From Bacteroidales bacterium (GTDB lineage Bacteria; Bacteroidota; Bacteroidia; Bacteroidales; Bacteroidaceae): DNA of 64,000 nucleotides. Below the pieces are notes generated by a model. The model was not told the DNA's origin, did no database searches, and was given only the letters and a program-made list of their open reading frames with translations. Within the stretch, counting starts at the first letter, position 1, and the number at the start of each line of letters is the position of its first letter. The stretch covers positions 1 through 64,000 of the forward strand of contig SUXQ01000011.1 of assembly GCA_015060905.1 (NCBI GenBank), in the 5' to 3' direction. This document shows positions 1 to 64,000 of the stretch, one piece after another. Both the position numbers and the translations under genes were made by a program.

Positions 1-1497
1 TACGTTTGTTGTTGTTGAGCCTGTGATAGTGTCGCTGCGGTTTATCATAAAGCCTTGAACGGTGCTAAGGCCGGGGAGGTAGTTTTCTGCATCTTCTTCG
101 GTGTCTGCTGTGAAGATGGGGATTATAGTCTCACCAAATTTGTTGTCGGCGTCAAAAGTTGCAATATTGTTCTTTACGCTTGTGTATTTTTTGTTCCATT
201 TTCCACCACCGGCTTCAAATACAAGGCGACGTGTGGGCTCTGTGGGTGTCAGACGACCTACGGGGTGTATGTGTCTATGGAACCACATTCCCAATCCGTA
301 GGGAACTTTAGGTGTGGGTGCAACTTCGTACCATCCGTTGCTACTACCGTTCCAACCGAGGTTGAAGTGGAAGAGGGCATTCATGTCATAACCGTCGCAT
401 ATGTATGAGTGGGCACCTCCACCTTCTGCCGATCCGGCTGCCCAGATGGGGCGTCCCTGACTAAGTTCGTCGGCGAGCATTGCGCGGTAAGCTTCATCGC
501 CTTTGTTTTTGTAGTTGCCGTAGTTGTCGCTAATATAGTCCTCGGCGTAGCTGAAATATTTTACCATCTCTTCGATATAAAGACCTGCTCCTGTTGAATG
601 GCCGTAACCAGCTCCGTTTGATATACCGCAGTGCATCATCAGACGTGCAATGGCTGTATCTTGTACTGCTCTAAGTGAGTCGTTGGTTGTTCGTGTGACA
701 CTCTCGTAACGGGGAAGCATGTTGTCCCAATCGTATGGGGGCTCTTTGTCGAAGTCTATACCCCATTTGTAACGGCCTGGAGTTTTTGTGTGGTTACCTT
801 TGTCGTCAAGGACATCTTTGTTTACAATACTGTCGTATCCGAATGTATAAATTTTGCTGCCTTTGGGACGTATGGGCCATTTCCAATAGCGCATGAGCAT
901 TGCTTGTGCTGTTTGGGTACATCCTGTTGCTGGATCGTAGGAACTTGTTGTGGTGTCGCCATTCTGGATTATAGTTTCTGTTATGATGGGGCACATTATG
1001 TTGTATGGACGGCCTTGGTTGTACTTTATTTCTCCAAGCAAAGGCTGTACATTCTTGCGCAATGCAAAATCACTTTTGAGGAATGCTTTTTCTGCTGCTC
1101 TTTTCTCGGCTTTTGACTCTTCGGGGTAGTCGGCCGCTTTTTTAGCGACTGCTGCGTAAAGATCGAGCCATGTTTGTGCTGCGGGAGGAGTGTCGTACAC
1201 GTCGAAGCAATCTTCGTTAGAATAGGCAAGAATGTCGCTCATGCCCTCTTGACCGCCGACAATGACAAAACCGCCATTTTGTGTGTCGTTGAAGATGTAG
1301 TAGGGTGTAATCTCTCCTGCTTTTTCGGCACGTACTTTGTTGATTTTTGCAGACTGGGTTATGTTGAAATTTTCATAACCGTTGTTTTGCATGAAGGCTT
1401 TGGCGATGGCTTCGGCCTCTGCTTCAGAGCGTTGCTGTGCTGCACCGGGCAACAATGTTGCTGATAACAACGCAAGTGAAAGTAAAAATTTTTTCAT
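1..1497 (-). CDS. C10 family (streptopain-like) cysteine peptidase, 3' end outside the window
   Basis: Secreted papain-fold cysteine protease with an N-terminal Spi-type inhibitory prodomain. The reading frame starts at 1497 (MKKFLLSLALLSATLLPGA, a signal peptide) and stays open to the window edge, giving 499 residues. The catalytic region is clear: PATGCTQTAQAM places the nucleophile at Cys193, and GGAHSYICDGYD places the histidine at His363, followed by FHFNLGWNGSSNGWY, the usual C10 Asn/Trp segment. The prodomain (about residues 20-150) contains the typical GGFVIVGG strand. Families of this type (streptopain, interpain, periodontain) are secreted, self-processing proteases of Bacteroidales and streptococci. 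The C-terminus, probably with a sorting or Ig-like domain, lies outside the window. Confident of the family; substrate unknown. Confidence 0.93.
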   Translation of the reverse strand, partial: MKKFLLSLALLSATLLPGAAQQRSEAEAEAIAKAFMQNNGYENFNITQSAKINKVRAEKAGEITPYYIFNDTQNGGFVIVGGQEGMSDILAYSNEDCFDVYDTPPAAQTWLDLYAAVAKKAADYPEESKAEKRAAEKAFLKSDFALRKNVQPLLGEIKYNQGRPYNIMCPIITETIIQNGDTTTSSYDPATGCTQTAQAMLMRYWKWPIRPKGSKIYTFGYDSIVNKDVLDDKGNHTKTPGRYKWGIDFDKEPPYDWDNMLPRYESVTRTTNDSLRAVQDTAIARLMMHCGISNGAGYGHSTGAGLYIEEMVKYFSYAEDYISDNYGNYKNKGDEAYRAMLADELSQGRPIWAAGSAEGGGAHSYICDGYDMNALFHFNLGWNGSSNGWYEVAPTPKVPYGLGMWFHRHIHPVGRLTPTEPTRRLVFEAGGGKWNKKYTSVKNNIATFDADNKFGETIIPIFTADTEEDAENYLPGLSTVQGFMINRSDTITGSTTTNV

Positions 1498-1554
1498 AAA
1501 TATAATATAAGTTGATTTTAATATATTTTAGTATATTCACAATTCTTCACGATA

Positions 1555-1562
1555 CAAAGGTA
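1555..1562 (-). promoter_or_regulatory. -7 promoter element (TACCTTTG) for the C10 peptidase gene
   Basis: TACCTTTG on the minus strand matches the Bacteroides -7 consensus TAnnTTTG about 58 bases before the start codon. No clear TTG is seen 19-20 bases further upstream. The rest of 1498-1756 is very AT-rich and shows no gene. Confidence 0.5.
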
Positions 1563-1756
1563 TGTAATATTTTAATATTAAAAAATCATTTTTTTATTTT
1601 ATGTATAGAAATAATGTTAAAAACCTGAAATAGATGTTTGTCTGTTGTACTTGCCGGGGTTGTAGTGTTTTTATTTTCTGTATTCTTTTATTGTGAAAGT
1701 GTTGTCTTTGTCGTTGCTTTTGCAAGGAAATATGTAAAATATTGTTTCCGGTGGCT

Positions 1757-1786
1757 TTGTAGGTACGAAAAAAAGTATTACCTTTG
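1757..1786 (+). promoter_or_regulatory. Bacteroides-type promoter for rpsP
   Basis: TTG (1757-1759), a 19-base spacer, then TACCTTTG (1779-1786): a consensus Bacteroides housekeeping promoter. Transcription would start near 1792, giving a leader of about 50 bases. This also shows that in-frame codons upstream of 1845 are not translated. Confidence 0.8.
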
Positions 1787-1844
1787 CACCGCCGATACGA
1801 GATATTGGCTAACTCTAATCATTAACCCATTAATAATTAAACAA

Positions 1845-2384
1845 ATGGCAACAAAAATCAGATTGCAGAGAAGAGGTCGCAAACACTATGCGTTCTACTC
1901 AATTGTAATTGCAGATTCGAGATCTCCACGTGATGGAAAGTTTACTGAGAAAATCGGTACTTACAACCCCAACACCAATCCCGCAACAGTTGATATCAAC
2001 TTCGAGCGTGCATTGTATTGGGTAAACACCGGTGCTATCCCCACAGACACAGTTCGCAACATCTTGTCACGCGAGGGCGTTTACATGATGAAACACTTGC
2101 AGGGCGGTGTTAAGAAGGGTGCATTTGACGAGGCTGCTGCTCAGGCTAAATTCGAGGCTTGGAAGAACAGCAAAGTTAATGCTCTTAACAGCATCAAAAC
2201 AAAAGATGAGCAGGCTAAGGCTGAGTTGAAAAAGGCTCGTTTCGAGGCTGAGAAAGAGGCTAATGCTGCTATTGCTAAGAAAGTGGCTGATAAAAAAGCT
2301 GCTGAGGCATTGGCAAAAGCTGAGGCTGAGGCTGCTGCCGCTGCTGAGAATGCAGAGGCAACAGAGCCCGCTGCTGAGGCTTAA
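1845..2384 (+). CDS. rpsP: 30S ribosomal protein S16 with long C-terminal extension
   Basis: Small-subunit ribosomal protein S16 (179 residues). The first ~85 residues are the conserved S16 fold ([20 protein letters not shown], then [20 protein letters not shown]). S16 is usually 80-90 residues; here a further ~90 residues form a Lys/Ala/Glu-rich, probably helical tail ending in repeated EAEAAAAAE-like blocks, as is usual in Bacteroidota. The start at 1845 is chosen because the S16 homology begins there and the promoter lies at 1757-1786; an in-frame extension back to 1638 would precede the transcription start. No Shine-Dalgarno sequence, only an A-rich leader. Convergent with clpB, with a shared terminator between. 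Confidence 0.97.
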
Positions 2385-2411
2385 TAGTCAGGCAGTTTTT
2401 CTTTACAGCTC

Positions 2412-2455
2412 ATACAATATAAAAGCCGTCCATTCGGACGGCTTTTATATTGTAT
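2412..2455. terminator. Bidirectional terminator between rpsP and clpB
   Basis: Perfect 20-base-pair stem (2412-2431 with 2436-2455), loop ATTC, A-rich on the left and T-rich on the right, so it can serve both convergent genes. Confidence 0.92.
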
Positions 2456-2465
2456 ATAAGTTTAC

Positions 2466-5054
2466 TTAATTTTTAAATATCAAATTTCCATTATCGCTAT
2501 CGACTGTAACAGTGTGGTTGCGGTCGATAATGCCTGCAATCAGTTGTTTGGAAAGATCGTTCAGCAGGTAGCGTTGCAAGGCTCTCTTTATCGGTCGTGC
2601 ACCAAACTGCGGGTCGAACCCTGTCTCGGCAAGCGTGCTTATTGCCTTGTCGGTAACGTGAAGGTTTACACCATTCTCACTCAAGCGTTTGCATATGTCT
2701 GCTACTTGTAAACGTACAATCTGCTCAATCTCCTCTTTGTTTAATGGGGTAAACATTATTGTTTCGTCTATTCTGTTCAGAAATTCGGGACGTATGGTCT
2801 TTTTCAACATTTCCAACAGGTTGCTTTTTGTCTCTTCGATAATCGCGTCGTGATTATTGTCGTTTATTTTTTCAAACTGCTCCTGTATGTAGCTGCTGCC
2901 CAAATTGCTTGTCATTATAATTATGGTGTTTTTAAAATTCACCACTCGTCCTTTATTGTCGGTCAGACGGCCGTCGTCGAGCACTTGCAACAGAATGTTG
3001 AATACGTCCGGGTGGGCCTTTTCAATTTCGTCGAAAAGTACCACTGAGTAGGGCTTTCTTCTGACAGCTTCGGTCAGTTGTCCGCCTTCGTCGTATCCTA
3101 CGTACCCCGGAGGGGCGCCTATGAGACGCGAAACTGAGAATTTTTCTTGATACTCGCTCATGTCTATTCGCGTCATCATTGTGTCGTCGTTGAACAGATA
3201 GGCGGCGAGTGCCTTTGCCAATTCTGTCTTTCCTACTCCGGTTGTGCCCAGGAAGATGAACGACCCGATGGGGCGTTTGGGGTCTTGAAGGCCTGCGCGG
3301 CTTCGGCGAACAGCGTCGCTGACGGCGGCAATGGCCTCTTCTTGTCCAATGACGCGTTTGTGCAATTCTTCTTCGAGCGCCAATAGTTTCATGCTTTCAC
3401 TTTGCATCATTTTGCTTACGGGGATTCCTGTCCAGCGTGATACGACGTCTGCAATATCCTCGGCGGTGACAACCTCTTTTATCATGGCGTTCCCACCTTG
3501 AGTTTCGTGGAGTGTCTTTTCTGTTTCGGCGATTCTGTCGTTAAGTTCTTTCAGTTTACCGTAGCGAATTTCGGCTACAAGGCCGTAGTTTCCTTCGCGC
3601 TCGGCTCTGTCGGCTTGTTGCTTGAGCTCTTCAATCTGTTGCTTGTCATTCTGAATGAGGTTGGCAAGCTCTTTTTCGTGCTGCCATTTTGCACGCTGGT
3701 TTTTCTCTTTTTCCTTAAGTTCGGATATCTCTTCGCTTAGTTGTGCGAGTTTATTTTCGTCTTTTTCGCGCTTGATTGCTTCGCGCTCAATTTCAAGCTG
3801 TTTGATGTGACGCGAAATTTCGTCAAGCTCTTCGGGCAGGGAATTGCGCTCCATGCGCAGCTTGGCGGCTGCTTCGTCGATAAGGTCTATGGCCTTGTCG
3901 GGCAGGAAGCGTTCGGTGATGTATCTGTCGCTGAGATTGACGGCGGCTATCAGTGCATCATCCTGTATGCTTACCTTGTGGTGACTCTCGTAGCGTTCTT
4001 TCAGTCCGCGCAGTATGGAAATTGTGCTCATCTTGTCCGGCTCGTTTACTACGACTGACTGGAAGCGGCGCTCGAGGGCCTTGTCTTTTTCGAAATATTT
4101 TTGATATTCATCGAGTGTGGTTGCGCCTATCGAGCGTAATTCGCCTCGTGCAAGGTCGGGCTTCAGAATGTTTGCAGCGTCCATTGCTCCTTCGCTTTTT
4201 CCTGCGCCGACGAGGGTGTGTATTTCGTCGATGAAAAGTATTATGTTTCCTTCGGATTTTAGTACTTCATTGACGACTGCCTTCAAGCGCTCTTCGAATT
4301 CTCCTTTGTACTTTGCGCCGGCAACGAGGGCTCCCATGTCCAATGAGTATATCTGCTTGTCGCGCAGATTCTCGGGAATGTCGCCCCGGACGATGCGGTG
4401 GGCGAGTCCTTCGACGATGGCTGTTTTTCCTGTTCCCGGCTCGCCTATGAGTATGGGGTTGTTTTTTGTGCGTCGGCTCAATATTTGTAATATGCGGCGA
4501 ATTTCGTCGTCGCGGCCGATGACCGGGTCGAGCTTTCCGCTTCGTGCAGCTTCGTTCAGGTTTATCGCATATTTGCTGAGCGATTGGTAGCTCTCCTCGG
4601 CAGTTTGCGATGTTACTTTCTCGCCTTTGCGCAGTTCGTTGATGGCGGCTTTAAGCTCTTTTTCGCCGACGCCTGCCTCTTTCAGGATTTTCGATGCTGT
4701 GCTGTTTACGGTGAGCAGGGCGAGGAACAGCGGCTCTAACGATACATATTCGTCGCCTTGTTGCTTGGCGTAGTCTGCGGCTTTTGTGAGTATTTCGTTA
4801 CTCTCGCGGCTGAGGTAGGGCTCGCCGCCTGATACTTTGGGCAGACTTTTTTCGGCTTTTTCTGCCTGCTCTTTTATCTGTTGGATGTTTGCTCCTGTTT
4901 TATGCAGAAGAAACATACTCACTTGTTCGCCTACATTGATAATGGCGTTTAGGATGTGTACAGGCTCTATGGCTTGCTGTCCTAATGATTGTACTCGGCT
5001 GATTGCGGCCTGTACTGTCTCTTGTGCTTTAATTGTAAATTTGTTGAAGTTCAT
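2466..5054 (-). CDS. clpB: ATP-dependent chaperone ClpB (protein disaggregase)
   Basis: Hsp100 disaggregase, 862 residues, the normal length. It forms cytoplasmic hexamers that thread aggregated proteins with help from DnaK. Visible domains: Clp N-domain (residues 1-145), first AAA+ module with Walker A GEPGTGKT near residue 205 and Walker [15 protein letters not shown], a long coiled-coil middle domain (about 410-530, rich in Glu/Lys/Gln), second AAA+ module with GTTGVGKT near 608 and [14 protein letters not shown], and the ClpB C-terminal domain. The [10 protein letters not shown] pore-loop motif is present. Upstream of the ATG there is an unusually good Shine-Dalgarno (AAAGGAG about 8 bases before the start), uncommon in this genome. 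No CIRCE element was found upstream. Confidence 0.98.
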
Positions 5055-5103
5055 ATTTTAATCTCCTTTCGATTGAATATGAACAAATAGCGAGCCAATT
5101 AAG

Positions 5104-5150
5104 TTTTTAGCGACAAAATGACATACAAGCTGTCATTTTGTCGCTAAAAA
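5104..5150 (-). terminator. Strong hairpin after nadE
   Basis: Perfect 20-base-pair stem (5104-5123 with 5131-5150) with a 7-base loop, lying just past the nadE stop and before clpB. There is no extra U-run beyond the stem, but the arm itself begins or ends in five T/A pairs. Most likely the nadE terminator; since it also lies in the clpB upstream region, a regulatory role cannot be excluded. Confidence 0.7.
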
Positions 5151-5173
5151 CCTTGCTTATTGTTGAAATTTTA

Positions 5174-7102
5174 TTAAAGTGCGTCGCATTCGGCGAGCCA
5201 CAGGGTGCTGCATGCGTCGGTGGGCATTTTCCAATCGCCGCGCGGGCTGAGGCTGCAACTGCCTACTTTGGGGCCGTCGGGCATGCACGAGCGTTTGAAT
5301 TGTTGTGCAAAGAAGCGTCGGCAGCAGGTTGTGAGCCATTTTTTTATTGTTTCTTTGTCGTATGTGCCCTCAAATGCTTGTGTGGCAAGATAGAATATTT
5401 TTGCGGGGCTGTAGCCGTTGCATATTATATTATAAAGGAAAAAGTCGTGTAGTTCGTAGGGGCCTACAAGGTCTTCTGTCTTTTGTTTGATGTTGCCCTT
5501 TTCGTCGGCGGGTATAAGCTCGGGGGATATTGGGGTGTCTACAATGTCGAGCAGGGTGGTGCGTATAGTTTCGTTGCTGTTGCTCTGTGCTATATGCTTG
5601 ACTATGTGCTTGATGAGTGTTTTTGGGACGGATGCGTTTACTCCGTACATGCTCATGTGGTCGCCGTTGTATGTTGCCCATCCGAGTGCAAGCTCCGATA
5701 GGTCACCGGTGCCTACAACAAGGCCGTTTCTCTGGTTGGCAATGTCCATGAGTATCTGTGTACGTTCGCGTGCCTGTGAATTTTCGTAGGTAATATCGTG
5801 CTTGGTTGCGTCGTGCTCAATGTCCTTGAAGTGTTGTATGCAGGCCTCCTTTATGGAAATTTCGCGTATGGTTGTGCCGAGGTTTTTCATCAGCTCTATG
5901 GCGTTGTTGTATGTTCGGTCGGTTGTTCCGAATCCGGGCATTGTTACGGCGATAATTTCTTTGTGCTCTTTGTTCAGAAGGTCAAAGGCGCGGGCGGTAA
6001 CAAGCAGGGCGAGCGTTGAGTCGAGTCCGCCTGATATTCCTATTACGCATGTTGCTGCGTGTGTGTGTGCTATGCGTTTGGCAAGTCCCGCAGCCTGAAT
6101 ATTGAATATCTCTTCGCAGCGCTCGGGTAGTTCCTTGCCTTGCGGAATGAATGGCGATGGGTCTGTTTTTCGTGTCAGTCGGTCGAGTGTTTTTGCTTTT
6201 TTGTTGATAAAAGTTTCGTGAACTTCTATGTTACTGTACTCTTCGCTCGTCTCTCTAAAGGTTGTATTGTTCATGCGGCGGAAGCGCAACTTTTCTACGT
6301 CAATTTCGGATATTATAAGCCGGCTCTCTGTCGAGAAACGTTTGCTATTGTTTATTATTTTGCCATTTTCGGCAATGAGTGCGTTTCCTGCAAATACTGT
6401 GTCGCCCGAGGATTCTCCGTATCCGCAGCTTGAGTATATGTATCCGCTTATCGAGCGTGCGCTCTGTTGCTTGCATTGCTCTTTAAGTGAGTCGTACTTT
6501 CCTGCTGTTTCGCAGTTTGCTGCCGGTGAGAATATAATTTCCGCGCCTTTTGCTGCCAATATACTGCCCGGTGAGATTGTTGCATTAAAATCCTCGCCAA
6601 TTTCTATGGCGAATGTGTAATCTGTCGTGCGGAAAAGTTGTTGTTTGTTTATGTTTACCGTTTGATTGCACAGTGTTACGGTCGCATTTTCGGGTAGGAA
6701 TTTTGATGATGCGAACCATCTTTTCTCTGTGTATCCTTGATGGTTGCAGATATATTTTTTAGGTACAATGCCTACAATTTCGCCTCGCCATAGGACAACT
6801 GCGCAGTCGAGCAGTGTGCTGTTGTATGCAACGGGCACTCCTGCGATTATTATAGTTTCGCAGTTTTTCGTTGATTCGAGCAGTGTGGCGAGTGCTTTTT
6901 CGGCTCCTTTTATAATCGTAGGCTGCAGGAAAAGGTCGCCGCAACTGTATGAGGTTATTCCTAATTCCGGAAAAAGAATTATTTCCACATTGTTTTTTTC
7001 AGCCTCAGCAATAAGAGGAAGCATTTTCTCAATGTTGTATGCGCAATCGGCCACTCGTAACGAGGGTATTGCTGCCGCCACTTTTATATATCCGTAACTC
7101 AT
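5174..7102 (-). CDS. nadE: NAD+ synthetase, two-domain (CN-hydrolase + NAD synthase), glutaminase Cys replaced
   Basis: Last step of NAD biosynthesis: amidation of deamido-NAD. 642 residues: nitrilase-type glutaminase domain (1-290) and ATP-dependent NAD synthase domain (320-642) with the PP-loop SGGLDS at residues 357-362. In the glutaminase domain the catalytic Glu (FPELG, Glu46) and Lys (VPKKY, Lys115 or 116) are present. The position of the nucleophile, normally EICEDLW, reads EIGEDFN (codon GGC at 6596-6598, Gly169). The surrounding motif is also altered, so this copy may depend on free ammonia or on another amidotransferase. Synthase-domain identity is certain; loss of glutaminase activity is inference from family motifs. 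Confidence 0.94.
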   Translation of the reverse strand: MSYGYIKVAAAIPSLRVADCAYNIEKMLPLIAEAEKNNVEIILFPELGITSYSCGDLFLQPTIIKGAEKALATLLESTKNCETIIIAGVPVAYNSTLLDCAVVLWRGEIVGIVPKKYICNHQGYTEKRWFASSKFLPENATVTLCNQTVNINKQQLFRTTDYTFAIEIGEDFNATISPGSILAAKGAEIIFSPAANCETAGKYDSLKEQCKQQSARSISGYIYSSCGYGESSGDTVFAGNALIAENGKIINNSKRFSTESRLIISEIDVEKLRFRRMNNTTFRETSEEYSNIEVHETFINKKAKTLDRLTRKTDPSPFIPQGKELPERCEEIFNIQAAGLAKRIAHTHAATCVIGISGGLDSTLALLVTARAFDLLNKEHKEIIAVTMPGFGTTDRTYNNAIELMKNLGTTIREISIKEACIQHFKDIEHDATKHDITYENSQARERTQILMDIANQRNGLVVGTGDLSELALGWATYNGDHMSMYGVNASVPKTLIKHIVKHIAQSNSNETIRTTLLDIVDTPISPELIPADEKGNIKQKTEDLVGPYELHDFFLYNIICNGYSPAKIFYLATQAFEGTYDKETIKKWLTTCCRRFFAQQFKRSCMPDGPKVGSCSLSPRGDWKMPTDACSTLWLAECDAL

Positions 7103-7198
7103 TATATATATAAATAAGGTGTAAATTATTCCTATGCTGCAAATTTCTTACAAAAAATACTTTATAGCAAAAAAAAATAAAAAAAAGTGCGAGAAAAT

Positions 7199-7229
7199 TT
7201 GCATAATAATTAAAATGATTATAAATTTG
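7199..7229 (+). promoter_or_regulatory. Promoter with overlapping PerR-box-like operator
   Basis: TTG (7199-7201), 20-base spacer, TAAATTTG (7222-7229). Between and overlapping these, 7210-7224 reads TTAAAATGATTATAA, which differs from the Bacillus PerR box (TTATAATnATTATAA) at one position. It sits where a bound repressor would block RNA polymerase, directly before the PerR-like gene, so autoregulation with derepression by peroxide is the natural reading. Confidence 0.72.
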
Positions 7230-7251
7230 CAACGAGTTTAAAAGATGGCTG

Positions 7252-7668
7252 ATGAAGAAATATACAACAATAGAACTAAGAACCGAACTTGAAAATGCCG
7301 GGATAAGGGCAACCGCTCAGCGTATTGCAATTTTAGGTTTCATGCGTGAAAATCCTGTGCATCCTACAGCCGAGTTTGTGTATGAAGCGTTGCGCGACAA
7401 AGTAGGCTCGCTATCTTTGACAACAGTTTACAATACATTGCGACTTTTTGTAGAGCATGCTCTTGTAACGATGCTTACCATTGATGATACTTTTCGCTGT
7501 TTCGACGGAAATGTAGAGATGCACGCTCATTTGATGTGTCGCAACTGTAAAAAAATTATTGATATGCCGATGCCAAAAGAGATTGCCGCTTTCCTCGATG
7601 GAATTGATAATTTTCAGGCAGATGAAGTTCAGTTGTATGTAAAAGGAATTTGTAAAGAATGTAAATAA
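7252..7668 (+). CDS. perR: Fur/PerR family transcriptional repressor
   Basis: Metal-dependent winged-helix repressor, 138 residues, normal length. The N-terminal DNA-binding domain includes RATAQRIAILGFMRENPVHP and the recognition segment SLTTVYNTLRLFVE; the C-terminal dimerisation domain has HAHLMCRNCKK and GICKECK, two CxxC pairs forming the structural zinc site. PerR is favoured over Fur because the next gene is a peroxide-scavenging rubrerythrin and a PerR-box-like palindrome lies in the promoter. The gap to rubrerythrin is 32 bases, so the two are probably co-transcribed. Sensor His/Asp residues cannot be fixed without an alignment. Confidence 0.9.
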   Translation: MKKYTTIELRTELENAGIRATAQRIAILGFMRENPVHPTAEFVYEALRDKVGSLSLTTVYNTLRLFVEHALVTMLTIDDTFRCFDGNVEMHAHLMCRNCKKIIDMPMPKEIAAFLDGIDNFQADEVQLYVKGICKECK

Positions 7669-7700
7669 GATAATTATAAACCGTTAAAATTGATATTATT

Positions 7701-8246
7701 ATGAAAAAGTTTATTTGTTCAGTATGTGGTTATGTTCATGAAGGTGATGCAGCTCCCGAAAGATGCCCTCAATGTAGAGTTCCTGCCGATAAGTTCAACG
7801 AACTTGTAGAAGGTAAGCTGGAATTTGTTCAAGAGCACGTTATCGGTGTAGCAAAGGGTTGTGACGACGAGATGATTAAAGACCTCAATGCTCATTTTAT
7901 GGGTGAGTGTACCGAAGTTGGTATGTATCTTGCAATGAGCCGTCAGGCCGACCGCGAGGGTTATCCCGAAATTGCCGAGGCTTTCAAACGCTATGCATGG
8001 GAAGAGGCTGAGCATGCTGCCAAGTTTGCCGAACTTCTTGGTGACGTTGTTTGGGATACAAAGACCAACCTCGAGAAACGTATGAATGCTGAGTCGGGTG
8101 CATGTGCCGATAAGTTCAGAATTGCTAAGCGTGCTAAACAGCTTGACCTCGATGCTATTCACGATACAGTTCACGAAATGTCTAAGGACGAGGCTCGTCA
8201 CGGTAAAGGTTTCGAGGGATTGTATAACAGATATTTCAAGAAGTAA
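7701..8246 (+). CDS. Reverse rubrerythrin (NADH peroxidase-type)
   Basis: Non-haem di-iron peroxidase that reduces hydrogen peroxide in the cytoplasm of anaerobes. 181 residues. The rubredoxin-like Cys4 iron site is N-terminal ([10 protein letters not shown] and [10 protein letters not shown]), followed by a ferritin-like four-helix domain with di-iron ligands in [20 protein letters not shown] and DEARHGKGF. This order is the reverse of classical rubrerythrin and is typical of Bacteroides and clostridial peroxidases. Second gene after the PerR-like regulator and probably under its control. A strong terminator follows. Confidence 0.93.
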
Positions 8247-8261
8247 TATACATTGTTCCAT

Positions 8262-8293
8262 AAAAAATCTCAGGCGTGAGCCTGAGATTTTTT
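8262..8293. terminator. Bidirectional terminator, rubrerythrin / DPP IV
   Basis: 14-base-pair stem (8262-8275 with 8280-8293), loop GTGA, A-run and T-run flanks. Serves convergent genes. Confidence 0.92.
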
Positions 8294-8300
8294 TTATGAA

Positions 8301-10511
8301 TCAGTTCTTTAGATTTTCGAAGAAGAAGTTGGTTATCATTTCGAACATCTGACGGCGGGTGTTCGAGCCGTAATATATGCTGTGGTTGCTGTCGGGGTAT
8401 ATTGCAGTCTGGAACTGTTTGCCGGCTTGCGTCAGGGCATATATGTAACGTGTCATGTTGCGGAAGTGGACATTGTCGTCGGCTGTTCCGTGAATGAGCA
8501 GTAATTTTCCATGCAGTTTATCGACGTTTACTATTGCCGAGCCTTTGTCGTATCCATCCTTATTCTCTTTGGGTGTGCGCATGTATCGCTCGGTGTAAAC
8601 TGTGTCGTAGAATCGCCAGTCGGTGGGGGCGGCTATTGCTACGCCTGCCTTAAATACGGGTGTACCTTCGCTCATGGACATAAGGGTGTTGTATCCGCCG
8701 AAACTCCAGCCCCAGATTGCAATGTTTCCTTTGTCTACGTAGGGTAGTGTGCCCAGATATTTTGCCGCTTCCACTTGGTCTTTCGATTCGTATGTTCCGA
8801 GAGACATATATGTGCATTTGCCGAATTTTGTTCCGCGACCGGCCGTTCCGCGACCATCGACGCTAACCATTATGAATCCGTTGCTTGCCATATAGCTTTC
8901 AAAAAGTCCGCCGCCATATTGTCCTATTGCCCAACTGTCTTTTACTTTTTGTGAGTAGGGACCGCTATATTGGTGCATTATCACAGGGTATTTTTTGTTC
9001 TTGTCGAAATTGGCGGGCTTTATCATCCATCCGTAGAGTTTAACGCCGTCGCTCGTGGTGAAGGTGAAAATTTCCTTTTGTCCCATATTTATGTTTTCGA
9101 GATTTTCTACAAGCTCTTTGTTGTCGAGGATGGTGGCGAGTTTTTTGCCGTTATTGTCGTTTAGGGTTACAATGGGCGGGGTTGTGAGATTCTGATAGGT
9201 GTTTACAAAATATTTCATTCCTTTGCTGAAGGTTGTGCTGTTTGTGCCCTCCTTCTGTGTGATGCGTACTTTTTTGTTTTTCGCGTCAATTTTGTATGTT
9301 GCACTTTGTGTGGGGTTGCCTTCGTTGCTCGAATAGTAAAGGATGTTTTTTGCTTCGTCCCAACCGAGAAGGTCGCTTACGTCGTATTCTCCTTTTGTTA
9401 GTTGCTTGACAAGATTACCGCCGATGGTGTATAGGTACAGGTGGTTGTATCCGTCACGCTCGCTGGGCATGATGAAGTGATTCTTGTAGAATGCAAGCTG
9501 TTGATAGGTTGGCTCGTTGATATATTCGGGGCTTTCTTCGCGCAATATGCGTTTGCAGATTCCTGAGAGGGGGTTAGCTTGGAAAATGTCAAGCTGATTC
9601 TGGTGACGGTTAAGTGTCATTACCGCAAGAAAGTCGGGGTCTTGTGTGAATTCTATGCGGGGAATATAGTCTGTGCTGTCGATGGGCAGTGCCAGCTTGC
9701 GTGTGACGCGACTCTTTATGTCAAAGGTGTGTACGGTGACTGTCGAGTTTTGCGCTCCGGCTACGGGGTATTTGTAGCTGTATGGTTTTTTATAATCGTC
9801 ATATTCGTGGTTGCTTGCGTCTGTGGGGATGTACATGGGCATGTCGTAGTTCATTACTTTGCTCTCGTCGTAGCGTATGTAGGCCAACATTTTGCTGTCG
9901 GCGCTAAAGTCGAATGAACGGCTTGTGGCAAACTCTTCTTCGTAAACCCAATCGGGGATTCCGTTGATTATTTCGCCAAACTTTCCGTCTGTGGTTATTT
10001 GTGATTCGCTGCTGTTGAAGAGTAGCTTTACAAGATAGAGATTATTTTCGCGGGCGAAGGCTATCATTGTGCCGTCGGGCGAGAATATAGGCTCTTGCTG
10101 GGGACCATTCTCGGAGAGTGGTTGCAGTTTGTTGTTCTTGCGTGAGAATATGTGGTATTCGGCTGTGAATGAGCGACGGTAGATGTAGTTTGTACGTGTC
10201 TGTATGAGCATTCGCGCTTCGTCGGGCGAGAATTTAAAGCCGTCGATGCGTTTGAAATTACAGCCTCGGGCGGTGTTTATGTTGAAGATGGTGTCTGTCA
10301 CTTCTCCGCTCTTGAATGAGTAGCTTAGCACCATCTTGCGGTCGCTGCTCATCTTGGCAAAGTGCTCGCCGTCGTTCATGGGGTGTATGCCCGAGAAGCC
10401 TCTTGCGCTGTATGTGCCGTTTATTACTTCTTTAAGTTCAAGGTCTCGCTTGGTTGCGTAGCTTGTTGCTATTGCCGCGAATGATAATAAAATGAGTAGT
10501 GTCTTTTTCAT
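8301..10511 (-). CDS. Dipeptidyl peptidase IV (S9 family)
   Basis: Exported serine exopeptidase releasing X-Pro or X-Ala dipeptides. 736 residues: signal peptide (MKKTLLILLSFAAIATSYA), eight-bladed propeller (about 40-480, with the DPP IV Glu motif in WVYEEEFATS), and an alpha/beta-hydrolase domain. The catalytic triad follows the human enzyme order: Ser603 in GWSFGG, Asp678 in HGTADDN, His710 in DSNHS. Monocistronic by context, with terminators on both sides of the neighbouring units. With the S9 peptidase at 18.6 kb and the POT transporter at 48.7 kb it fits a peptide-scavenging lifestyle. Confidence 0.95.
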   Translation of the reverse strand: MKKTLLILLSFAAIATSYATKRDLELKEVINGTYSARGFSGIHPMNDGEHFAKMSSDRKMVLSYSFKSGEVTDTIFNINTARGCNFKRIDGFKFSPDEARMLIQTRTNYIYRRSFTAEYHIFSRKNNKLQPLSENGPQQEPIFSPDGTMIAFARENNLYLVKLLFNSSESQITTDGKFGEIINGIPDWVYEEEFATSRSFDFSADSKMLAYIRYDESKVMNYDMPMYIPTDASNHEYDDYKKPYSYKYPVAGAQNSTVTVHTFDIKSRVTRKLALPIDSTDYIPRIEFTQDPDFLAVMTLNRHQNQLDIFQANPLSGICKRILREESPEYINEPTYQQLAFYKNHFIMPSERDGYNHLYLYTIGGNLVKQLTKGEYDVSDLLGWDEAKNILYYSSNEGNPTQSATYKIDAKNKKVRITQKEGTNSTTFSKGMKYFVNTYQNLTTPPIVTLNDNNGKKLATILDNKELVENLENINMGQKEIFTFTTSDGVKLYGWMIKPANFDKNKKYPVIMHQYSGPYSQKVKDSWAIGQYGGGLFESYMASNGFIMVSVDGRGTAGRGTKFGKCTYMSLGTYESKDQVEAAKYLGTLPYVDKGNIAIWGWSFGGYNTLMSMSEGTPVFKAGVAIAAPTDWRFYDTVYTERYMRTPKENKDGYDKGSAIVNVDKLHGKLLLIHGTADDNVHFRNMTRYIYALTQAGKQFQTAIYPDSNHSIYYGSNTRRQMFEMITNFFFENLKN

Positions 10512-10599
10512 TATTTATTTTGTTTTTCTTTTTTCTAAGATGCGAAGATACTACAAAGAAATGAAAGTATACACGTTTGGGGATAGATTATATAAAGAT

Positions 10600-10623
10600 A
10601 AACAACAAATTGCTTTGTTGTTT
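10600..10623 (-). terminator. Hairpin downstream of the FHA gene
   Basis: 10-base-pair perfect stem (10600-10609 with 10614-10623), loop TTGC, in the 164-base gap between the FHA gene stop and the DPP IV start. It lies about 50 bases past the FHA stop. Weak as a terminator because it is all A/C and G/T with no following U-run. Confidence 0.55.
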
Positions 10624-10675
10624 GGTGGGGTGTGCGTTGATGATGCAGGGTGAATATGGGGCGGTCGAAGGGGGG

Positions 10676-11173
10676 CTATTCCTCGCCTTCGGGTGTGTGC
10701 AATATTAGTGTTGTTGCGCCTAATGTGATTATTGCTCCGTCCTCTATGCGCAGTCTTTCTTTGTTGCCTAATATGCGGTTCATCACAAATGTGCCTGTGA
10801 TGCTGCTGTTGTCGCGTATGGTGTATACGAGTGAGCCGAAGGCGTCGCGCTTGACGTTTATTATGCAGTGGCGGCGGTCCATGCTGCGGTCTTTGGTCTC
10901 TATGGGAAGGGTAATTTCGGTACCTTTGTTGTAGCGGCCTATCATATTGTCGCCTTCTTTTAGATTGAGCGTCTGTTTAAAGCCGAAGCAATTCTCGACA
11001 ACGACTATGTGTCCCAGATTTTCTTCAACCTCTTCGATGTTGTTCTCTCCCACTCTTATGGTGAAACTTTTTCTGCATCCTTCACATTCAAATACAACGG
11101 CTTGACCTATGGGATAATCGCTGGCGTCGAATACTATAGGGTGGTCACATTTTGGACATATTACTCTTTTCAT
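10676..11173 (-). CDS. Zinc-ribbon plus FHA-domain protein
   Basis: 165 residues. Residues 1-40 form a small zinc ribbon (CPKCDHPIVF and CEGCRKSF, two CxxC). Residues about 70-160 form an FHA phosphothreonine-binding domain, with GRYNKGTEITLP, DRRHCIINV and a final LGATTLIL strand. FHA proteins read Ser/Thr phosphorylation; no kinase gene is in the window. It lies 14 bases behind the HU/SPOR gene, so the two form an operon. Confidence 0.85.
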   Translation of the reverse strand: MKRVICPKCDHPIVFDASDYPIGQAVVFECEGCRKSFTIRVGENNIEEVEENLGHIVVVENCFGFKQTLNLKEGDNMIGRYNKGTEITLPIETKDRSMDRRHCIINVKRDAFGSLVYTIRDNSSITGTFVMNRILGNKERLRIEDGAIITLGATTLILHTPEGEE

Positions 11174-11187
11174 GTGTGGGAGTTGCT

Positions 11188-12183
11188 TTATTGATGTTTA
11201 AAAATCCATGCATCGGGGAATGTTGCCTGAATGCTTGATAGTGAGGATTGTGCTTCTGCTTGTGTATCGTAGCTGCCTGCCGATATGCGGAAACGGCCGT
11301 TGCTTTTTACTTTTGTATAGCCGAACTGTGCTTTTGATGTTAGTTCTTTTATTGCAAGGTCGGCGTTTGTTTCGGTGGGACTGCTTGCTACTATTATGTG
11401 GTATTTTGTTGCAGGTGCAATCTCCGGCTGGTTATCCGACTGGCTTTCTGTCGGTGTTTCAACAACTTCGGTGGTTGCCGCGGTGGTTGTTGCAGTCTCT
11501 TGTTTTACTGATTCTTCTATGGGGCATATTTCGCAAGTGCTTTTTGTCACTGCTGCGGGTGCAGGTGCGCTTACTTGCTGCATCATGGATATTTGTTCGG
11601 GTGATGCGAAATTTCCAAGCGAGGCTTTTGTGTCGTTCTTGAATGTGTGCTCGCTCAGCGGGGTTACAAATATGAACATGATGATGATGGCCGCTGCCGC
11701 TGCTATATATTGCGATACGCGGTGACGGTTTATTTTTATTGTAATTGTGGGCTCCTCTTTATGTGAGAGCATGGGGATGGGAAGGGGTATCATTCCGTAG
11801 TTGTCGGGGTCGTCGATGCAGTTCTCTGCCGGCTCGAATGAAATTGTTCCCTCGATATTCATTGATAGTACTCCCAATTCTCCGAAGTATAGCTGCCCTT
11901 TACGCGATAGACGTTTTTTCAGTTTCTTTACGTCGTCTTTCATCAGGATGGCTGCCTGATTGTAGGAAATGCCATACTGCTGCATGTAAGCTGTGGTCAA
12001 GAGGGCGTCCTCCATTGTTATCTGTGGATTAAAGCCCAAAGTGCGACGCGGGGGCATATATATCTGCTCATCGGCATTGTAATGTGCCGGAATACGCTGT
12101 GACAGAAATGCTCCGAAGCCCGGTATTATGACGCAGTCGTGACCGGCTATCAGTCGTGAAATATGTTTGTCTATACTTATCAT
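11188..12183 (-). CDS. Membrane-anchored HU-CCDC81 plus SPOR-domain protein
   Basis: 331 residues with three parts. Residues 1-115 resemble the paired HU-like (CCDC81-type) domains of Bacteroidota (IPGFGAFLSQRIPAHY, then LGFNPQITMEDALL and KGQLYFGELGVLS). A single membrane helix lies near 155-175 (YIAAAAAIIIMFIFVTPL). After a Thr/Glu-rich linker the last ~75 residues are a SPOR domain (KYHIIVASSPTETNADLAIK ... ISAGSYDTQAEAQSSL), which binds denuded peptidoglycan at division sites. The topology implies an inside HU domain and an outside SPOR domain. Known for family architecture; a role in linking chromosome or cytoskeleton to the septum is inference. Confidence 0.86.
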   Translation of the reverse strand: MISIDKHISRLIAGHDCVIIPGFGAFLSQRIPAHYNADEQIYMPPRRTLGFNPQITMEDALLTTAYMQQYGISYNQAAILMKDDVKKLKKRLSRKGQLYFGELGVLSMNIEGTISFEPAENCIDDPDNYGMIPLPIPMLSHKEEPTITIKINRHRVSQYIAAAAAIIIMFIFVTPLSEHTFKNDTKASLGNFASPEQISMMQQVSAPAPAAVTKSTCEICPIEESVKQETATTTAATTEVVETPTESQSDNQPEIAPATKYHIIVASSPTETNADLAIKELTSKAQFGYTKVKSNGRFRISAGSYDTQAEAQSSLSSIQATFPDAWIFKHQ

Positions 12184-12262
12184 CGGAGCAAAATTAATTA
12201 TTTTTTCTGTATTTACAGCATTTATTTTCTACTTTTTGCTTTTTGTGCTGTTGTTTTTTCAA

Positions 12263-12312
12263 AATATAAATAATAGAGCATGGGAGTTTTCCCATGCTCT
12301 ATTATTTATATT
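12263..12312 (-). terminator. Terminator after the envelope lipoprotein/OMP operon
   Basis: Perfect 23-base-pair stem (12263-12285 with 12290-12312), GTTT loop, A-rich and T-rich ends. It ends four bases before the stop codon of the OMP gene and would also stop any transcription from the other side. Confidence 0.92.
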
Positions 12313-12315
12313 TAT

Positions 12316-12936
12316 TTAGAATGCAATACCCAATCGGAATCCAATGTTGTTGAGTGTACTTTGTTTGTAGCTCATTATGTTGCATTTGTTGGTTGCGAAA
12401 CTGTAATAGAGTGCCATGTGAAAGCCTACTCCGTTGGCCCAGGGGTAGTAGTTGAAGCCTACTTCGGGGGACATATAGAAGCCCCATCGGTCTTGACTTT
12501 TTTCGAAAATGTAATAATAGTTGTTGAATTCCGAATAGCACATTCCTAATTTCATTCCTACGTATGGTTGAAAATCGGCCTCCATGATGCGGTAACGCAT
12601 GGCAACTCCGAATGGCAGGGTGAACATCTGGTGCTGCTGGCGGCTGCTCATGCTCAGTGTTTCGCCCAGCGATATTGTGCGGCGCGAGAAATATTCGTTG
12701 TTTGTATGAAAGTTAAGGAAGGCTCCCAGCGAAAAATCTTTGGTAATGTAATATCCGCCTTCGAAGTTCATACCCCATCCGCTGGCTCCGTTTGAGAATT
12801 CGTTTCCTAAGGGAATGTTGAACTGCCAATCGACATTGAAATAGCTGTTGAGTGATGCTTGGGCTTTGCCGGTAGAGGGGTAGACTGCTGCTATCAGCAG
12901 TATTGCTCCAAACAATATTTTTCTGATAGTTTTCAT
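12316..12936 (-). CDS. Outer-membrane beta-barrel protein
   Basis: 206 residues with signal peptide (KILFGAILLIAAVYPSTGKA) and alternating aromatic/hydrophobic strands ending in GFRLGIAF with a terminal Phe, the usual outer-membrane insertion signal. Matches the small OMP beta-brl type family by general appearance (GWGMNFEGGYYITKDFSLGA). Function unknown. Last of three closely spaced minus-strand envelope genes (32-base gap). Confidence 0.8.
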   Translation of the reverse strand: MKTIRKILFGAILLIAAVYPSTGKAQASLNSYFNVDWQFNIPLGNEFSNGASGWGMNFEGGYYITKDFSLGAFLNFHTNNEYFSRRTISLGETLSMSSRQQHQMFTLPFGVAMRYRIMEADFQPYVGMKLGMCYSEFNNYYYIFEKSQDRWGFYMSPEVGFNYYPWANGVGFHMALYYSFATNKCNIMSYKQSTLNNIGFRLGIAF

Positions 12937-12968
12937 GCTGTATCTTTTTTAAGTTGTTATTTTTATGG

Positions 12969-13589
12969 TTATTTTGATAGGTACGACGATTGCGAGAATG
13001 CTTGGTTTATTCCGTCAATGGTCTTGCTCATGCTCAAGGAGTTACCGCTGAGAAGGCCGCAGATGTATGCGTTCCAGATGACTGTCAATTTATCTGTGTC
13101 GACAGTGCGGCTGTTCATATTTACTAATTCTCCGATTATTGAGCCGGTGCTGAAATTGTATGGCACGTAGAATGGATAGTACCATCCGTAGCTGTTCCAA
13201 TTCCAATAGCCGGGGTAACTGTTCCACCAGGGGTTCCCGTTTATATAATCGTAATAATAATAGGTGGTACTTACGTAGCTTAGTTGCAGGATTGCATCGG
13301 CTTCTTCGGGAATTTCAACCTCGGTGTAACCATAATCTATCATGTTTTGACGAAATTCGTCGATGATTTTCTGTGACGAGGTGTTGTTCCAATAATTTGG
13401 GGTATTCTGATTGCTTATCAGTAATATGCTGTCTATTGCATAAAATGTGTTTATGCTCGAATAGTCGGCATTTTTATCGTAATTGGTGTATACGAGGTAA
13501 TCGTCGTCGAGCTTGTCTGTATCGGGGTTTTGCTCACATGCAGCTAACATTAGTGTGAGCAGTGGTAATAATAGCAATTTGTTTCTCAT
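12969..13589 (-). CDS. DUF4136-type lipoprotein
   Basis: 206 residues. Lipobox LMLAAC (Cys18) then a mature domain with features of DUF4136 (VYTNYDKNADYSSINTFY, then ADAILQLSYVSTTYYYYD) and a very Tyr/Trp/Asn-rich middle stretch. Probably an outer-membrane-attached periplasmic protein; function not known. It lies 24 bases after the NlpE-like gene and 32 bases before the beta-barrel gene. Confidence 0.78.
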   Translation of the reverse strand: MRNKLLLLPLLTLMLAACEQNPDTDKLDDDYLVYTNYDKNADYSSINTFYAIDSILLISNQNTPNYWNNTSSQKIIDEFRQNMIDYGYTEVEIPEEADAILQLSYVSTTYYYYDYINGNPWWNSYPGYWNWNSYGWYYPFYVPYNFSTGSIIGELVNMNSRTVDTDKLTVIWNAYICGLLSGNSLSMSKTIDGINQAFSQSSYLSK

Positions 13590-13613
13590 GATTGTAAATT
13601 TTAGGTTGTTTGA

Positions 13614-14105
13614 TTATTTTTTGCGAATGAGTTTATGCTTGGGATCTTTCGATGCGGGTTGCATGTTTTTATTGATTTTTACAAGTGCACTGTCGCCCTT
13701 TGCCATCAGATGTATGGGCGGGTTGTTGTTGGCCGAGATTAGTTGGTAAATGACGATGGTGCTGTCGTTGGGTGTGCCTATAATGACAATGCTTTCTCCG
13801 TTGTCCTGCTGTTTTATGGTTGTTGTGTCGCTTGTAACGGTCGAAAGGATTGTATAGGTTCCATTCTCGTCCCATCCGAGGCTTTTTATTGTAAGGGTGT
13901 AGTCGGCAATGGTGCCATTGTCCATGGGCATCAGTCCCTCGTAGACGAATGTTTGAAGGTCGGCTACGGTTGAGTCGTTGGGCATGAAGATGCTGTCTGT
14001 CTCTGTCTCAAGAACAATTCCTTGTTGTTTGTTATTGCTGCAAGAACCACACGAGGTTATCAGCAGTGACGTTGCTGCAAATGCTAAAAAAATACTTTTT
14101 TTCAT
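13614..14105 (-). CDS. NlpE-like lipoprotein
   Basis: 163 residues. Lipobox LLITSC (Cys19). The segment FVYEGLMPMDNGTIADYTLT matches the N-terminal NlpE/copper-resistance domain pattern (Y-x-G-x-x-P followed by hydrophobic strands). In Enterobacteria NlpE signals envelope and adhesion stress; here only the fold can be claimed. First gene of the three-gene envelope cluster. Confidence 0.72.
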   Translation of the reverse strand: MKKSIFLAFAATSLLITSCGSCSNNKQQGIVLETETDSIFMPNDSTVADLQTFVYEGLMPMDNGTIADYTLTIKSLGWDENGTYTILSTVTSDTTTIKQQDNGESIVIIGTPNDSTIVIYQLISANNNPPIHLMAKGDSALVKINKNMQPASKDPKHKLIRKK

Positions 14106-14230
14106 TTTACTTATAATTTTTAGGTTATATGCAAAATAAACGTTGTGTGGGGGCTTGGGGTTTGAACAGGGTTATTAATAATGAGAAAAAAATGTTTCTC
14201 TGCGTTAAAATGTGATCGGGGCGGGGATAA

Positions 14231-14274
14231 AACAATAAAGACTGTCTCAATAAAATGAAACAGTCTTTATTGTT
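14231..14274 (-). terminator. Terminator after the S41-like gene
   Basis: 15-base-pair stem (14231-14245 with 14260-14274), extendable inward with one mismatch, T-rich end. It lies 24 bases past the S41-like stop. The remainder of 14106-14230 shows nothing recognisable. Confidence 0.85.
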
Positions 14275-14297
14275 GTTTGTCCGGTAGTTTCCGGTGT

Positions 14298-15608
14298 TTA
14301 TCGGCTTATGCTTTTGTTGTATGCGGGTGTGTGTTTGTGTGTAGCTTTTGCTTTTATATTTGTTTCGGCTTGCGGGAATGTGCCGTTTACAATATAATAT
14401 ATGGTGTTGTATAGTAGATATTCTTGTGTGCTTCCGAGCTTGTGGATATTATATAGGTCGTCAAGCTCGTTTATTGTGTGGTTGGGGGTAATGCCATAGG
14501 GGTACATGCTTTCTCCTTCGCCATTATCGATAAATGCTGTTGCCGGGGTTATTGCGAAATTGTATGGCGACTCGATTTTTTGTGTTGTTATATTTTCGCC
14601 GACTGTTTTTTCGCCTATCACTATTGCGTTGTTGTAGCCGAGTGTATTTTGCAGTGCGCTGATGAGTACTTCGGCTGCTCCTTGGGTTGTTGTACCGCTT
14701 ATTATGTATAATTTATTTAATGATAAGGTGTTTGCTGCTGTGTATTTGTAGGTTGTATCTTGTTCGCTGTTTGTGCTGTTGTGTGTGAGTTTGCAGATGG
14801 TTTTTCCTGTGTTTTCCGGGGCGACTATCATGCTTGCTAATTCCGAGACGACAGAGATACTGCCTCCGTTGTTGTAACGTAGGTCTAATATTAGTTCGGT
14901 TATATTCTGTTGCTTGAATTTCTCGATGGTTGATAATGTTTTTTCTTTACTATCTTGTGAAAAACTGTTATATACTATGTAACCTATTTTGTGGTCGCGT
15001 TGAGTGTAGATGGTGTCAAGGCAGAGGTCGCACGAGGATAGGGGGGTGGCTGTGTCTATTTGCAGTGTGTCAGCATCCATCCACGTGTACTCCATATTCT
15101 CCTCGTCGAGTATTATTTTGCTTGTGTAGAGGGTTGTTGCTTCGCCTCTTTCGAGGTATCCGTAATTACTCGAACTTATACTGTTTTTTCCTACTTGTGT
15201 TATCCAATTTCCGCGTTTAAGGCCTGCGCGCTCGGCAGGTGACCCCGGCTCGACAAATAGTACAAGGGCATAATATTTGCTTTTTTGTTTATTCAACGGG
15301 TCGCGTAGAATTGTGAAGTTTATTCCGTAACTTGTGTTTGTGGCACTATCGGCAAAGTGAGAGTATTTGTCTCCTTTGTCTAATAGTGATTTGAAAAATA
15401 CTTCTCTTTTTGAAAAGAATGATTGACGGTTGGGCTCTTTTATTGAGTCGTTCCACAAATAAACCTCTTGCATTTTTTGGAATATCCATTGGTTTTCTTG
15501 CGTAAGTTCAAGATACTCGTAAGTCCTATCTTCGCCACAGCCAATCAGACACATTGTTGCAATTAACAAGTATGCTATAATGTTGTATTTCATCTTATTT
15601 TGTTTCAT
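14298..15608 (-). CDS. S41 (C-terminal processing peptidase) family lipoprotein, catalytic residues not conserved
   Basis: 436 residues from 15608; the internal start at 15593 (MKYNIIAYLL) is equally likely because the promoter puts the transcript start near 15616. Lipobox CLIGC. PDZ domain about 105-185 (SPAERAGLKRGNWITQVG) followed by the S41 core (LILDLRYNNGGSISVVSELA). In active family members the nucleophile lies in T-A-S-A-S-E and the Lys in GxxTxGK. Here the matching places read TQGAAE (Gly for Ser, confirmed as GGA) and GEKTVGEN (Glu for Lys, confirmed as GAA). It may therefore be a non-catalytic scaffold or belong to a variant subfamily. Flanked by its own promoter and terminator. 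Confidence 0.85.
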   Translation of the reverse strand: MKQNKMKYNIIAYLLIATMCLIGCGEDRTYEYLELTQENQWIFQKMQEVYLWNDSIKEPNRQSFFSKREVFFKSLLDKGDKYSHFADSATNTSYGINFTILRDPLNKQKSKYYALVLFVEPGSPAERAGLKRGNWITQVGKNSISSSNYGYLERGEATTLYTSKIILDEENMEYTWMDADTLQIDTATPLSSCDLCLDTIYTQRDHKIGYIVYNSFSQDSKEKTLSTIEKFKQQNITELILDLRYNNGGSISVVSELASMIVAPENTGKTICKLTHNSTNSEQDTTYKYTAANTLSLNKLYIISGTTTQGAAEVLISALQNTLGYNNAIVIGEKTVGENITTQKIESPYNFAITPATAFIDNGEGESMYPYGITPNHTINELDDLYNIHKLGSTQEYLLYNTIYYIVNGTFPQAETNIKAKATHKHTPAYNKSISR

Positions 15609-15622
15609 GGGTGTTTAGTTTG

Positions 15623-15652
15623 CAAAAGTACGTCTTTTTCGACCTTTTACAA
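15623..15652 (-). promoter_or_regulatory. Promoter of the S41-like gene
   Basis: Minus strand: TTG (15650-15652), 19-base spacer, TACTTTTG (15623-15630). Both elements match the Bacteroides consensus. Confidence 0.78.
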
Positions 15653-15768
15653 ACATTTTTTACTAAATTTATTTTTCTGTTTATTGTGATTATATTTCTT
15701 CTTTTACATTTTATGATATTTGTTTGAATTTTTGTATGTATTTTGTTATTCTGTTATTTTATTTTTTG

Positions 15769-15776
15769 TAATTTTG
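15769..15776 (+). promoter_or_regulatory. Possible -7 element (TAATTTTG) of a long nagA leader
   Basis: TAATTTTG fits TAnnTTTG, but the nearest upstream TTG is 23 bases away, so support is partial. If used, nagA would have a ~190-base leader (15783-15972). That leader holds short G/C-richer segments around 15880-15910 in an AT-rich background; no known riboswitch was recognised. Nothing else is seen in 15653-15972. Confidence 0.4.
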
Positions 15777-15972
15777 CCTTCAAAGGCGAAAATTTACTGT
15801 ACTTACTGTAAAATATCGAAGCAAACTTTTTATTTTGTTTGTTCGTGTATTTGTGAAAAATACGAGTTTTATACTTGCGCAGTAGTATGGATGCCGGCAA
15901 GGGGAATATAGCTTTTTTCTTGTGTAACAACGGATAAGGTTGTATGTGAATATGAAAAACAATACAAAATAT

Positions 15973-17136
15973 ATGCTGACACAAATTATAAATGCAAAGA
16001 TTCTTACTCCACAGGGGTGGTTGAAGGATGGCTCTGTCATTATCAGAGACAATAAAATTCTCGAGGTTACAAACTGCGACCTTGCAGTTGTCGGTGCCGA
16101 ACTTTTCGATGCAAAGGGCATGTGCGTTGTGCCCGGAGGTGTTGAGATTCATGCTCACGGTGGTGGCGGGCGAGATTTTATGGAGGGTAGCGAGGATGCT
16201 TTCCGTACAGCGGTTGCTGCGCACATGAAGTATGGTACAACCAGCTTTTTCCCGACACTCTCTTCATCGACAATCCCCATGATAGAGGCTGCTGCCGAAA
16301 CTTGTACTAAATTGATGAACGAGCCTGACAGTCCCATTTTGGGATTGCACCTCGAGGGACACTATCTTAATATGAAGATGGCCGGTGGACAAATGCCCGA
16401 GAATATCAAGAATCCCGACCCTATGGAGTATATTCCTCTTGTGGAAAAATGGGGGTGTATCAAACGTTGGGACGCTGCGCCCGAACTTCCCGGTGCAATG
16501 CAGTTTGGAAAATATATAACCGCTAAAGGTATTCTTGCATCTGTTGCGCACACTCAGGCCGAGTATGATGATATTCATGTTGGTTACGCCAACGGCTTTA
16601 CACATGCGACACACTTCTACAATGCAATGCCCGGATTCCACAAACGCCGCGAGTATAAATACGAGGGAACGGTGGAGAGTATATATTTGCACGATGATAT
16701 GACAGTAGAGGTTGTTGCCGACGGTATTCACGTTCCGCCCACAATTTTGCGATTAATATATAAGATTAAGGGTGTCGAGCGTGCGTGTGTCATTACCGAT
16801 GCTCTTGCTTGTGCAGCGAGTGACAGCTCTGTGGCGTTCGACCCGCGTGTAATCATCGAGGATGGCGTTTGCAAACTAGCCGACCGTTCGGCTCTTGCAG
16901 GCAGTGTGGCTACTATGGACCGCCTCATTCGCACATTGGTGCAGAAGGCCGAAATTCCACTCGAGGATGCTGTGCGTATGGCGTCGGAAACTCCTGCCAA
17001 GATTATGAATGTGTACGATCGTAAAGGCTCGTTGCAGAAAGATAAAGACGCTGATATTCTTATTCTTGATGATGACTTGAATATTCGTGCCGTTTGGGCT
17101 ATGGGTAAGCTTGTGGAAGGAACTTACTCTTTATAA
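15973..17136 (+). CDS. nagA: N-acetylglucosamine-6-phosphate deacetylase
   Basis: Amidohydrolase that converts GlcNAc-6-P to glucosamine-6-P and acetate in amino-sugar use and cell-wall recycling. 387 residues from 15973. Motifs: VVPGGVEIHAHGGGGRDFME (metal-binding HxH region), GLHLEGHYLN (Glu ligand), VAHTQAEYDD and FTHATHFYNAMPG (His ligands), VITDALACAA (catalytic Asp), and a C-terminal DADILILDDDL strand. Homology starts at MLTQIINAKILTPQGW, so 15973 is preferred over in-frame ATGs at 15940 and 15952. No nagB is adjacent. Terminator follows. Confidence 0.95.
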   Translation: MLTQIINAKILTPQGWLKDGSVIIRDNKILEVTNCDLAVVGAELFDAKGMCVVPGGVEIHAHGGGGRDFMEGSEDAFRTAVAAHMKYGTTSFFPTLSSSTIPMIEAAAETCTKLMNEPDSPILGLHLEGHYLNMKMAGGQMPENIKNPDPMEYIPLVEKWGCIKRWDAAPELPGAMQFGKYITAKGILASVAHTQAEYDDIHVGYANGFTHATHFYNAMPGFHKRREYKYEGTVESIYLHDDMTVEVVADGIHVPPTILRLIYKIKGVERACVITDALACAASDSSVAFDPRVIIEDGVCKLADRSALAGSVATMDRLIRTLVQKAEIPLEDAVRMASETPAKIMNVYDRKGSLQKDKDADILILDDDLNIRAVWAMGKLVEGTYSL

Positions 17137-17150
17137 TTCTATAAGTGATA

Positions 17151-17201
17151 CAATAAAAAAGTGAGTGTCAATTTTTATTTTTGACACTCACTTTTTTATT
17201 G
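17151..17201. terminator. Bidirectional terminator, nagA / MFS gene
   Basis: 21-base-pair perfect stem (17151-17171 with 17181-17201), 9-base T-rich loop, between convergent genes. Confidence 0.92.
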
Positions 17202-17212
17202 TGCTGTATATT

Positions 17213-18583
17213 TTATTTCTTTATATTGCTCTCTTCGAGGCCATAATGTTTGGCTGCATCCTCGCGTTTAAGAATAATGGCAATGATAATTGCAATAATG
17301 CCGAAGCAGGCAAAGATTGCCATTGGCAGCGTGTAGTCGTATGTGGTACCCGTTGCGCTCTCCACAGTAGAGTATTTTTCAATTACCCAGCCTATGAGCA
17401 CAGGTACCATCGACAGGCCAATATTCTGAATGTAGAATATTATCGCGTATGCCGAGCCCAACTGCTTCATGGGAATTATCTTAGGTACCGACGGCCACAG
17501 TGCCGAGGGGACAAGCGAGAATGATATTCCCAAAAGAATCATCACTATTATTGCGAACCAACCGTAGCCGAGAATGGGCAGCGCAAAAAGTATGTGTACG
17601 GCTGTCAGAAGGAAAGAACCTATTATCATCAGTGTCGCACCTTTGCCTATGCGGTCGTACATTGAGCCGAACACCGGGGTCAGCAATATTGTTCCGAAAG
17701 GAATCATTGCGGGGATAAGGCCGGCAAGGTCGGGGGTAACATTATATTTATATATCATCACCTTTGTGGCGAATTTCAAGAATGGGAATACACCCGAGTA
17801 GAACATCAGGCACAGCAGTGTAATCAGCCAGAAGCCTTTGTTGGTGAAGATAAGCTTAAGGTCGCTCATCTTGAAACTCTCCTCTTCGTCGGCTGCATTT
17901 TCGCCCGAGCAATCGAGTTTTTTGTCCATCACGCAGTATGCAAGATAGGCTATAAGACCTATGCACAGCAGTGCAGCTCCCAGCAGCAGGGGCGATGAAA
18001 TTCTCCCGAAGGCTTTTACCATAGGCAGACTGCACGCGAGCGCTGCGGCTGTTCCTATACGCGCCATTGCTACCTGAAGTCCCATAGCAAGGGCAAGCTC
18101 GTGGCCTGTGAACCATTTTACAATTACTTTAGTAACGGTTATTCCCGTAATTTCGGCTCCCATTCCAAAGATGGCAAAGCCAAGCGTGGCCAAGGCCACC
18201 TGCATGGGGTAACCGAAAAGTGTAGCGTCACCGAAACTATTGTCTATTGCGTACCATTTGAGCAGTGCTCCGGCAAACATCAGTGCGCAGCTCATTGTTC
18301 CTGTGAAGCGTATGCCGCATTTGTCGAGTATTATTCCGCCGAAAAAGAGCATCAGCAGAAATACGTTTATATAGCCGTATGCTCCCGAGAAAAAGCCATA
18401 TTCGCTGCTTGTCCATCCGAGGCCACCCTCGGCTACGCTTTTTGTGAGAATATCCTCGAGCGGTGCCATAATGTCCGTGATAAAATATCCGCACATCATG
18501 GTGAACGATACTATTATCATTGCTCCCCAACGTGCCGCGGGCGAGTCGTTTAGTCTTTTCTGAATATTTTGTGTAAGTGTCAT
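17213..18583 (-). CDS. Major facilitator superfamily transporter
   Basis: 456 residues with about 12 hydrophobic helices. The helix 2-3 loop FFGGIILDKCGIRFTG is the MFS signature D-x-x-G-x-R region; it recurs in the second half as FGSMYDRIGKGATLM. Overall it resembles the COG2223/MFSD1-like group of Bacteroidota; animal MFSD1 moves dipeptides, but substrate here is not shown by sequence. It starts 20 bases after the S9 peptidase stop, so peptidase and transporter are probably one transcript, which makes a peptide or amino-acid substrate plausible. Confidence 0.83.
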   Translation of the reverse strand: MTLTQNIQKRLNDSPAARWGAMIIVSFTMMCGYFITDIMAPLEDILTKSVAEGGLGWTSSEYGFFSGAYGYINVFLLMLFFGGIILDKCGIRFTGTMSCALMFAGALLKWYAIDNSFGDATLFGYPMQVALATLGFAIFGMGAEITGITVTKVIVKWFTGHELALAMGLQVAMARIGTAAALACSLPMVKAFGRISSPLLLGAALLCIGLIAYLAYCVMDKKLDCSGENAADEEESFKMSDLKLIFTNKGFWLITLLCLMFYSGVFPFLKFATKVMIYKYNVTPDLAGLIPAMIPFGTILLTPVFGSMYDRIGKGATLMIIGSFLLTAVHILFALPILGYGWFAIIVMILLGISFSLVPSALWPSVPKIIPMKQLGSAYAIIFYIQNIGLSMVPVLIGWVIEKYSTVESATGTTYDYTLPMAIFACFGIIAIIIAIILKREDAAKHYGLEESNIKK

Positions 18584-18603
18584 TTTGTCGTTATTTTAAG
18601 AAT

Positions 18604-20724
18604 TTATTTTACCCATTTGTCAAGCCATGCGAAGAATGTTCGTTGCCACAATATTCCATTTTGGGGCTTCAACACCCAGTGATTTTCGTCGGGGAACAGC
18701 AGCAACTGTGCGGGTACTCCGCGCAACTTTGCGGCGTTGAAGGCTGCCATCGACTGCGATGCGAGGATGCGGTAGTCGCGCTCGCCGTGAATGAGAAGAA
18801 TGGGGGTGTCCCACTTTTCCACGAAGCGGTGGGGTGAACAGGGGTAGCTATTTTCTGTCTTTTTGTTTTTCTCGTAGGGTGCGCCGCCGAGGTCCCAATT
18901 TGTGAACCACGACTCTTCAGTTTCGTAGTATTGTTGCTCCATATTGAAAAATCCATCGTGGGCGATGAATGCCTTGAAGCGTTTCTCGTGGTGTCCGGCC
19001 ATCCACATTGCTGTGTAGCCGCCGAAGCTCGCTCCCACGCAGCCCAGACGATTATTATCGACGTAAGGCTCTTTTGCAAAGTCGTCGATTGCCGCAAAGA
19101 GGTCCTGCATGCACAGGCCGCCATAATCGCCGCTGATAGCCTCGTTCCACTCCTGTCCGAATCCGGGGAGTCCGCGTCGGTTGGGGGCGATTATTATATA
19201 GTCGTTGGCTGCCATTATCTGGAAATTCCAACGGTAGCTCCAAAATTGGCTTACGGGCGACTGAGGGCCTCCCTGACAGAAGAGCAGGGTGGGGTATTTT
19301 TTGTTGGGGTCGAATTTCGGGGGGTAGATGACCCACGAGAGAATCTCTTTGCCATCGACAGACTTGCACCAGCGGCTCTCAACTTTTCCGCGCTCAATCT
19401 GGTCGAGAATATGTTTATTCTCGTTGGTGAGTTGTGTTATTTTTCCGTCGGCTTTTGCTTCCACTGTGTAAATGTCTGTCGGCTCGCTTATTGACTGACG
19501 TGTGGCAATAAGCTTGTCGCCCAGCATTGCAACGGATGTGTAGTCGTAGTCGCCACTTGTGATTTTTGTCAGTTTGCCGTCAAGGTCAATATTGTATATC
19601 ATTGTTGCGCCGTGCCATACGCCTGTAAAGTATAGGCTTTTGCCATCGGGTGCCCAGCAGTAGCTTTCGACGCTGCTGTCGAAGGGTTTTTCGCTGATGT
19701 ATTTTTGTTCGCCGTCGGCAATATTCATCACACACAGACGATTCTGGTCACTCTCGTAGCCGTCGCGTTTCATGCTGAGCCATGCGAGGTGTGTGCCGTC
19801 GGGCGAGAATGTGGGGGCTGTGTCGTAGCCGTAGTTGGCTGTTTTTTCATTCATCTTGCAAAGGTTAACGGATGTTCCGTTCTCGGTGTTGTAAAGGTAG
19901 ATGTCTGTGTCGGTGCTTTTTGTGTACTCGACGCCCATTTTCTTTACGCAAGAGTATGCTATCTTTTTCGAGTCGTTGCTCCATGCAAGCTGCTCGACGC
20001 CTCCGAAAGGTCGGTTGGGGCAGTCATATTTTGTTCCTTCGAGAATGTCTTTCCCGTCGCTGATGCTGTTGCCGTCAAACTGTGCGATGAAGGGGTGGGG
20101 GGCTGTTGTCAGCCATTCGTCCCAATGTTTATACATAAGGTCGTCGATTACCACTCCTTGCGACAGGGGAAGGTCGGGGTGTTTTTCAGCTGTACTCTCC
20201 TTTATGGGTATTTGCCGGATAAGAATTACGCTCTTTTCGTCGGGCGAGAATAAAAAGCCGTCTACGCCCTTTTCGCAGTTGCTCAACTGTTTGCGGTCGC
20301 TGCCGTCGGGGTTCATTTCCCACACTTGACTGCTGCCGCTTGCGTTTGAGAGGAAGGCTATTTTTGTGCCGTTCTTTATCCACATTGCGCCACTTTCGTT
20401 GTTTGCTGTTTGTGTCAGCAGTGTCTGCTCGCTGCCGTCGGCCTGCATTATGTGCAGTGTGTGGTGGCTTTTGTTCTGTTGTACGCTATAATAGCTGACG
20501 CTGTACACAATTTTGCTTGCGTCGGGCGACACGCTTACTGCGCCTATGCGTCCCATTGCCCATAGGGCTTCGGGTGTCAGGCGTCCGTTCTCTACTTTTA
20601 TGGACGATTTTCCGATTATTTCTGCTGCATCTGTCTGTGGGGTGCTCTCGGGGGCTCCGCCGCATCCTGTTATTGCAGCGCTTGTTATCGCTATTGCTGC
20701 CATAATTGATTTTATACCTTTCAT
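18604..20724 (-). CDS. S9 family prolyl oligopeptidase-type lipoprotein peptidase
   Basis: 706 residues from 20724: lipoprotein signal (MKGIKSIMAAIAITSAAITG, then Cys), WD40-like propeller with repeated FSPDGTHLAW-type blades (about 60-440), and an alpha/beta-hydrolase catalytic domain with Ser566 (GASFGG), Asp650 (HGERDYR) and His682 (DENHW). Resembles acylaminoacyl or DPP5-type peptidases. An in-frame start at 20838 is rejected: it adds 38 residues before the signal peptide and lies upstream of the better promoter. First gene of a two-gene unit with the MFS transporter. Confidence 0.92.
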   Translation of the reverse strand: MKGIKSIMAAIAITSAAITGCGGAPESTPQTDAAEIIGKSSIKVENGRLTPEALWAMGRIGAVSVSPDASKIVYSVSYYSVQQNKSHHTLHIMQADGSEQTLLTQTANNESGAMWIKNGTKIAFLSNASGSSQVWEMNPDGSDRKQLSNCEKGVDGFLFSPDEKSVILIRQIPIKESTAEKHPDLPLSQGVVIDDLMYKHWDEWLTTAPHPFIAQFDGNSISDGKDILEGTKYDCPNRPFGGVEQLAWSNDSKKIAYSCVKKMGVEYTKSTDTDIYLYNTENGTSVNLCKMNEKTANYGYDTAPTFSPDGTHLAWLSMKRDGYESDQNRLCVMNIADGEQKYISEKPFDSSVESYCWAPDGKSLYFTGVWHGATMIYNIDLDGKLTKITSGDYDYTSVAMLGDKLIATRQSISEPTDIYTVEAKADGKITQLTNENKHILDQIERGKVESRWCKSVDGKEILSWVIYPPKFDPNKKYPTLLFCQGGPQSPVSQFWSYRWNFQIMAANDYIIIAPNRRGLPGFGQEWNEAISGDYGGLCMQDLFAAIDDFAKEPYVDNNRLGCVGASFGGYTAMWMAGHHEKRFKAFIAHDGFFNMEQQYYETEESWFTNWDLGGAPYEKNKKTENSYPCSPHRFVEKWDTPILLIHGERDYRILASQSMAAFNAAKLRGVPAQLLLFPDENHWVLKPQNGILWQRTFFAWLDKWVK

Positions 20725-20759
20725 ATATGTGTTTTTTGAGTTTTGTGTTTTATGGGTTA

Positions 20760-20788
20760 CAAAAATAGTGCAAACGAACGTAACACAA
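20760..20788 (-). promoter_or_regulatory. Promoter region of the S9 peptidase-MFS unit
   Basis: Minus strand: TTG (20786-20788), 18-base spacer, TATTTTTG (20760-20767), leader of about 30 bases to the ATG at 20724. A second -7 match, TATCTTTG, lies at 20843-20850 without a good -33. GGTTACAAA occurs at both 20755 and 20800, 45 bases apart; its meaning is unclear. Confidence 0.6.
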
Positions 20789-20851
20789 ACTTGCTTGCAG
20801 GTTACAAAGTGAGTGCAGCCTATTTTTGCAGTGTTCATAGTGCAAAGATAG

Positions 20852-20903
20852 TAAAAGGCTCGGGATAAAAAAATATGTTTACTTTTTTATCCCGAGCCTT
20901 TTA
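20852..20903 (-). terminator. Terminator after the TlpA-like operon
   Basis: 21-base-pair stem (20852-20872 with 20883-20903), AT-rich loop, A/T flanks. It lies 48 bases beyond the last gene of the minus-strand operon that begins at 29402. Confidence 0.9.
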
Positions 20904-20951
20904 TTTGCTCTTGTAAAATTATTGCTTTTTACTTCTTGTATCGATTATAGG

Positions 20952-23251
20952 TTATTCTTTTTTCAATAACGCATTTATAAAATCATCGTTAATATGGTAT
21001 GAGCCATCCTCCATTATTGTGCCATCTTTTAGCAAAATCTCAAGATGAGGAATACCCGAGAATTTAAAATCATGTGATAAAATTTTCCACATATCTGCAC
21101 TGACACGCACATTCTCTCCTTTTATATTGTTCTCTGTAAAGAATTTATTTACTGCATCTTCGGGGTTTGACGGTTCGTCGCACACATATACGAAACGCAC
21201 TTTACCCGCATATTTTTCGACAAGCTCGCGGTGACGCAACATTCCCGCCTTGCATGGACCGCAGCCGAGCCCCCAAAAGTCTATTATTATCTGCTCGCCC
21301 GGATACTTTTTATTGAGCGAGGCGAGAAATTTTGTAACCTCGGGGAGCATTTTCTTTTCTGTCGTGCCACCCTCTTTCTCGGAAACGAGCTTACGCAGTG
21401 TGGCAAGGGCATTTGCCGCTATCAGGGGGTTGGTAAAGAAGGGCATTGCACTGGCAAGGTCCTCCATTAGTTCATCAACATCATCTTTGCCTAAACATTC
21501 TACTATTGAACGCTGGAACAGCATACAGTTGCCAATGCCCAAACGCTCCTGCATCTTATCGAGGACATTGCGATAAATGTATTCTTTAGTGGGAATAGAA
21601 TCGTAACCTATTGCCGATGCAAGCTCAACAACCTTTTCGTTGTATTTTCCAAAATAGTGCGGGCCGTAACTTAACTTTTCTTCTGCATCAGTTGATTCAC
21701 GATTTTTATTGTTGTTTGTAAATTCGGGGCGGTTGCGGAATTCTTGATTTATAAAATCATTAAAAATATTTGAGTAATAAGGGTAAAATAATTCAAAAGC
21801 GAAGCGATTGAATAAAACCCAATTATCATCGGTGCAAAAGAGATAATTGTTGTTCAACAGATTGTCGCGCACAACATCCTCTTTAAGAAAATAGTAACAT
21901 TGTGGCAAGGAAATTGCCGAGTCGCATCGCATGGCAACATTCATAATATTAACAAAAAGCTCTGTTGCCACGTTTGTTGTTATAATATCCTTTGCAATGG
22001 GCGACAATGGGTAGTCGGCGAGCATGGCAGGTGCTTGTTCGAATATTGCATGGAAAAGCGACGCAGCCTTGTGAGAATAAGCATATACTGCATTCTCATT
22101 AGCCCAATCTTTTGAGCTTATATTCATATTTTCCTTTAACCCCTCTATTTTCTCAAATGCTTTTTTACCTACCGACGAATAGCGAGTGAGCTGCGACGAA
22201 AGAGTGTTGCCAAGCACTGCCGGTGCATATCCCTTATACTGCTCGCGGTCCTGCTCAACACCATCGAAGCATACTACCACTGTATCGCCGGGAACTACAA
22301 AGAGTATTGTGTTTATAGGGTCCTGTAAATATATATATACTGCGGGTGGGGCACTTCTATTTCTGCATGGAAAGTGCCGTCGCGGTTAATTTTTATAAGT
22401 TCGCTTCCCTCACGAATGTTTGCAATATTGTTATGAAATGAAACTTTCATAAGATTCTCATTCTCGGTACCGGCTTTTCTGTTTGTTAATGCACCATTGA
22501 TTACCACCTTTCCACCTTTAAAGAAAAATGGTGTTGCACGATTATGGTCGAAACGATAGCCACTATCGCCAGCTGCTTGCTCTTTGCGTGTGAGAAGCAC
22601 GCCTTTGTCGCTTTTATTCTCTTTAAGCAATAATGTGCCGTCCTTCTTTTGCTCGGCATACAGCTGACGTATTGTGCCGCCGCATGTGATATTTATTGTA
22701 ACATTCTTTCCTTTTTTGTCGGCAGTGTAGCTCCACACTTTGCCATTGTATAGCATTTTATCTTTTACAAAGGCTGCAAGCACATTTCCGGCGTTGCCAA
22801 CTTCGGCCCAGCTGCCCTGCAGTGTGTTAAGCGATGGTGTAAGTGATATTCCGTTTATCCACCAACTGCCTTTTCCGTCACCCTCCCAAAAATCGACACT
22901 CTTTTCCTCGCTGCTTATAGGCTCGAAATATATTTTAATCTCCATGCTGTTGCTGGCAGGCATAAATGTCTCTTTGTTAAGTTCAATGCCCTCGACGCGT
23001 AACATTTTATACTCCTTACCTGTTTCCTTACCTTTAAGGAGCATCGTCTCGCCCAATCTTAGCCAATAATTATGGCGGTACCACAATGTAGCCGAAACAA
23101 CAGTCTCTTTTTTACTTGTTTCTATACGTGTAATCTCCAACCTCGAAGTGTTTGTACTTTCGTAATATGGATTTTCTACAATCTGTCGCTTTTGTGCTTC
23201 TACCGAAACAACGGTAAATAGCATAAGAAGGATAAAAATAATCTTTTTCAT
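20952..23251 (-). pseudogene. TlpA/thioredoxin-like exported protein, interrupted by a frameshift at a TA repeat
   Basis: Two abutting frames make one protein of ~765 residues, a paralogue of the intact 778-residue neighbour at 26336-28672. The first frame (23251-22313) has signal peptide KKIIFILLMLFTVVSVEA and the N-terminal domain shared with the paralogue (NYWLRLGETMLLKGKETGKE, EGIELNKETFMPAS). It ends in YIYIYRTL and a stop. The second frame carries the rest, including the thioredoxin motif GLGCGPCK and a cis-Pro segment GIPHLEIL. The break lies in a (TA)5 tract at about 22328-22338. One TA unit fewer restores a continuous reading (QYIYLQDPINTILFVVPGDT). The first Trp of WCGPC is Gly here. 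A true mutation, a slippage state, or an assembly error are all possible. Confidence 0.82.
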
Positions 23252-23374
23252 AGAAAATATTTAATGTGGGTTTTTATAAAATTCTTTTTATCATAATTGG
23301 GTCTTCTGAATTATTGTTGATGATTGTTTTTTAGTGGAGTAATTGGTTGATTATTAATGCTTGATTTATGGTGG

Positions 23375-26326
23375 TTATTTGTGTCTTATGGTATAAAATT
23401 TCTCATTGTTCACTCCCGCAACATCCAACAGCAGTACACTTTCTTTGCTGTTGTTGTGCAGTTCTACGGTGATGCAACCATCGTCGCCCACCGTAGCATT
23501 TGCTTCCCAAAGGAGTGTGCGGCGGTAGTCTTTTGTATTTTCGTCAGGGCGGTTGTTTGTGTAGTCGGGCGAATAGAAACGTTTGCTTTCACTATAACCC
23601 TGCACGCGCGTGTAGCGGCGGGTGGTCTTTACTGCAAGTTCGGGTATTATTCCTTGTGTAACCTTGTCCTCCTCTTTGTTGGGAATGAAGCAAGCAACGT
23701 AGTTTGGGGTTTTTGGCCAGCCTGAACGCATTTCGTTTCTGAATCTAAGATAGCCGGGGTAACCGTCTATCTCTTTATCATCCTGCGGATAAATAGAACT
23801 TTTAAGCAGAAAGCCATAATAGAATGGCCTATATATATGTTTCCTTAAATAGGATTGACGAGTGATATTTCTTTTTTGATTATCTTTTTCCTGTCCATTC
23901 TGTGTTGTATTATTCTCGAAATTTTTATTCACAAATTTTTGGAGTGTCTTTTCATCGTTTCTAATTACAATTTCTTTGAAGTTCATCATTGCCACCGGAT
24001 TTTTACCTTCCAAATATTCTTTATCCTCTTCAGGAACCTCATTATTTTTCAATTCTCCTTTTACTACCATAAGTTTCACCCAATAGGCCCAATTGTAATT
24101 GTGTCGCCAAAAGGCACTTTGTAGTACGTCGAAGGCTGTAAGAACATCTTTATAAGCATGCACTCGTGGACCTTCCCAATATTCGGCGCGCCATGCACCG
24201 GTTGAGGGCGACCAGCAATCGCAGGTGTAACTATCTGATTTATAATTAACATCAGCGTCCCATACGTAGGTTAATATCTTCCATGCTAAATCTGATTTAT
24301 CGTCTACTACTTTTTCCAAAATATCAGCACAGTCATTTACCTTATAAGAAATCCAATTGTCGTTGGGTGTAATTAAGTAGCTTACGTCCTGTGCATACTC
24401 CCACTCGTCCATAAAATCGAGGCGAATTTCGCTTTTGGGCGGACGGCTGGTGCGACGACGATATTTTTTCGAGGTTACATCCACAACCTCAAGTTCGTTT
24501 GTTTCGTCGAGCAGTGTGGCAGTGGCGGCTGTTTTTTTCTGCTCTATGCTGCTACCGGCGTTTCGCTGCCAATAGTCGAACAGACGGAATTTGGGCGAAA
24601 AGTATTTATCGAGCGAGAATTTAAAAAGTGTATCCTGTATCTGATTGCCTGTAAGTTCGGGAGTGAGTGAGGCGTACTTTTTGCCATAGAAATCCTCAAT
24701 TTCGAGTGTAAATTTTCCTTCTTCGCCTGTTACAAAGTCGTAATTGGAAATTACACTATCCTCGTAGCAAATATCGAAGCGCACATTCACGTCCTTCAAA
24801 GGAATCACCTTAAACGTGCCTAATTTGCCCCATTTTTTTACGGGGATTTTTTTCATAAAGTAGCCTTTCACCTGAATGCCTTTCTCTATCGGGTGCTTGA
24901 TTGAGAATGTGCTGTCGGTGCCCGTGAGCATGCTCCAATCGTAGGCTGTCCAGCCGTGAGTGAGCATCAGCAGGTCAAGGTTGCTGCGTGTATTTTCGCT
25001 GTCATCGGCAAAATATTGCGACGCATCGGGAATGTAGCCTTTAAGTTCGGAGGCGAGCAGCATTTGTGTGTATATGTTGTTCGAGTAGCTTGTGAGGATG
25101 CTATTCTCTTCGCCTGTGACTGCCACCGAGTAGCTGCCATCCTTTGGCAGGGGCGAGCCATCTTCGCTGCTGATTTTCACTGTCAGTTTGCGGTAGGGCT
25201 TGAAAAATTGCTTATCCTCGGATGAAAATCCGTTAATTTCTGCTTTTAGTTTCACGGGAACAATATCTCCCTGCTGCGGTGCGCTGTGCTTAACGAAAAA
25301 CATTCGTTCGCTCAATAGTGTGCCGTCTGCAGTGAGTAGCAGACAGCGATTCACACCCTCGCGCAATTTGTCGCGGTGCATTGCAAGTTCTTTTATGTTC
25401 TTTTTATATACGTACGTTTGATTGCGGTTAAGAATCACAAAGCCCAATGATTGCTCGCCAATGTTGCCCGCCACAGAAAATCTTATGCTGTCGCCATCAT
25501 ATTTTACGGCAATAGTCGCACCACTATTTTCTATTGCGGGAAGGTCGAATTTGTGTTTTTTCTTTTCAGAAACAATCTCTGCGTGATATTTTACATCCGC
25601 CTGCGGAGTGAACATAAAATAACCTTTACCATTGTGGGTGGCGACGGTGGTAAATAAAAGTTCTTTATCAGCATACACTGAAATTGTGTCGTTCAGTGGC
25701 TTTCCGCTCTTGTCGCGCAGTTCGTATGCAACCTTTGTTTCAATGCCTGCAATAAGATTGCCACCCTCGGGGTAAAAATTGAGCGTAGGCTCTTTACCCT
25801 CTTGCGTCATCCACTCGCCACGATAGAGGAATCCGCGCTTGCGGTCGAGAATGTTGCGAAAATCGAAATTGTCGCCGTTCACTTTGTCGTACACAGGGAA
25901 CACTCGGCTGAACACAGCATCGTCGCCCCAATTTAACATGTAACGCGTGTATGCGCGTACCTCATAATAGCCCGACAGCAGCGAGGGCTTCAGCTCAAAC
26001 TCTCCGTTGCACGTTCCATTTTCATCGAGCTTGAACTTTTTCGTTTCAACCACATACCCCTCGGGCGCGCAAAGTTCTACATACAACACTTTACTCTGCG
26101 GGGCGGCAATAGTCGCGCCGTTACCGCTTACGCAATAGGCCTTGAACCACATTGTTTCGCCAAGATAGTAGCCGCTATTATCGAAGTGTAGGTAAACGCG
26201 CTCCTGTGGCAATGCGCGGCTGGCAACTATACTTTTAAGCACAAGGGTGTCGAGGCTCTTTTCGTCGGCGTACGAGAAAAGGGCAACTAAAAGTAAAAGT
26301 GTTGTATGTAGTAGTTTGCGTAACAC
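23375..26326 (-). CDS. MG2-like (alpha-2-macroglobulin-type) surface or periplasmic protein
   Basis: 983 residues with signal peptide (LRKLLHTTLLLLVALFSYA). The start of the mature part, PQERVYLHFDNSGYYLGETM, is the signature of the Bacteroidota MG2-domain family, followed by more Ig-like modules (YVVETKKFKLDENGTCNGEF, then SGYYEVRAYTRYML). A plug-like or carboxypeptidase-regulatory region is not obvious. The C-terminal half is rich in Trp, Tyr and charged residues and ends in LLLDVAGVNNEKFYTIRHK. Function unknown; MG2 proteins in this phylum are exported and often sit beside TlpA-like proteins. 9-base gap from the TlpA-like gene upstream and 123 bases to the broken paralogue downstream. Confidence 0.78.
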   Translation of the reverse strand: MLRKLLHTTLLLLVALFSYADEKSLDTLVLKSIVASRALPQERVYLHFDNSGYYLGETMWFKAYCVSGNGATIAAPQSKVLYVELCAPEGYVVETKKFKLDENGTCNGEFELKPSLLSGYYEVRAYTRYMLNWGDDAVFSRVFPVYDKVNGDNFDFRNILDRKRGFLYRGEWMTQEGKEPTLNFYPEGGNLIAGIETKVAYELRDKSGKPLNDTISVYADKELLFTTVATHNGKGYFMFTPQADVKYHAEIVSEKKKHKFDLPAIENSGATIAVKYDGDSIRFSVAGNIGEQSLGFVILNRNQTYVYKKNIKELAMHRDKLREGVNRCLLLTADGTLLSERMFFVKHSAPQQGDIVPVKLKAEINGFSSEDKQFFKPYRKLTVKISSEDGSPLPKDGSYSVAVTGEENSILTSYSNNIYTQMLLASELKGYIPDASQYFADDSENTRSNLDLLMLTHGWTAYDWSMLTGTDSTFSIKHPIEKGIQVKGYFMKKIPVKKWGKLGTFKVIPLKDVNVRFDICYEDSVISNYDFVTGEEGKFTLEIEDFYGKKYASLTPELTGNQIQDTLFKFSLDKYFSPKFRLFDYWQRNAGSSIEQKKTAATATLLDETNELEVVDVTSKKYRRRTSRPPKSEIRLDFMDEWEYAQDVSYLITPNDNWISYKVNDCADILEKVVDDKSDLAWKILTYVWDADVNYKSDSYTCDCWSPSTGAWRAEYWEGPRVHAYKDVLTAFDVLQSAFWRHNYNWAYWVKLMVVKGELKNNEVPEEDKEYLEGKNPVAMMNFKEIVIRNDEKTLQKFVNKNFENNTTQNGQEKDNQKRNITRQSYLRKHIYRPFYYGFLLKSSIYPQDDKEIDGYPGYLRFRNEMRSGWPKTPNYVACFIPNKEEDKVTQGIIPELAVKTTRRYTRVQGYSESKRFYSPDYTNNRPDENTKDYRRTLLWEANATVGDDGCITVELHNNSKESVLLLDVAGVNNEKFYTIRHK

Positions 26327-26335
26327 AGTAAAAAA

Positions 26336-28672
26336 TTATTTTTTATTAATATCCTTAATCATCTTCTCAAAAATATTAAGGTCGCGTGGGTCGGCATTAA
26401 CGTCGAGCAGTGAGCCTTCGGGGGATATTAGTCTGTAAGAGGGGTACGATGCTACACGCAGATAATTTTCAACGGCCGCCTGTTGCTCCGAAGGCAGGTT
26501 GTAGTGTACAATATTTTCGCCCACAACATTATACTCTTTTATTACATTCTTCCACGACTCGTCGCTCGAACGGTTGGCAAGATAGAGAAATTGCATATTG
26601 TAGGGTGCCATTCTTTCGAAAAGCTCTTTGCTTTTGGCAAGGGCAACCTTGCAGGGGCCGCACCACGTGCCCCACACGTCTACCAAAATATATTTTCCAC
26701 GATAAGGCTCGGTAAGCTTTTTGAGGATTTTTTCGCCGTCGCTTATGTTTTTTACATCGTCGGCAGACTTTATGGAGCTATTGTTGTTTGATGCGCCTGT
26801 GAGGGCAAGATATTTATTCTGAATATCTGTGACTGTGCTTAATGCAACGGGCAGTTGAATATTCTTTTCGGCCCACTCCATTATTTGCGCATTAACAGGG
26901 GTGCGCAAATTATCTATATAATTCCAGATTCTGCCTGCCATATAAATATCTTTCAGCGTCTGAGTAGTGGGCACGCTGCCTATTACGCGAACCGAATGGT
27001 TGCATACTCCCTCAACTACCATAATTTCGGTGTTTCGTACCCAAATATCGGAAAGAATCCGGCCATATTCGTTGTTAAATTTTTCTACAACCTTTTCGGA
27101 CTCTTTCTCGGAGAGGTTGGGAAGAAGTTCTTTTATGCGGTCAAGCTCTTCGTCGTATCTGTTCACAATGTCAAGCTCCTTTTCGCTGAGGGTTATTTTT
27201 CCTTCGCTAAAGGCTCTTTTTATTGTCGTTACAATGTTGTTTCTCTCGCCCTCCATGTGGTTCTCTTTGTAATCTATATAGTCTCTCAGGAAAGTTACAT
27301 AATTGTTGTAGAGGGTGTACGGTGTCTGCGCAACCATATTGTTCCAAAGGGTATCGACGTAAGCAATATATTCATCGGGGAAAGTTCTTCCGGCAACATA
27401 GAATTGTGCTTGCATAAGCGATTCTCCTGCTCCTGTAAGGTAGTATCCTTTAATATAATTAATGTAACGTTGCGACAAATTAGGGTGCGCAGCTATTGTT
27501 GAGTCCAATTCTGCCAGACAACTATTATGGCTCTCTTTTACCTTACGCAGAAAGTCCATCGCTTGCTCGGCTGTTGCATTCTTATGTTCCATACGTTCGT
27601 TCGTCCATTGGCACGGGTAGGCAGCAAGTTCATTCTGCAAGCGTGCATCGCTGCCCATGAAAAGACGCTGACCGTTGGTAAAGTCGTACATAAAGAAGTA
27701 TGTCTCGCCCGGCTCGAACATTGTACTAACATTGCATCTGCGCCAGTCGATAAATGCTTGCGAAGAGTTTATCAACGGCATTTTCAGCGTGAAGCGTCCC
27801 AAACTGTCTATCGGCGCAGAATATACCTCCTCGTCGAAGCCACGTGTGATAATATTTTCTTTATATATGCTAAACTCTTTGCCTTTTGCCCATTCTTTGT
27901 CGGGCATATTTCTGAGCCATCCTACAATAGTGACACTGTCGCCCATTTGGTAGTTGTTGTCTTTTATGGCTGCTCTTTCGTCCTTTACAGGGTAGTCGGG
28001 CAATGCTCGCGAGGTAATTGCTGTGCATTTAACTGCCGAAGCTCCGTTCACAGAAATTTTTCGTGTGCCCCGACGCTCTTTGCCCACCTTAACGGTTATC
28101 TTTTCGTTGCCGCGCTGCGCAGTGAATGTGTATTTGTCGTTGCGCTCTTCTGTGGAAATAATGTCCCACACGGCACAATCGTAAACTATGTGCTTGTCGG
28201 TAAATGCTATAAACCATTCTCCGGTTTTTGTGTTGCGCCAATAGGTGCGGAGCTTGCCTGTAAGGTCAATGCCGTATATTTTCCAATCATCATCGTTCGC
28301 GCCCTCGATAAGGTCAAACTGCTTGCAATCTTTGGGCAACGGCTCGTAAAACAGCGTGAAGCACGAGTCGCCATCTGCGGGCATGAAAAGCTCTTTGTCC
28401 GGTTCAATGCCTTCGCTGCCGATTAATTTGTACTCTTTATCTTGCGCTACAAGATGAACACTCGAGGAGAATTTTATCCAATAGTGTGGTCTATGGATTC
28501 CGCGCACATTAAGCACTGTGGCAGTGTCGGTCAATTCTACCTTCTCAATTTTAAAGACGGTTGTGTTTGCCGCCTCAATCAGCGGAAATTCTACTACTTT
28601 GTTGCCATTTGTATTTGTGCAAGCGGCAAGCAGCAGCGTCACTACTATTGAAAAAAGAATTTTCTGTTTCAT
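26336..28672 (-). CDS. TlpA/thioredoxin-domain lipoprotein (intact paralogue)
   Basis: 778 residues. Lipobox LLLAAC (Cys18). Residues 30-230 match the N-terminal region of the frameshifted paralogue at 20952-23251 (HYWIKFSSSVHLVAQDKEYK, EGIEPDKELFMPADGD). A DUF4369-like beta region follows (SIYKENIITRGFDEEVYSAP), then a long helical part, and finally a TlpA-type thioredoxin domain with WCGPC at 670-674 and cis-Pro in VASYPSYRLI. Such proteins are periplasmic or surface redox proteins anchored by lipid; the partner is unknown. It lies 31 bases after the small lipoprotein gene and 9 bases before the MG2 gene. Confidence 0.85.
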   Translation of the reverse strand: MKQKILFSIVVTLLLAACTNTNGNKVVEFPLIEAANTTVFKIEKVELTDTATVLNVRGIHRPHYWIKFSSSVHLVAQDKEYKLIGSEGIEPDKELFMPADGDSCFTLFYEPLPKDCKQFDLIEGANDDDWKIYGIDLTGKLRTYWRNTKTGEWFIAFTDKHIVYDCAVWDIISTEERNDKYTFTAQRGNEKITVKVGKERRGTRKISVNGASAVKCTAITSRALPDYPVKDERAAIKDNNYQMGDSVTIVGWLRNMPDKEWAKGKEFSIYKENIITRGFDEEVYSAPIDSLGRFTLKMPLINSSQAFIDWRRCNVSTMFEPGETYFFMYDFTNGQRLFMGSDARLQNELAAYPCQWTNERMEHKNATAEQAMDFLRKVKESHNSCLAELDSTIAAHPNLSQRYINYIKGYYLTGAGESLMQAQFYVAGRTFPDEYIAYVDTLWNNMVAQTPYTLYNNYVTFLRDYIDYKENHMEGERNNIVTTIKRAFSEGKITLSEKELDIVNRYDEELDRIKELLPNLSEKESEKVVEKFNNEYGRILSDIWVRNTEIMVVEGVCNHSVRVIGSVPTTQTLKDIYMAGRIWNYIDNLRTPVNAQIMEWAEKNIQLPVALSTVTDIQNKYLALTGASNNNSSIKSADDVKNISDGEKILKKLTEPYRGKYILVDVWGTWCGPCKVALAKSKELFERMAPYNMQFLYLANRSSDESWKNVIKEYNVVGENIVHYNLPSEQQAAVENYLRVASYPSYRLISPEGSLLDVNADPRDLNIFEKMIKDINKK

Positions 28673-28703
28673 TTTTGTTATAATGTTTACAATATTATAT
28701 ATA

Positions 28704-29402
28704 TCACTTAAATTCCACGCCTATGATAAAGTAGTGCGGAGAGTGTGAAAATATTTCACTTTTCATATCCGATGAAAATTCCTTTTCACCGCAGAAACGA
28801 TAGATGTTTGCATCTTTGTCCCACCATGCAGAGCCGTACATTAGTAGCGGAATAAATTTATCCTTTTCAAAAGTTCCTATCTTGAACGGACGCAATGAAT
28901 ATTTCAACAGCGAGCGTTTTTTGTCGAAAGCTCTTTTTTTCAATTGTTGATTTGTGCTACCCATAATCTCGCTACCCGAGATTTCAAAATAAAGTTTCTG
29001 TTCACAAACATCTGCAGCAGGGGCAAGGCCAATTTTCATTTTTGTTGCAAGGCGGTATATTCCATTTGCTTCGTCATCGGCATCGCCAATCTTTATTATT
29101 TCCTCTCTATCCTTTTCGTCAAAGTCGCTAATCTTGTAAATTGTTAAAAACTGAGCATTGTTGTCATTTTCAACCTCGGCACCATTGAGAAACTCACGCA
29201 CACTGAAAATAACGCTCGACACACTGTCTTTAAGCGATGAAATATCGTAGCTCGAAACATTGTAACCGGCAGCATTGAACAGCGACAGATAATCGTCGAA
29301 TGTTGCGTTCACATTTTTTATTTCCGGTACATTTTTAATTTTTTGTGTACTACTGCATGCAACCACTAGAAGCACAGACAGTATATAAAATACTTTTCTC
29401 AT
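28704..29402 (-). CDS. Small lipoprotein of unknown family, first gene of the TlpA/MG2 operon
   Basis: 232 residues, lipobox LLVVAC (Cys16). No family recognised. The sequence is soluble and mixed alpha/beta after the anchor, with no repeats. It heads the four-gene unit and is divergent from the membrane-bound winged-helix regulator, so it may be part of the sensed envelope function. Known: only that Bacteroidota often pair such regulators with divergent lipoprotein genes. Confidence is for being a real gene. Confidence 0.75.
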   Translation of the reverse strand: MRKVFYILSVLLVVACSSTQKIKNVPEIKNVNATFDDYLSLFNAAGYNVSSYDISSLKDSVSSVIFSVREFLNGAEVENDNNAQFLTIYKISDFDEKDREEIIKIGDADDEANGIYRLATKMKIGLAPAADVCEQKLYFEISGSEIMGSTNQQLKKRAFDKKRSLLKYSLRPFKIGTFEKDKFIPLLMYGSAWWDKDANIYRFCGEKEFSSDMKSEIFSHSPHYFIIGVEFK

Positions 29403-29475
29403 ATTGTTGTGTTTTATATAGTTTGTTTTATATAAAATTTGTCGTTATTAATTCCATGTTTACCGGTTACGTTGT

Positions 29476-29503
29476 CAAAAGTAGTCCAAAAAATATTAAA
29501 CAA
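29476..29503 (-). promoter_or_regulatory. Promoter of the lipoprotein/TlpA/MG2 operon
   Basis: Minus strand: TTG (29501-29503), 17-base spacer, TACTTTTG (29476-29483). Leader of about 65 bases to the first ATG. Spacing is slightly short of consensus. Confidence 0.6.
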
Positions 29504-29534
29504 AAAGATTCCTATGCGTTATTTTGTCTGTCGT

Positions 29535-29565
29535 ATCTGTCATTTTACAGTAAAATATGACAGAT
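29535..29565. promoter_or_regulatory. Inverted repeat upstream of the divergent operon promoter
   Basis: ATCTGTCAT (29535-29543) and ATGACAGAT (29557-29565) are perfect inverse copies, with TTTAC/GTAAA pairing further inside. Located roughly 30-60 bases upstream of the minus-strand -33 element, where an activator would bind. Flanking sequence (29516-29580) continues the symmetry imperfectly. Confidence 0.55.
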
Positions 29566-29611
29566 TGCACGAAATACGGGTGTAATGCACTGATATACAG
29601 CTATTTAATTA

Positions 29612-29619
29612 CCCCCCCC
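29612..29619. repeat. Homopolymer tract C8 in the divergent intergenic region
   Basis: Eight consecutive C in an otherwise AT-rich spacer, 35 bases upstream of the -33 of the regulator promoter. The longest C/G homopolymer noticed in the window. Confidence 0.8.
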
Positions 29620-29653
29620 AATTATTAAAAATAGTTAAAGAGAGTGTTCTGTT

Positions 29654-29684
29654 TTGTGCATTTTAGCAACATACAGTATCTTTG
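29654..29684 (+). promoter_or_regulatory. Promoter of the membrane-bound regulator
   Basis: TTG (29654-29656), 20-base spacer, TATCTTTG (29677-29684). A second -7-like TATCTTTG lies at 29762-29769 without a good -33. The predicted leader is about 150 bases and contains the two palindromes at 29684-29739. Confidence 0.68.
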
Positions 29685-29739
29685 AGGTAAACCTCGAACA
29701 TATACTGCACTCGCTTTGAAAAATATTGAAGTAAACTTC
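29684..29739. promoter_or_regulatory. Two related palindromes, possible operator pair
   Basis: GAGGTAAACCTC (29684-29695) and GAAGTAAACTTC (29728-29739) share the pattern GARGTAAACYTC, are each perfectly self-complementary outside the TAAA centre, and have centres 44 bases apart (about four helical turns). The first abuts the -7 element of the regulator promoter, suggesting autoregulation. Confidence 0.55.
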
Positions 29740-29841
29740 ATATTTCTCACTCGTTTGTTGCTATCTTTGCAAACAGCAGCATTTACGAACATAGACAATG
29801 TAAGTCTAAAAAAGGTTGCAAAAAATAACATTATTGTAATA

Positions 29842-30917
29842 ATGAAAAAACAGACATTATATTACATCTTACTATTTGTGGTAATTTATTCGTTGGGGAG
29901 TATCGTAGAATATAACAACAGCAAAAAAGATATTGAGAATAACATAAACGAACTATTCAAAATATCCAGCCAGTCGTTCAATGATTCTATAACAAACATC
30001 AAGGACATATTCTTACATTATACTTTCGATTCGAAACATCTCGAGAAAAGAAAGGATATGATTTGTGTTTCCGAGGAGGGTGAATTAAGAATCTCGCGCG
30101 ACCTTATAAATATTGAAAATCCGCAGGAATATAAAAAAAGCAGTTGCAATCAATAATGTTAAATGATAGTGCGGAGGATTACGACCTTTATGTTGCCGAC
30201 TCAATTTGGAACAATCAACTGCGAGCAAGCGGGTACGACGTTGAGGCTATTCTGTTGCTATCTGCAAGAAAACTTAAAGATATGTTCCCCAGACGCGACT
30301 CATTGGACCTGAGCAAGAAAGTGCCTTTTATGTCTGTGCATCATCTGGGTGGAAAAGAGTATTTTGTTACCGACTCCGTAGGGCTTGGAATATGCAACCA
30401 GGGGTGCATTGTCAGTCATGTGCATATACCCATGCTTACTGTTATTAAAAATGTAAAATGGTGGGGAACAGCGCTGTGGATGGCCATAAGTGCTATTTTG
30501 CTGCTTTTCTCAATTTCGGCCTTCAGCAAATACAGCAAGGAGAGAAAGAACAATATGCACTATCAAGAAATTGCTGATTCTATAACCCCCGAGGATGACA
30601 AATATAATATTCACATTGAACATCTTGTGTATAATACCAACGATGGTACATTGTACGATACAATAAACAACCAACAGCTTAAACTGCCACGCACACAGGC
30701 ACAAATGATGAAAATGCTTGTAACAAGCACCGATTATTGTGTGTCAAAGAACGAAATTTGTCAGGCAATATGGTCGCTCGATGAAAATGCAGCTACAAGA
30801 AGCTACAACAGCCTATGCAAAAGATTGCGCGACTCGCTGGAGTCTTTCGATGGTGTTGAGCTTGTGACGATTAAAGATACTGCGATTCAGTTGGTTGTTT
30901 CTTCTTCTGCCGAGTAG
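29842..30917 (+). pseudogene. Membrane-anchored winged-helix (OmpR-type) regulator, frameshifted at an A7 run
   Basis: Composite protein of ~358 residues: N-terminal membrane helix (TLYYILLFVVIYSLGSIV), ~190-residue periplasmic sensor, second membrane helix (WWGTALWMAISAILLLFSIS), and a C-terminal OmpR/PhoB-type winged helix (LKLPRTQAQMMKML ... SKNEICQAIWSLDENAATRS). This is a familiar Bacteroidales layout of one-component membrane regulators. The frame breaks at AAAAAAA (30133-30139): the first frame ends at 30156 with CNQ-stop and the second continues in phase with homologues. Adding one A gives EYKKKQLQSIMLNDSAEDY without a break. A start at 29842 is preferred because the membrane helix follows directly. 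Mutation, sequencing error, transcriptional slippage or ribosomal -1 shifting are all open. Confidence 0.82.
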
Positions 30918-30952
30918 TGTGAGGGGGAAGGGTTGTAATTAATATTATCTTT

Positions 30953-31648
30953 TCAAATGCTTTTACCGGCGCAGGCGAGTGTAAAGATACTGATTCTTGC
31001 ATCGGGCGCGGCGTGCAGTATTGCTCGGCCGCAACTTGTGAGGGTGGCTCCGGTTGTGAGTACATCGTCTACAAGTAGTATGTGTTTGCCATTAAGGGCT
31101 TCGGCATTGGTTGTGCTGAAGATGTTTTCTACGTTCTTCCAACGTTCTTCGCGATGTTTGTGTGTCTGCGTTTCGTTGGCTATGTGACGAATGACACTGC
31201 TGTTGTCAATGGGTATGCCTGTGATCTTTGATATTCCTTGCGCAATGTAGTCGCATTGATTGTAGCCACGTTGTTCTTTTTTCTTTTTTGAGAGGGGGAG
31301 TGGGATTATTATGTCTATGCCCGTAAAAAAGTCTTGTTTTATTAGTTCGCTTGTGGCTGTTGTTGCCATGCGTTCGCCAATTTCGGGGCGGTCGCTGTAT
31401 TTTGCGCGGTGTATGAGGTTGTTGTAGGGCGATTCCTTGGTGTAGTGTATGTAGGATGCTACGCGCTCGACGGGCAGTATTCCGTAAAATAGTTTTTCTA
31501 TGGGGTTGCCGATGGTGTATGCGGGGATGCGTGGCAGGTCCATAAGGCAGTTTATGCAGATGTCTCGCTCGCCGGAGCTTAGGGATTTTCCGCAGACGGC
31601 GCAGCTTCGCGGAAAGATTATGTCCAATAGGTCAGAAATCCACTTCAT
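30953..31648 (-). CDS. comF: ComF family phosphoribosyltransferase-like protein
   Basis: 231 residues: N-terminal zinc finger (SCAVCGKSL ... CINCLMDLP) and a PRTase-type domain with HILLVDDVLTTGATLTSCGR. ComF proteins are linked to DNA uptake and recombination. Last gene of the ten-gene minus-strand run; its start overlaps recX by 17 bases, so translation may be coupled. Confidence 0.92.
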   Translation of the reverse strand: MKWISDLLDIIFPRSCAVCGKSLSSGERDICINCLMDLPRIPAYTIGNPIEKLFYGILPVERVASYIHYTKESPYNNLIHRAKYSDRPEIGERMATTATSELIKQDFFTGIDIIIPLPLSKKKKEQRGYNQCDYIAQGISKITGIPIDNSSVIRHIANETQTHKHREERWKNVENIFSTTNAEALNGKHILLVDDVLTTGATLTSCGRAILHAAPDARISIFTLACAGKSI

Positions 31649-32117
31649 TGGGGTAGTAGTTTAACTGTTTCATTATTAACGATGGCTCGAATCCTCGGCC
31701 GGCGGCGAAGCGCAGGATTTTTTCTCGTTTTTTGTATTCTTCGACGTTGCCTGTTTCTCTTGATTTATTTTTTATGAGGGTGAGCAGTGTGTTTGTGTAT
31801 TCTTCGTCGTCGATATTTTCGAGGGCTTCGGCGATTAAGTTTCTCGGCAGTTTTTTCTCGCGCAGCTTTGCTTGTATCTTTATGCGTCCCCAATGGTTGA
31901 AACGCAGTTTGTCGTTTACGAATGCCCGGCAGTAGCGTTTTTCGTCGATGAATTTTTCGTCGATGAGTCTGTCGATTATTGTTTGTTGCGAACTGTGGCT
32001 TACTCCCCATGCGTCGAGCTTGCTTTTTACTTCGCTTATGCATCTTTCGCACAGCGTGCAGTAGGCGGCTGCTTTGTTCAGTGCTTCGGGGTCGCTTAGT
32101 TTTTTCATCTGTTGCAT
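31632..32117 (-). CDS. recX: RecX family regulatory protein
   Basis: 161 residues of helical RecX repeats (CTLCERCISEVKSKLDAWGV, then DEKRYCRAFVNDKLRFNHWG and IKIQAKLREKKL). RecX binds RecA filaments and limits strand exchange. The first codon could be 32117 or the ATG three codons later (MKKLSDPEALNK). No recA is nearby. Four bases after prmC. Confidence 0.9.
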   Translation of the reverse strand: MQQMKKLSDPEALNKAAAYCTLCERCISEVKSKLDAWGVSHSSQQTIIDRLIDEKFIDEKRYCRAFVNDKLRFNHWGRIKIQAKLREKKLPRNLIAEALENIDDEEYTNTLLTLIKNKSRETGNVEEYKKREKILRFAAGRGFEPSLIMKQLNYYPNEVDF

Positions 32118-32121
32118 ATTT

Positions 32122-32955
32122 TTATAGGGTGGCTCTTATCATGCGGTCGTTGCCGGCAAAGTCTTTGCGCAGCTCAATGTTGGTGTATCCATATTCGGCG
32201 AGCATGGTGATTGTTTCCTTGCCATGCTCTCTGTTTATTTCAAAATAGAGCTTTCCGCCTTTTTTTAGCATTTGTTGTCCTTTGCGGGCAATTTCGCGGT
32301 AGAAGAGCAGGGGGGCGCTGTCGGGGACGAAGAGTGCGACGCCGGGCTCCCAATCGAGGACGTTGCGTTGCATGTTTCTCTTTTCAACCTCTTTTATATA
32401 TGGGGGGTTGCTGACGATTGTGTCGTATTTAGCCTCTTCGTTTGCGGTGAATATATTTTGCTCGACGAATGTGACGCTTGTGCCGTTGAGTGTGTTGTTG
32501 CTCTTTGCTGTTTCTATTGCCCGGGGGGAAATGTCCCATGCTGTAATTTGGGCGTTGGGGAGCATCTTTGCGAGTGATATTGCGATGCAGCCGCTGCCGG
32601 TGCCAATGTCGAGTATCTTTGTTTCTTTGTTGCTATTTTCTTCGACTATCCATTTTATAAGTTCGCTTGTCTCGGGGCGGGGGATTAGTACCGAGGGGTT
32701 TACGTTGAACGTAAGGTCGCAGAATTCTGTCTGCCCGAGAATGTATTGTATGGGCTCGGCTTTTTTCAGTCGCTCGATGGCGTTGTTTAATTTTTCTTGC
32801 CGGGTGGGGTCGAGCGTTATTTCGTCTTTAAGATAAAAGGCTGTGCTACTGATTTTTAATAGGTCCATTGCTATGATGCGTATGAGGGCCTCTCTCTCGC
32901 CTTGTGGGTAGAGGGGGCTTAGTTCGTCGCGCATTTGTTTGATGAGCCGCTTCAT
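32122..32955 (-). CDS. prmC: Peptide chain release factor N5-glutamine methyltransferase
   Basis: SAM-dependent methylation of the GGQ glutamine in release factors. 277 residues: helical N-domain (1-75), Rossmann domain with ILDIGTGSGCIAISLAK and the catalytic NPPYIKE motif. Normal length for HemK/PrmC. Part of the valS-comF run, 15 bases behind the HAD gene. Confidence 0.95.
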   Translation of the reverse strand: MKRLIKQMRDELSPLYPQGEREALIRIIAMDLLKISSTAFYLKDEITLDPTRQEKLNNAIERLKKAEPIQYILGQTEFCDLTFNVNPSVLIPRPETSELIKWIVEENSNKETKILDIGTGSGCIAISLAKMLPNAQITAWDISPRAIETAKSNNTLNGTSVTFVEQNIFTANEEAKYDTIVSNPPYIKEVEKRNMQRNVLDWEPGVALFVPDSAPLLFYREIARKGQQMLKKGGKLYFEINREHGKETITMLAEYGYTNIELRKDFAGNDRMIRATL

Positions 32956-32970
32956 CTTTTTTGTAGGGCT

Positions 32971-33711
32971 TTATTTTTCAGTAATTGCCTGATAGAGATT
33001 CTCCCATTCGTCGGCGAGGGTGGGCATTGTGGGGAAGATGAGCGATGCTCCTGCGTCGGAGAGTACTTTCTCGTCAAGCGGGCCGGTGTTTACGGCTATG
33101 GTGAAAAGTCCGGCGGCGACGCCTGCTTGCACGCCTAAGGGGGCATTTTCCACGACTATTACTTCGTGGGGCTTAAAGCCTCCTTTTTCGAGGGCGAGAA
33201 GATAGGGGTCTGGGAAAGGTTTTCCGCGTTTGACGTTGAAACTTGTTATTATGTGCTCGGGGGCAAATAGTCCTTTGTAGTTTACCTCGATGCGTCGGAG
33301 CAGGGTGGGGGTGCCCGAGCCTGTTACTATCATGGGGGTGAGTCCGCAGGCTTTTACTTTGTTTACAAGTTCAATGGCTCCTTGCATGGGGAGTGTCTCG
33401 GGGTATGTGGCGAAAAGGTCGCATTTTGCCTTGCATATTCTATCAATTTCATCCTTTGTGGGCACTGTGCCACGTTGGGCGAGGCTGGCGGTTGTGATTG
33501 TGTCGCTTCCTGTGCGTCCTTCGTTCAGGTAGACTTCCAGAGGGGAAAATTCGTAACCCTCTTCTTGCATTACTTGTGACCATGCGCGAGCATGATGAGG
33601 CATGGAGTCGAATAGCACTCCATCCATGTCAAATAATACAGCACGCAACTGCAAGGCCTCGAGGCCTTGCAGTTGCAGGTAGCTGTTTATCGCTTTTTTA
33701 TAATTGTTCAT
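32971..33711 (-). CDS. HAD hydrolase, beta-phosphoglucomutase-like
   Basis: 246 residues. HAD motif I is VLFDMDGVLFDS with nucleophile Asp28 and acid/base Asp30; cap domain follows; motif II in MIVTGSGTP; motif III Lys in KRGKPFPDPYLLA; motif IV in VIVVENAPLGVQAG. Resembles sugar-phosphate phosphatases or beta-phosphoglucomutases. The ~22-residue N-terminal extension contains LQLQGLEALQL, encoded by a perfect 32-base palindrome. Six bases from the pgi stop. Confidence 0.88.
   Translation of the reverse strand: MNNYKKAINSYLQLQGLEALQLRAVLFDMDGVLFDSMPHHARAWSQVMQEEGYEFSPLEVYLNEGRTGSDTITTASLAQRGTVPTKDEIDRICKAKCDLFATYPETLPMQGAIELVNKVKACGLTPMIVTGSGTPTLLRRIEVNYKGLFAPEHIITSFNVKRGKPFPDPYLLALEKGGFKPHEVIVVENAPLGVQAGVAAGLFTIAVNTGPLDEKVLSDAGASLIFPTMPTLADEWENLYQAITEK
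33645..33676. repeat. Perfect 32-base palindrome inside the HAD coding sequence
   Basis: Two 16-base arms (33645-33660 and 33661-33676) with no spacer, centred on CTCGAG, covering codons 12-23 of the HAD gene. Could form a strong hairpin in the mRNA shortly after the start codon. Confidence 0.9.
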
Positions 33712-33717
33712 GGAAAA

Positions 33718-35061
33718 TTATAATCTTGCGCGGATGGCTTTGCTCTCTTCCTCGTAGCCGGGCTTGTCGAGCAATGCGAACATGTTTTTCTTGTATGCCT
33801 CAACACCGGGCTGGTTGAAGGGGTTTACACCAAGAACGTAGCCGCTGATGCCGCATCCAATTTCGAAGAAGTAGATGAGCTGTCCCAGATAGTACTCGTT
33901 GAGTTTGGGGATAGAGATGCGCATGTTGGGCACGCCACCGTCTACGTGTGCAAGCTGTGTGCCAAGCTCGGCCATCTTGTTTACTTCGTCTACGTGTTTG
34001 CCGGCGAGGAAGTTAAGGCCGTCGAGGTTCTCCTCGTCTGAGGGTACTGTGAGTGAGCTGTTGGGCTCTTCGATTGAGAGTACTGTCTCGAAGATGGTGC
34101 GCTCGCCCTCCTGAATCCACTGACCCATTGAGTGAAGGTCGGTTGTAAAGTCTACCGATGCGGGGAAGATACCTTTGTTCTCTTTACCCTCTGACTCGCC
34201 GTAGAGCTGTTTCCACCACTCTGATGTAAAGTGGAGCTTAGGCTGGTAGTTTACAAGAATCTCTATCTTCTTGCCTGCCTCGTAGAGGGCGTTGCGGGTA
34301 GCTGCGTACATTGCTGCGATATTCTCCTCGAAAGGTACTGTGGGGGCTGTTGCTTTTTCCATGTCCTGAGCACCACCAACGAGTGCCTCAATGTCGAAGC
34401 CTGCTACGGCGATGGGCAAAAGACCTACGGGGGTAAGCACCGAGAAACGACCGCCTACATTGTCGGGAATGATGAAGCTCTTGTATCCCTCTTTGTCGGC
34501 TGTTACGCGTGCAGCACCTTTCACTGCGTCGGTGATTGCTACAATAACTTTGCTTGCCATCTCTTTGCCACGCTGGTCTTCGCACTGTTTCTTCAACAGA
34601 CGGAAGGCGAGGGCTGTCTCGGTTGTTGTTCCCGATTTTGAGATGTTGATTACACCGAATTTCTTATCTTTCAGGAATTCTGTAAGTTCGCTCAAGTAAT
34701 CCTCGCTGATGTTGTGTCCGGCAAAGATTACTGTGGGGTTTTTCTTGTCGCCGATGAGTGCTGCAAAGTTGTTGCTGAGTGCCTCGATGATGGCGCGTGC
34801 GCCCAGATAGCTACCGCCGATGCCTGCAACTACTACAATTTCGCAGTTCTCGCGCAGCACCTGTGCTGTTGCTTTAATATCTTCTATATGTTCTTTGGTT
34901 ATTGAGGTGGGAAGGTGCAACCATCCGAGAAAGTCGTTACCGGGAGCTGTGCCCTCTTCCAAGGCTTTCTGTGCTGCGGCAACTTTACCTGCGTAACCGA
35001 GAATAGTCTCTTTTGATACGAAACTTGTTACTTTGTCAATGTTTAATGCAATATTTTTCAT
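33718..35061 (-). CDS. pgi: Glucose-6-phosphate isomerase
   Basis: Glycolytic interconversion of glucose-6-P and fructose-6-P. 447 residues, the shorter Bacillus/Thermotoga-like form. Signature stretches: [40 protein letters not shown], and [15 protein letters not shown], with a C-terminal [20 protein letters not shown]. Sits 25 bases behind gpsA in the long run. Confidence 0.97.
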
Positions 35062-35086
35062 CTTATTTAAAAATATAGGTTGTTAT

Positions 35087-36085
35087 TTATTTGAATGAGT
35101 CTGTCAGCAGTTTAATTTCGATGACAGGTGAAATTTGCTCATAGAGTATGTTGTATACTGCGTCTATGATGGGGGTGTTTATGCGATAATGTTTGTTTAT
35201 CTCCTTTATACATTTTGCTGCATAGTAACCCTCGGCAATCATTTCCATTTCTATCTGCGCGCTTTTTACGGAGTATCCTTTGCCTATCATTGTGCCGAAA
35301 ATGCGGTTACGGCTGAAGTTCGAGTAACCTGTTACAAGAAGGTCGCCCAAATACACCGAGTCGTTGATAGTGCGGCTGATAGGGTGTACTACGTTTACGA
35401 AGCGGTTCATTTCAATGACGGCGTTGGACATTATCACTGCCTGGAAATTGTCGCCGTACTTCAGTCCGTTGCATATACCTGCTGCAATGGCGTATATGTT
35501 TTTTAGTACCGAGCCATACTCGATGCCTACAACATCTTCGCTGACAGAGGTCTTTATGAAATTGTTTGCCAGTTTCTTTGCAAATTGGCTCGCATGGTCA
35601 ATGTTGCTGCAACCGACCGTAAGGTAAGAGAGACGTTCGAGCGCAACCTCCTCGGCGTGACAGGGACCTGCAATTACCGACAGATTGTCGTAGGGAACTT
35701 TGTACACTCTGTGGAAATACTCCGAGATTATAAGATTCTCGTCGGGTACAATTCCTTTGATGGCGTTTACGATGAACTTGTCGGTAATGTCCTCCTTTAA
35801 TTTCTTAAGGTGGCTCTTAATGTAGGGCGACGGTGTTACAAATACCAATATGTCCGACTCGCGAGCAACTTTGTTTATGTCCGACGAGAAGTTTATACGG
35901 TTGGTGTCGAAACGCACCGACGAAAGGTACGCCGGATTGTGACCGAGGCGTTTGAAGTCCTCGATGCGGTCGTCGCGACGTATGTACCAATTAATTTTCT
36001 CTACGTTACTTAACAGAATTTTGGCAATGGCTGTCGCCCAACTGCCGCCTCCCATTATGGCAACGGTTGCGTTGGTTAGGTCCAT
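35087..36085 (-). CDS. gpsA: Glycerol-3-phosphate dehydrogenase [NAD(P)+]
   Basis: Makes sn-glycerol-3-phosphate for phospholipids. 332 residues: NAD-binding GGGSWATAIAKILL, then VNAIKGIVPDENLI and the catalytic/substrate region (EYGSVLKNIYAIAAGICNG). Two bases separate it from lysS upstream. Confidence 0.96.
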   Translation of the reverse strand: MDLTNATVAIMGGGSWATAIAKILLSNVEKINWYIRRDDRIEDFKRLGHNPAYLSSVRFDTNRINFSSDINKVARESDILVFVTPSPYIKSHLKKLKEDITDKFIVNAIKGIVPDENLIISEYFHRVYKVPYDNLSVIAGPCHAEEVALERLSYLTVGCSNIDHASQFAKKLANNFIKTSVSEDVVGIEYGSVLKNIYAIAAGICNGLKYGDNFQAVIMSNAVIEMNRFVNVVHPISRTINDSVYLGDLLVTGYSNFSRNRIFGTMIGKGYSVKSAQIEMEMIAEGYYAAKCIKEINKHYRINTPIIDAVYNILYEQISPVIEIKLLTDSFK

Positions 36086-36087
36086 AA

Positions 36088-37815
36088 TTATGATAGTTTA
36101 TTTACCCATTCGGTTACGTCGTTTACCGATGGGGTTGTATAGTTTAGTTTGTATTTCTTGTTTATGCCGCCAATTTCTTGCTGAATCTTCTGGGCGTTGC
36201 CGTCCTTAAGGTCCGAAACAAGGTTGTAGCCGGCTTTTTGCAATACGGGTACCCACTCTTCGGGAACGCCGATGGCTGTGAATGCCGATACGGGGTCTTT
36301 GGGGATTTTTTTCTCGGGACGCATCTGCGGGAAGAACAATACTTCCTGTATTGCGGCCTGTCCGGTCATTAACATTGCGAGACGGTCCATTCCTATGCCC
36401 ATTCCCGAGGTTGGGGGCATTCCATATTCAAGCGCGCGTACAAAATCCTGGTCGATGAACATTGCTTCGTCGTCGCCCTTCTCGCTCAGACGCAACTGCT
36501 CCTGGAAACGTTCAGCTTGGTCGATGGGGTCGTTAAGCTCGCTGTATGCGTTGCACAACTCCTTGCCGTTTACCATAAGCTCGAAACGCTCGGTAAGTTC
36601 GGGATTCTCGCGGTGGCGTTTGCACAGGGGTGACATTTCTATGGGGTAGTCGGTGATGAATGTGGGCTGTATGTAGTTACCCTCGCAGAACTCGCCGAAT
36701 ATTTCGTCGATGAGCTTGCCTTTGCCCATTGTTTCATCAACTTCCATCTTTAGTTCTTTGCAGATTGCAAAAATCTCTTCCTCGCTTTTTCCGTTGAGGT
36801 CGTAGCCTGTGAATTCTTTTATTGCTTCGAGCATGGGTACGCGACGGAAGGGGGCTTTGAAGCTGATGACATTGTCGCCAACTTTTACCTCTGTTGTGCC
36901 GTTTACGTCCATTGCTATCTTTTCGAGCATCTGCTCGGTGAAGTTCATCATCCAATTGTAGTCTTTGTAGGCTACATAGATCTCCATACAGGTGAATTCG
37001 GGGTTGTGCGTACGGTCCATTCCTTCGTTGCGGAAGTTTTTGGAGAATTCGTATACTCCCTCGAATCCGCCTACTATAAGGCGTTTAAGATACAACTCGT
37101 TGGCTATGCGCAGATAGAAAGGAATATCAAGGGCATTGTGATGGGTGATGAAGGGACGCGCTGCTGCTCCGCCGGGGATTGACTGCAGCACGGGGGTCTC
37201 TACCTCCATATAGCCTCTTGAGTTGAAAAACTCGCGCATGGAGTTGTATATTTTATTGCGTTTGATAAATATCTCTTTTACGTCGTCGTTTACCACAAGG
37301 TCTACGTAACGCTGACGGTAGCGAAGCTCGGGGTCCTCGAATTTGTCGTATGCAACTCCGTCTTTGTATTTTACGATGGGAAGCGGACGGATGCTCTTCG
37401 ACAGGATTGTAAGTTCCTTGGCGTGTACTGTTATTTCGCCTGTTTGTGTGCGGAATACGAAGCCTTTGATGCCTATAAAGTCGCCAATGTCGAGCAGTCT
37501 TTTGAAAAGAATGTTGTAACCATCTTTATTCTCTTCGGGGCAGATGTCGTCGCGGGTTATATATACCTGTATGCGGCCTTTTGAGTCTTGAAGCTCTACG
37601 AATGAGGCTTTTCCCATTACTCGGCGGCTCATCATACGTCCGGCAATGCACACTTGACGGGGCTCATCCTCGTCTTTGAAATTTTCCAATATTTCTGTCG
37701 AGAATGCATTTGTGGGATATTCTGCTGCGGGGTAGGGCTCGATGCCCATATTGCGCAGTTCGTTAAGCGACTCGCGGCGGATTATCTCTTGTTCGCTTAG
37801 TTCTAATATATTCAT
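36088..37815 (-). CDS. lysS: Lysyl-tRNA synthetase, class II, with C-terminal extension
   Basis: 575 residues. OB-fold anticodon-binding domain (about 55-155, [20 protein letters not shown]) and class II catalytic core with motif 2 ([20 protein letters not shown]) and motif 3 ([14 protein letters not shown]). Most bacterial LysS proteins end soon after motif 3 at ~500 residues; here ~75 residues follow, resembling a small helix-hairpin-helix unit ([20 protein letters not shown]), as in other Bacteroidota. Between the UDP-sugar gene and gpsA in the run. Confidence 0.96.
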
Positions 37816-37835
37816 GGTTTTATATTGTTTTTTTG

Positions 37836-38771
37836 TTATACGATTTTTTTGAAATAGTCTATTGTACGTTGCAGGCCTTCGGTCAGTTGTATTTGGGGTT
37901 GCCAGCCATCGAGTTTCTTTTTTGCCAAAGTAATGTCTGGCTTGCGCTGACGAGGGTCGTCTTGTGGTAGCGGTTGGAAGATTATCTTCGACTTTGAGCC
38001 TGTAAGTTCGATGACTTTTTGGGCAAGTTCGAGCATGGTAAATTCTCCGGGGTTGCCGATGTTCACCGGGCCTGTAAATTCGTCGCCGGTGTTCATCATT
38101 CTTATCATTCCCTCTACAAGGTCGTCTACATATTGGAAACTGCGTGTCTGATTGCCGTCGCCGTAGATGGTAATATCTTCGCCTCGCAGGGCTTGGACTA
38201 TGAAATTGGAGACGACGCGTCCGTCGTTCATGCTCATGCGGGGGCCGTAGGTGTTGAAGATGCGTACTATTTTTATACGCAGGTTATTCTGTCTGTGATA
38301 GTCCATGAAGAGTGTCTCGGCGCAGCGTTTGCCCTCGTCGTAGCACGAGCGTATGCCTATGGGGTTTACGTTGCCCCAATAGCTTTCGACCTGTGGGTGG
38401 ATGGTGGGGTCGCCGTAAACTTCGCTGGTGGATGCTTGCAGGATTTTTGCTCGTACCTGTTTGGCGAGTCCCAGCATGTTCATGGAGCCTATTACGCAGG
38501 TTTGTATTGTTTTTACTGCGTCGTATTGGTAATGGACAGGTGATGCAGGGCATGCGAGGTTGTATATTTCGTCTACTTCGGCTGTGTAGGGCTTTGTAAT
38601 GTCGTGGCGCACAAGCTCGAAGTGGTCGTTGCTTATGAGGTGACGTATGTTGTCCTTGCTGCCTGTAAAGTAGTTGTCGAGGCATATTACATCGTTGCCT
38701 TCGTTCAAAAGGCGTTCGCATAGATGGGAACCGATGAATCCTGCTCCTCCTGTTACAAGTATTCGTTTCAT
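37836..38771 (-). CDS. UDP-glucuronate decarboxylase (UDP-xylose synthase)
   Basis: Extended short-chain dehydrogenase, 311 residues. [15 protein letters not shown] binds NAD; catalytic YxxxK is in [15 protein letters not shown]; the ...[11 protein letters not shown]... and [20 protein letters not shown] segments match UXS rather than 4-epimerases. Converts UDP-GlcA to UDP-xylose for glycans. 20 bases before lysS, 6 bases after the coiled-coil gene. Confidence 0.93.
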
Positions 38772-38777
38772 TTTATT

Positions 38778-39662
38778 TTATTTTTTTATTGAGAAACTTT
38801 GGCTGCCTATCATGTTGCCGTCGGCAAAGATGAATACTTTGTATGTGCCGGCTTGCAAAAATTCTTCAATGTCCCAGTATACGGTTACTGCCTGCTCTTC
38901 GCCGGTGTATTCTATATACTTTTTGATGGAGTATTTAAGCTCTTTTCCTTCGTAGGGGAATGTGTCGCTCGCGCTTTTTGCAAGTACATCTTCGTCGGGT
39001 TTGAGGATGCGCACGTAGATGGTCTTTTCGCCTGTTTCGGATGTTATATTCTTGGCGATTGTAAAGCCTATGGCAAACTTCTTGGCATCTTTTATTTTCT
39101 TTGCTGCTTTGCCGTTTTTCTTAAGCGGGGTGAAGCTGATGCCTATGGCGTCCAACTGCGAGGCGAGGGTGACTTTTTTTGTGAGGTTTTCTTTTTCCTC
39201 GGTTATTTTGTCTATCTGACGTGTGGCCTCGCTGTATCGTGCTTTTACGCGCTTGTTCTCTTTTTGCAATATTTCGTTGGCTCTGTTCAGGGAGTCTATC
39301 TGGACAACATAGCTGCGTAGCACGGCGCGTACGGTTGCAAGTTCTTTTTTCAAACGCATAATTTCGGCTGCGTCGGTTGCTTTTGTCTGGCGCAATTCTT
39401 CGAGCAGTTGCTGGGTTTTAAGCTTTTCTTGCTCCAGCTTTTCTTGCAGCGAATCGTTGGTGATGCGTATCTGCAATTCGTCATATTGGGTGGCGAAACT
39501 TGAATATTCATTTTCAAGTTCCTCTTTCTCTATGGCGAAAAGTTCCTGCATTTCTTCATTTTGCTTGCGGCTGTCCATGAGCATTATGCCCATGATGATG
39601 GCTGCTATCAGCAGTATTGCCGAGAGTGAGATAAATGCTATTTTTTGTTTGTCTAAAGTCAT
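38778..39662 (-). CDS. Single-pass membrane coiled-coil protein
   Basis: 294 residues. Membrane helix at about 8-29 ([20 protein letters not shown]), then a coiled coil to about residue 165 (many Glu/Lys/Leu/Gln heptads), then a beta-rich C-terminal domain ([20 protein letters not shown] ... [19 protein letters not shown]). Not assigned to a named family; a conserved Bacteroidota protein type. The C-terminal domain would be periplasmic. Between valS and the UDP-GlcA decarboxylase with 6-11 base gaps. Confidence 0.82.
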
Positions 39663-39673
39663 TTTTCTGTTTT

Positions 39674-42424
39674 TTAGTTAGACAATTTTTGTATGTTCTC
39701 TTTGAGCATTGCTATCTTTTCGTTTGCGTCGGCCTGTTTTTTCTTTTCGGCTGCAATGATATTCTCGGGGGCTTTTCCTACAAAGTTGGGGTTGCCGAGC
39801 TTGGCTTCTACTTTTTTGAGGAAGCCTTCGAGGTATGCAAGCTCTTCTTGCAGTTTGGCAATTTCGGCATCTTTGTCGATAAGGTCGCCCAGGGGTACTG
39901 CGTACTCTGTGGTGCCTACGCGGAAAGATACTGCCGATGCGTCGGCTGTTGCAACGTAGTCGATGGATGAAAGTTCGCCCATCTTGGCGAGGATACTTTC
40001 GAGGCCTTTTATGGGGGCGTCACCAACTATCTGCAGGGCAAGCGGCGTGCGCGGAGATATATTCTTTTGTGTGCGTATGTTACGTATGTTTGTAATTACC
40101 TCTTTGCATGCTTCTACCTTGCCGATAAGTTGTTCGTCGCAGGGTGCGCACAGGTCGAGAATGCTCTGTGTCATAAGGCTTTCGCCATCTTTGCGCTCGC
40201 TTAACGACTGCCACAATTCCTCGGTGATGAAGGGCATGAAGGGGTGCAACAGACGCAACAGGTCGTTGAAGAATCCTAAGGTTGCTTCGTATGTTGTTGC
40301 GTCGATGGGGCTGCCGTATGCGGGCTTAATCATTTCCAAATACCACGCTGAGAATTCGTCCCAGAAGAGTGTGTAGACGCTCATTAGTGCCTCGCTTATG
40401 CGGTATTTGCCGAAGAGATCTTCTATTTCCGCAGCTTTATGCGAGAGGGTGGCCTTGAACCATTCGATGGCTATTGCCGAGCTTTCGGGCTGCTGTGTGT
40501 CGTTGCTTACGCTCCAGCCTTTTACCAAGCGGAAGGCGTTCCATATTTTATTGCAGAAGTTGCGTCCCTGTTCGCACAATGATTCATCGAAGAGAATGTC
40601 GTTTCCGGCGGGGGCCGAGAGCATTATACCCATGCGCACTCCGTCGGCTCCGTAACGTGCTATAAGATCGAGGGGGTCGGGGCTGTTACCCAACGACTTA
40701 CTCATCTTTCGGCCCAGCTTGTCGCGTACTATTCCTGTGAAATATACGTTGCGGAAGGGCATGTCTCCTTTATATTCGTATCCGGCCATAATCATGCGTG
40801 CCACCCAGAAGAAGATAATGTCGGGGCCTGTTACAAGGTCGCAGGTGGGGTAGTAGTAATTTATCTCTTTGTTGTCGGGATTTTGAATGCCGTCGAACAG
40901 TGAGATGGGCCACAGCCACGAACTGAACCATGTGTCGAGTGCATCTTCGTCCTGTGTAAGGTCGGCTGCGGTGATATTTTCGCGTCCGGGGAGGGCGCGG
41001 GCAAGCTCTACTGCCTGCTCAATGTTTTCTGCAACAACAAATTGCTCTTCTTGTCCCTCGCTTGCGGGTAGGAAGTATGCGGGTATGCGGTGTCCCCACC
41101 ATAGCTGACGACTGATGCACCAGTCTTGTATATTTTCGAGCCAATTTTTGTAGGTTGTCTTGTATTTTGTGGGGTAGAATTTCAGTCTGTCCTCCATCAC
41201 AGGGGGCAGTGCAATGTCTGCAAAGTGCTGCATGCTGAGGAACCACTGCATACACAGGCGTGGCTCAACGGCTGTGTCGGCGTTGCGCTCGCTGTATCCT
41301 ACTTTGTTCATGTAGTCCTCGACTTTTTCCAAAAGGCCGGCTGATTCGAGGTCTTTTGCTATCTGCTTGCGCACTTCCATGCGGTCCATGCCTATGTACA
41401 TGCCTGCTGCCTCGCTGATTGTTGCGTCGGGGTTGAAGATGTCTATTGTCTCGAGGTTGTGTTTTTTGCCCAGCATATAGTCGTTTGTGTCGTGGGCGGG
41501 GGTTACTTTCAAGCAACCTGTTCCGAATTCTATCTCTACGTAACGGTCCTCGACTACGGGGATTGAACGGCCTACGAGGGGTACAATGACTTTCTTGCCT
41601 TTGAGCCAACTGTTCTTAGGGTCTTTGGGATTGATGCACATTGCTGTGTCGCCCATGATTGTCTCGGGACGTGTGGTTGCTACCACTGCGTAGCGTCTGC
41701 CATCGGCGTCGCGGTGCAGAATCTGATGCTTCACGGTGGGGTCGAACGTTGCTTCGGGACTCAGTGTTACTGCGTCGCTCTCTTCGCCGTCGGTGCTGCC
41801 GGGTGTTTCGTCTACGTAGTATTTAAGGTAGTAGAGTTTGCTTTTCTCCTCTTTATATATTACTTCTTCGTTGCTGAGGGCTGTCTGGGCTTTGGGGTCC
41901 CAGTTTACCATGCGCAGGCCACGATAGATGAGGCCTTTGTTGTAGAGGTCGCAGAATACTTTTATGACGCTTTTGCTGCGTGTCTCGTCCATTGTGAAAG
42001 ATGTTCTTTCCCAATCGCACGATGCACCGAGCTTGCGTAGTTGCTTAAGAATTATGCCTCCATGCTCGTCGGTCCATTCCCACGCGTGTTTAAGGAACTC
42101 GTCGCGTGTGAGGTCACTCTTTTTGATACCTTGCTCGGCGAGTTTCTTTACCACTTTTGCTTCTGTAGCAATTGAAGCGTGGTCGGTACCGGGTACCCAG
42201 CAGGCGTTCTTGCCCATCATGCGGGCGTGGCGCACGAGAATATCCTGAATGGTGTTATTCAGCATGTGCCCCATGTGCAGTACTCCGGTTACGTTGGGAG
42301 GGGGGATTACTATCGTGTAGGGTTCTCTCTCGTCGGGCTCTGAGTGAAACAGATTGTGTTTCATCCAATATTCGTACCATTTTTCCTCAACTTCTGCCGG
42401 AATATATGTGCTTGCTAAACTCAT
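39674..42424 (-). CDS. valS: Valyl-tRNA synthetase
   Basis: Class I synthetase, 916 residues. HIGH motif as HMGH in [18 protein letters not shown], editing (CP1) domain, KMSKS in [18 protein letters not shown], anticodon-binding domain and a C-terminal coiled coil (about 840-916). First gene of the ten-gene minus-strand run ending at comF; divergent from mazG with overlapping promoter regions. Confidence 0.98.
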
Positions 42425-42477
42425 GTATTTTGTTTTTTAATTTGTCGTTTTATTTTTTTAGAGCTAAAAATTAACTG

Positions 42478-42513
42478 CAAAGTTAATCTATATTATTAAA
42501 TTAATTACATTTG
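42478..42513. promoter_or_regulatory. Divergent -7 elements for valS (-) and mazG (+)
   Basis: TAACTTTG on the minus strand (42478-42485) for valS and TACATTTG on the plus strand (42506-42513) for mazG. The valS leader is about 48 bases, the mazG leader about 15. Good -33 TTGs are not seen for either, possibly because the two promoters overlap. Confidence 0.55.
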
Positions 42514-42533
42514 CAGCCGAAAATTTAAGTATT

Positions 42534-43319
42534 ATGCATAGCAGAAGTGAAATTTTAGCGGCTTTTGGCCGTTTTTTGGATGTTCTTGACGAACTTCGCG
42601 AGAAGTGTCCGTGGGATAAAAAGCAGACGAATGAGAGTCTCCGTCCTAATACTATCGAGGAGGTTTATGAACTTTCCGATGCGTTGATTAACAATGATAC
42701 TCCCGATATTTGCAAGGAGTTGGGCGATGTTGCTCTGCATGTGGCATTTTATGCCAAAATTGCTTCGGAGAAGGAGCAGTTTGACCTGAAAGATGTTTTT
42801 GACCGTTTGTGCGAGAAGCTTATTTATCGTCATCCGCATGTGTTTGGCTCGGTTAAGGCCGAGACTGCGGGGGAGGTGTGCAAAAATTGGGAGGAATTGA
42901 AACTTAAGGAGAAGGATGGTAACAAAAGTTTGCTTAGTGGTGTTCCTGTGTCGTTGCCTTCGCTGATAAAGGCTTTTCGTATGCAGGAGAAGGCTGCAAA
43001 TGTTGGCTTTGACTGGGAGAATAAAGAGGATGTTTGGAGTAAGGTTGCCGAGGAGTTGCAGGAACTGCGAGCGGAATTTGAGCGTGGCGATGCTGCGGCT
43101 GCCGAGGCTGAGTTTGGCGACTTTATCTTTAGTCTGGTAAATGCGGGCCGTCTGTATAAAATTAATCCTGATAATGCGCTTGAGCTTACGAATAAGAAAT
43201 TTTACAATCGTTTTTCTTATGTGGAAAAGTGTGCTAAGGAGCAGGGAAAGAGTTTGCGAGAAATGACGCTTGGGGAAATGGATGCTTTGTGGAACGAGGC
43301 TAAAGGTAGGGGATTGTGA
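42534..43319 (+). CDS. mazG: Nucleoside triphosphate pyrophosphohydrolase MazG
   Basis: House-cleaning hydrolase of (d)NTPs to monophosphates. 261 residues with two MazG-type helical halves; the first has the metal-binding pattern EEVYELSDALINND ... ELGDVALHVAFYAKI, the second ELQELRAEFERGD ... EFGDFIFSLVNAGRL. Normal bacterial length. Followed by a terminator. Confidence 0.95.
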   Translation: MHSRSEILAAFGRFLDVLDELREKCPWDKKQTNESLRPNTIEEVYELSDALINNDTPDICKELGDVALHVAFYAKIASEKEQFDLKDVFDRLCEKLIYRHPHVFGSVKAETAGEVCKNWEELKLKEKDGNKSLLSGVPVSLPSLIKAFRMQEKAANVGFDWENKEDVWSKVAEELQELRAEFERGDAAAAEAEFGDFIFSLVNAGRLYKINPDNALELTNKKFYNRFSYVEKCAKEQGKSLREMTLGEMDALWNEAKGRGL

Positions 43320-43339
43320 TTTTTTTCCTCTTGCTTTTT

Positions 43340-43379
43340 AATTCCTCTTCTTGTTTTTTTTAGTGCAAGAGGAGGAATT
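43340..43379 (+). terminator. Terminator after mazG
   Basis: 14-base-pair stem with one mismatch (43340-43353 with 43366-43379), T-rich loop and T-rich tail. Confidence 0.78.
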
Positions 43380-43400
43380 TTATTTTTATATTACCTGTAT

Positions 43401-43460
43401 TTTTACCCCTATATGCTTATTTTCACCCCTAAATAAGCCCTTTTACCCCGTAATTATTGC
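43401..43460 (+). repeat. Three direct repeats with exact 20-base period (ACCCC elements)
   Basis: ACCCC occurs at 43405, 43425 and 43445, each preceded by TTTT or TTTC and followed by T or G plus AT-rich sequence. The array ends 28 bases before the -33 of the SGNH gene promoter, a normal place for an activator that contacts one DNA face over two helical turns. Confidence 0.72.
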
Positions 43461-43477
43461 TTGCTTCATTGTTTTTT

Positions 43478-43507
43478 TTGTCTGTGTGGCGGTTGTGAAT
43501 AATTTTG
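43478..43507 (+). promoter_or_regulatory. Promoter of the SGNH hydrolase gene
   Basis: TTG (43478-43480), 19-base spacer, TAATTTTG (43500-43507): full consensus. Transcript start near 43513, leader of about 14 bases. Confidence 0.8.
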
Positions 43508-43526
43508 CCTTACGAATTTAAAAATA

Positions 43527-44258
43527 ATGATTAACTGTATGAATACCGGGTTTAGAAGTGTGTGCTGCTTTGGAGATTCTGTGATGAAAGGTATTGTTGT
43601 CGATAAGGAAAATTCTCCTGTCGATGGTATTAAATATAAGATTAGTGATATGGGCTTTGCGGCTCGTTGCCGTCGGACGTTGGGTATAGAGGTCGAGAAT
43701 TTTGCTCGTTTCGGAGGAATGGTTACGCACGGAATGAAGTTTGTGAACAGATATGCGGATAGGATAAAATCGGCGGATTTTGTGCTTTTCGATTATGGTG
43801 GGAATGATTGCGATTATAATTGGGCGGAAATTTCCCGCTCGCCCGAGGATGTTCATCTGCCGAATGTGCCTGTTGAACTGTTCAGCGAGAAGTATAGGGA
43901 GCTTATAGAGACGGTGAAGGCTATGGGGGCACGTCCTGTGCTTCTTTCGTTGCCGGTGCTGGACCCTGAGCGTTATTTCCGTTTTTTGTCGCGGGGGTTG
44001 AATGGCGATAATATTCTTAAGTGGTTGCATGGCTCGGTGTTGAACATTGACCGTTGGCACGAGCGTTACAATATGGAGGTTATGCGTTTGGGGGTGCTTA
44101 CGCGCACTCCGGTAATTGATATTACTTCGGTTTTTCTGGAACGCAGAAATTATTTTGATTATTTGTGCGAGGATGGTATTCATCCTAATGAGGCGGGGCA
44201 TAAGCTTATTGAGGAGGCTATTGTTTCTTATCTTCGCCGCGAGAAGATGATTGCTTAG
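43527..44258 (+). CDS. SGNH/GDSL-family hydrolase
   Basis: Esterase/acetyl-hydrolase fold, 243 residues, no signal peptide. Block I CFGDSVMKG (nucleophile Ser), block III DYGGNDCDYNW (GxND), block V DGIHPNEAGH (catalytic Asp/His). Substrate not deducible; carbohydrate esters are common for the family. The antisense strand has a similar-length open frame, but only this strand carries catalytic blocks. Next gene is a membrane acyltransferase with its own promoter. Confidence 0.9.
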   Translation: MINCMNTGFRSVCCFGDSVMKGIVVDKENSPVDGIKYKISDMGFAARCRRTLGIEVENFARFGGMVTHGMKFVNRYADRIKSADFVLFDYGGNDCDYNWAEISRSPEDVHLPNVPVELFSEKYRELIETVKAMGARPVLLSLPVLDPERYFRFLSRGLNGDNILKWLHGSVLNIDRWHERYNMEVMRLGVLTRTPVIDITSVFLERRNYFDYLCEDGIHPNEAGHKLIEEAIVSYLRREKMIA

Positions 44259-44293
44259 TATTTTTACGCTCGTTTTTTTTGTTAAATTATATT

Positions 44294-44331
44294 GTGCGGT
44301 ATATATTTGCGGTGGCAAATATATACTGCAC
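44294..44331. promoter_or_regulatory. 17-base-arm inverted repeat before the acyltransferase promoter
   Basis: Arms 44294-44310 and 44315-44331 pair with one mismatch, loop GGTG. It immediately precedes the -33 TTG of the acyltransferase promoter. Without a T-run it is more like an operator than a terminator, though it is also the only hairpin after the SGNH gene. Confidence 0.6.
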
Positions 44332-44362
44332 TTGATGTAAAATATGGGGTGTTGTATTTTTG
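44332..44362 (+). promoter_or_regulatory. Promoter of the acyltransferase gene
   Basis: TTG (44332-44334), 20-base spacer, TATTTTTG (44355-44362). Leader of about 45 bases to the ATG at 44413. Confidence 0.72.
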
Positions 44363-44412
44363 CTTGTTTGTGACTGTTATGTGATATTTATTTACAAATG
44401 CAATTTTTTACG

Positions 44413-45501
44413 ATGAAACGTGTTGTTTTTATTGATTATGTTCGTGTATTTGCTTGCTTCCTTGTGATGCTTGTTCACGCGAGCGAGAATTTTTATGGTG
44501 CGGAGTGCTCTACGGACATGGCCGGTCCCCAATCTTTCTTGGCGAACGAGGCTGATCGTTTGTGGGTGTCGGTGTATGATGGCTTTTCGCGTATGGCTGT
44601 GCCTCTTTTTATGATTGTGTCGGCTTATTTGTTGGTGCCGATGAAAAAGGGGCTGACGTCGTGGCAGTTTTATGCGCGTCGTTTCGCGCGTATTGTGCCT
44701 CCGTTCCTTGTTTTTATGATTTTATATAGTACGCTGCCTCTGTTGTGGGGACAGATTGATGCTGCTACTTCTATGAAGGATCTTTCGCGTCTGTTGCTCA
44801 ATTTTCCTACAATTGGGGGGCATCTGTGGTTTATTTATCCGCTGATTAGTCTTTATCTGTTTATTCCGATTATTTCGCCGTGGCTCGAGAGGGCTTCGGC
44901 GCGTGAGGAGCGTTTCTTTATCGGGCTTTTCTTGCTATCGACCTGTATTCCTTTCCTTAACCGCTGGTGTGGCGAGGTGTGGGGGCAGTGTTTCTGGAAC
45001 GAGTTTCATATGTTGTGGTATTTTTCGGGATTCTTGGGGTATCTGGTGCTTGCTCATTATATTCGTGTGCATCTTGCGTGGAGCCGTAAGAAGCGTTTCA
45101 CAGTGGGATTGATTGCGATGCTTGTAGGTGCTTTTCTGACTATTTATTCGTTCTATACTCAGGCTGTTCCGGGGGTTGTTCACTCGACGCCTGTGATTGA
45201 ACTTGGATGGGCTTTCTGTACTATTAACTGTGTGGTGCTGACGGCGGGTACTTTCTTGATGTTCACTTGTATAGAAAAGGTGAGTGCGCCGGCTGTTGTT
45301 ACGGATATGTCTAAAATGAGCTACGGAATGTATTTGATGCACATCTTTTGGTTGGGTGTGTGGGTTACGCTGTTCAAGCATACGTTGGCTTTGCCTACGG
45401 TGGCTGCAATTCCGGCTATTGCTGTTGCGACATTTGTCAGTTGTTATCTGACGACAAAAATTATTTCGTTTATTCCGGGCAGTAAGTATATTATCGGATA
45501 A
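44413..45501 (+). CDS. Membrane acyltransferase (acyltransferase-3 family)
   Basis: 362 residues with about ten hydrophobic helices. The start RVVFIDYVRVFACFLVMLVH with the conserved Arg/His and LWFIYPLISLYLFIPIISPW are typical of acyltransferase-3 (OafA/WecH-like) proteins that add acetyl or other acyl groups to surface glycans. The ATG at 44413 is preferred over 44398 because the family N-terminus begins there. Its neighbour is an SGNH hydrolase, a fold often paired with this enzyme class, but the genes have separate promoters. Confidence 0.9.
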   Translation: MKRVVFIDYVRVFACFLVMLVHASENFYGAECSTDMAGPQSFLANEADRLWVSVYDGFSRMAVPLFMIVSAYLLVPMKKGLTSWQFYARRFARIVPPFLVFMILYSTLPLLWGQIDAATSMKDLSRLLLNFPTIGGHLWFIYPLISLYLFIPIISPWLERASAREERFFIGLFLLSTCIPFLNRWCGEVWGQCFWNEFHMLWYFSGFLGYLVLAHYIRVHLAWSRKKRFTVGLIAMLVGAFLTIYSFYTQAVPGVVHSTPVIELGWAFCTINCVVLTAGTFLMFTCIEKVSAPAVVTDMSKMSYGMYLMHIFWLGVWVTLFKHTLALPTVAAIPAIAVATFVSCYLTTKIISFIPGSKYIIG

Positions 45502-45566
45502 TATCTCTTTGATATTCAATAATTTGCTTTTTGATATACTTTGAAAAGTGATTAAAAAGATATAAA

Positions 45567-45600
45567 AATAAAAGCTCCATCTACAGATGGAGCTTTTATT
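45567..45600. terminator. Bidirectional terminator, acyltransferase / chorismatase-like gene
   Basis: 15-base-pair stem (45567-45581 with 45586-45600), TACA loop, A-run left and T-run right. A closely related hairpin recurs at 54098-54135. Confidence 0.9.
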
Positions 45601-45607
45601 GGTGCTT

Positions 45608-46702
45608 TTATAATTGTGCGATTGCAGTGCCTTCAATCTCTACAAGAAGTTCGGGTCGGCAGACGTCTGCTTCAATATAGTGCTTGGGGACGTCGGGGTA
45701 ATTTTCTTCCATGAAACGGATAACTTCGGGGGCATCCTTGCTATTCTTTATATAGGTGCGCAAGAGGGTGTAGGTACTTCCTATTGTTGCTACGGGAATA
45801 TTCTCGGACGCAACCAACTGCTTGATAATGTGCATAGTCTCGACAGCTTGTTCGGTAGCATTGTCGAGCGAAATGCTATCTTCGCCTTTTATTGCTGCTG
45901 TTCCCGAAATATAAATTGTGTCGCCCACGATGCGTGCGCGCTCAAATTTTGGAGTGGTGCGCAGGGGCTCGTCGCTCTTGCCCGTCAGCACTTTTTGCGA
46001 GTAGTTGTGTGCCGATATTTGCAGGGGATTGTCAATCGCGTGGCTCACAACTTTTTCTCCCTTAATAGCATACACTTCTATCATTACTCCGCCACAAGAA
46101 GTGCCGATGCCTGTGGCTGCAGGGTAGCCGTTCGACCATTCTGCGCGATTGTAGAAACGGCTGCGAGCGTCGTTAAACTCCTGATAATTTTGTCGGCCTT
46201 CGCGCATCAAGGTTATTTGCTCAATATAGTTCCACTGACGATAAATGTCGTTAATATTGAAGCTGTTCTTGGCGAGTATATTGCCCAACTGCGCAAAAAT
46301 CTCGGCCGACTGCTCTTTGATGCTGCCATCCGGCGATTGAGGCGTAATTCCCTCTGTCACAAGCTCACAGAATCCATTGCCGTGCAGCAGTGTGTAGCCA
46401 TCGTGACGCTCGTGGCGTATATTTTCATCCTTGGGCAGGTAGGTAACCTCGGCTGCCATGCTTGCTGTCAGGCAGGGCTGTGCAACGTAGGCTATTAGCG
46501 GGGCGCATTTGCCAAATTGTTGGGCTGCAAACTTTTTCAAAAAACAGAGGTTGGCGTAATACTCTTTATTGTCGGCCGGGGCATTAAACACTGTTATTTT
46601 CAGCAGATTATTTTTGCCGGCAAGCGGTTGTAACAATTCGCGGCACATTCCCTCGAATGTGTCGGCCGATGCAAAGAATATTTCCTGTTTTTTGTTTGTC
46701 AT
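45608..46702 (-). CDS. Chorismatase (FkbO/Hyg5)-like, RidA-fold protein
   Basis: 364 residues from 46702. The C-terminal half is a RidA/YjgF-like domain (ARIVGDTIYISGTAAIKGED ... PKHYIEADVCRPELLVEIEG) and the N-terminal half has the layout of FkbO/Hyg5/XanB2 chorismatases, which cleave chorismate to hydroxybenzoates or dihydrobenzoate. The start at 46702 is favoured: a -7-like TATCTTCG lies at 46726-46733, upstream of it, and the in-frame codon at 46759 precedes that. Enzymatic activity is not proven by sequence. Just one base separates the AlaX-like gene from the upstream in-frame codon, and ~58 bases from the chosen start. Confidence 0.75.
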   Translation of the reverse strand: MTNKKQEIFFASADTFEGMCRELLQPLAGKNNLLKITVFNAPADNKEYYANLCFLKKFAAQQFGKCAPLIAYVAQPCLTASMAAEVTYLPKDENIRHERHDGYTLLHGNGFCELVTEGITPQSPDGSIKEQSAEIFAQLGNILAKNSFNINDIYRQWNYIEQITLMREGRQNYQEFNDARSRFYNRAEWSNGYPAATGIGTSCGGVMIEVYAIKGEKVVSHAIDNPLQISAHNYSQKVLTGKSDEPLRTTPKFERARIVGDTIYISGTAAIKGEDSISLDNATEQAVETMHIIKQLVASENIPVATIGSTYTLLRTYIKNSKDAPEVIRFMEENYPDVPKHYIEADVCRPELLVEIEGTAIAQL

Positions 46703-46760
46703 TTTGACTGTTGTCAGCTTTTGAAGCGCGAAGATACAATAAAAACCGTTTAGCTGCAAA

Positions 46761-47231
46761 TTATATCCTCGGCAACAGCTTGAATCTTAGTCGCAACGTG
46801 CCATTTTCCCATGTGTGGCTGATTATTTTGAACACTCCAATCTCTGACGTATTTCCCACGTGCAGCCCCACGCAGGCGCATAGGTCGTAGTCGCCTATGC
46901 GTACAAGGCGTATAGTCTCGCTTACGTCGTCGGGCAGTTTCTCTGTTTCAACCTCGGCCGGCAGTTTGTCAATGGTTGTGTACTCTGTCGTTACAGGCAG
47001 GTGCGATGCTATAATTTTGTTTACTTGCTCCTCGATGCTCGCTATCTGCTGCTCTGTTGGTGATTCGGGCAATTGGTAGTCGCACTTGCTCTTTTTGCGC
47101 TCTATATGTGCATTTTTACTTCTCTTGCATCCGAACATGCGCACCATTGTCTGGTTTAAAATATGCTCGGTTGTGTGCATGGGTGCGATTGATGCATCTT
47201 GAAACTTTGCTGCTGCTTGGTTAATTTCCAT
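46761..47231 (-). CDS. AlaX-like aminoacyl-tRNA editing domain protein
   Basis: 156 residues, free-standing editing domain of the AlaRS/ThrRS type. Zinc ligands HTTEH (His19, His23) and C-x-x-x-H (Cys120, His124 in CACVGLHVGNTSE). Such proteins hydrolyse mischarged tRNA, commonly Ser-tRNA(Ala). Function as an editor is a family inference. Promoter -7 at 47255-47262. Confidence 0.85.
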   Translation of the reverse strand: MEINQAAAKFQDASIAPMHTTEHILNQTMVRMFGCKRSKNAHIERKKSKCDYQLPESPTEQQIASIEEQVNKIIASHLPVTTEYTTIDKLPAEVETEKLPDDVSETIRLVRIGDYDLCACVGLHVGNTSEIGVFKIISHTWENGTLRLRFKLLPRI

Positions 47232-47254
47232 ATTGTTTGCATAAACTGACAGCG

Positions 47255-47262
47255 CAAAGATA
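47255..47262 (-). promoter_or_regulatory. -7 element (TATCTTTG) of the AlaX-like gene
   Basis: TATCTTTG on the minus strand, about 24 bases before the ATG; no clear -33 TTG. The rest of the 180-base divergent spacer to 47412 shows no other recognisable site. Confidence 0.55.
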
Positions 47263-47411
47263 TAAAAATTATATTGTCATTAAGTATAATACGATGGGGA
47301 AAATAATTTCTTTACATATTACAGGACACGACAAACTATTATTCCTGCTTTTGTTGATTATTCCGATGGATAGTGATATATTTGTGCCTATAATTAAAAT
47401 ATTATCATACT

Positions 47412-48521
47412 ATGAAAAATAAAAGATTAATGTCACTTGACACTCTGCGAGGGTTTGATATGTTTTTCATTATGGGACTCTCGGGGCTTGTCGTCTCGGT
47501 GTGTAAACTGTTTCCCGGGGGTGTAAGTGACGAAATTATCAACCAAATGGGACACGTCGATTGGGACGGTCTTGCGCACCACGATACAATTTTCCCATTG
47601 TTCCTTTTTCTTGCCGGAGTCTCTTTTCCTTACTCCTATGCTAATCAGCTTGCAAAGGGTGCGTCGCGGGGACAAATTTATTTGAAGATATTCAAGCGTG
47701 CAGCCATGCTTGTCTTTCTTGGGCTTATATACAATGGCCTTTTGAATTTTAATTTTGAGAATTTGCGTTGCGCAAGTGTTCTTGCACGAATAGGTCTTGC
47801 ATGGATGGGCGCGGCGTTGCTTTTCATTAATTTCAGCGTTCGCACACGTGCCATAATCTGCGGTGCAATACTTGTCGGTTACGGATTGTTGAGTGCTCTT
47901 GTCGGTGCTCCGGATGTGATTGATGCTGACCCGCTTAGTCTCGAAGGTAATCTTGTTGGATATATTGACCGTCTCTTTCTTCCCGGGCGACTAATTTACA
48001 ATAATAACAGTTTCGACCCCGAGGGGCTTCTATCGACCTTACCTGCTGTAGTTACTGCTATGCTGGGAATGTTTACGGGCGAACTTATACGTCTGCCAAA
48101 AGAGCGTATGAGTGGCGCAAAAAAAACTCTATGGATGATTGTTGGTGCAGTGGTGCTTCTTGTAATTACTCTTATTTTTAAAGGTGTTCTTCCTATTAAT
48201 AAAATGTTGTGGTCGAGCACTTTTGTGTGTGCTGTAGGTTCTTACTCGCTCCTCATGATGGCTCTTTTCTATTATATTATTGATGTTCGTGGATGGCAAA
48301 GGTGGACGCTTGTGTTCCGCGTGGTAGGAATGAATTCTATTACCATCTATCTGGCACAGAGGATGATAAATTTTTCCCATACAAACAAATTTCTTTTTTC
48401 CGGCTTTTCGGGTCTTTTCCCCGAGAGTGTGCAATCGGTAATTATGAATATCGGTTACATTGTTGTTTGCTGGTTGTTCTTGTATTTCCTTTATCGTAAG
48501 AATATTTTCCTTAAGGTATAA
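47412..48521 (+). CDS. DUF5009 / heparan-alpha-glucosaminide N-acetyltransferase-like membrane protein
   Basis: 369 residues, about ten membrane helices. The N-terminal RLMSLDTLRGFDMFFIMGLS and the GLAHHDTIFPLFLFLAGVSF segment (conserved His for acyl transfer across the membrane) match the HGSNAT/YeiB-like DUF5009 family. Likely modifies amino sugars or glycans at the envelope with acetyl-CoA from the cytoplasm; substrate unknown. Single gene between promoter-bearing spacers. Confidence 0.9.
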   Translation: MKNKRLMSLDTLRGFDMFFIMGLSGLVVSVCKLFPGGVSDEIINQMGHVDWDGLAHHDTIFPLFLFLAGVSFPYSYANQLAKGASRGQIYLKIFKRAAMLVFLGLIYNGLLNFNFENLRCASVLARIGLAWMGAALLFINFSVRTRAIICGAILVGYGLLSALVGAPDVIDADPLSLEGNLVGYIDRLFLPGRLIYNNNSFDPEGLLSTLPAVVTAMLGMFTGELIRLPKERMSGAKKTLWMIVGAVVLLVITLIFKGVLPINKMLWSSTFVCAVGSYSLLMMALFYYIIDVRGWQRWTLVFRVVGMNSITIYLAQRMINFSHTNKFLFSGFSGLFPESVQSVIMNIGYIVVCWLFLYFLYRKNIFLKV

Positions 48522-48557
48522 TAAACTATTCAGTAAGGTATACAATAATTACTAACG

Positions 48558-48592
48558 GGGCGTAACTTATTGAGTTTCGCCCTATTGTTTTT
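48558..48592 (+). terminator. Terminator after the DUF5009 gene
   Basis: GGGCG (48558-48562) and AACT pair with AGTT and CGCCC (48578-48582) around a T/T mismatch, followed by TATTGTTTTTTAT. An AT-rich 12-base-pair inverted repeat (48591-48602 with 48616-48627) follows. Confidence 0.72.
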
Positions 48593-48634
48593 TATGATTT
48601 TTAGCAAAGACTTCAAAAAATCATAAAAAAATGC

Positions 48635-48642
48635 TATCTTTG
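48635..48642 (+). promoter_or_regulatory. -7 element (TATCTTTG) of the POT transporter gene
   Basis: TATCTTTG matches TAnnTTTG. The position of the -33 is occupied by the right arm of an AT-rich inverted repeat. The leader would be ~105 bases to the ATG at 48753. Confidence 0.58.
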
Positions 48643-48752
48643 CCAAATATAAATTCTTGTGCGACGGAAATTTATTCTATTTTCGCCGTTTTTTTACATT
48701 TTTTGTACAAGAGCATCTGTGGCAAATGTTTAATTTAAAATAATTTATATTT

Positions 48753-50132
48753 ATGAGCAACACTGCAAAAAATAAAATCAAGTTCAGTAAGGCCTTTTGG
48801 GTGGCAAATACGGTAGAGCTCTTTGAACGTGCGGCTTATTATGGTGTATTTATTGTTATTACCCTCTATCTGAGCCGTATCTTGGGCTTCGATGATATTC
48901 AGTCTGCTGCTATTGCCGGTGTTTTTTCGGCGTGCCTATATTTGTTGCCCACTTTTGCCGGAGCATTGGCCGATAAGATAGGCTTCAGAAATTCGATGCT
49001 GTTGGCTTTTACTTTGCTCACTTGTGGTTATCTGGGGCTTGCTGTTTACCCCACATGGTTGCAGTCGGCGGGATTGGTGGAGTATAGTGATGTTACAAAA
49101 TTTACAGGCTTGCTCGATAGTAATCTTCGTTACGGAATTATTCCCATCATGGCTCTTATTGTGTGCGGTGGTGCTTTTATAAAGAGTGTAATTTCGGGTA
49201 CGGTGGCAAAAGAGACTACTCCCGAGACGCGAGCAAAGGGTTTTTCTATCTTTTATGCAATGGTGAATATTGGTGCTTTTTCGGGAAAGACTATTGTTAA
49301 GCCTTTGCGCGAGGCTCTGGGCAACGAGGGCCTTATCACGCTTAACTATTTTTCGGCTACGATGACTTTTCTTGCATTGCTGGCTATTTGGTTTTTCTAC
49401 AAAAGTTCGCAACATTCGGGCGAGGGTAAGAGCTTCGGACAAATTTGGAATGCGCTGATAAAGGTCTGCACTAACGGTCGTCTTATTACTCTCATTATCA
49501 TTGTTACAGGTTTCTGGATGGTGCAGCATCAGTTGTATGCTACAATGCCTAAATATGTTCTTCGTCTGGCTGGCGAGGGGGCTTCTCCTTCGTGGTACGC
49601 TAATGTGAATCCTTTGGTGGTGGTTATTGCTGTGAATTTTGTGACACAGTTGATGCGTAAATATTCGGCTCTGACGTCGATGACTGTGGGTATGTTCATT
49701 ATGCCTGTTTCTGCTCTTTGTATGGCGTCGGGTAATATGCTCGATGGTGCGCAGACTATTTTAGGCATGCATCCTGTGGCATTTATGATGGTTGTGGGTA
49801 TTGTGTTCCAGGGCCTTGCCGAGACTTTTATTTCGCCTCGCTTCCTCGAGTATTTCTCGTTGCAGGCTCCCAAAGGTGAGGAGGGGCTTTATCTTGGATT
49901 CAGCCATCTTCACTCGTTTCTCTCGTCTATTTTTGGTTTTGGAATTTCGGGCTTCCTGTTGAGTAAATATTGTCCCGAGCCTACGCTTTTTGCCTCACAC
50001 GACGAGTGGGTTGCGGCAAGTGCGAATGCTCATTATATATGGTACTATTTTGGTGCTGTTGCGCTTGTCTCGGCCGTTGCGCTGATTATCTACGGACAGG
50101 TTGTTAAGCGTTTGGATGCAAAAAAAGTATAA
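48753..50132 (+). CDS. POT/MFS-type transporter (peptide transporter-like)
   Basis: 459 residues, about 12-14 membrane helices. FWVANTVELFERAAYYGVFI is the proton-dependent oligopeptide transporter signature (E-x-x-E-R-x-x-Y-Y-G), followed by GALADKIGFRNSML. Fits uptake of di- or tripeptides with protons, though the subfamily differs from classic DtpA-like members. Followed after 17 bases by a DMT-family transporter, so the two may be one transcript. Confidence 0.85.
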   Translation: MSNTAKNKIKFSKAFWVANTVELFERAAYYGVFIVITLYLSRILGFDDIQSAAIAGVFSACLYLLPTFAGALADKIGFRNSMLLAFTLLTCGYLGLAVYPTWLQSAGLVEYSDVTKFTGLLDSNLRYGIIPIMALIVCGGAFIKSVISGTVAKETTPETRAKGFSIFYAMVNIGAFSGKTIVKPLREALGNEGLITLNYFSATMTFLALLAIWFFYKSSQHSGEGKSFGQIWNALIKVCTNGRLITLIIIVTGFWMVQHQLYATMPKYVLRLAGEGASPSWYANVNPLVVVIAVNFVTQLMRKYSALTSMTVGMFIMPVSALCMASGNMLDGAQTILGMHPVAFMMVVGIVFQGLAETFISPRFLEYFSLQAPKGEEGLYLGFSHLHSFLSSIFGFGISGFLLSKYCPEPTLFASHDEWVAASANAHYIWYYFGAVALVSAVALIIYGQVVKRLDAKKV

Positions 50133-50149
50133 TCTTTAAAGATACTGTT

Positions 50150-51088
50150 ATGAACGAAAAAACAAAAGGTTACATTTATGGAGTGGTAGCGGCGGCCGCC
50201 TATGGCCTTAATCCGCTTTTTGCCATTCCTTTGTACGATGCGGGCATGGACCCCGAATCGGTGCTTTTCTTCAGGTATTTGTTTGCAATTCCTATGGTAG
50301 CAGTTACCCTTATTGCACGTGGACGCGGATTTAGGGTGCACAGCCGCGAGATGTTGCCGCTTATCATCATGGGAATATTGATGGCATTTTCGTCGCTTGC
50401 CCTCTTCCAAAGTTACAATTATATGGATGCAGGCATTGCTTCTACGCTGTTTTTTGTTTATCCTATTATTGTAACATTCTTGATGGCGGCGTATTATAAG
50501 GAGAAAATTACTATGCACACACTGCTGTGTCTGCTTATGGCTGTAGGGGGCGTTGCCTTGATGTATGATTATGGCTCGGGTAATGGATTTTCAATTTTGG
50601 GTGCAGTACTTGTTCTTATTTCTGCCTTTTGCTATGCGGTGTATATTGTGGGCATAAATACCACACGTCTGAAGGGATTGGCAACGTTGAAGGTAACATT
50701 TTATGTTCTTGTCTTTGGGCTTGTGATTTTTGCTTCCCGACTTTATGTAAAGGGTGGTGTAACAGTGCCTGCCGAGTGGTACCAATGGGGCAATTTGCTT
50801 GCCTTGGCATTCTTCCCGACGCTTGTGTCGTTGGCATGTGCTACGCGTGCGATTCGTTACATTGGCTCTACTCCCACTGCTATTCTTGGAGCTTTCGAGC
50901 CTGTTACGGCTGTATTTTTCTGCGTGACGATTCTTGGCGAGACTCTTACAATAAAAGAATTTGCAGGCATGATACTTATTATTTTAGCTGTGACGCTTGT
51001 TGTTGAGAATGGACATTTTACCGGAAAGATGGTGAATTTTAAAAAAATGTTCCCAAAATTGTCGCGCGATAGAAATAAAAAAGGTTGA
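50150..51088 (+). CDS. EamA/DMT-family transporter
   Basis: 312 residues with ten hydrophobic helices in two EamA repeats (GVVAAAAYGLNPLFAIPLYD in the first; SILGAVLVLISAFCYAVYIV and GSTPTAILGAFEPVTAVFFC in the second). Drug/metabolite transporters of this type usually export amino acids or small metabolites. Substrate unknown. Confidence 0.9.
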   Translation: MNEKTKGYIYGVVAAAAYGLNPLFAIPLYDAGMDPESVLFFRYLFAIPMVAVTLIARGRGFRVHSREMLPLIIMGILMAFSSLALFQSYNYMDAGIASTLFFVYPIIVTFLMAAYYKEKITMHTLLCLLMAVGGVALMYDYGSGNGFSILGAVLVLISAFCYAVYIVGINTTRLKGLATLKVTFYVLVFGLVIFASRLYVKGGVTVPAEWYQWGNLLALAFFPTLVSLACATRAIRYIGSTPTAILGAFEPVTAVFFCVTILGETLTIKEFAGMILIILAVTLVVENGHFTGKMVNFKKMFPKLSRDRNKKG

Positions 51089-51114
51089 TGCTTTTTATTT
51101 TTATTGACAAAGTA

Positions 51115-51122
51115 TATCTTTG
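51115..51122 (+). promoter_or_regulatory. -7 element (TATCTTTG) of the cytochrome c peroxidase gene
   Basis: TATCTTTG, about 33 bases before the ATG at 51155. No TTG at the usual spacing. Confidence 0.5.
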
Positions 51123-51154
51123 TAGTTGAAAATAGCTACTTATATTGAATGATT

Positions 51155-52531
51155 ATGAAAAAAAGTGTAATTATTACTGCTATATTGTTGGTTGCCTTTT
51201 TGGGTGGTGTTTATTGGATGGTGAATCGCGTACCTGCGGCCGATGCGGGTAAAAATGAGCAGATGGCTGCAATTCTTTCCGATGCCGGTTGCTTGGATTG
51301 TCACACTGCGGCTCCCAAACTGCCTTTCTATGCTTCGTTGCCTTTGGCCGGTGACCTTGTGAAAAAAGATGCTGCCGATGGCTATCGTGCTTTTGACATT
51401 GAGCCTATGTACGAGGCTGTGAAGAGCGGCGAAAAAGTTAGTGAGGTGGACCTTGCAAAGGTAGAAAAGGTTGTTGCCGATGGCACAATGCCTCCTTCAA
51501 AATATTATATGGTACATTGGGGCGCATACATTAATGCAAAGGAGAAGGCTGTTGTTCTTGATTGGATAAAAGATACTCGCGCAAAATTCTACCCTAATAA
51601 ATTGGCTGCTGCCGAGTTTTCCAACGAGCCTGTGCGTCCCGTCGAGGATGCTGTTGAGGTTAATCCTCTGAAGGCTGCTCTTGGCGAAATGCTCTACCAC
51701 GATACTCGTCTGTCGGTGGACAATACTGTTTCGTGTGCATCGTGTCACGGTCTTAATACCGGTGGCGTCGATAATAAGCAGTTCTCCGAGGGTGTGAACG
51801 GCCTTAAGGGTGGCGTTAATGCTCCCACTGTGTTTAATGCTCACTACAATTTTGTACAATTTTGGGACGGACGCGCGGCAACATTGGCGGCGCAGGCTGC
51901 CGGGCCTCCCCTCAATCCCGTGGAAATGGCATCAACCTCTTTCGACGAAATTTGTGCGAAGTTGAAGGCCGATGCTGCTTTTGACAAGGCATTCACCGCA
52001 GTGTACCCCGAGGGAATCACCGAGCAGACAATCACAGATGCTATTCAGGAGTTTGAGCGTACGTTGCTTACTCCTAATTCTTCTTTCGACAAATATCTTA
52101 AGGGTGACAAAAATGCCATGAACGCCGAAGAGCTTGCCGGTTACGAACTTTTTAAAAACAGCAGTTGCGCAACCTGTCACGTGGGCGAAAATCTTGGTGG
52201 ACAGTCGTATGAACTTATGGGTCTTATGGCCGACTATTTTGGCGACCGTGGCACTGAACTTACAGTCGAGGATAATGGTCGAAATAAAGAGACTAAGCTC
52301 CCCCGCGACAAGCATCGTTTCAAAGTCCCGGGTTTGCGTAACGTGGCTCTCACCGCTCCCTACTTCCACGATGGTACGCAGGCTACTCTTGCCGAGGCTG
52401 TCGCAGCAATGGGCCGATACGAGGTTGGCGTTGAATTTAGCGAGGCAGAGGTTGAACAGATTGTAGCTTTCCTGAAAAGCCTTACGGGCGAGTATAAGGG
52501 TAAGATACTTACCAACGATAATATGAAATAA
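51155..52531 (+). CDS. Tri-haem cytochrome c peroxidase
   Basis: Periplasmic di-haem peroxidase with an extra N-terminal haem, 458 residues. N-terminal anchor/signal (KKSVIITAILLVAFLGGVYW), then a small haem-binding domain with CLDCH at 46-50, then the CcpA/MauG-like part with CASCH at 194-198 and CATCH at 338-342. GLRNVALTAPYFHDG is the usual C-terminal motif. Reduces hydrogen peroxide with electrons from the respiratory chain; the extra haem probably passes electrons to the low-potential site, as in other fused peroxidases. The ATG at 51155 is preferred over 51149. Confidence 0.93.
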   Translation: MKKSVIITAILLVAFLGGVYWMVNRVPAADAGKNEQMAAILSDAGCLDCHTAAPKLPFYASLPLAGDLVKKDAADGYRAFDIEPMYEAVKSGEKVSEVDLAKVEKVVADGTMPPSKYYMVHWGAYINAKEKAVVLDWIKDTRAKFYPNKLAAAEFSNEPVRPVEDAVEVNPLKAALGEMLYHDTRLSVDNTVSCASCHGLNTGGVDNKQFSEGVNGLKGGVNAPTVFNAHYNFVQFWDGRAATLAAQAAGPPLNPVEMASTSFDEICAKLKADAAFDKAFTAVYPEGITEQTITDAIQEFERTLLTPNSSFDKYLKGDKNAMNAEELAGYELFKNSSCATCHVGENLGGQSYELMGLMADYFGDRGTELTVEDNGRNKETKLPRDKHRFKVPGLRNVALTAPYFHDGTQATLAEAVAAMGRYEVGVEFSEAEVEQIVAFLKSLTGEYKGKILTNDNMK

Positions 52532-52550
52532 AATTTCCAGATTGATTATA

Positions 52551-52590
52551 AAAAAGTTACCGCGGCCAAATAGGGTCGCGGTAACTTTTT
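52551..52590. terminator. Bidirectional terminator after the peroxidase gene
   Basis: 14-base-pair stem (52551-52564 with 52577-52590), A-run and T-run flanks; overlaps the stop of the convergent minus-strand gene by one base. Confidence 0.88.
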
Positions 52591-52964
52591 TATTCTTTCA
52601 GCTTTTTCTTGAAAATTTTCCGTAGCTTAATGTCGAGCAGCAGTAGCAGAATAGTGGCTATGATGATGGGAGCATACAAATTTAATGTGTCAATATGCTC
52701 GCTTATAGATATTTGTGGGATTATCGAGAATGTGTAATTTTCCATAATAGGTGCAATAATATATACTGCGCCGATTATCATCAGCAACGACGCTGCGACT
52801 GTCGCAAAAAACTGTATCCTATTTTCGCGTTTCTCGCGTGCCACTGCCGCCTCTTTCACTCGCAGCATTGTGGTGTATGTGAAATTTGTAGAGAGCCTCT
52901 TCTGTTTATTCTCGCGCCTTTGCAAGGCTCTCTTCAGACTGCTGTATCTCTCTTGCCCTTTCAT
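52590..52964 (-). CDS. Two-helix membrane protein, likely regulator of the adjacent ECF sigma factor
   Basis: 124 residues: basic N-terminal third, membrane helices at about 50-70 (FFATVAASLLMIIGAVYIIA) and 95-113 (LNLYAPIIIATILLLLLDIK), basic C-terminus. No named family recognised. Its start overlaps the sigma gene by four bases (ATGA), typical of sigma/anti-sigma pairs. Function by context only. Confidence 0.75.
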   Translation of the reverse strand: MKGQERYSSLKRALQRRENKQKRLSTNFTYTTMLRVKEAAVAREKRENRIQFFATVAASLLMIIGAVYIIAPIMENYTFSIIPQISISEHIDTLNLYAPIIIATILLLLLDIKLRKIFKKKLKE

Positions 52965-53509
52965 ATTTTCTGCTCTTTTATAAGTATATACAATTTTTTT
53001 CGTGTGCGGTGCAGCTTGACCTTTACGTTACTCTCTTTCAGGCCCGTAATTTGTGCCGTCTCGCCTATGCTGCGCTCCTCAAGATAGTGGAGCCTCACAA
53101 GGGCACGCTCCTCGGGCGAGAGTAGGGCTATTGCCCGGTCGAGTCGTTGCAGAAGCTCATCATTCTCGTTGCTCAGCGTTTCATCGACAAGCGTGTCGTC
53201 AGTGTCGGCGAGAATCTCTTCGGCAATGGTGACGCTGATGCACGGCTTTCGGCGCAGTGCCGAAATTGTGGTGTTGTAGGCTATGCGGTAGAGCCACGTT
53301 GAGAAGCTGCTATCGACGTTGAAAGAGGATAATTTCTCGAATGCTTTAAGAAAAATATCCTGTGTAATCTCTTCGGCATCTTCGCGACAGTTTATCATGT
53401 GCGACACAAGGGAAAAGACCGCCTCGCTGTACTTCTCGATAAAGTGAGCGTAAAGGTGCGTCTCTCCCTGTAAAATATGCTTTATTGTATCTTTCTCGTC
53501 GCTTCTCAT
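52961..53509 (-). CDS. ECF-family RNA polymerase sigma factor
   Basis: 182 residues: sigma region 2 (FSLVSHMINCREDAEEITQD, IFLKAFEKLSSFNVDSSFST, WLYRIAYNT) and region 4 (LSPEERALVRLHYLEERSIG, ETAQITGLKESNVKVKLHRT). Directs polymerase to envelope-stress or similar promoters. Its own promoter region contains a perfect ECF-type site. The predicted transcript start (about 53510-53512) lies at or within three bases of this ATG, implying a leaderless mRNA unless translation begins downstream. Confidence 0.94.
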   Translation of the reverse strand: MRSDEKDTIKHILQGETHLYAHFIEKYSEAVFSLVSHMINCREDAEEITQDIFLKAFEKLSSFNVDSSFSTWLYRIAYNTTISALRRKPCISVTIAEEILADTDDTLVDETLSNENDELLQRLDRAIALLSPEERALVRLHYLEERSIGETAQITGLKESNVKVKLHRTRKKLYILIKEQKI

Positions 53510-53514
53510 TTGCT

Positions 53515-53620
53515 CTTTAGACGCAAAAAATGTTTCGCGGTTACACTTTTTTATGATTTTTTTTGAGAGAAAAGTTTTTTCAAAAAATATGTAACCTTTT
53601 ATATTTATCTGCGTCTAAAG
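53515..53620. promoter_or_regulatory. Mirror-image divergent ECF sigma promoters
   Basis: Plus strand: TGTAACC (53590-53596), 15 bases, CGTCTAAAG (53612-53620), driving the gene at 53661. Minus strand: the same TGTAACC (53539-53545), 15 bases, CGTCTAAAG (53515-53523), driving the sigma gene. The -35 GTAAC and -10 CGTC are typical ECF-type elements. Both halves being identical argues that the encoded sigma factor recognises both, i.e. autoregulation plus control of the divergent membrane protein. Confidence 0.85.
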
Positions 53621-53660
53621 GGTACAAAGAAACAAATTTCTAACTTAAAAACTAATAATT

Positions 53661-54080
53661 ATGATGGATTTTATTACTATTCCGCTTGTTTTCGGAATTG
53701 TTACTTTGGGTATTTACAAGCTATTTGAGCTGTTTGTGTGTAAAAAGGAGAGATTGATTATTTTGGAAAAGATGAATTTTGACAATGCAAATAATCAATC
53801 TGTAAACAATCTTTTTAAAAGACATAATAGCCCGTTGCCTTTTTCATTCTCTGCTCTAAAGGTTGGCTGTTTGCTTTTGGGCCTGGGCTTGGGAATTGTA
53901 CTTGGAATACTGTTTTTTGCCTTTAACATAGAGGCTGTAAGAGCTTTTGGAGATCTTGGACATTATAATACTTATTATGCAGTTTCTTTGATTATTTCCG
54001 GTTTTGTGCTGTTAATGGGCGGTGCAGGGTTGCTTTTGGCTTTTCTTATTGAGTATAAGTGTAGCAAAAAGAAAGATTAA
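53661..54080 (+). CDS. DUF6249-like membrane protein, target of the ECF sigma factor
   Basis: 139 residues. N-terminal membrane helix (FITIPLVFGIVTLGIYKLFE), the ERLIILEK segment typical of DUF6249-like proteins, then two more helices (VGCLLLGLGLGIVLGILFFA and AVSLIISGFVLLMGGAGLLL). Start 53661 or the next codon 53664. Its only visible promoter is the ECF-type site at 53590-53620. Function unknown; possibly sensing or feedback on the sigma factor. Confidence 0.78.
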   Translation: MMDFITIPLVFGIVTLGIYKLFELFVCKKERLIILEKMNFDNANNQSVNNLFKRHNSPLPFSFSALKVGCLLLGLGLGIVLGILFFAFNIEAVRAFGDLGHYNTYYAVSLIISGFVLLMGGAGLLLAFLIEYKCSKKKD

Positions 54081-54097
54081 ATTAAAATAAGGTTATT

Positions 54098-54135
54098 AAA
54101 AAAAACTCCATCTGCTGGCAGATGGAGTTTTTTTT
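54098..54135. terminator. Terminator after the DUF6249-like gene
   Basis: 18-base-pair stem (54098-54115 with 54118-54135), A8 and T8 ends. It resembles the terminator at 45567-45600 (shared CTCCATCT/AGATGGAG core) and, like it, lies directly past a RidA-like reading end. Confidence 0.88.
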
Positions 54136-54141
54136 GATTGT

Positions 54142-54192
54142 TTATTTTACGGTTGCTGTGCCTTCAATTTCCATCAAAAGTTCGGGGCAGAA
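54142..54192 (-). pseudogene. C-terminal remnant of a RidA/chorismatase-like gene
   Basis: Minus strand reads FCPELLMEIEGTATVK followed by a stop. This matches the end of the protein at 45608-46702 (CRPELLVEIEGTAIAQL). Only about 16 codons remain; upstream of 54192 homology stops and the phosphoesterase gene follows. Together with the similar terminator this looks like the tail of a deleted paralogue. Confidence 0.72.
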
Positions 54193-54216
54193 TTTATTAA
54201 AAATTTGAAACTGTTA

Positions 54217-55203
54217 TTAGCTACTTGCGCTTCTTAGTGTAATAACGGTAATTTCGGGCTTTGCACCTACTCGGAAAGGGAACATAGTTTCGCCTAATCC
54301 TATGTTTACATAAAGATGTTGTTGCCCCTCTGTGTAGAGTCCCATATATTCTTTGTAGACGAAGCTGATGACCGACCAGCCGAAAAAGGTCGATTGCATG
54401 GCGTGTGTGTGCCCAGATAGGGTAAGGTCGATGTTTGTCTTTGGGAGTACTTCTTTGCGCCAATGGCTGGGGTCGTGTGTCAGCAGTATTTTGAATTTTC
54501 CCTCGGCTCCTTGCATGGCTTTGCCGAGGTTGCCATAGGACCTGAACTTGTGTTTCGACGAGGTATTTTCTACTCCTATTATGGAGATTGTATCTGTCTG
54601 TCCGTTGGCGTCTCTTGTGATATTTTTATTTTCGTTAAGCAGAATATTCCATCCGATGGCTCGCTGACGTTGTATTATTGCGTCGGCATCTTTTTTGCGT
54701 TGTTCTTCGCTTGGCCATTGGTTGTAGAAACTGTAATCGTGGTTGCCGAGGATGGAGTATACTCCGTCGGGGGCTTTTAGTCGGGCGAGGATTTTTTCGG
54801 TGCTGTCAAGTTCGGTGCTATTTTGCGTTACAAGGTCGCCGGTGAAGAGTATTGCGTCTGGTTGTTGCGAGTTTATTTTCTCGACTATTTTTGATAGTGT
54901 CTTTTCGCGACCGAGGAATGAGAGTAGGTGAAGGTCGGATATTTGTACTATTTTGTATCCGTCGAATGTTGCCGGCACATTTTCTGATACAATTTCTACG
55001 TTGTTTGTCTGTGTTTGGTTGCGCTCGATGAATGAGCCGTAGAGTAGTGCCAATGGTGGCAGCAACAGTATCCACAATCCTGCCTTGAAACTTTTCCAAA
55101 AGGGCTTGCCTGTGAGTTTTCTGATGGCTGCCACTATGGTTATCAGCAGTATAAGGGTGAGGGTTATTGCGAGTAGCAGTATCAAGGAAAATATAAGTTT
55201 CAT
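54217..55203 (-). CDS. Membrane-anchored calcineurin-like metallophosphoesterase
   Basis: 328 residues. Two N-terminal membrane helices (KLIFSLILLLAITLTLILLI and a second near 40-60), then the phosphoesterase domain with QISDLHLLSF, FTGDLVTQ, GNHDYSF, LTHDPSHW and LSGHTHAM, all five metal-ligand blocks. YkuE/YaeI-like enzymes act on envelope lipids or nucleotides. Substrate not deducible. Confidence 0.9.
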   Translation of the reverse strand: MKLIFSLILLLAITLTLILLITIVAAIRKLTGKPFWKSFKAGLWILLLPPLALLYGSFIERNQTQTNNVEIVSENVPATFDGYKIVQISDLHLLSFLGREKTLSKIVEKINSQQPDAILFTGDLVTQNSTELDSTEKILARLKAPDGVYSILGNHDYSFYNQWPSEEQRKKDADAIIQRQRAIGWNILLNENKNITRDANGQTDTISIIGVENTSSKHKFRSYGNLGKAMQGAEGKFKILLTHDPSHWRKEVLPKTNIDLTLSGHTHAMQSTFFGWSVISFVYKEYMGLYTEGQQHLYVNIGLGETMFPFRVGAKPEITVITLRSASS

Positions 55204-55295
55204 CTGTTTATTTGATTATCTTGCAAATTTCAGATTGCAAAGATACTATTGTTTGGTTGTTCTTTCGGGATTTTAAGATTTTTTATGGTTGTGTG

Positions 55296-55922
55296 TTAGT
55301 AGTTGAAAAATAACAGATATTCTCCACGGGCGTGCAGGGTTACTGTGTCGTCGGTACATTCGTTCAGTGTGCCTTGCCACCAATTTGTAAAGTCGTAGAT
55401 AGGGTAGCGCAGCCCTTCGGCTCTTAGTGATTTTGCTGTGATGCTGAAGATTGACAGTTGTTGCCCTTTGCGGCATTTGTGGGTGGTGGTGCCGTTGCAT
55501 GGGACAAATAGTCCATAGTTGGTAAAGGAGTATACTTCTACTCCGCTGCGTGCATATTCGATGAGCAGGCTGATGTTGCCTATTGTGTGGTCCTCGCGTC
55601 GGCCTGTGGCACCTACGATGGCTATTCGGCGTTTGCCTTGTGAGACGAGGAAACGCACTGCTTTTGTTTGGTCGTTGCTTTCTTGCTCGTTTACAATGTG
55701 CAGTATGTGGGCGTATTTCTCGCGGTTGTCGGGGCTTATGGAGTCGCCGTCGCCCACAATGGCGTCGGGGGTGTTTCCCCGGGCAATGTAACGGTCGGCG
55801 GCACCGTCGCAACATACGACGTATTTTGCGTTGCGCAGTATGGCAAGCGGCTGTGTGGCTGTGGGGTAGTCGCCTGCGGCGAGTATTACTGCGTCGAATG
55901 TGTAGTCGTGTGTATTATTCAT
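55296..55922 (-). CDS. Thiamine pyrophosphokinase
   Basis: Makes thiamine diphosphate from thiamine and ATP. 208 residues: KYVVCCDGAADRYIARG, DAIVGDGDSIS, NDQTKAVRFL and GATGRREDHTIGN motifs. Third gene of the TPP-riboswitch operon; its start overlaps the pnuT stop by 8 bases. Confidence 0.93.
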   Translation of the reverse strand: MNNTHDYTFDAVILAAGDYPTATQPLAILRNAKYVVCCDGAADRYIARGNTPDAIVGDGDSISPDNREKYAHILHIVNEQESNDQTKAVRFLVSQGKRRIAIVGATGRREDHTIGNISLLIEYARSGVEVYSFTNYGLFVPCNGTTTHKCRKGQQLSIFSITAKSLRAEGLRYPIYDFTNWWQGTLNECTDDTVTLHARGEYLLFFNY

Positions 55923-56490
55923 TATGCATCATTTTTTTCCATTTGCGGTAGCCAAAGATAGCTATTATTGCATAAACAGCATAGAGGGCTGCGGTAAAAT
56001 ATAGTTCTTTGTGTATGTATAGTGCGCTGCTTGCAACATCGACAATGCACCACACCCACCATTGTTCAATGTATTTGCGGGCGAGCATCCACATTCCTAT
56101 AATGCTCAGCGCGGTGGTGAACGAGTCGGCAATGGGTACGGTGCTGTCGGTGTAATTTATCAGAATATATGTGATGAACAGTTGGGCGGCAATGTATGCG
56201 GCAACTATGCGCGGCCACGCGCGTTTGGGGGCGTGACTGATGGGCAGTTCTCCGCTTTTTTTCTTCTTGCCGGATAGTGTGAAGCCTGTCTTCCACACTA
56301 TCCATCCGTAGAGTGCAATGAGCAGATAGTAGATGTTTATGCCAAAGTCGGCGTACAGCCCTGCATCGTAGTAGATGAATATGTATATTGCGGGCATTAT
56401 TATGCCTGCTATCCACAGATAGATGCTGGCGCGATATTCGAGCCACAGGTAGATTATTCCTACCGCCGTTCCCAAAAGTTCAAGTGTCAT
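55915..56490 (-). CDS. pnuT: PnuC-family thiamine transporter (PnuT)
   Basis: 191 residues with six to seven membrane helices; WYG-type motifs (WLEYRASIYLWIAG, YGWIVWKTG, YIEQWWVWCIVDVASSALY) mark the PnuC/PnuT family. PnuC members move nicotinamide riboside, but the gene lies between a TonB receptor and thiamine pyrophosphokinase behind a TPP riboswitch, so thiamine is the likely substrate. Confidence 0.92.
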   Translation of the reverse strand: MTLELLGTAVGIIYLWLEYRASIYLWIAGIIMPAIYIFIYYDAGLYADFGINIYYLLIALYGWIVWKTGFTLSGKKKKSGELPISHAPKRAWPRIVAAYIAAQLFITYILINYTDSTVPIADSFTTALSIIGMWMLARKYIEQWWVWCIVDVASSALYIHKELYFTAALYAVYAIIAIFGYRKWKKMMHNE

Positions 56491-56493
56491 ATT

Positions 56494-58725
56494 TTAAAAA
56501 TCTATGCTCAGGTGTCCTAAAATGTTTGTGCCTGCTTGTGCTGCGTATCCTGCGTAATTGTAGCGGTGGCGTGTGCCGCCCTCGTCGGTGTAGTATCCGC
56601 TGCCTGCGTAGCCGTTGCTCTCGTACTCTTCGTCGAAGAGGTTGTATATTGTTGCTCCTACGGTGATGCTTTTTGTCTTTGGCAGTTTGAATGTGTAGGT
56701 CAGCGACAGATTGCTCACAAAGTATGCGTCGAGGCGGTGCTCTTCCTGCTCGACATTGCTCATATATTGCTTGCTAACATAGCTTGATTGCAGCGATGCT
56801 TCGAGGCCTTTCAGACGGTACGAGAATGTGTTGTTTACGATAATGTCGGGCGAGAATGAGAGGCGTGTGCTGCCGTGGTTAATCTCCCAACGTTCGTAAG
56901 TGTTGTCGTCGTAAAGTACTTCGGTGAAATTCTTTATGCGGTTGCGGCTGAGGGTGGCGTTTGCGTCCCAACTGAAGCCCGAGGGTAGTTTCACGCCTGC
57001 CATAAGCTCGATGCCCGCACGGTAGCTGTCGGGGATATTGGCGGCAAGCGGCTCGCCTATTTCGTTAAGCTCGCCTGTAAGCACAAGCTGGTCTTTGTAG
57101 TCCATATAATATATGTTTGCGCCTGCGTGCATGTGGTCGTTGGCGTATGTGTAGCCAAACTCGTAGTCGATGAGTTTTTCGGCGGTGGGGTGTTCGTCGA
57201 GCTTGCCGTCGGTGTAGTTGTTGCGTGTGGGTTCTTTGTGCGCCACGCTTGCCGAGGCGAACAGTCGGTTGTTGCTGTCAATCTGCCACGATGCTCCAGC
57301 CTTGGGGTTGAAAAAGTTGAATTTCTCGTCGATGGCGAGTGTTTGCAGGCTGCCGGTTGCGTCGTTCCATTTGTCGTTGCAACCGTCTATCTTGTAGCCT
57401 ATGTGACGATATTGAAGGTCGGCGTATATGTTTAGGTTGTTTGTCAGACGATAGTCGCCTTTAAGATAGATGTTCGCGTCGTTCTTTGCGCCTGTGTTGC
57501 GGTAATATTCGTGGTCGGGGATAAGGTCGCCAATGTAATTTTTGACCCACAGTACCTTCCCGAAATGTTTACCGTAGTATCTGTTGGCTCCGCCACCCAG
57601 CGAGGCACTCAGACGCTCGTCCTTATAGTTGAGCGAGAAGATTGCTCCGCCAAAATGGTTGTCCATTGCTTTGCGGCGTATAAGGTCGCTTTTTTTTATT
57701 TCTTCGCCGTTGAGGGAATATGGTTGCAGGGCATACTCAATAAGTTTGCGATTGCCTTTGTACTCTTGATAGTAACCGTCGCCTTTTGTGTAGTGCAGTC
57801 CTGTGTTTATGCTCCACGCCTCGCTGAAGTGATGGTCGAGCAGCAGTTGCCAATTTTTTTGCGTGTAGTTGTCTGTCTGCCCATCATAGTAGTGTGCTTT
57901 TCCGTTGCTGTCGGTGAACATGTATCCGCAACTGTTGTAACGGCGTCCATACTGCTGCATTTCTTCCTTGCTTGCGTAGTTCCACGCATGGTAGGTCTGC
58001 TCTTCTCCGGCGAAATTTATTAGTCGGACGGTGGTGTTGCCGCTGTAATATGCTCCCTGAATGTAATATGAGTTTAGGTTGCTCGATGCGCGGTCGATGT
58101 ATCCGTCGCTGCCTATGTTTGATAGTCGGACGTCGAAAGCCCAATGCTCCGATAGTAGTCCTGTGCCGGCGCGCAGTGTCTCTTTGTGTGTGCCGAAAGA
58201 GCCTGCCGAACCGCTGAATCCTGCGTAGGGCTGTGTGTTAAATTCGCTTGTCTGCATGTTGATGCTTGCGCCGAATGCTCCCGCGCCGTTGGTGGATGTT
58301 CCTGCTCCGCGCTGAATCTGCACGTCTTTTACCGACGATGCAAGGTCGGGGATATTTACCCAAAAGACTGTGTGGCTCTCGGCGTCGTTTACGGGAATGC
58401 CGTTGGCTGTCACGTTTATGCGTGTGGCGTCTGTGCCGCGTATGCGCAGGCTTGTGTAGCCTATTCCTGCTCCCGCGTCGCTTGTTACTACCGCGCTCGG
58501 CGTCATTTTTACAAGGTAAGGAAAGTCTACTCCCGTATTTTGCTTTTTAAGCTCTTCGCGGCCTATGTTCGTGTAGGCAACGGGGGTAGTCTTTGTCGCG
58601 CGTATCGACATTATTTCCACTTCCTGCAAACTGTTGTGCAGGCTGTCTTTCGCTCCCTCTTGTGCATTGAGCAACGAGGGCAGGGTTGCAATCAGAAGGC
58701 AACCGAGCAATGTTCTTTTTTTCAT
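56494..58725 (-). CDS. TonB-dependent outer-membrane receptor (thiamine uptake)
   Basis: 743 residues from 58725 (MKKRTLLGCLLIATLPSLLN signal); an in-frame ATG at 58737 is less likely. Plug domain about 40-160 (RIRGTDATRINVTANGIPVN, then VKDVQIQRGAGTSTNGAGAF) and a 22-strand barrel. A TonB box-like segment is not clear. First gene after the TPP riboswitch and three bases before pnuT, so it likely imports thiamine or its phosphates. Confidence 0.93.
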   Translation of the reverse strand: MKKRTLLGCLLIATLPSLLNAQEGAKDSLHNSLQEVEIMSIRATKTTPVAYTNIGREELKKQNTGVDFPYLVKMTPSAVVTSDAGAGIGYTSLRIRGTDATRINVTANGIPVNDAESHTVFWVNIPDLASSVKDVQIQRGAGTSTNGAGAFGASINMQTSEFNTQPYAGFSGSAGSFGTHKETLRAGTGLLSEHWAFDVRLSNIGSDGYIDRASSNLNSYYIQGAYYSGNTTVRLINFAGEEQTYHAWNYASKEEMQQYGRRYNSCGYMFTDSNGKAHYYDGQTDNYTQKNWQLLLDHHFSEAWSINTGLHYTKGDGYYQEYKGNRKLIEYALQPYSLNGEEIKKSDLIRRKAMDNHFGGAIFSLNYKDERLSASLGGGANRYYGKHFGKVLWVKNYIGDLIPDHEYYRNTGAKNDANIYLKGDYRLTNNLNIYADLQYRHIGYKIDGCNDKWNDATGSLQTLAIDEKFNFFNPKAGASWQIDSNNRLFASASVAHKEPTRNNYTDGKLDEHPTAEKLIDYEFGYTYANDHMHAGANIYYMDYKDQLVLTGELNEIGEPLAANIPDSYRAGIELMAGVKLPSGFSWDANATLSRNRIKNFTEVLYDDNTYERWEINHGSTRLSFSPDIIVNNTFSYRLKGLEASLQSSYVSKQYMSNVEQEEHRLDAYFVSNLSLTYTFKLPKTKSITVGATIYNLFDEEYESNGYAGSGYYTDEGGTRHRYNYAGYAAQAGTNILGHLSIDF

Positions 58726-58841
58726 TGCAATTTCCAATTTTTGTGGAGAATGGGGTAAAAAAATAAATCCTCCATGCTCCGTTGTTAAACAGAAAATGGG
58801 GATTTTTCCTGCATTGCTTATATAAAAATTGGAATGTGTAT

Positions 58842-58921
58842 ATAAGCTCTTTCCTACGCCGGCATTACCCGGATCAGGTTCTTGGGTATGATCTCAGCCC
58901 ATGTTTTAAGGCACCCCTTAT
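58842..58921 (-). promoter_or_regulatory. TPP riboswitch (THI element)
   Basis: Minus strand carries the diagnostic pieces in order: GGGGTGCC, GGGCTGAGATCATACCC, GAACCTGATCCGGGTAATGC, CGGCGTAGGAAAG. P1 can form between 58917-58921 and 58842-58846 (ATAAG with CTTAT). The same 3' P1 strand can pair instead in a 9-base-pair hairpin (58816-58824 with 58839-58847), giving two exclusive states as expected for an expression platform. Confidence 0.97.
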
Positions 58922-58934
58922 TTGAAATCTGTGG

Positions 58935-58964
58935 CAAAGATAGTGCTAATTTTCTTATTGGCAA
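58935..58964 (-). promoter_or_regulatory. Promoter of the thiamine uptake operon
   Basis: TTG (58962-58964), 19-base spacer, TATCTTTG (58935-58942). Transcription would begin near 58929, just before the riboswitch aptamer. Confidence 0.85.
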
Positions 58965-59009
58965 AATGAATTTTAAATTTGCTTTATTTGTGGATTTTAT
59001 TTTACACTT

Positions 59010-59040
59010 TTGGTCGCTTGCCAAACAAATGTTACATTTG
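59010..59040 (+). promoter_or_regulatory. Promoter of the thioredoxin-like gene
   Basis: TTG (59010-59012), 20-base spacer, TACATTTG (59033-59040). Leader of about 58 bases to the ATG at 59104. Confidence 0.75.
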
Positions 59041-59103
59041 CAGATGTTATTATTGTTGAACATAGTTGTTACATTCTATGTTTCTATTAAAATATTCGTT
59101 TTT

Positions 59104-59565
59104 ATGAGAAGATTTGCAATTTTTTTGTTTCTGCTGGCGGTGGTTTCTGTTTTTTGCTGTGACGTTGCTGCGCAGAGTACCCGCACTAACATTGAGAGTA
59201 AGACTATAAGGTTGGATAAGGCTGCCTTTCTTAAGAAGGTGGTGAATTTTGAAAAGTCGCCTGCTGTGTGGAATTATCTGGGCGATAAGCCTGCGGTTAT
59301 CGATTTTTATGCCGATTGGTGCGGCCCTTGCCGTCGCCTTGCGCCTGTGCTTGATGAACTTGCGGCCGAGTATGCGGGGAAGGTTTACGTTTATAAGGTT
59401 AATGTTGATAAAGAGAAAGAGATTGCCGAGGCTTTTGGAATAACCTCTCTGCCGACTATTGTATTTGTGCCGGTGAAGGGTAATCCCAGCGCAGGTACGG
59501 GGTTTTTGCCAAAAGAGACGCTGCGCAGTGCAATTAATGACCTTCTTAAAGAAAAGAAGAAGTAA
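59104..59565 (+). CDS. Exported thioredoxin-fold protein
   Basis: 153 residues: signal peptide (RRFAIFLFLLAVVSVFCCDV ... AAQ), then a compact thioredoxin domain with FYADWCGPCRRLAPVL and the cis-Pro segment ITSLPTIVFVP. Likely a periplasmic thiol-disulfide reductase or carrier. The start at 59104 is set by the signal peptide and the promoter; longer in-frame versions run into the riboswitch of the divergent operon. Followed by a terminator. Confidence 0.92.
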   Translation: MRRFAIFLFLLAVVSVFCCDVAAQSTRTNIESKTIRLDKAAFLKKVVNFEKSPAVWNYLGDKPAVIDFYADWCGPCRRLAPVLDELAAEYAGKVYVYKVNVDKEKEIAEAFGITSLPTIVFVPVKGNPSAGTGFLPKETLRSAINDLLKEKKK

Positions 59566-59625
59566 GACGTTTTTTTAATTTATCTCCTTGATTTTTAAAC
59601 AGTTTCTAATTACTCTTTGTGAGTG

Positions 59626-59669
59626 CAATAAAAATGTGCTGCGAGCATGCTCGCAGCACATTTTTATTG
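59626..59669. terminator. Perfect palindromic terminator, thioredoxin / Spy-like genes
   Basis: 22-base-pair arms with no unpaired centre (59626-59669), GC-rich middle, A/T ends. Bidirectional between convergent genes. Confidence 0.92.
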
Positions 59670-59682
59670 AGTAACTTTCCTT

Positions 59683-60141
59683 TTATTTACTATCTTTTTT
59701 CTGTTGGTCGCGTGCCATGTTTTTTATCATTTCTCGTTGGAAGCGGTCCTCGGCACGTTGTACATCTAAAATTTTTTGAGCGGGTATTATCTTTAAATAT
59801 TTTTCAATGTAGCTTTTTTCCAATTGTGCAATCTTTATTTTTGCATCGGCCATTTCATTTACTAATTTGTTGCATTCTTCGGCGGTTAATTTTTGTCCGC
59901 GCTCTTTTTTTACTTTTTTTCGTGCTTCTCTGTTAATGTTCCATTTGCTTTTTTGAAGTTCAAAAAACAAGGGAAAGAATTTTTCGGCCTCTTCGGGGGT
60001 TAGTTTGGCGTGCTTTGTTATAAACTCTTTTTGTCGTTTGCAATATTCTTCGTGTGAGAAGTGTTTCTTTGGCTGTGGCTGTGCCATGATAATGGTTGCC
60101 GAACAACAGAGTATAGCTAATATGAGTAGAATTTTTTTCAT
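59683..60141 (-). CDS. Spy/CpxP-like periplasmic protein
   Basis: 152 residues: signal peptide (KKILLILAILCCSATIIMA) then an all-helical, highly charged domain (LTPEEAEKFFPLFFELQKSK, EKYLKIIPAQKILDVQRAED). This is the Bacteroidota counterpart of Spy/CpxP-type periplasmic chaperones or metal-stress proteins. Five bases after the anti-sigma-like gene in a sigma-controlled operon, consistent with a stress effector or feedback role. Confidence 0.8.
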   Translation of the reverse strand: MKKILLILAILCCSATIIMAQPQPKKHFSHEEYCKRQKEFITKHAKLTPEEAEKFFPLFFELQKSKWNINREARKKVKKERGQKLTAEECNKLVNEMADAKIKIAQLEKSYIEKYLKIIPAQKILDVQRAEDRFQREMIKNMARDQQKKDSK

Positions 60142-60145
60142 GTTC

Positions 60146-60487
60146 TTAGAAGTTTATGTCGCTGTTTGTTAAATAACAATATACGTTGTAGTCGTCTATG
60201 GTGTAACTGTCGAAAATAGTTTCTATTATTTCATTATTTTCGGCTTCTGTTATTGTTGTTTCGTTGCTCTCATGCTGGTAAAGTGCTGTTATTCCCATTG
60301 TAAGCATTATGACTATTGCGGCTGCGTAGCTCCAACGACGAATTTTGTTTATGGGCAACTGTTTGATACGGGGCTGTGTGGCAATTTCTTTTTGGGGAAG
60401 TTGCTGCATCAAATTCCTGTGAAACTCCTCGAAGTAATTGTCGGGGAGTGTAAAGGGGTTGCTTATTTTACCTTTTTTTTCTTTCAT
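60146..60487 (-). CDS. Single-pass membrane protein, probable anti-sigma factor
   Basis: 113 residues. N-terminal FTLPDNYFEEFHRNLMQQLP, common in proteins paired with Bacteroidota ECF factors, one membrane helix (SYAAAIVIMLTMGITALY), acidic periplasmic tail. Position between the sigma gene (49-base gap) and the Spy-like gene supports an anti-sigma role; no classic zinc motif is present. Confidence 0.75.
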   Translation of the reverse strand: MKEKKGKISNPFTLPDNYFEEFHRNLMQQLPQKEIATQPRIKQLPINKIRRWSYAAAIVIMLTMGITALYQHESNETTITEAENNEIIETIFDSYTIDDYNVYCYLTNSDINF

Positions 60488-60536
60488 GGTGTCCTTGATA
60501 GGATTTACTTCTTTGACTTATTTGTATTTAAAAGGT

Positions 60537-61091
60537 TTAATCCTTTTCTTTTAAAATTTCTTCTATTTTTTTTACGGCTATGTGGTACGAGGCTTTCAAG
60601 GCTCCTACGCTTGTTCCCAATATTTCTGATATTTCTTCGTATTTCATCTCTTCGTAGTACTTCATGTTGAATACCATGCGTTGCTTGGGGGGCAGTTTCT
60701 GAAGTGCTTCTTGAAATGTTGCTTCGGCTTTGTCGCCGTTGAAGTATGTGTCGCTCTCGAGCTGTTCCACTACCGAGGCTTCGGGCGAGTCTATGGGTAT
60801 TAATTGTTGGCGTTTGCTCAGGAATGTGAGTGTTTCGTTTATGGCTATTTTGTATAGCCATGTGGATAACTGTGAGTCGCCGCGAAAGGTGTCGATGTTT
60901 GTCCATGCTTTTACGAATGTATTCTGCATAAGGTCGTTGGTATCATCGTGCGAGAGTACCATGCGGCGTATGTGCCAATATAATTGCTCGCTGTATTGTT
61001 TCACTATTTTGGAGAAAGCTGCTTTTTGCATTGAGGGCTGTTTAAGCTCTTGCAAAATGGTTTTTTCGTCGAATTTGTTTTTTGTTTGCAT
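60537..61091 (-). CDS. ECF-family RNA polymerase sigma factor (second)
   Basis: 184 residues. Region 2 (LYWHIRRMVLSHDDTNDLMQ, NTFVKAWTNIDTFRGDSQLS, TWLYKIAINE) and region 4 (KLPPKQRMVFNMKYYEEMKY, EEISEILGTSVGALKASYHI). Heads a sigma/anti-sigma/Spy-like operon and has an upstream site resembling the ECF promoter of the other sigma gene in this window. Confidence 0.94.
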   Translation of the reverse strand: MQTKNKFDEKTILQELKQPSMQKAAFSKIVKQYSEQLYWHIRRMVLSHDDTNDLMQNTFVKAWTNIDTFRGDSQLSTWLYKIAINETLTFLSKRQQLIPIDSPEASVVEQLESDTYFNGDKAEATFQEALQKLPPKQRMVFNMKYYEEMKYEEISEILGTSVGALKASYHIAVKKIEEILKEKD

Positions 61092-61124
61092 TGCGTGCTT
61101 TCTCTTTGTAGTGTTTCTGGCTTT

Positions 61125-61156
61125 TTATTGGACGTTTTTTGCGGTAAAAGGTTTAA
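61125..61156 (-). promoter_or_regulatory. ECF-type promoter before the second sigma gene
   Basis: Minus strand: TTAAACC (61150-61156), 15 bases, CGTCCAATA (61126-61134). Same spacing and near-identical cores to the divergent promoters at 53515-53620 (AACC-N15-CGTC). The leader is about 30 bases. Confidence 0.62.
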
Positions 61157-61163
61157 ATTGGGG

Positions 61164-62081
61164 CTATTCTATTTTGAATGTTTTATTTTCTTTGGCCAGA
61201 TAGGTGTGTGGGAATATTTCGCATGCTTCGGCGAGGAGTTGTGTCTCGTCGTCGTATCGCGATGAGAAGTGTCCGATGATGAGTTTTTTTACTTCTGCTT
61301 CGCGGGCTGTTGTTGCTGCTTGTCGGGCGGTGCTGTGAAAGGTTTCTTTGGCTCTTCCCTTTTCTTTGTCGGCAAAGGTTGCTTCGTGGTACAAAAGGTC
61401 TATGCCTTTGATTTTTTCTATTATTCCGGGGCAGGGGGCTGTGTCCGAGCAGTATGCGTAGCTGCGTGAACGGGTGGGTGGGGTTGTCAGTCGCTCGTTG
61501 GGGATTATTTCTCCGTCGGGGGTGACGTAGTCCTCGCCCTCTCGCAATTTGGGACGTGCGTAGGTGGGGATGTTGTAAAACTCGAGCATTCCCGGCTTTA
61601 TGTGTCTCTTCTTGGGTTTTTCGCTTATGAGGAATCCGCAGCAGGGGATTCTGTGGTTGAGCGGAAGGGTTTCTACTGTTATTGCTTTATTTTCGAAGAT
61701 TACTTTCTGTTCGTCGGGGTTAATGTCGTGCAGTATTACTTCGTATTCCATGCCTTTACAGAAAAACTCGAGCTGTGGGGTCAGAAGGGTGCGCAGCATG
61801 GGGTGGGCGTATATGTGCAGGGGCATTTTGCGTCCTAAAAGCCCGAATGTAGATATCATGCCTATAAGCCCGAAGCAGTGGTCGCCGTGAAGATGGGTGA
61901 TAAAGACGTGGTTGATGCGTGCAAAGTGTTGGTGCGATTTTCTTATTTGCAGTTGTGTGCCTTCGCCGCAATCTATCATCAGTAGTTCGTTGCCTATTCT
62001 TATTATTTGCGAACTTGAATTGTGGCGCATTGTGGGTAGTGCCGAGCCGCATCCTAATATATGTACTTCGAATTGTTCCAT
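61164..62081 (-). CDS. rnz: Ribonuclease Z
   Basis: Metallo-beta-lactamase-fold endonuclease that cuts tRNA 3' trailers. 305 residues: VHILGCGSALPTMRHNSSSQ start, metal motif THLHGDHCFG (His63, His65, Asp67, His68), the flexible-arm region, LLYHEATF (Asp replaced in type), and C-terminal IIGHFSSRY. Normal length. Confidence 0.95.
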   Translation of the reverse strand: MEQFEVHILGCGSALPTMRHNSSSQIIRIGNELLMIDCGEGTQLQIRKSHQHFARINHVFITHLHGDHCFGLIGMISTFGLLGRKMPLHIYAHPMLRTLLTPQLEFFCKGMEYEVILHDINPDEQKVIFENKAITVETLPLNHRIPCCGFLISEKPKKRHIKPGMLEFYNIPTYARPKLREGEDYVTPDGEIIPNERLTTPPTRSRSYAYCSDTAPCPGIIEKIKGIDLLYHEATFADKEKGRAKETFHSTARQAATTAREAEVKKLIIGHFSSRYDDETQLLAEACEIFPHTYLAKENKTFKIE

Positions 62082-62101
62082 TTGTTACTTTGCATTTGTT
62101 G

Positions 62102-62109
62102 CAAAGGTA
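62102..62109 (-). promoter_or_regulatory. -7 element (TACCTTTG) of rnz
   Basis: TACCTTTG, about 20 bases before the rnz start; no good -33 seen. The stretch 62110-62241 shows nothing else. Confidence 0.5.
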
Positions 62110-62241
62110 ATGGTTTTTGACGGATTTTTAGAATAAAATGTTGTTGGCTAAAAGTGAAAAATTAATAGAGGGACAAATATAAGTTTTATTACGAAGTTAA
62201 ATAGGTTGAATTAATATATTTGAAAGATTTACAAAAAAGTT

Positions 62242-62271
62242 TTGCTATTAACATAAAAGTATATAATTTTG
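62242..62271 (+). promoter_or_regulatory. Consensus promoter with no adjacent protein gene
   Basis: TTG (62242-62244), exactly 19 bases, TAATTTTG (62264-62271). Transcription would start near 62278, some 330 bases before the next protein start, in front of a series of hairpins. Confidence 0.78.
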
Positions 62272-62277
62272 TAACAT

Positions 62278-62557
62278 CTCGATTAGCCCATTAGGGTAAG
62301 TTGGGGTAATTTTTTTGGTAAAAGGACGTTTACGAACGTTTTCTTCTGATGTAGAATCTCGCAAATTCAAAGCCAAGAAGAAACGCAACCGAAGCGTCCA
62401 CATTGGGTGTATTGTATCTATATTTATTCTAGTAAATATGGAAGTTCTACAATATGTCACGACGTGGGCTAACTCGAGTTGTTTATCCTTGGCAAGGCAA
62501 TGCGAGAGCCCTACATCGGGATAAACAAGAGGTAGAGCTTCCCACGTCTTATTTTTT
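62278..62557 (+). ncRNA. Candidate structured RNA (free ncRNA or long leader)
   Basis: Four successive foldable segments in ~270 bases. (1) 62287-62303: TTA/CCC with GGG/TAA. (2) 62324-62399: GGACG with CGTCC enclosing CGTTTTCTTCT (62337-62347) with AGAAGAAACG (62376-62385) and GAAT with ATTC. (3) 62410-62454: TATTGTA with TACAATA enclosing ATATTTA with TAAATAT and a six-base loop. (4) 62461-62548: GACGTGGG with CCCACGTC enclosing TTGTTTATCC (62479-62488) with GGATAAACAA (62519-62528). TTATTTTTT follows at 62549-62557. A weak 69-codon frame crosses the region without family features. No known riboswitch, 6S, tmRNA, SRP or RNase P motif was recognised. Confidence 0.55.
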
Positions 62558-62607
62558 CATATTGCAAACATGACCGGTATCGGGGAGCTGAAGGTCAGGT
62601 TAGAACT

Positions 62608-62976
62608 ATGAAAAAAATATATGCAAACTTAGAGAAGGGTATTAAAAATTTATCCATCTTATTCATTGTATCCCTAACATTATCAACATTCTCTTGTTCA
62701 AGTGAGAAAGATTATGAATTTTTCTCTGCAATTAATGGCACAGTGACTGACTATGAGACAGGTGCTCCGCTCAGTAATGTCAGTATACTGCTATCCCCGG
62801 GCGGGATTACCAAAATGACGAACGAGGATGGATGCTTTTCTTTTGAGGAATTAGAGCCTCAACAGTATAATCTTGTTATTCAGAAAGTAGGTTATCAACC
62901 TAATCGTAAGAGTGTCACTGCAATTAGTGGAGAAACTGTTAGTGTGCAAATAACTATGAATAAAATTCCACAATAA
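62608..62976 (+). CDS. Small lipoprotein with carboxypeptidase-regulatory-like domain
   Basis: 122 residues. Signal/lipobox LTLSTFSC (Cys30), then one carboxypeptidase-regulatory-like beta-sandwich (INGTVTDYETGAPLSNVSIL, LEPQQYNLVIQKVGYQPNRK). Such modules occur on Bacteroidota surface lipoproteins. 79 bases before a longer lipoprotein gene with the same module, so they are probably one unit, possibly transcribed from 62242-62271. Confidence 0.82.
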   Translation: MKKIYANLEKGIKNLSILFIVSLTLSTFSCSSEKDYEFFSAINGTVTDYETGAPLSNVSILLSPGGITKMTNEDGCFSFEELEPQQYNLVIQKVGYQPNRKSVTAISGETVSVQITMNKIPQ

Positions 62977-63055
62977 TATACCTTATTATAATTATTGTAA
63001 TAGAAGAAAGTATAATTAAAATGCTAATATTAAGATTTAATAAAGGAAACGAAAA

Positions 63056-64000
63056 ATGAAAAAAATTATTTGTGCACTGTTTTTGTGTTTGTTGGCAGTA
63101 GCTTGTACTAAAGAGTCTGAAGAATTTGAGAAAAATTGTACAATTGTAGGTAGTGTGTCCGATTATGTAACAGGCGAGCCTGTGTCGGTAGTTAATGTAG
63201 GATTATATTATGAAACTTATGATTCAGTTCTTTACGATTATAGTTACAATGCAGCTTATGAATATTATGGCTACGATACTATTTACGACAAAGATTTGGA
63301 ATGGTATGACCTTGTTGGTCGCACTATTACCGGAAGTGACGGTAGTTTCAAGTTTGATAATCTTACAGAGGGAGAATATGCTTTGGTAATAGAAAAAGAT
63401 GGTTACCGAGCAAATTTGGAATATATTAATGTTCGGTACAATAATGGACAAGGTGTCAGAACTCATTTGTTGATAGAGCGTTTGCCGGCAATTGTAACAA
63501 CCGACCGCAAAGAAATAGATTTTGGTAGCGATAAAAGTAATAATACTTTATCATTCAATATTGTAAACAGTTCCTACGAGGACCTTGAGTGGAGCATTGA
63601 AGAGAACTGTGAATGGATAAAAGAGGTTAAACCTTCGACCGGTTTACTCCGTTACGGAAAGACAGAGACAATAGTAGTAGTTATTGACCGCGAAAAACTC
63701 GAAGGTGGATATAATCATTCAGTGATAGTGGTACGTTCGTCTAATGGAAGTTCCGAGATTGACGTGTATGCTTATGGCGAGTATGTATCTTTACCGACGC
63801 TCGAAACATACGATGCAACAAATGTAAAGGCTTATTCTGCAACGCTCAATGGCGAAATTGTCAATTTGGGAACACCCGAATATACCGAGCGTGGCTTTGT
63901 GTACTCAACAACAGCTACCCCTACGATAGAAAATTGCATAGCAAAGGTTACAATACCCAAAAGTGTTGTAAAAAAGTATAGTTGCGATATAAAAAATTTG
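63056..64000 (+). CDS. BACON-domain surface lipoprotein, 3' end outside the window
   Basis: 315 codons to the window edge. Lipobox CLLAVAC (Cys17), a carboxypeptidase-regulatory-like module about 25-140 (CTIVGSVSDYVTGEPVSVVN ... FDNLTEGEYALVIEKDGYRA), a BACON domain about 145-240 (ITTDRKEIDFGS-like strand, then WSIEENCEWIKEVKPSTG), then the start of a fibronectin-like repeat (VKAYSATLNGEIVNLGTPEY). BACON domains are common in carbohydrate- or mucin-contacting surface proteins. Catalytic or binding domains further on are not visible. Confidence 0.85.
   Translation, partial: MKKIICALFLCLLAVACTKESEEFEKNCTIVGSVSDYVTGEPVSVVNVGLYYETYDSVLYDYSYNAAYEYYGYDTIYDKDLEWYDLVGRTITGSDGSFKFDNLTEGEYALVIEKDGYRANLEYINVRYNNGQGVRTHLLIERLPAIVTTDRKEIDFGSDKSNNTLSFNIVNSSYEDLEWSIEENCEWIKEVKPSTGLLRYGKTETIVVVIDREKLEGGYNHSVIVVRSSNGSSEIDVYAYGEYVSLPTLETYDATNVKAYSATLNGEIVNLGTPEYTERGFVYSTTATPTIENCIAKVTIPKSVVKKYSCDIKNL

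Follow-up and report, generated by a model that had tools for sequence, protein, structure and literature searches.

A putative family of large leader RNAs in Bacteroidales with covarying long-range helices and a terminator-like end

The window, a stretch of 64,000 nucleotides from a Bacteroidales bacterium (contig SUXQ01000011.1), carries at 62276-62600 what we propose, with moderate confidence, to be one copy of a new Bacteroidales family of large cis-acting leader RNAs, comparable to attenuators or orphan riboswitches. The element is a structured RNA, and not a chance fold or an open reading frame (ORF). The family, its helices and its position in cis are well supported.

Locus, relatives and novelty of the element

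The element is situated in the intergenic region 62082-62608, with a minus-strand gene on one side (61164-62081, ribonuclease Z-like by eye) and two plus-strand lipoprotein-like genes on the other. The first of these (62608-62976) encodes 122 amino acids with a carboxypeptidase-regulatory-like domain (PF13620, E 8.2e-17), and the second (63056-64000; PF07603, E 7.1e-10) continues beyond the window end, its full length of 549 amino acids having been taken from stretch L247; the two genes are likely to form one operon. The plus-strand promoter (62241-62271) consists of TTTG at 62241-62244, a spacer of 19 nucleotides and TAATTTTG at 62264-62271, which we take to be the Bacteroidales consensus, and transcription would be expected to start at about 62276-62280. 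The first-pass annotation had described a full-consensus promoter here, and the sequence agrees with this, as does the enrichment of TAnnTTTG, which was present upstream of 114 of 168 members (as compared with 19 of 168 with shuffled upstream DNA) and was located 161-230 nt ahead of the 3' domain in 98 of these 114. The promoter was absent from the output of a general sigma-70 scan, which was built for another consensus. From the promoter to the gene at 62608 the leader measures about 330 nt, which would be long, given that 5' UTRs of Bacteroides thetaiotaomicron are mostly short, with a median of 32 nt, according to passages of PMC7366714.

The search for relatives was performed with blastn, using 62230-62620 as a query against 61 genomes. 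Eight genomes of the genus yielded copies of about 240 bases with 66-76% identity, and one genome of another family yielded two pieces with 76-77% identity; 20 stretches with copies were collected and aligned after this search. Thirteen sequences of the 3' domain were used to build a first covariance model, R1. R2 was trained on matches of R1 and the broader model R3 on matches of R2, and covariation counts based on these models therefore lean to the model; alignment A9, from which R3 was built, contains one antisense shadow of L230. Within the genus, R1 was positive for 40 of 44 genomes at E <= 0.01; in a sample of the order, at E <= 1e-4, it was positive for 70 of 393 genomes and R3 for 96 of 393, the latter covering 56 of 207 genera. 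Since the class sample gave 15 of 395 genomes with R3, of which nine fell in the order or closer and the other six beyond it (E 7.7e-7 to 8.1e-5), and the phylum sample only 3 of 395 with R2, the element is chiefly one of Bacteroidales.

A DNA-pattern scan of named genomes matched at least 115 stretches. Among the 80 pattern matches listed, most were assigned to Bacteroides, Prevotella/Prevotellaceae, Bacteroidaceae, Muribaculaceae, Parabacteroides, Phocaeicola, Xylanibacter or plain Bacteroidales, a few to uncultured bacterium only, and one to a Clostridia bin. Contig JAJPZA010000132.1 (L122), labelled as Clostridia and perhaps misbinned, carries the RNA at 3982-4083 together with a typical gene for a Tat-like small protein. 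Members with the kissing loop TCTGG../..CCAGA (L242, L243, L244, L245, L246 and L248) are invisible to the pattern scan, and the prevalence stated is therefore a lower bound. In the window's own genome, R2 placed 14 copies at E <= 1e-5 and a fifteenth at 0.0056; those read are strongly diverged. The four named isolates carried five copies (Bacteroides clarus YIT 12056, a cultured commensal, with R2), four (Phocaeicola massiliensis), three (Xylanibacter rarus) and two (B. bouchesdurhonensis). Given its presence in about one quarter of the sampled Bacteroidales genomes and the 14 copies in the window's genome, this may be a common, as yet undescribed regulatory RNA of gut bacteria. It should be added that L106 harbours two copies 1.2 kb apart (2749-2853 and 3953-4057, minus strand), with a short LytTR-like protein (by eye) behind one and a large secreted-looking protein behind the other. 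The 3' domain is in part a palindrome, in the window (62458-62556) as in other members, and R1 also scores the opposite strand in some members. The 168 instances include one antisense shadow (L145, 4991, plus strand), which is also within the coding counts and was excluded from the alignment of 120 sequences (A10) and from the tests with 164 members.

None of the Rfam 15 covariance models reached its gathering score over the element in the window, and no family was placed at the element in 18 other member-bearing loci, in line with the first-pass remark that no known RNA family could be matched; weak rows at E <= 10 (BsrC, mir-460 and sR33; E 3.2-8.4) were taken as chance. The sole match at gathering score in the window is a TPP riboswitch (58833-58928, minus strand, 57.6 bits) upstream of a gene at 56494-58737 (minus strand), TonB-dependent receptor-like by eye and perhaps a thiamine transporter. 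By the tests run in this analysis, the RNA is new both as a family and as a fold. We recognised no paper describing the leader RNA, as far as the literature was covered; PMC8040213, in its sections covered here, reports 16,482 candidate models, and these supplementary models may include a fragment of it. A table of PMC2864571 gives Bacteroides-2 and GUCCY-hairpin without an Rfam number, which places them outside the Rfam comparison made here, and no such RNA is named in the covered parts of that paper or of the listed papers on ornate RNAs. The main texts of PMC11109978 and PMC8632094 did not return Bacteroides, Prevotella, Parabacteroides or Porphyromonas in a term search.

Fold and covariation

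The folding energy of the element is -94.1 kcal/mol, as compared with -65.15 +/- 4.51 kcal/mol in 200 shuffles (z -6.4); the 3' part folded alone gave z -2.3, with 5 of 200 shuffles equally good. Covariation was assessed in three ways. For the blind scan, 165 of the 168 instances were aligned and all column pairs were scored with no structure hypothesis, against a null of 12 alignments with the same number of substitutions spread over a tree (E floor 0.042). Thirteen pairs exceeded every null value: helix X contributed five, hairpin 1 two, helices Y and G one each, and the kissing loop two together with two off-by-one neighbours; pairs of P1, P2, DE, P6 and PKd stayed below threshold in these 165 sequences, and column 90 was at the E floor with two partners, those of X and of hairpin 1. 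The structure was further written on the window row of A10, a plain MAFFT alignment of 120 diverse members. Its 57 pairs are formed in 92.8% of cells, and 45 of them have changed on both sides, with 793 such cells as compared with 267.6 +/- 14.2 in shuffles; none of the 500 shuffles attained any of five measures, and partners moved by 1-3 columns pair in 39-48% of cells. Changes across A10 follow RNA pairing, G-U included. Finally, own strands were compared with strands of other members in 164 members, using 100 permutations and no alignment columns, and treating members as independent. Helix X of at least 5 bp was found in 162 of 164 members (46 with permuted partners, largest 63) and helix Y of at least 5 bp in 163 (50, largest 64), and the kissing loop, P2, P6, G, P1 and DE were each above the largest of the permutations. 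Covariation in homologues, put forward at first pass as a check on the RNA, is accordingly present in A10 and in the blind scan, a home-made procedure similar to R-scape.

All features named below are on the plus strand. The 5' hairpin right behind the promoter (62276-62307) comes from the minimum free energy fold and is paired in 66.7% of cells, barely over expectation. It is followed by the 5' domain (62324-62399), composed of P1 (62324-62331/62392-62399), P2 (62340-62346/62377-62383) and hairpin 1 (62354-62356/62366-62368, loop 62357-62365), which are paired in 89.1, 85.0 and 93.9% of cells across the 120 sequences and together show both-side changes in 16 of 18 pairs; P1 and P2 are frayed at their ends. 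P1 was assigned as GGACGUUU with AAACGUCC because column pair 61-139 is paired in 97% and column pair 61-291, of the rejected GGACGT/ACGTCTT version, in only 75%; the latter still exceeds permutation (112 of 164 vs 82, largest 91) and is kept as a weak alternative. Two other candidates were set aside. A local hairpin, ACGTT-UACG-AACGT, is 93.5% paired, yet visibly absent from the GGTGT subgroup, and RNAalifold on the first 21 sequences returned 22 pairs, of which only two showed both-side changes, and did not recover the long-range helices.

The 3' domain (62461-62557) is enclosed by the closing stem DE, formed by GACGTGGG at 62461-62468 and CCCACGTC at 62541-62548 (98.6% paired), and contains P6 (62483-62488/62519-62524, 99.0%) and hairpin 2 (62496-62498/62508-62510, 99.2%); the U-tract at 62549-62557 corresponds to a T-rich tract across members. 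Between the domains there is a variable arm (62405-62456), which differs in length and sequence in the alignments and forms its own helix of at least 6 bp in 142 of 164 members (115 permuted, largest 125). The two domains are connected by helix X (62349-62353/62512-62516, 91.9% paired, both-side changes in 5/5 pairs), helix Y (62372-62376/62489-62493), helix G (GCAAC 62385-62389/GTTGT 62478-62482, 98.5% paired, both-side changes in 4/5 pairs) and a kissing loop of 7 bp (62357-62363/62501-62507, 98.2% paired). In A10 only 66% of the cells of Y pair, because its strands are poorly aligned there: letters are present in most rows for only three of its five pairs, and in 1 and 8 of 120 rows for the other two. 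Kissing-loop variants that stay complementary comprise TCTCGC/GCGAGA, CTTCGC/GCGAAG, TTCTAGC/GCTAGAA, TCTGGAC/GTCCAGA and TCTGGAAA/TTTCCAGA, as well as TCTGGTAAA/TTTACCAGA from a genome outside the order (G806).

In X, the strand that follows the 5' side of P2 pairs with the one that precedes the 3' side of P6; in Y, the strand that precedes the 3' side of P2 pairs with the one that follows the 5' side of P6. In a joint drawing, the first four-way junction would consist of P2, X, P6 and Y, and the second of X, hairpin 1, Y and hairpin 2, whose loops kiss. As no nucleotide is used twice in the 57 pairs, all of them can coexist, and we infer from these disjoint covarying helices that they do so in one molecule. 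The four consecutive hairpins drawn at first pass were not recovered; the blind covariation scan replaced them with a fold in which X, Y, G and the kissing loop are long-range. The element also runs beyond the 3' boundary given there (62557), on to a hairpin ahead of the start codon (62572-62596). This hairpin is formed by GACC 62572-62575 and GGTC 62593-62596; its three central pairs are paired in 75-85%, barely over expectation, and, like the 5' hairpin, it shows little covariation.

Downstream genes and the terminator-like end

A same-strand ORF starts within 170 nt downstream in 155 of 161 members, at a median of 65 nt past the 3' domain (161 being the 168 members less seven at contig ends, with ORFs chosen mechanically); one of the six remaining members is the antisense shadow. 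Of the 119 members with sufficient flanking sequence, 87 pass a stricter rule (ORF of at least 100 aa, start 20-130 nt downstream); the divergent control (upstream, opposite strand) gave 17 of 119, and random places gave 253 of 1190. A crude rule applied to the N-termini of the 155 downstream proteins classified 59 as Sec/TM-like, 25 as lipoprotein-like and 11 as Tat-like, with 60 in none of these classes. Pfam analysis was done for 145 of the 155 (omitting three of >1200 aa, four doubtful ORFs and three others) and assigned 90 families, the commonest being BspA-type LRR with nine proteins. No metabolic theme was common to these 145 proteins, which does not fit a riboswitch for a pathway metabolite and is compatible with one for a global signal.

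In the window's genome, five of the 11 copies whose surroundings were read (of 14) precede BspA-like proteins by eye, and the one of these five that was scanned matched PF13306 (E 3.7e-131). Two further targets recur. Proteins of 70-82 aa starting with MHIG or similar occur at L045, L065, L069, L083, L090, L092, L124, L158, L188 and L211; of three scanned, one came near HTH_26 (E 2.2e-4, just below the cut-off) and two had no firm match, and such a protein might act as a regulator in connection with the RNA. Small proteins with a Tat-like N-terminus (RRxFFKK) occur at L036, L039, L118, L119, L122, L139, L140, L141, L155, L164 and L179; at L036 and L039 their gene is followed by radical SAM-like ORFs (by eye), and the one at L119 has no Pfam family. 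Among the targets are BspA-like LRR proteins, lipoproteins, small Tat-like proteins and DNA-binding regulators, which are likely to be involved in contact with hosts and competitors.

The 3' domain ends like an intrinsic terminator. The tract after DE averages 6.6 T of 8 in 151 of the 168 members, which together with the pairing of DE bears out the stem of GACGTGGG/CCCACGTC and U-rich tail noted at first pass. DE is GC-rich, and at about 70 nt the loop it encloses is unusually large for an intrinsic terminator; a terminator scan permitting loops of only 3-8 did not have DE and the U-tract in its output. An alternative pairing, PKd (62536-62589), would join AGCTTCCC at 62536-62543 with GGGGAGCT at 62582-62589, the latter strand lying in the loop of the hairpin at 62572-62596 and ending 18 nt ahead of the start codon in the window. 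In an ungapped permutation test PKd of at least 7 bp was found in 45% of 151 members, as compared with 16% permuted (largest 22%) and 1.8% with shuffled downstream DNA (largest 5.3%); the other 55% lack a 7 bp PKd by this test. PKd overlaps DE at CCC 62541-62543, and since both pairings are kept and share these nucleotides, the RNA may be suggested to have at least two states. The second strand of PKd is made after the U-tract; PKd may therefore mark or lock a read-through state and cannot itself prevent termination. An upstream antiterminator by exchange between the P1 3' strand and the DE 5' strand is suggestive only (128 of 164 members vs 114 permuted, largest 124).

Proposed mechanism, alternatives and known systems

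Promoter and leader recur together before many unrelated genes, often with secreted, lipoprotein or regulatory products. As for termination, switching, transcript ends and signal, we infer the following from the arrangement of the element. The 5' and 3' domains would be held together by X, Y, G and the kissing loop, giving two four-way junctions with X and Y in common. If DE forms right before the U-tract, transcription would stop there; if it fails to form, polymerase would continue through the gene, leaving the CUCCC strand free to pair with GGGAG in the loop of the hairpin that precedes the start codon. The core may act as a sensor that biases this choice in response to a general signal, be it a small molecule, an ion, an RNA-binding protein or the translation state. 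The RNA would thus probably decide whether the gene behind it is read, and as a kind it resembles a leader-type attenuator or an orphan riboswitch. Knowledge of the signal would open a regulon invisible from protein regulators. More tentatively, the core could be a natural double-crossover tile reminiscent of RNA origami, with stacks P2-X-hairpin 1 and P6-Y-hairpin 2 lying side by side, linked through the two four-way junctions and closed off by the kissing loop. It would be a new class of natural RNA in which one sensor for a global signal, coupled to a switchable terminator, serves many unrelated surface and regulatory genes; we consider this possible and rather doubtful. Should the helices coexist, the fold would stand out among natural RNAs for its pair of linked four-way junctions and its kissing loop.

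The first-pass annotation had left a free small RNA and a leader as alternatives, and it is the leader that is favoured by the downstream ORFs (155 of 161; 87 of 119 against 17 of 119) and by PKd. A free RNA would end at the U-tract and act in trans, the gene being fed only by read-through. In its favour are the element's own promoter, compact fold, terminator-like end and many copies per genome, as the FopS family of B. thetaiotaomicron has (14 members, as given in a portion of PMC11697453); the closeness of same-strand ORF starts, the covariation of PKd with sequence past the U-tract and the matching of kissing-loop strands within each copy, which leaves no obvious conserved free seed, all speak against it, and we regard it as unlikely. 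Control of translation or mRNA stability in a leader that is always read through, with PKd and its hairpin governing ribosome access or decay and the U-tract being no terminator, would account for the covariation of PKd and its location 18 nt from the start codon. However, a T-rich tract after a GC-rich stem is strongly kept and would be unneeded for this purpose, and we regard this reading as unlikely.

There is a slight chance that the element alters RNA polymerase for transcription of the downstream operon, by processive antitermination or anti-polarity, as would suit a promoter-proximal, ornate RNA before many unrelated genes of no metabolic theme; against this stand the terminator-like end within the element itself and the short ORFs behind many members (ORFs, not operons, having been counted). 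The core is not coding, and a DNA-level or coding feature, such as a mobile repeat, a recombination site or a small protein, is very improbable. In its favour are the several copies per genome, the ORF at 62315-62524 and a plus-strand frame open through the core in 19 of 165 members, as compared with 3 of 165 in one shuffle. On the other hand, the copies read in the window's genome are strongly diverged, changes across A10 follow RNA pairing including G-U, and core lengths in 165 members are distributed over all three residues modulo 3 (49/52/64). The frame of 62315-62524, conservation of which would have counted against the RNA at first pass, is open in 28 of 165 members and not conserved, which upholds the earlier view that the stretch encodes no convincing protein. 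The DNA pattern had no match in viral contigs, nor had one member used as a blastn query in plasmid and phage collections.

Among known systems, cobalamin riboswitches are large leader RNAs in which a kissing loop is linked to the expression platform. The present leader RNA is likewise large and has a kissing loop; unlike in cobalamin riboswitches, this loop connects two hairpins that are part of linked four-way junctions and the downstream genes belong to no single pathway, and the cobalamin riboswitch family gave no Rfam row over the element even at E <= 10. EAR, put and LoaP-dependent antitermination RNAs are promoter-proximal and act on the operon behind them. The leader RNA shares this promoter-proximal position and differs from them in its terminator-like closing stem and in matching no Rfam family. 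ROOL, GOLLD, OLE and raiA are large, highly structured bacterial RNAs, as described in part of PMC12286853; in contrast to them, the element is a leader before diverse genes, with several copies per genome and no Rfam match. FopS/GibS are, as far as the covered part of PMC11697453 goes, likewise a multicopy RNA family of Bacteroidales. FopS is described there as a single-stranded 5' stretch (R1 seed) with a terminator hairpin and is said to be deposited in Rfam; the leader RNA has a different fold and no Rfam match, and FopS is set apart from it by this description. Bacteroidales-1 (RF01693, 6S-like) is also a structured RNA of Bacteroidales and is distinct from the family proposed here, as both occur at separate places in L177, RF01693 at 1052-1228 and the 3' domain of the leader RNA at 3725-3823.
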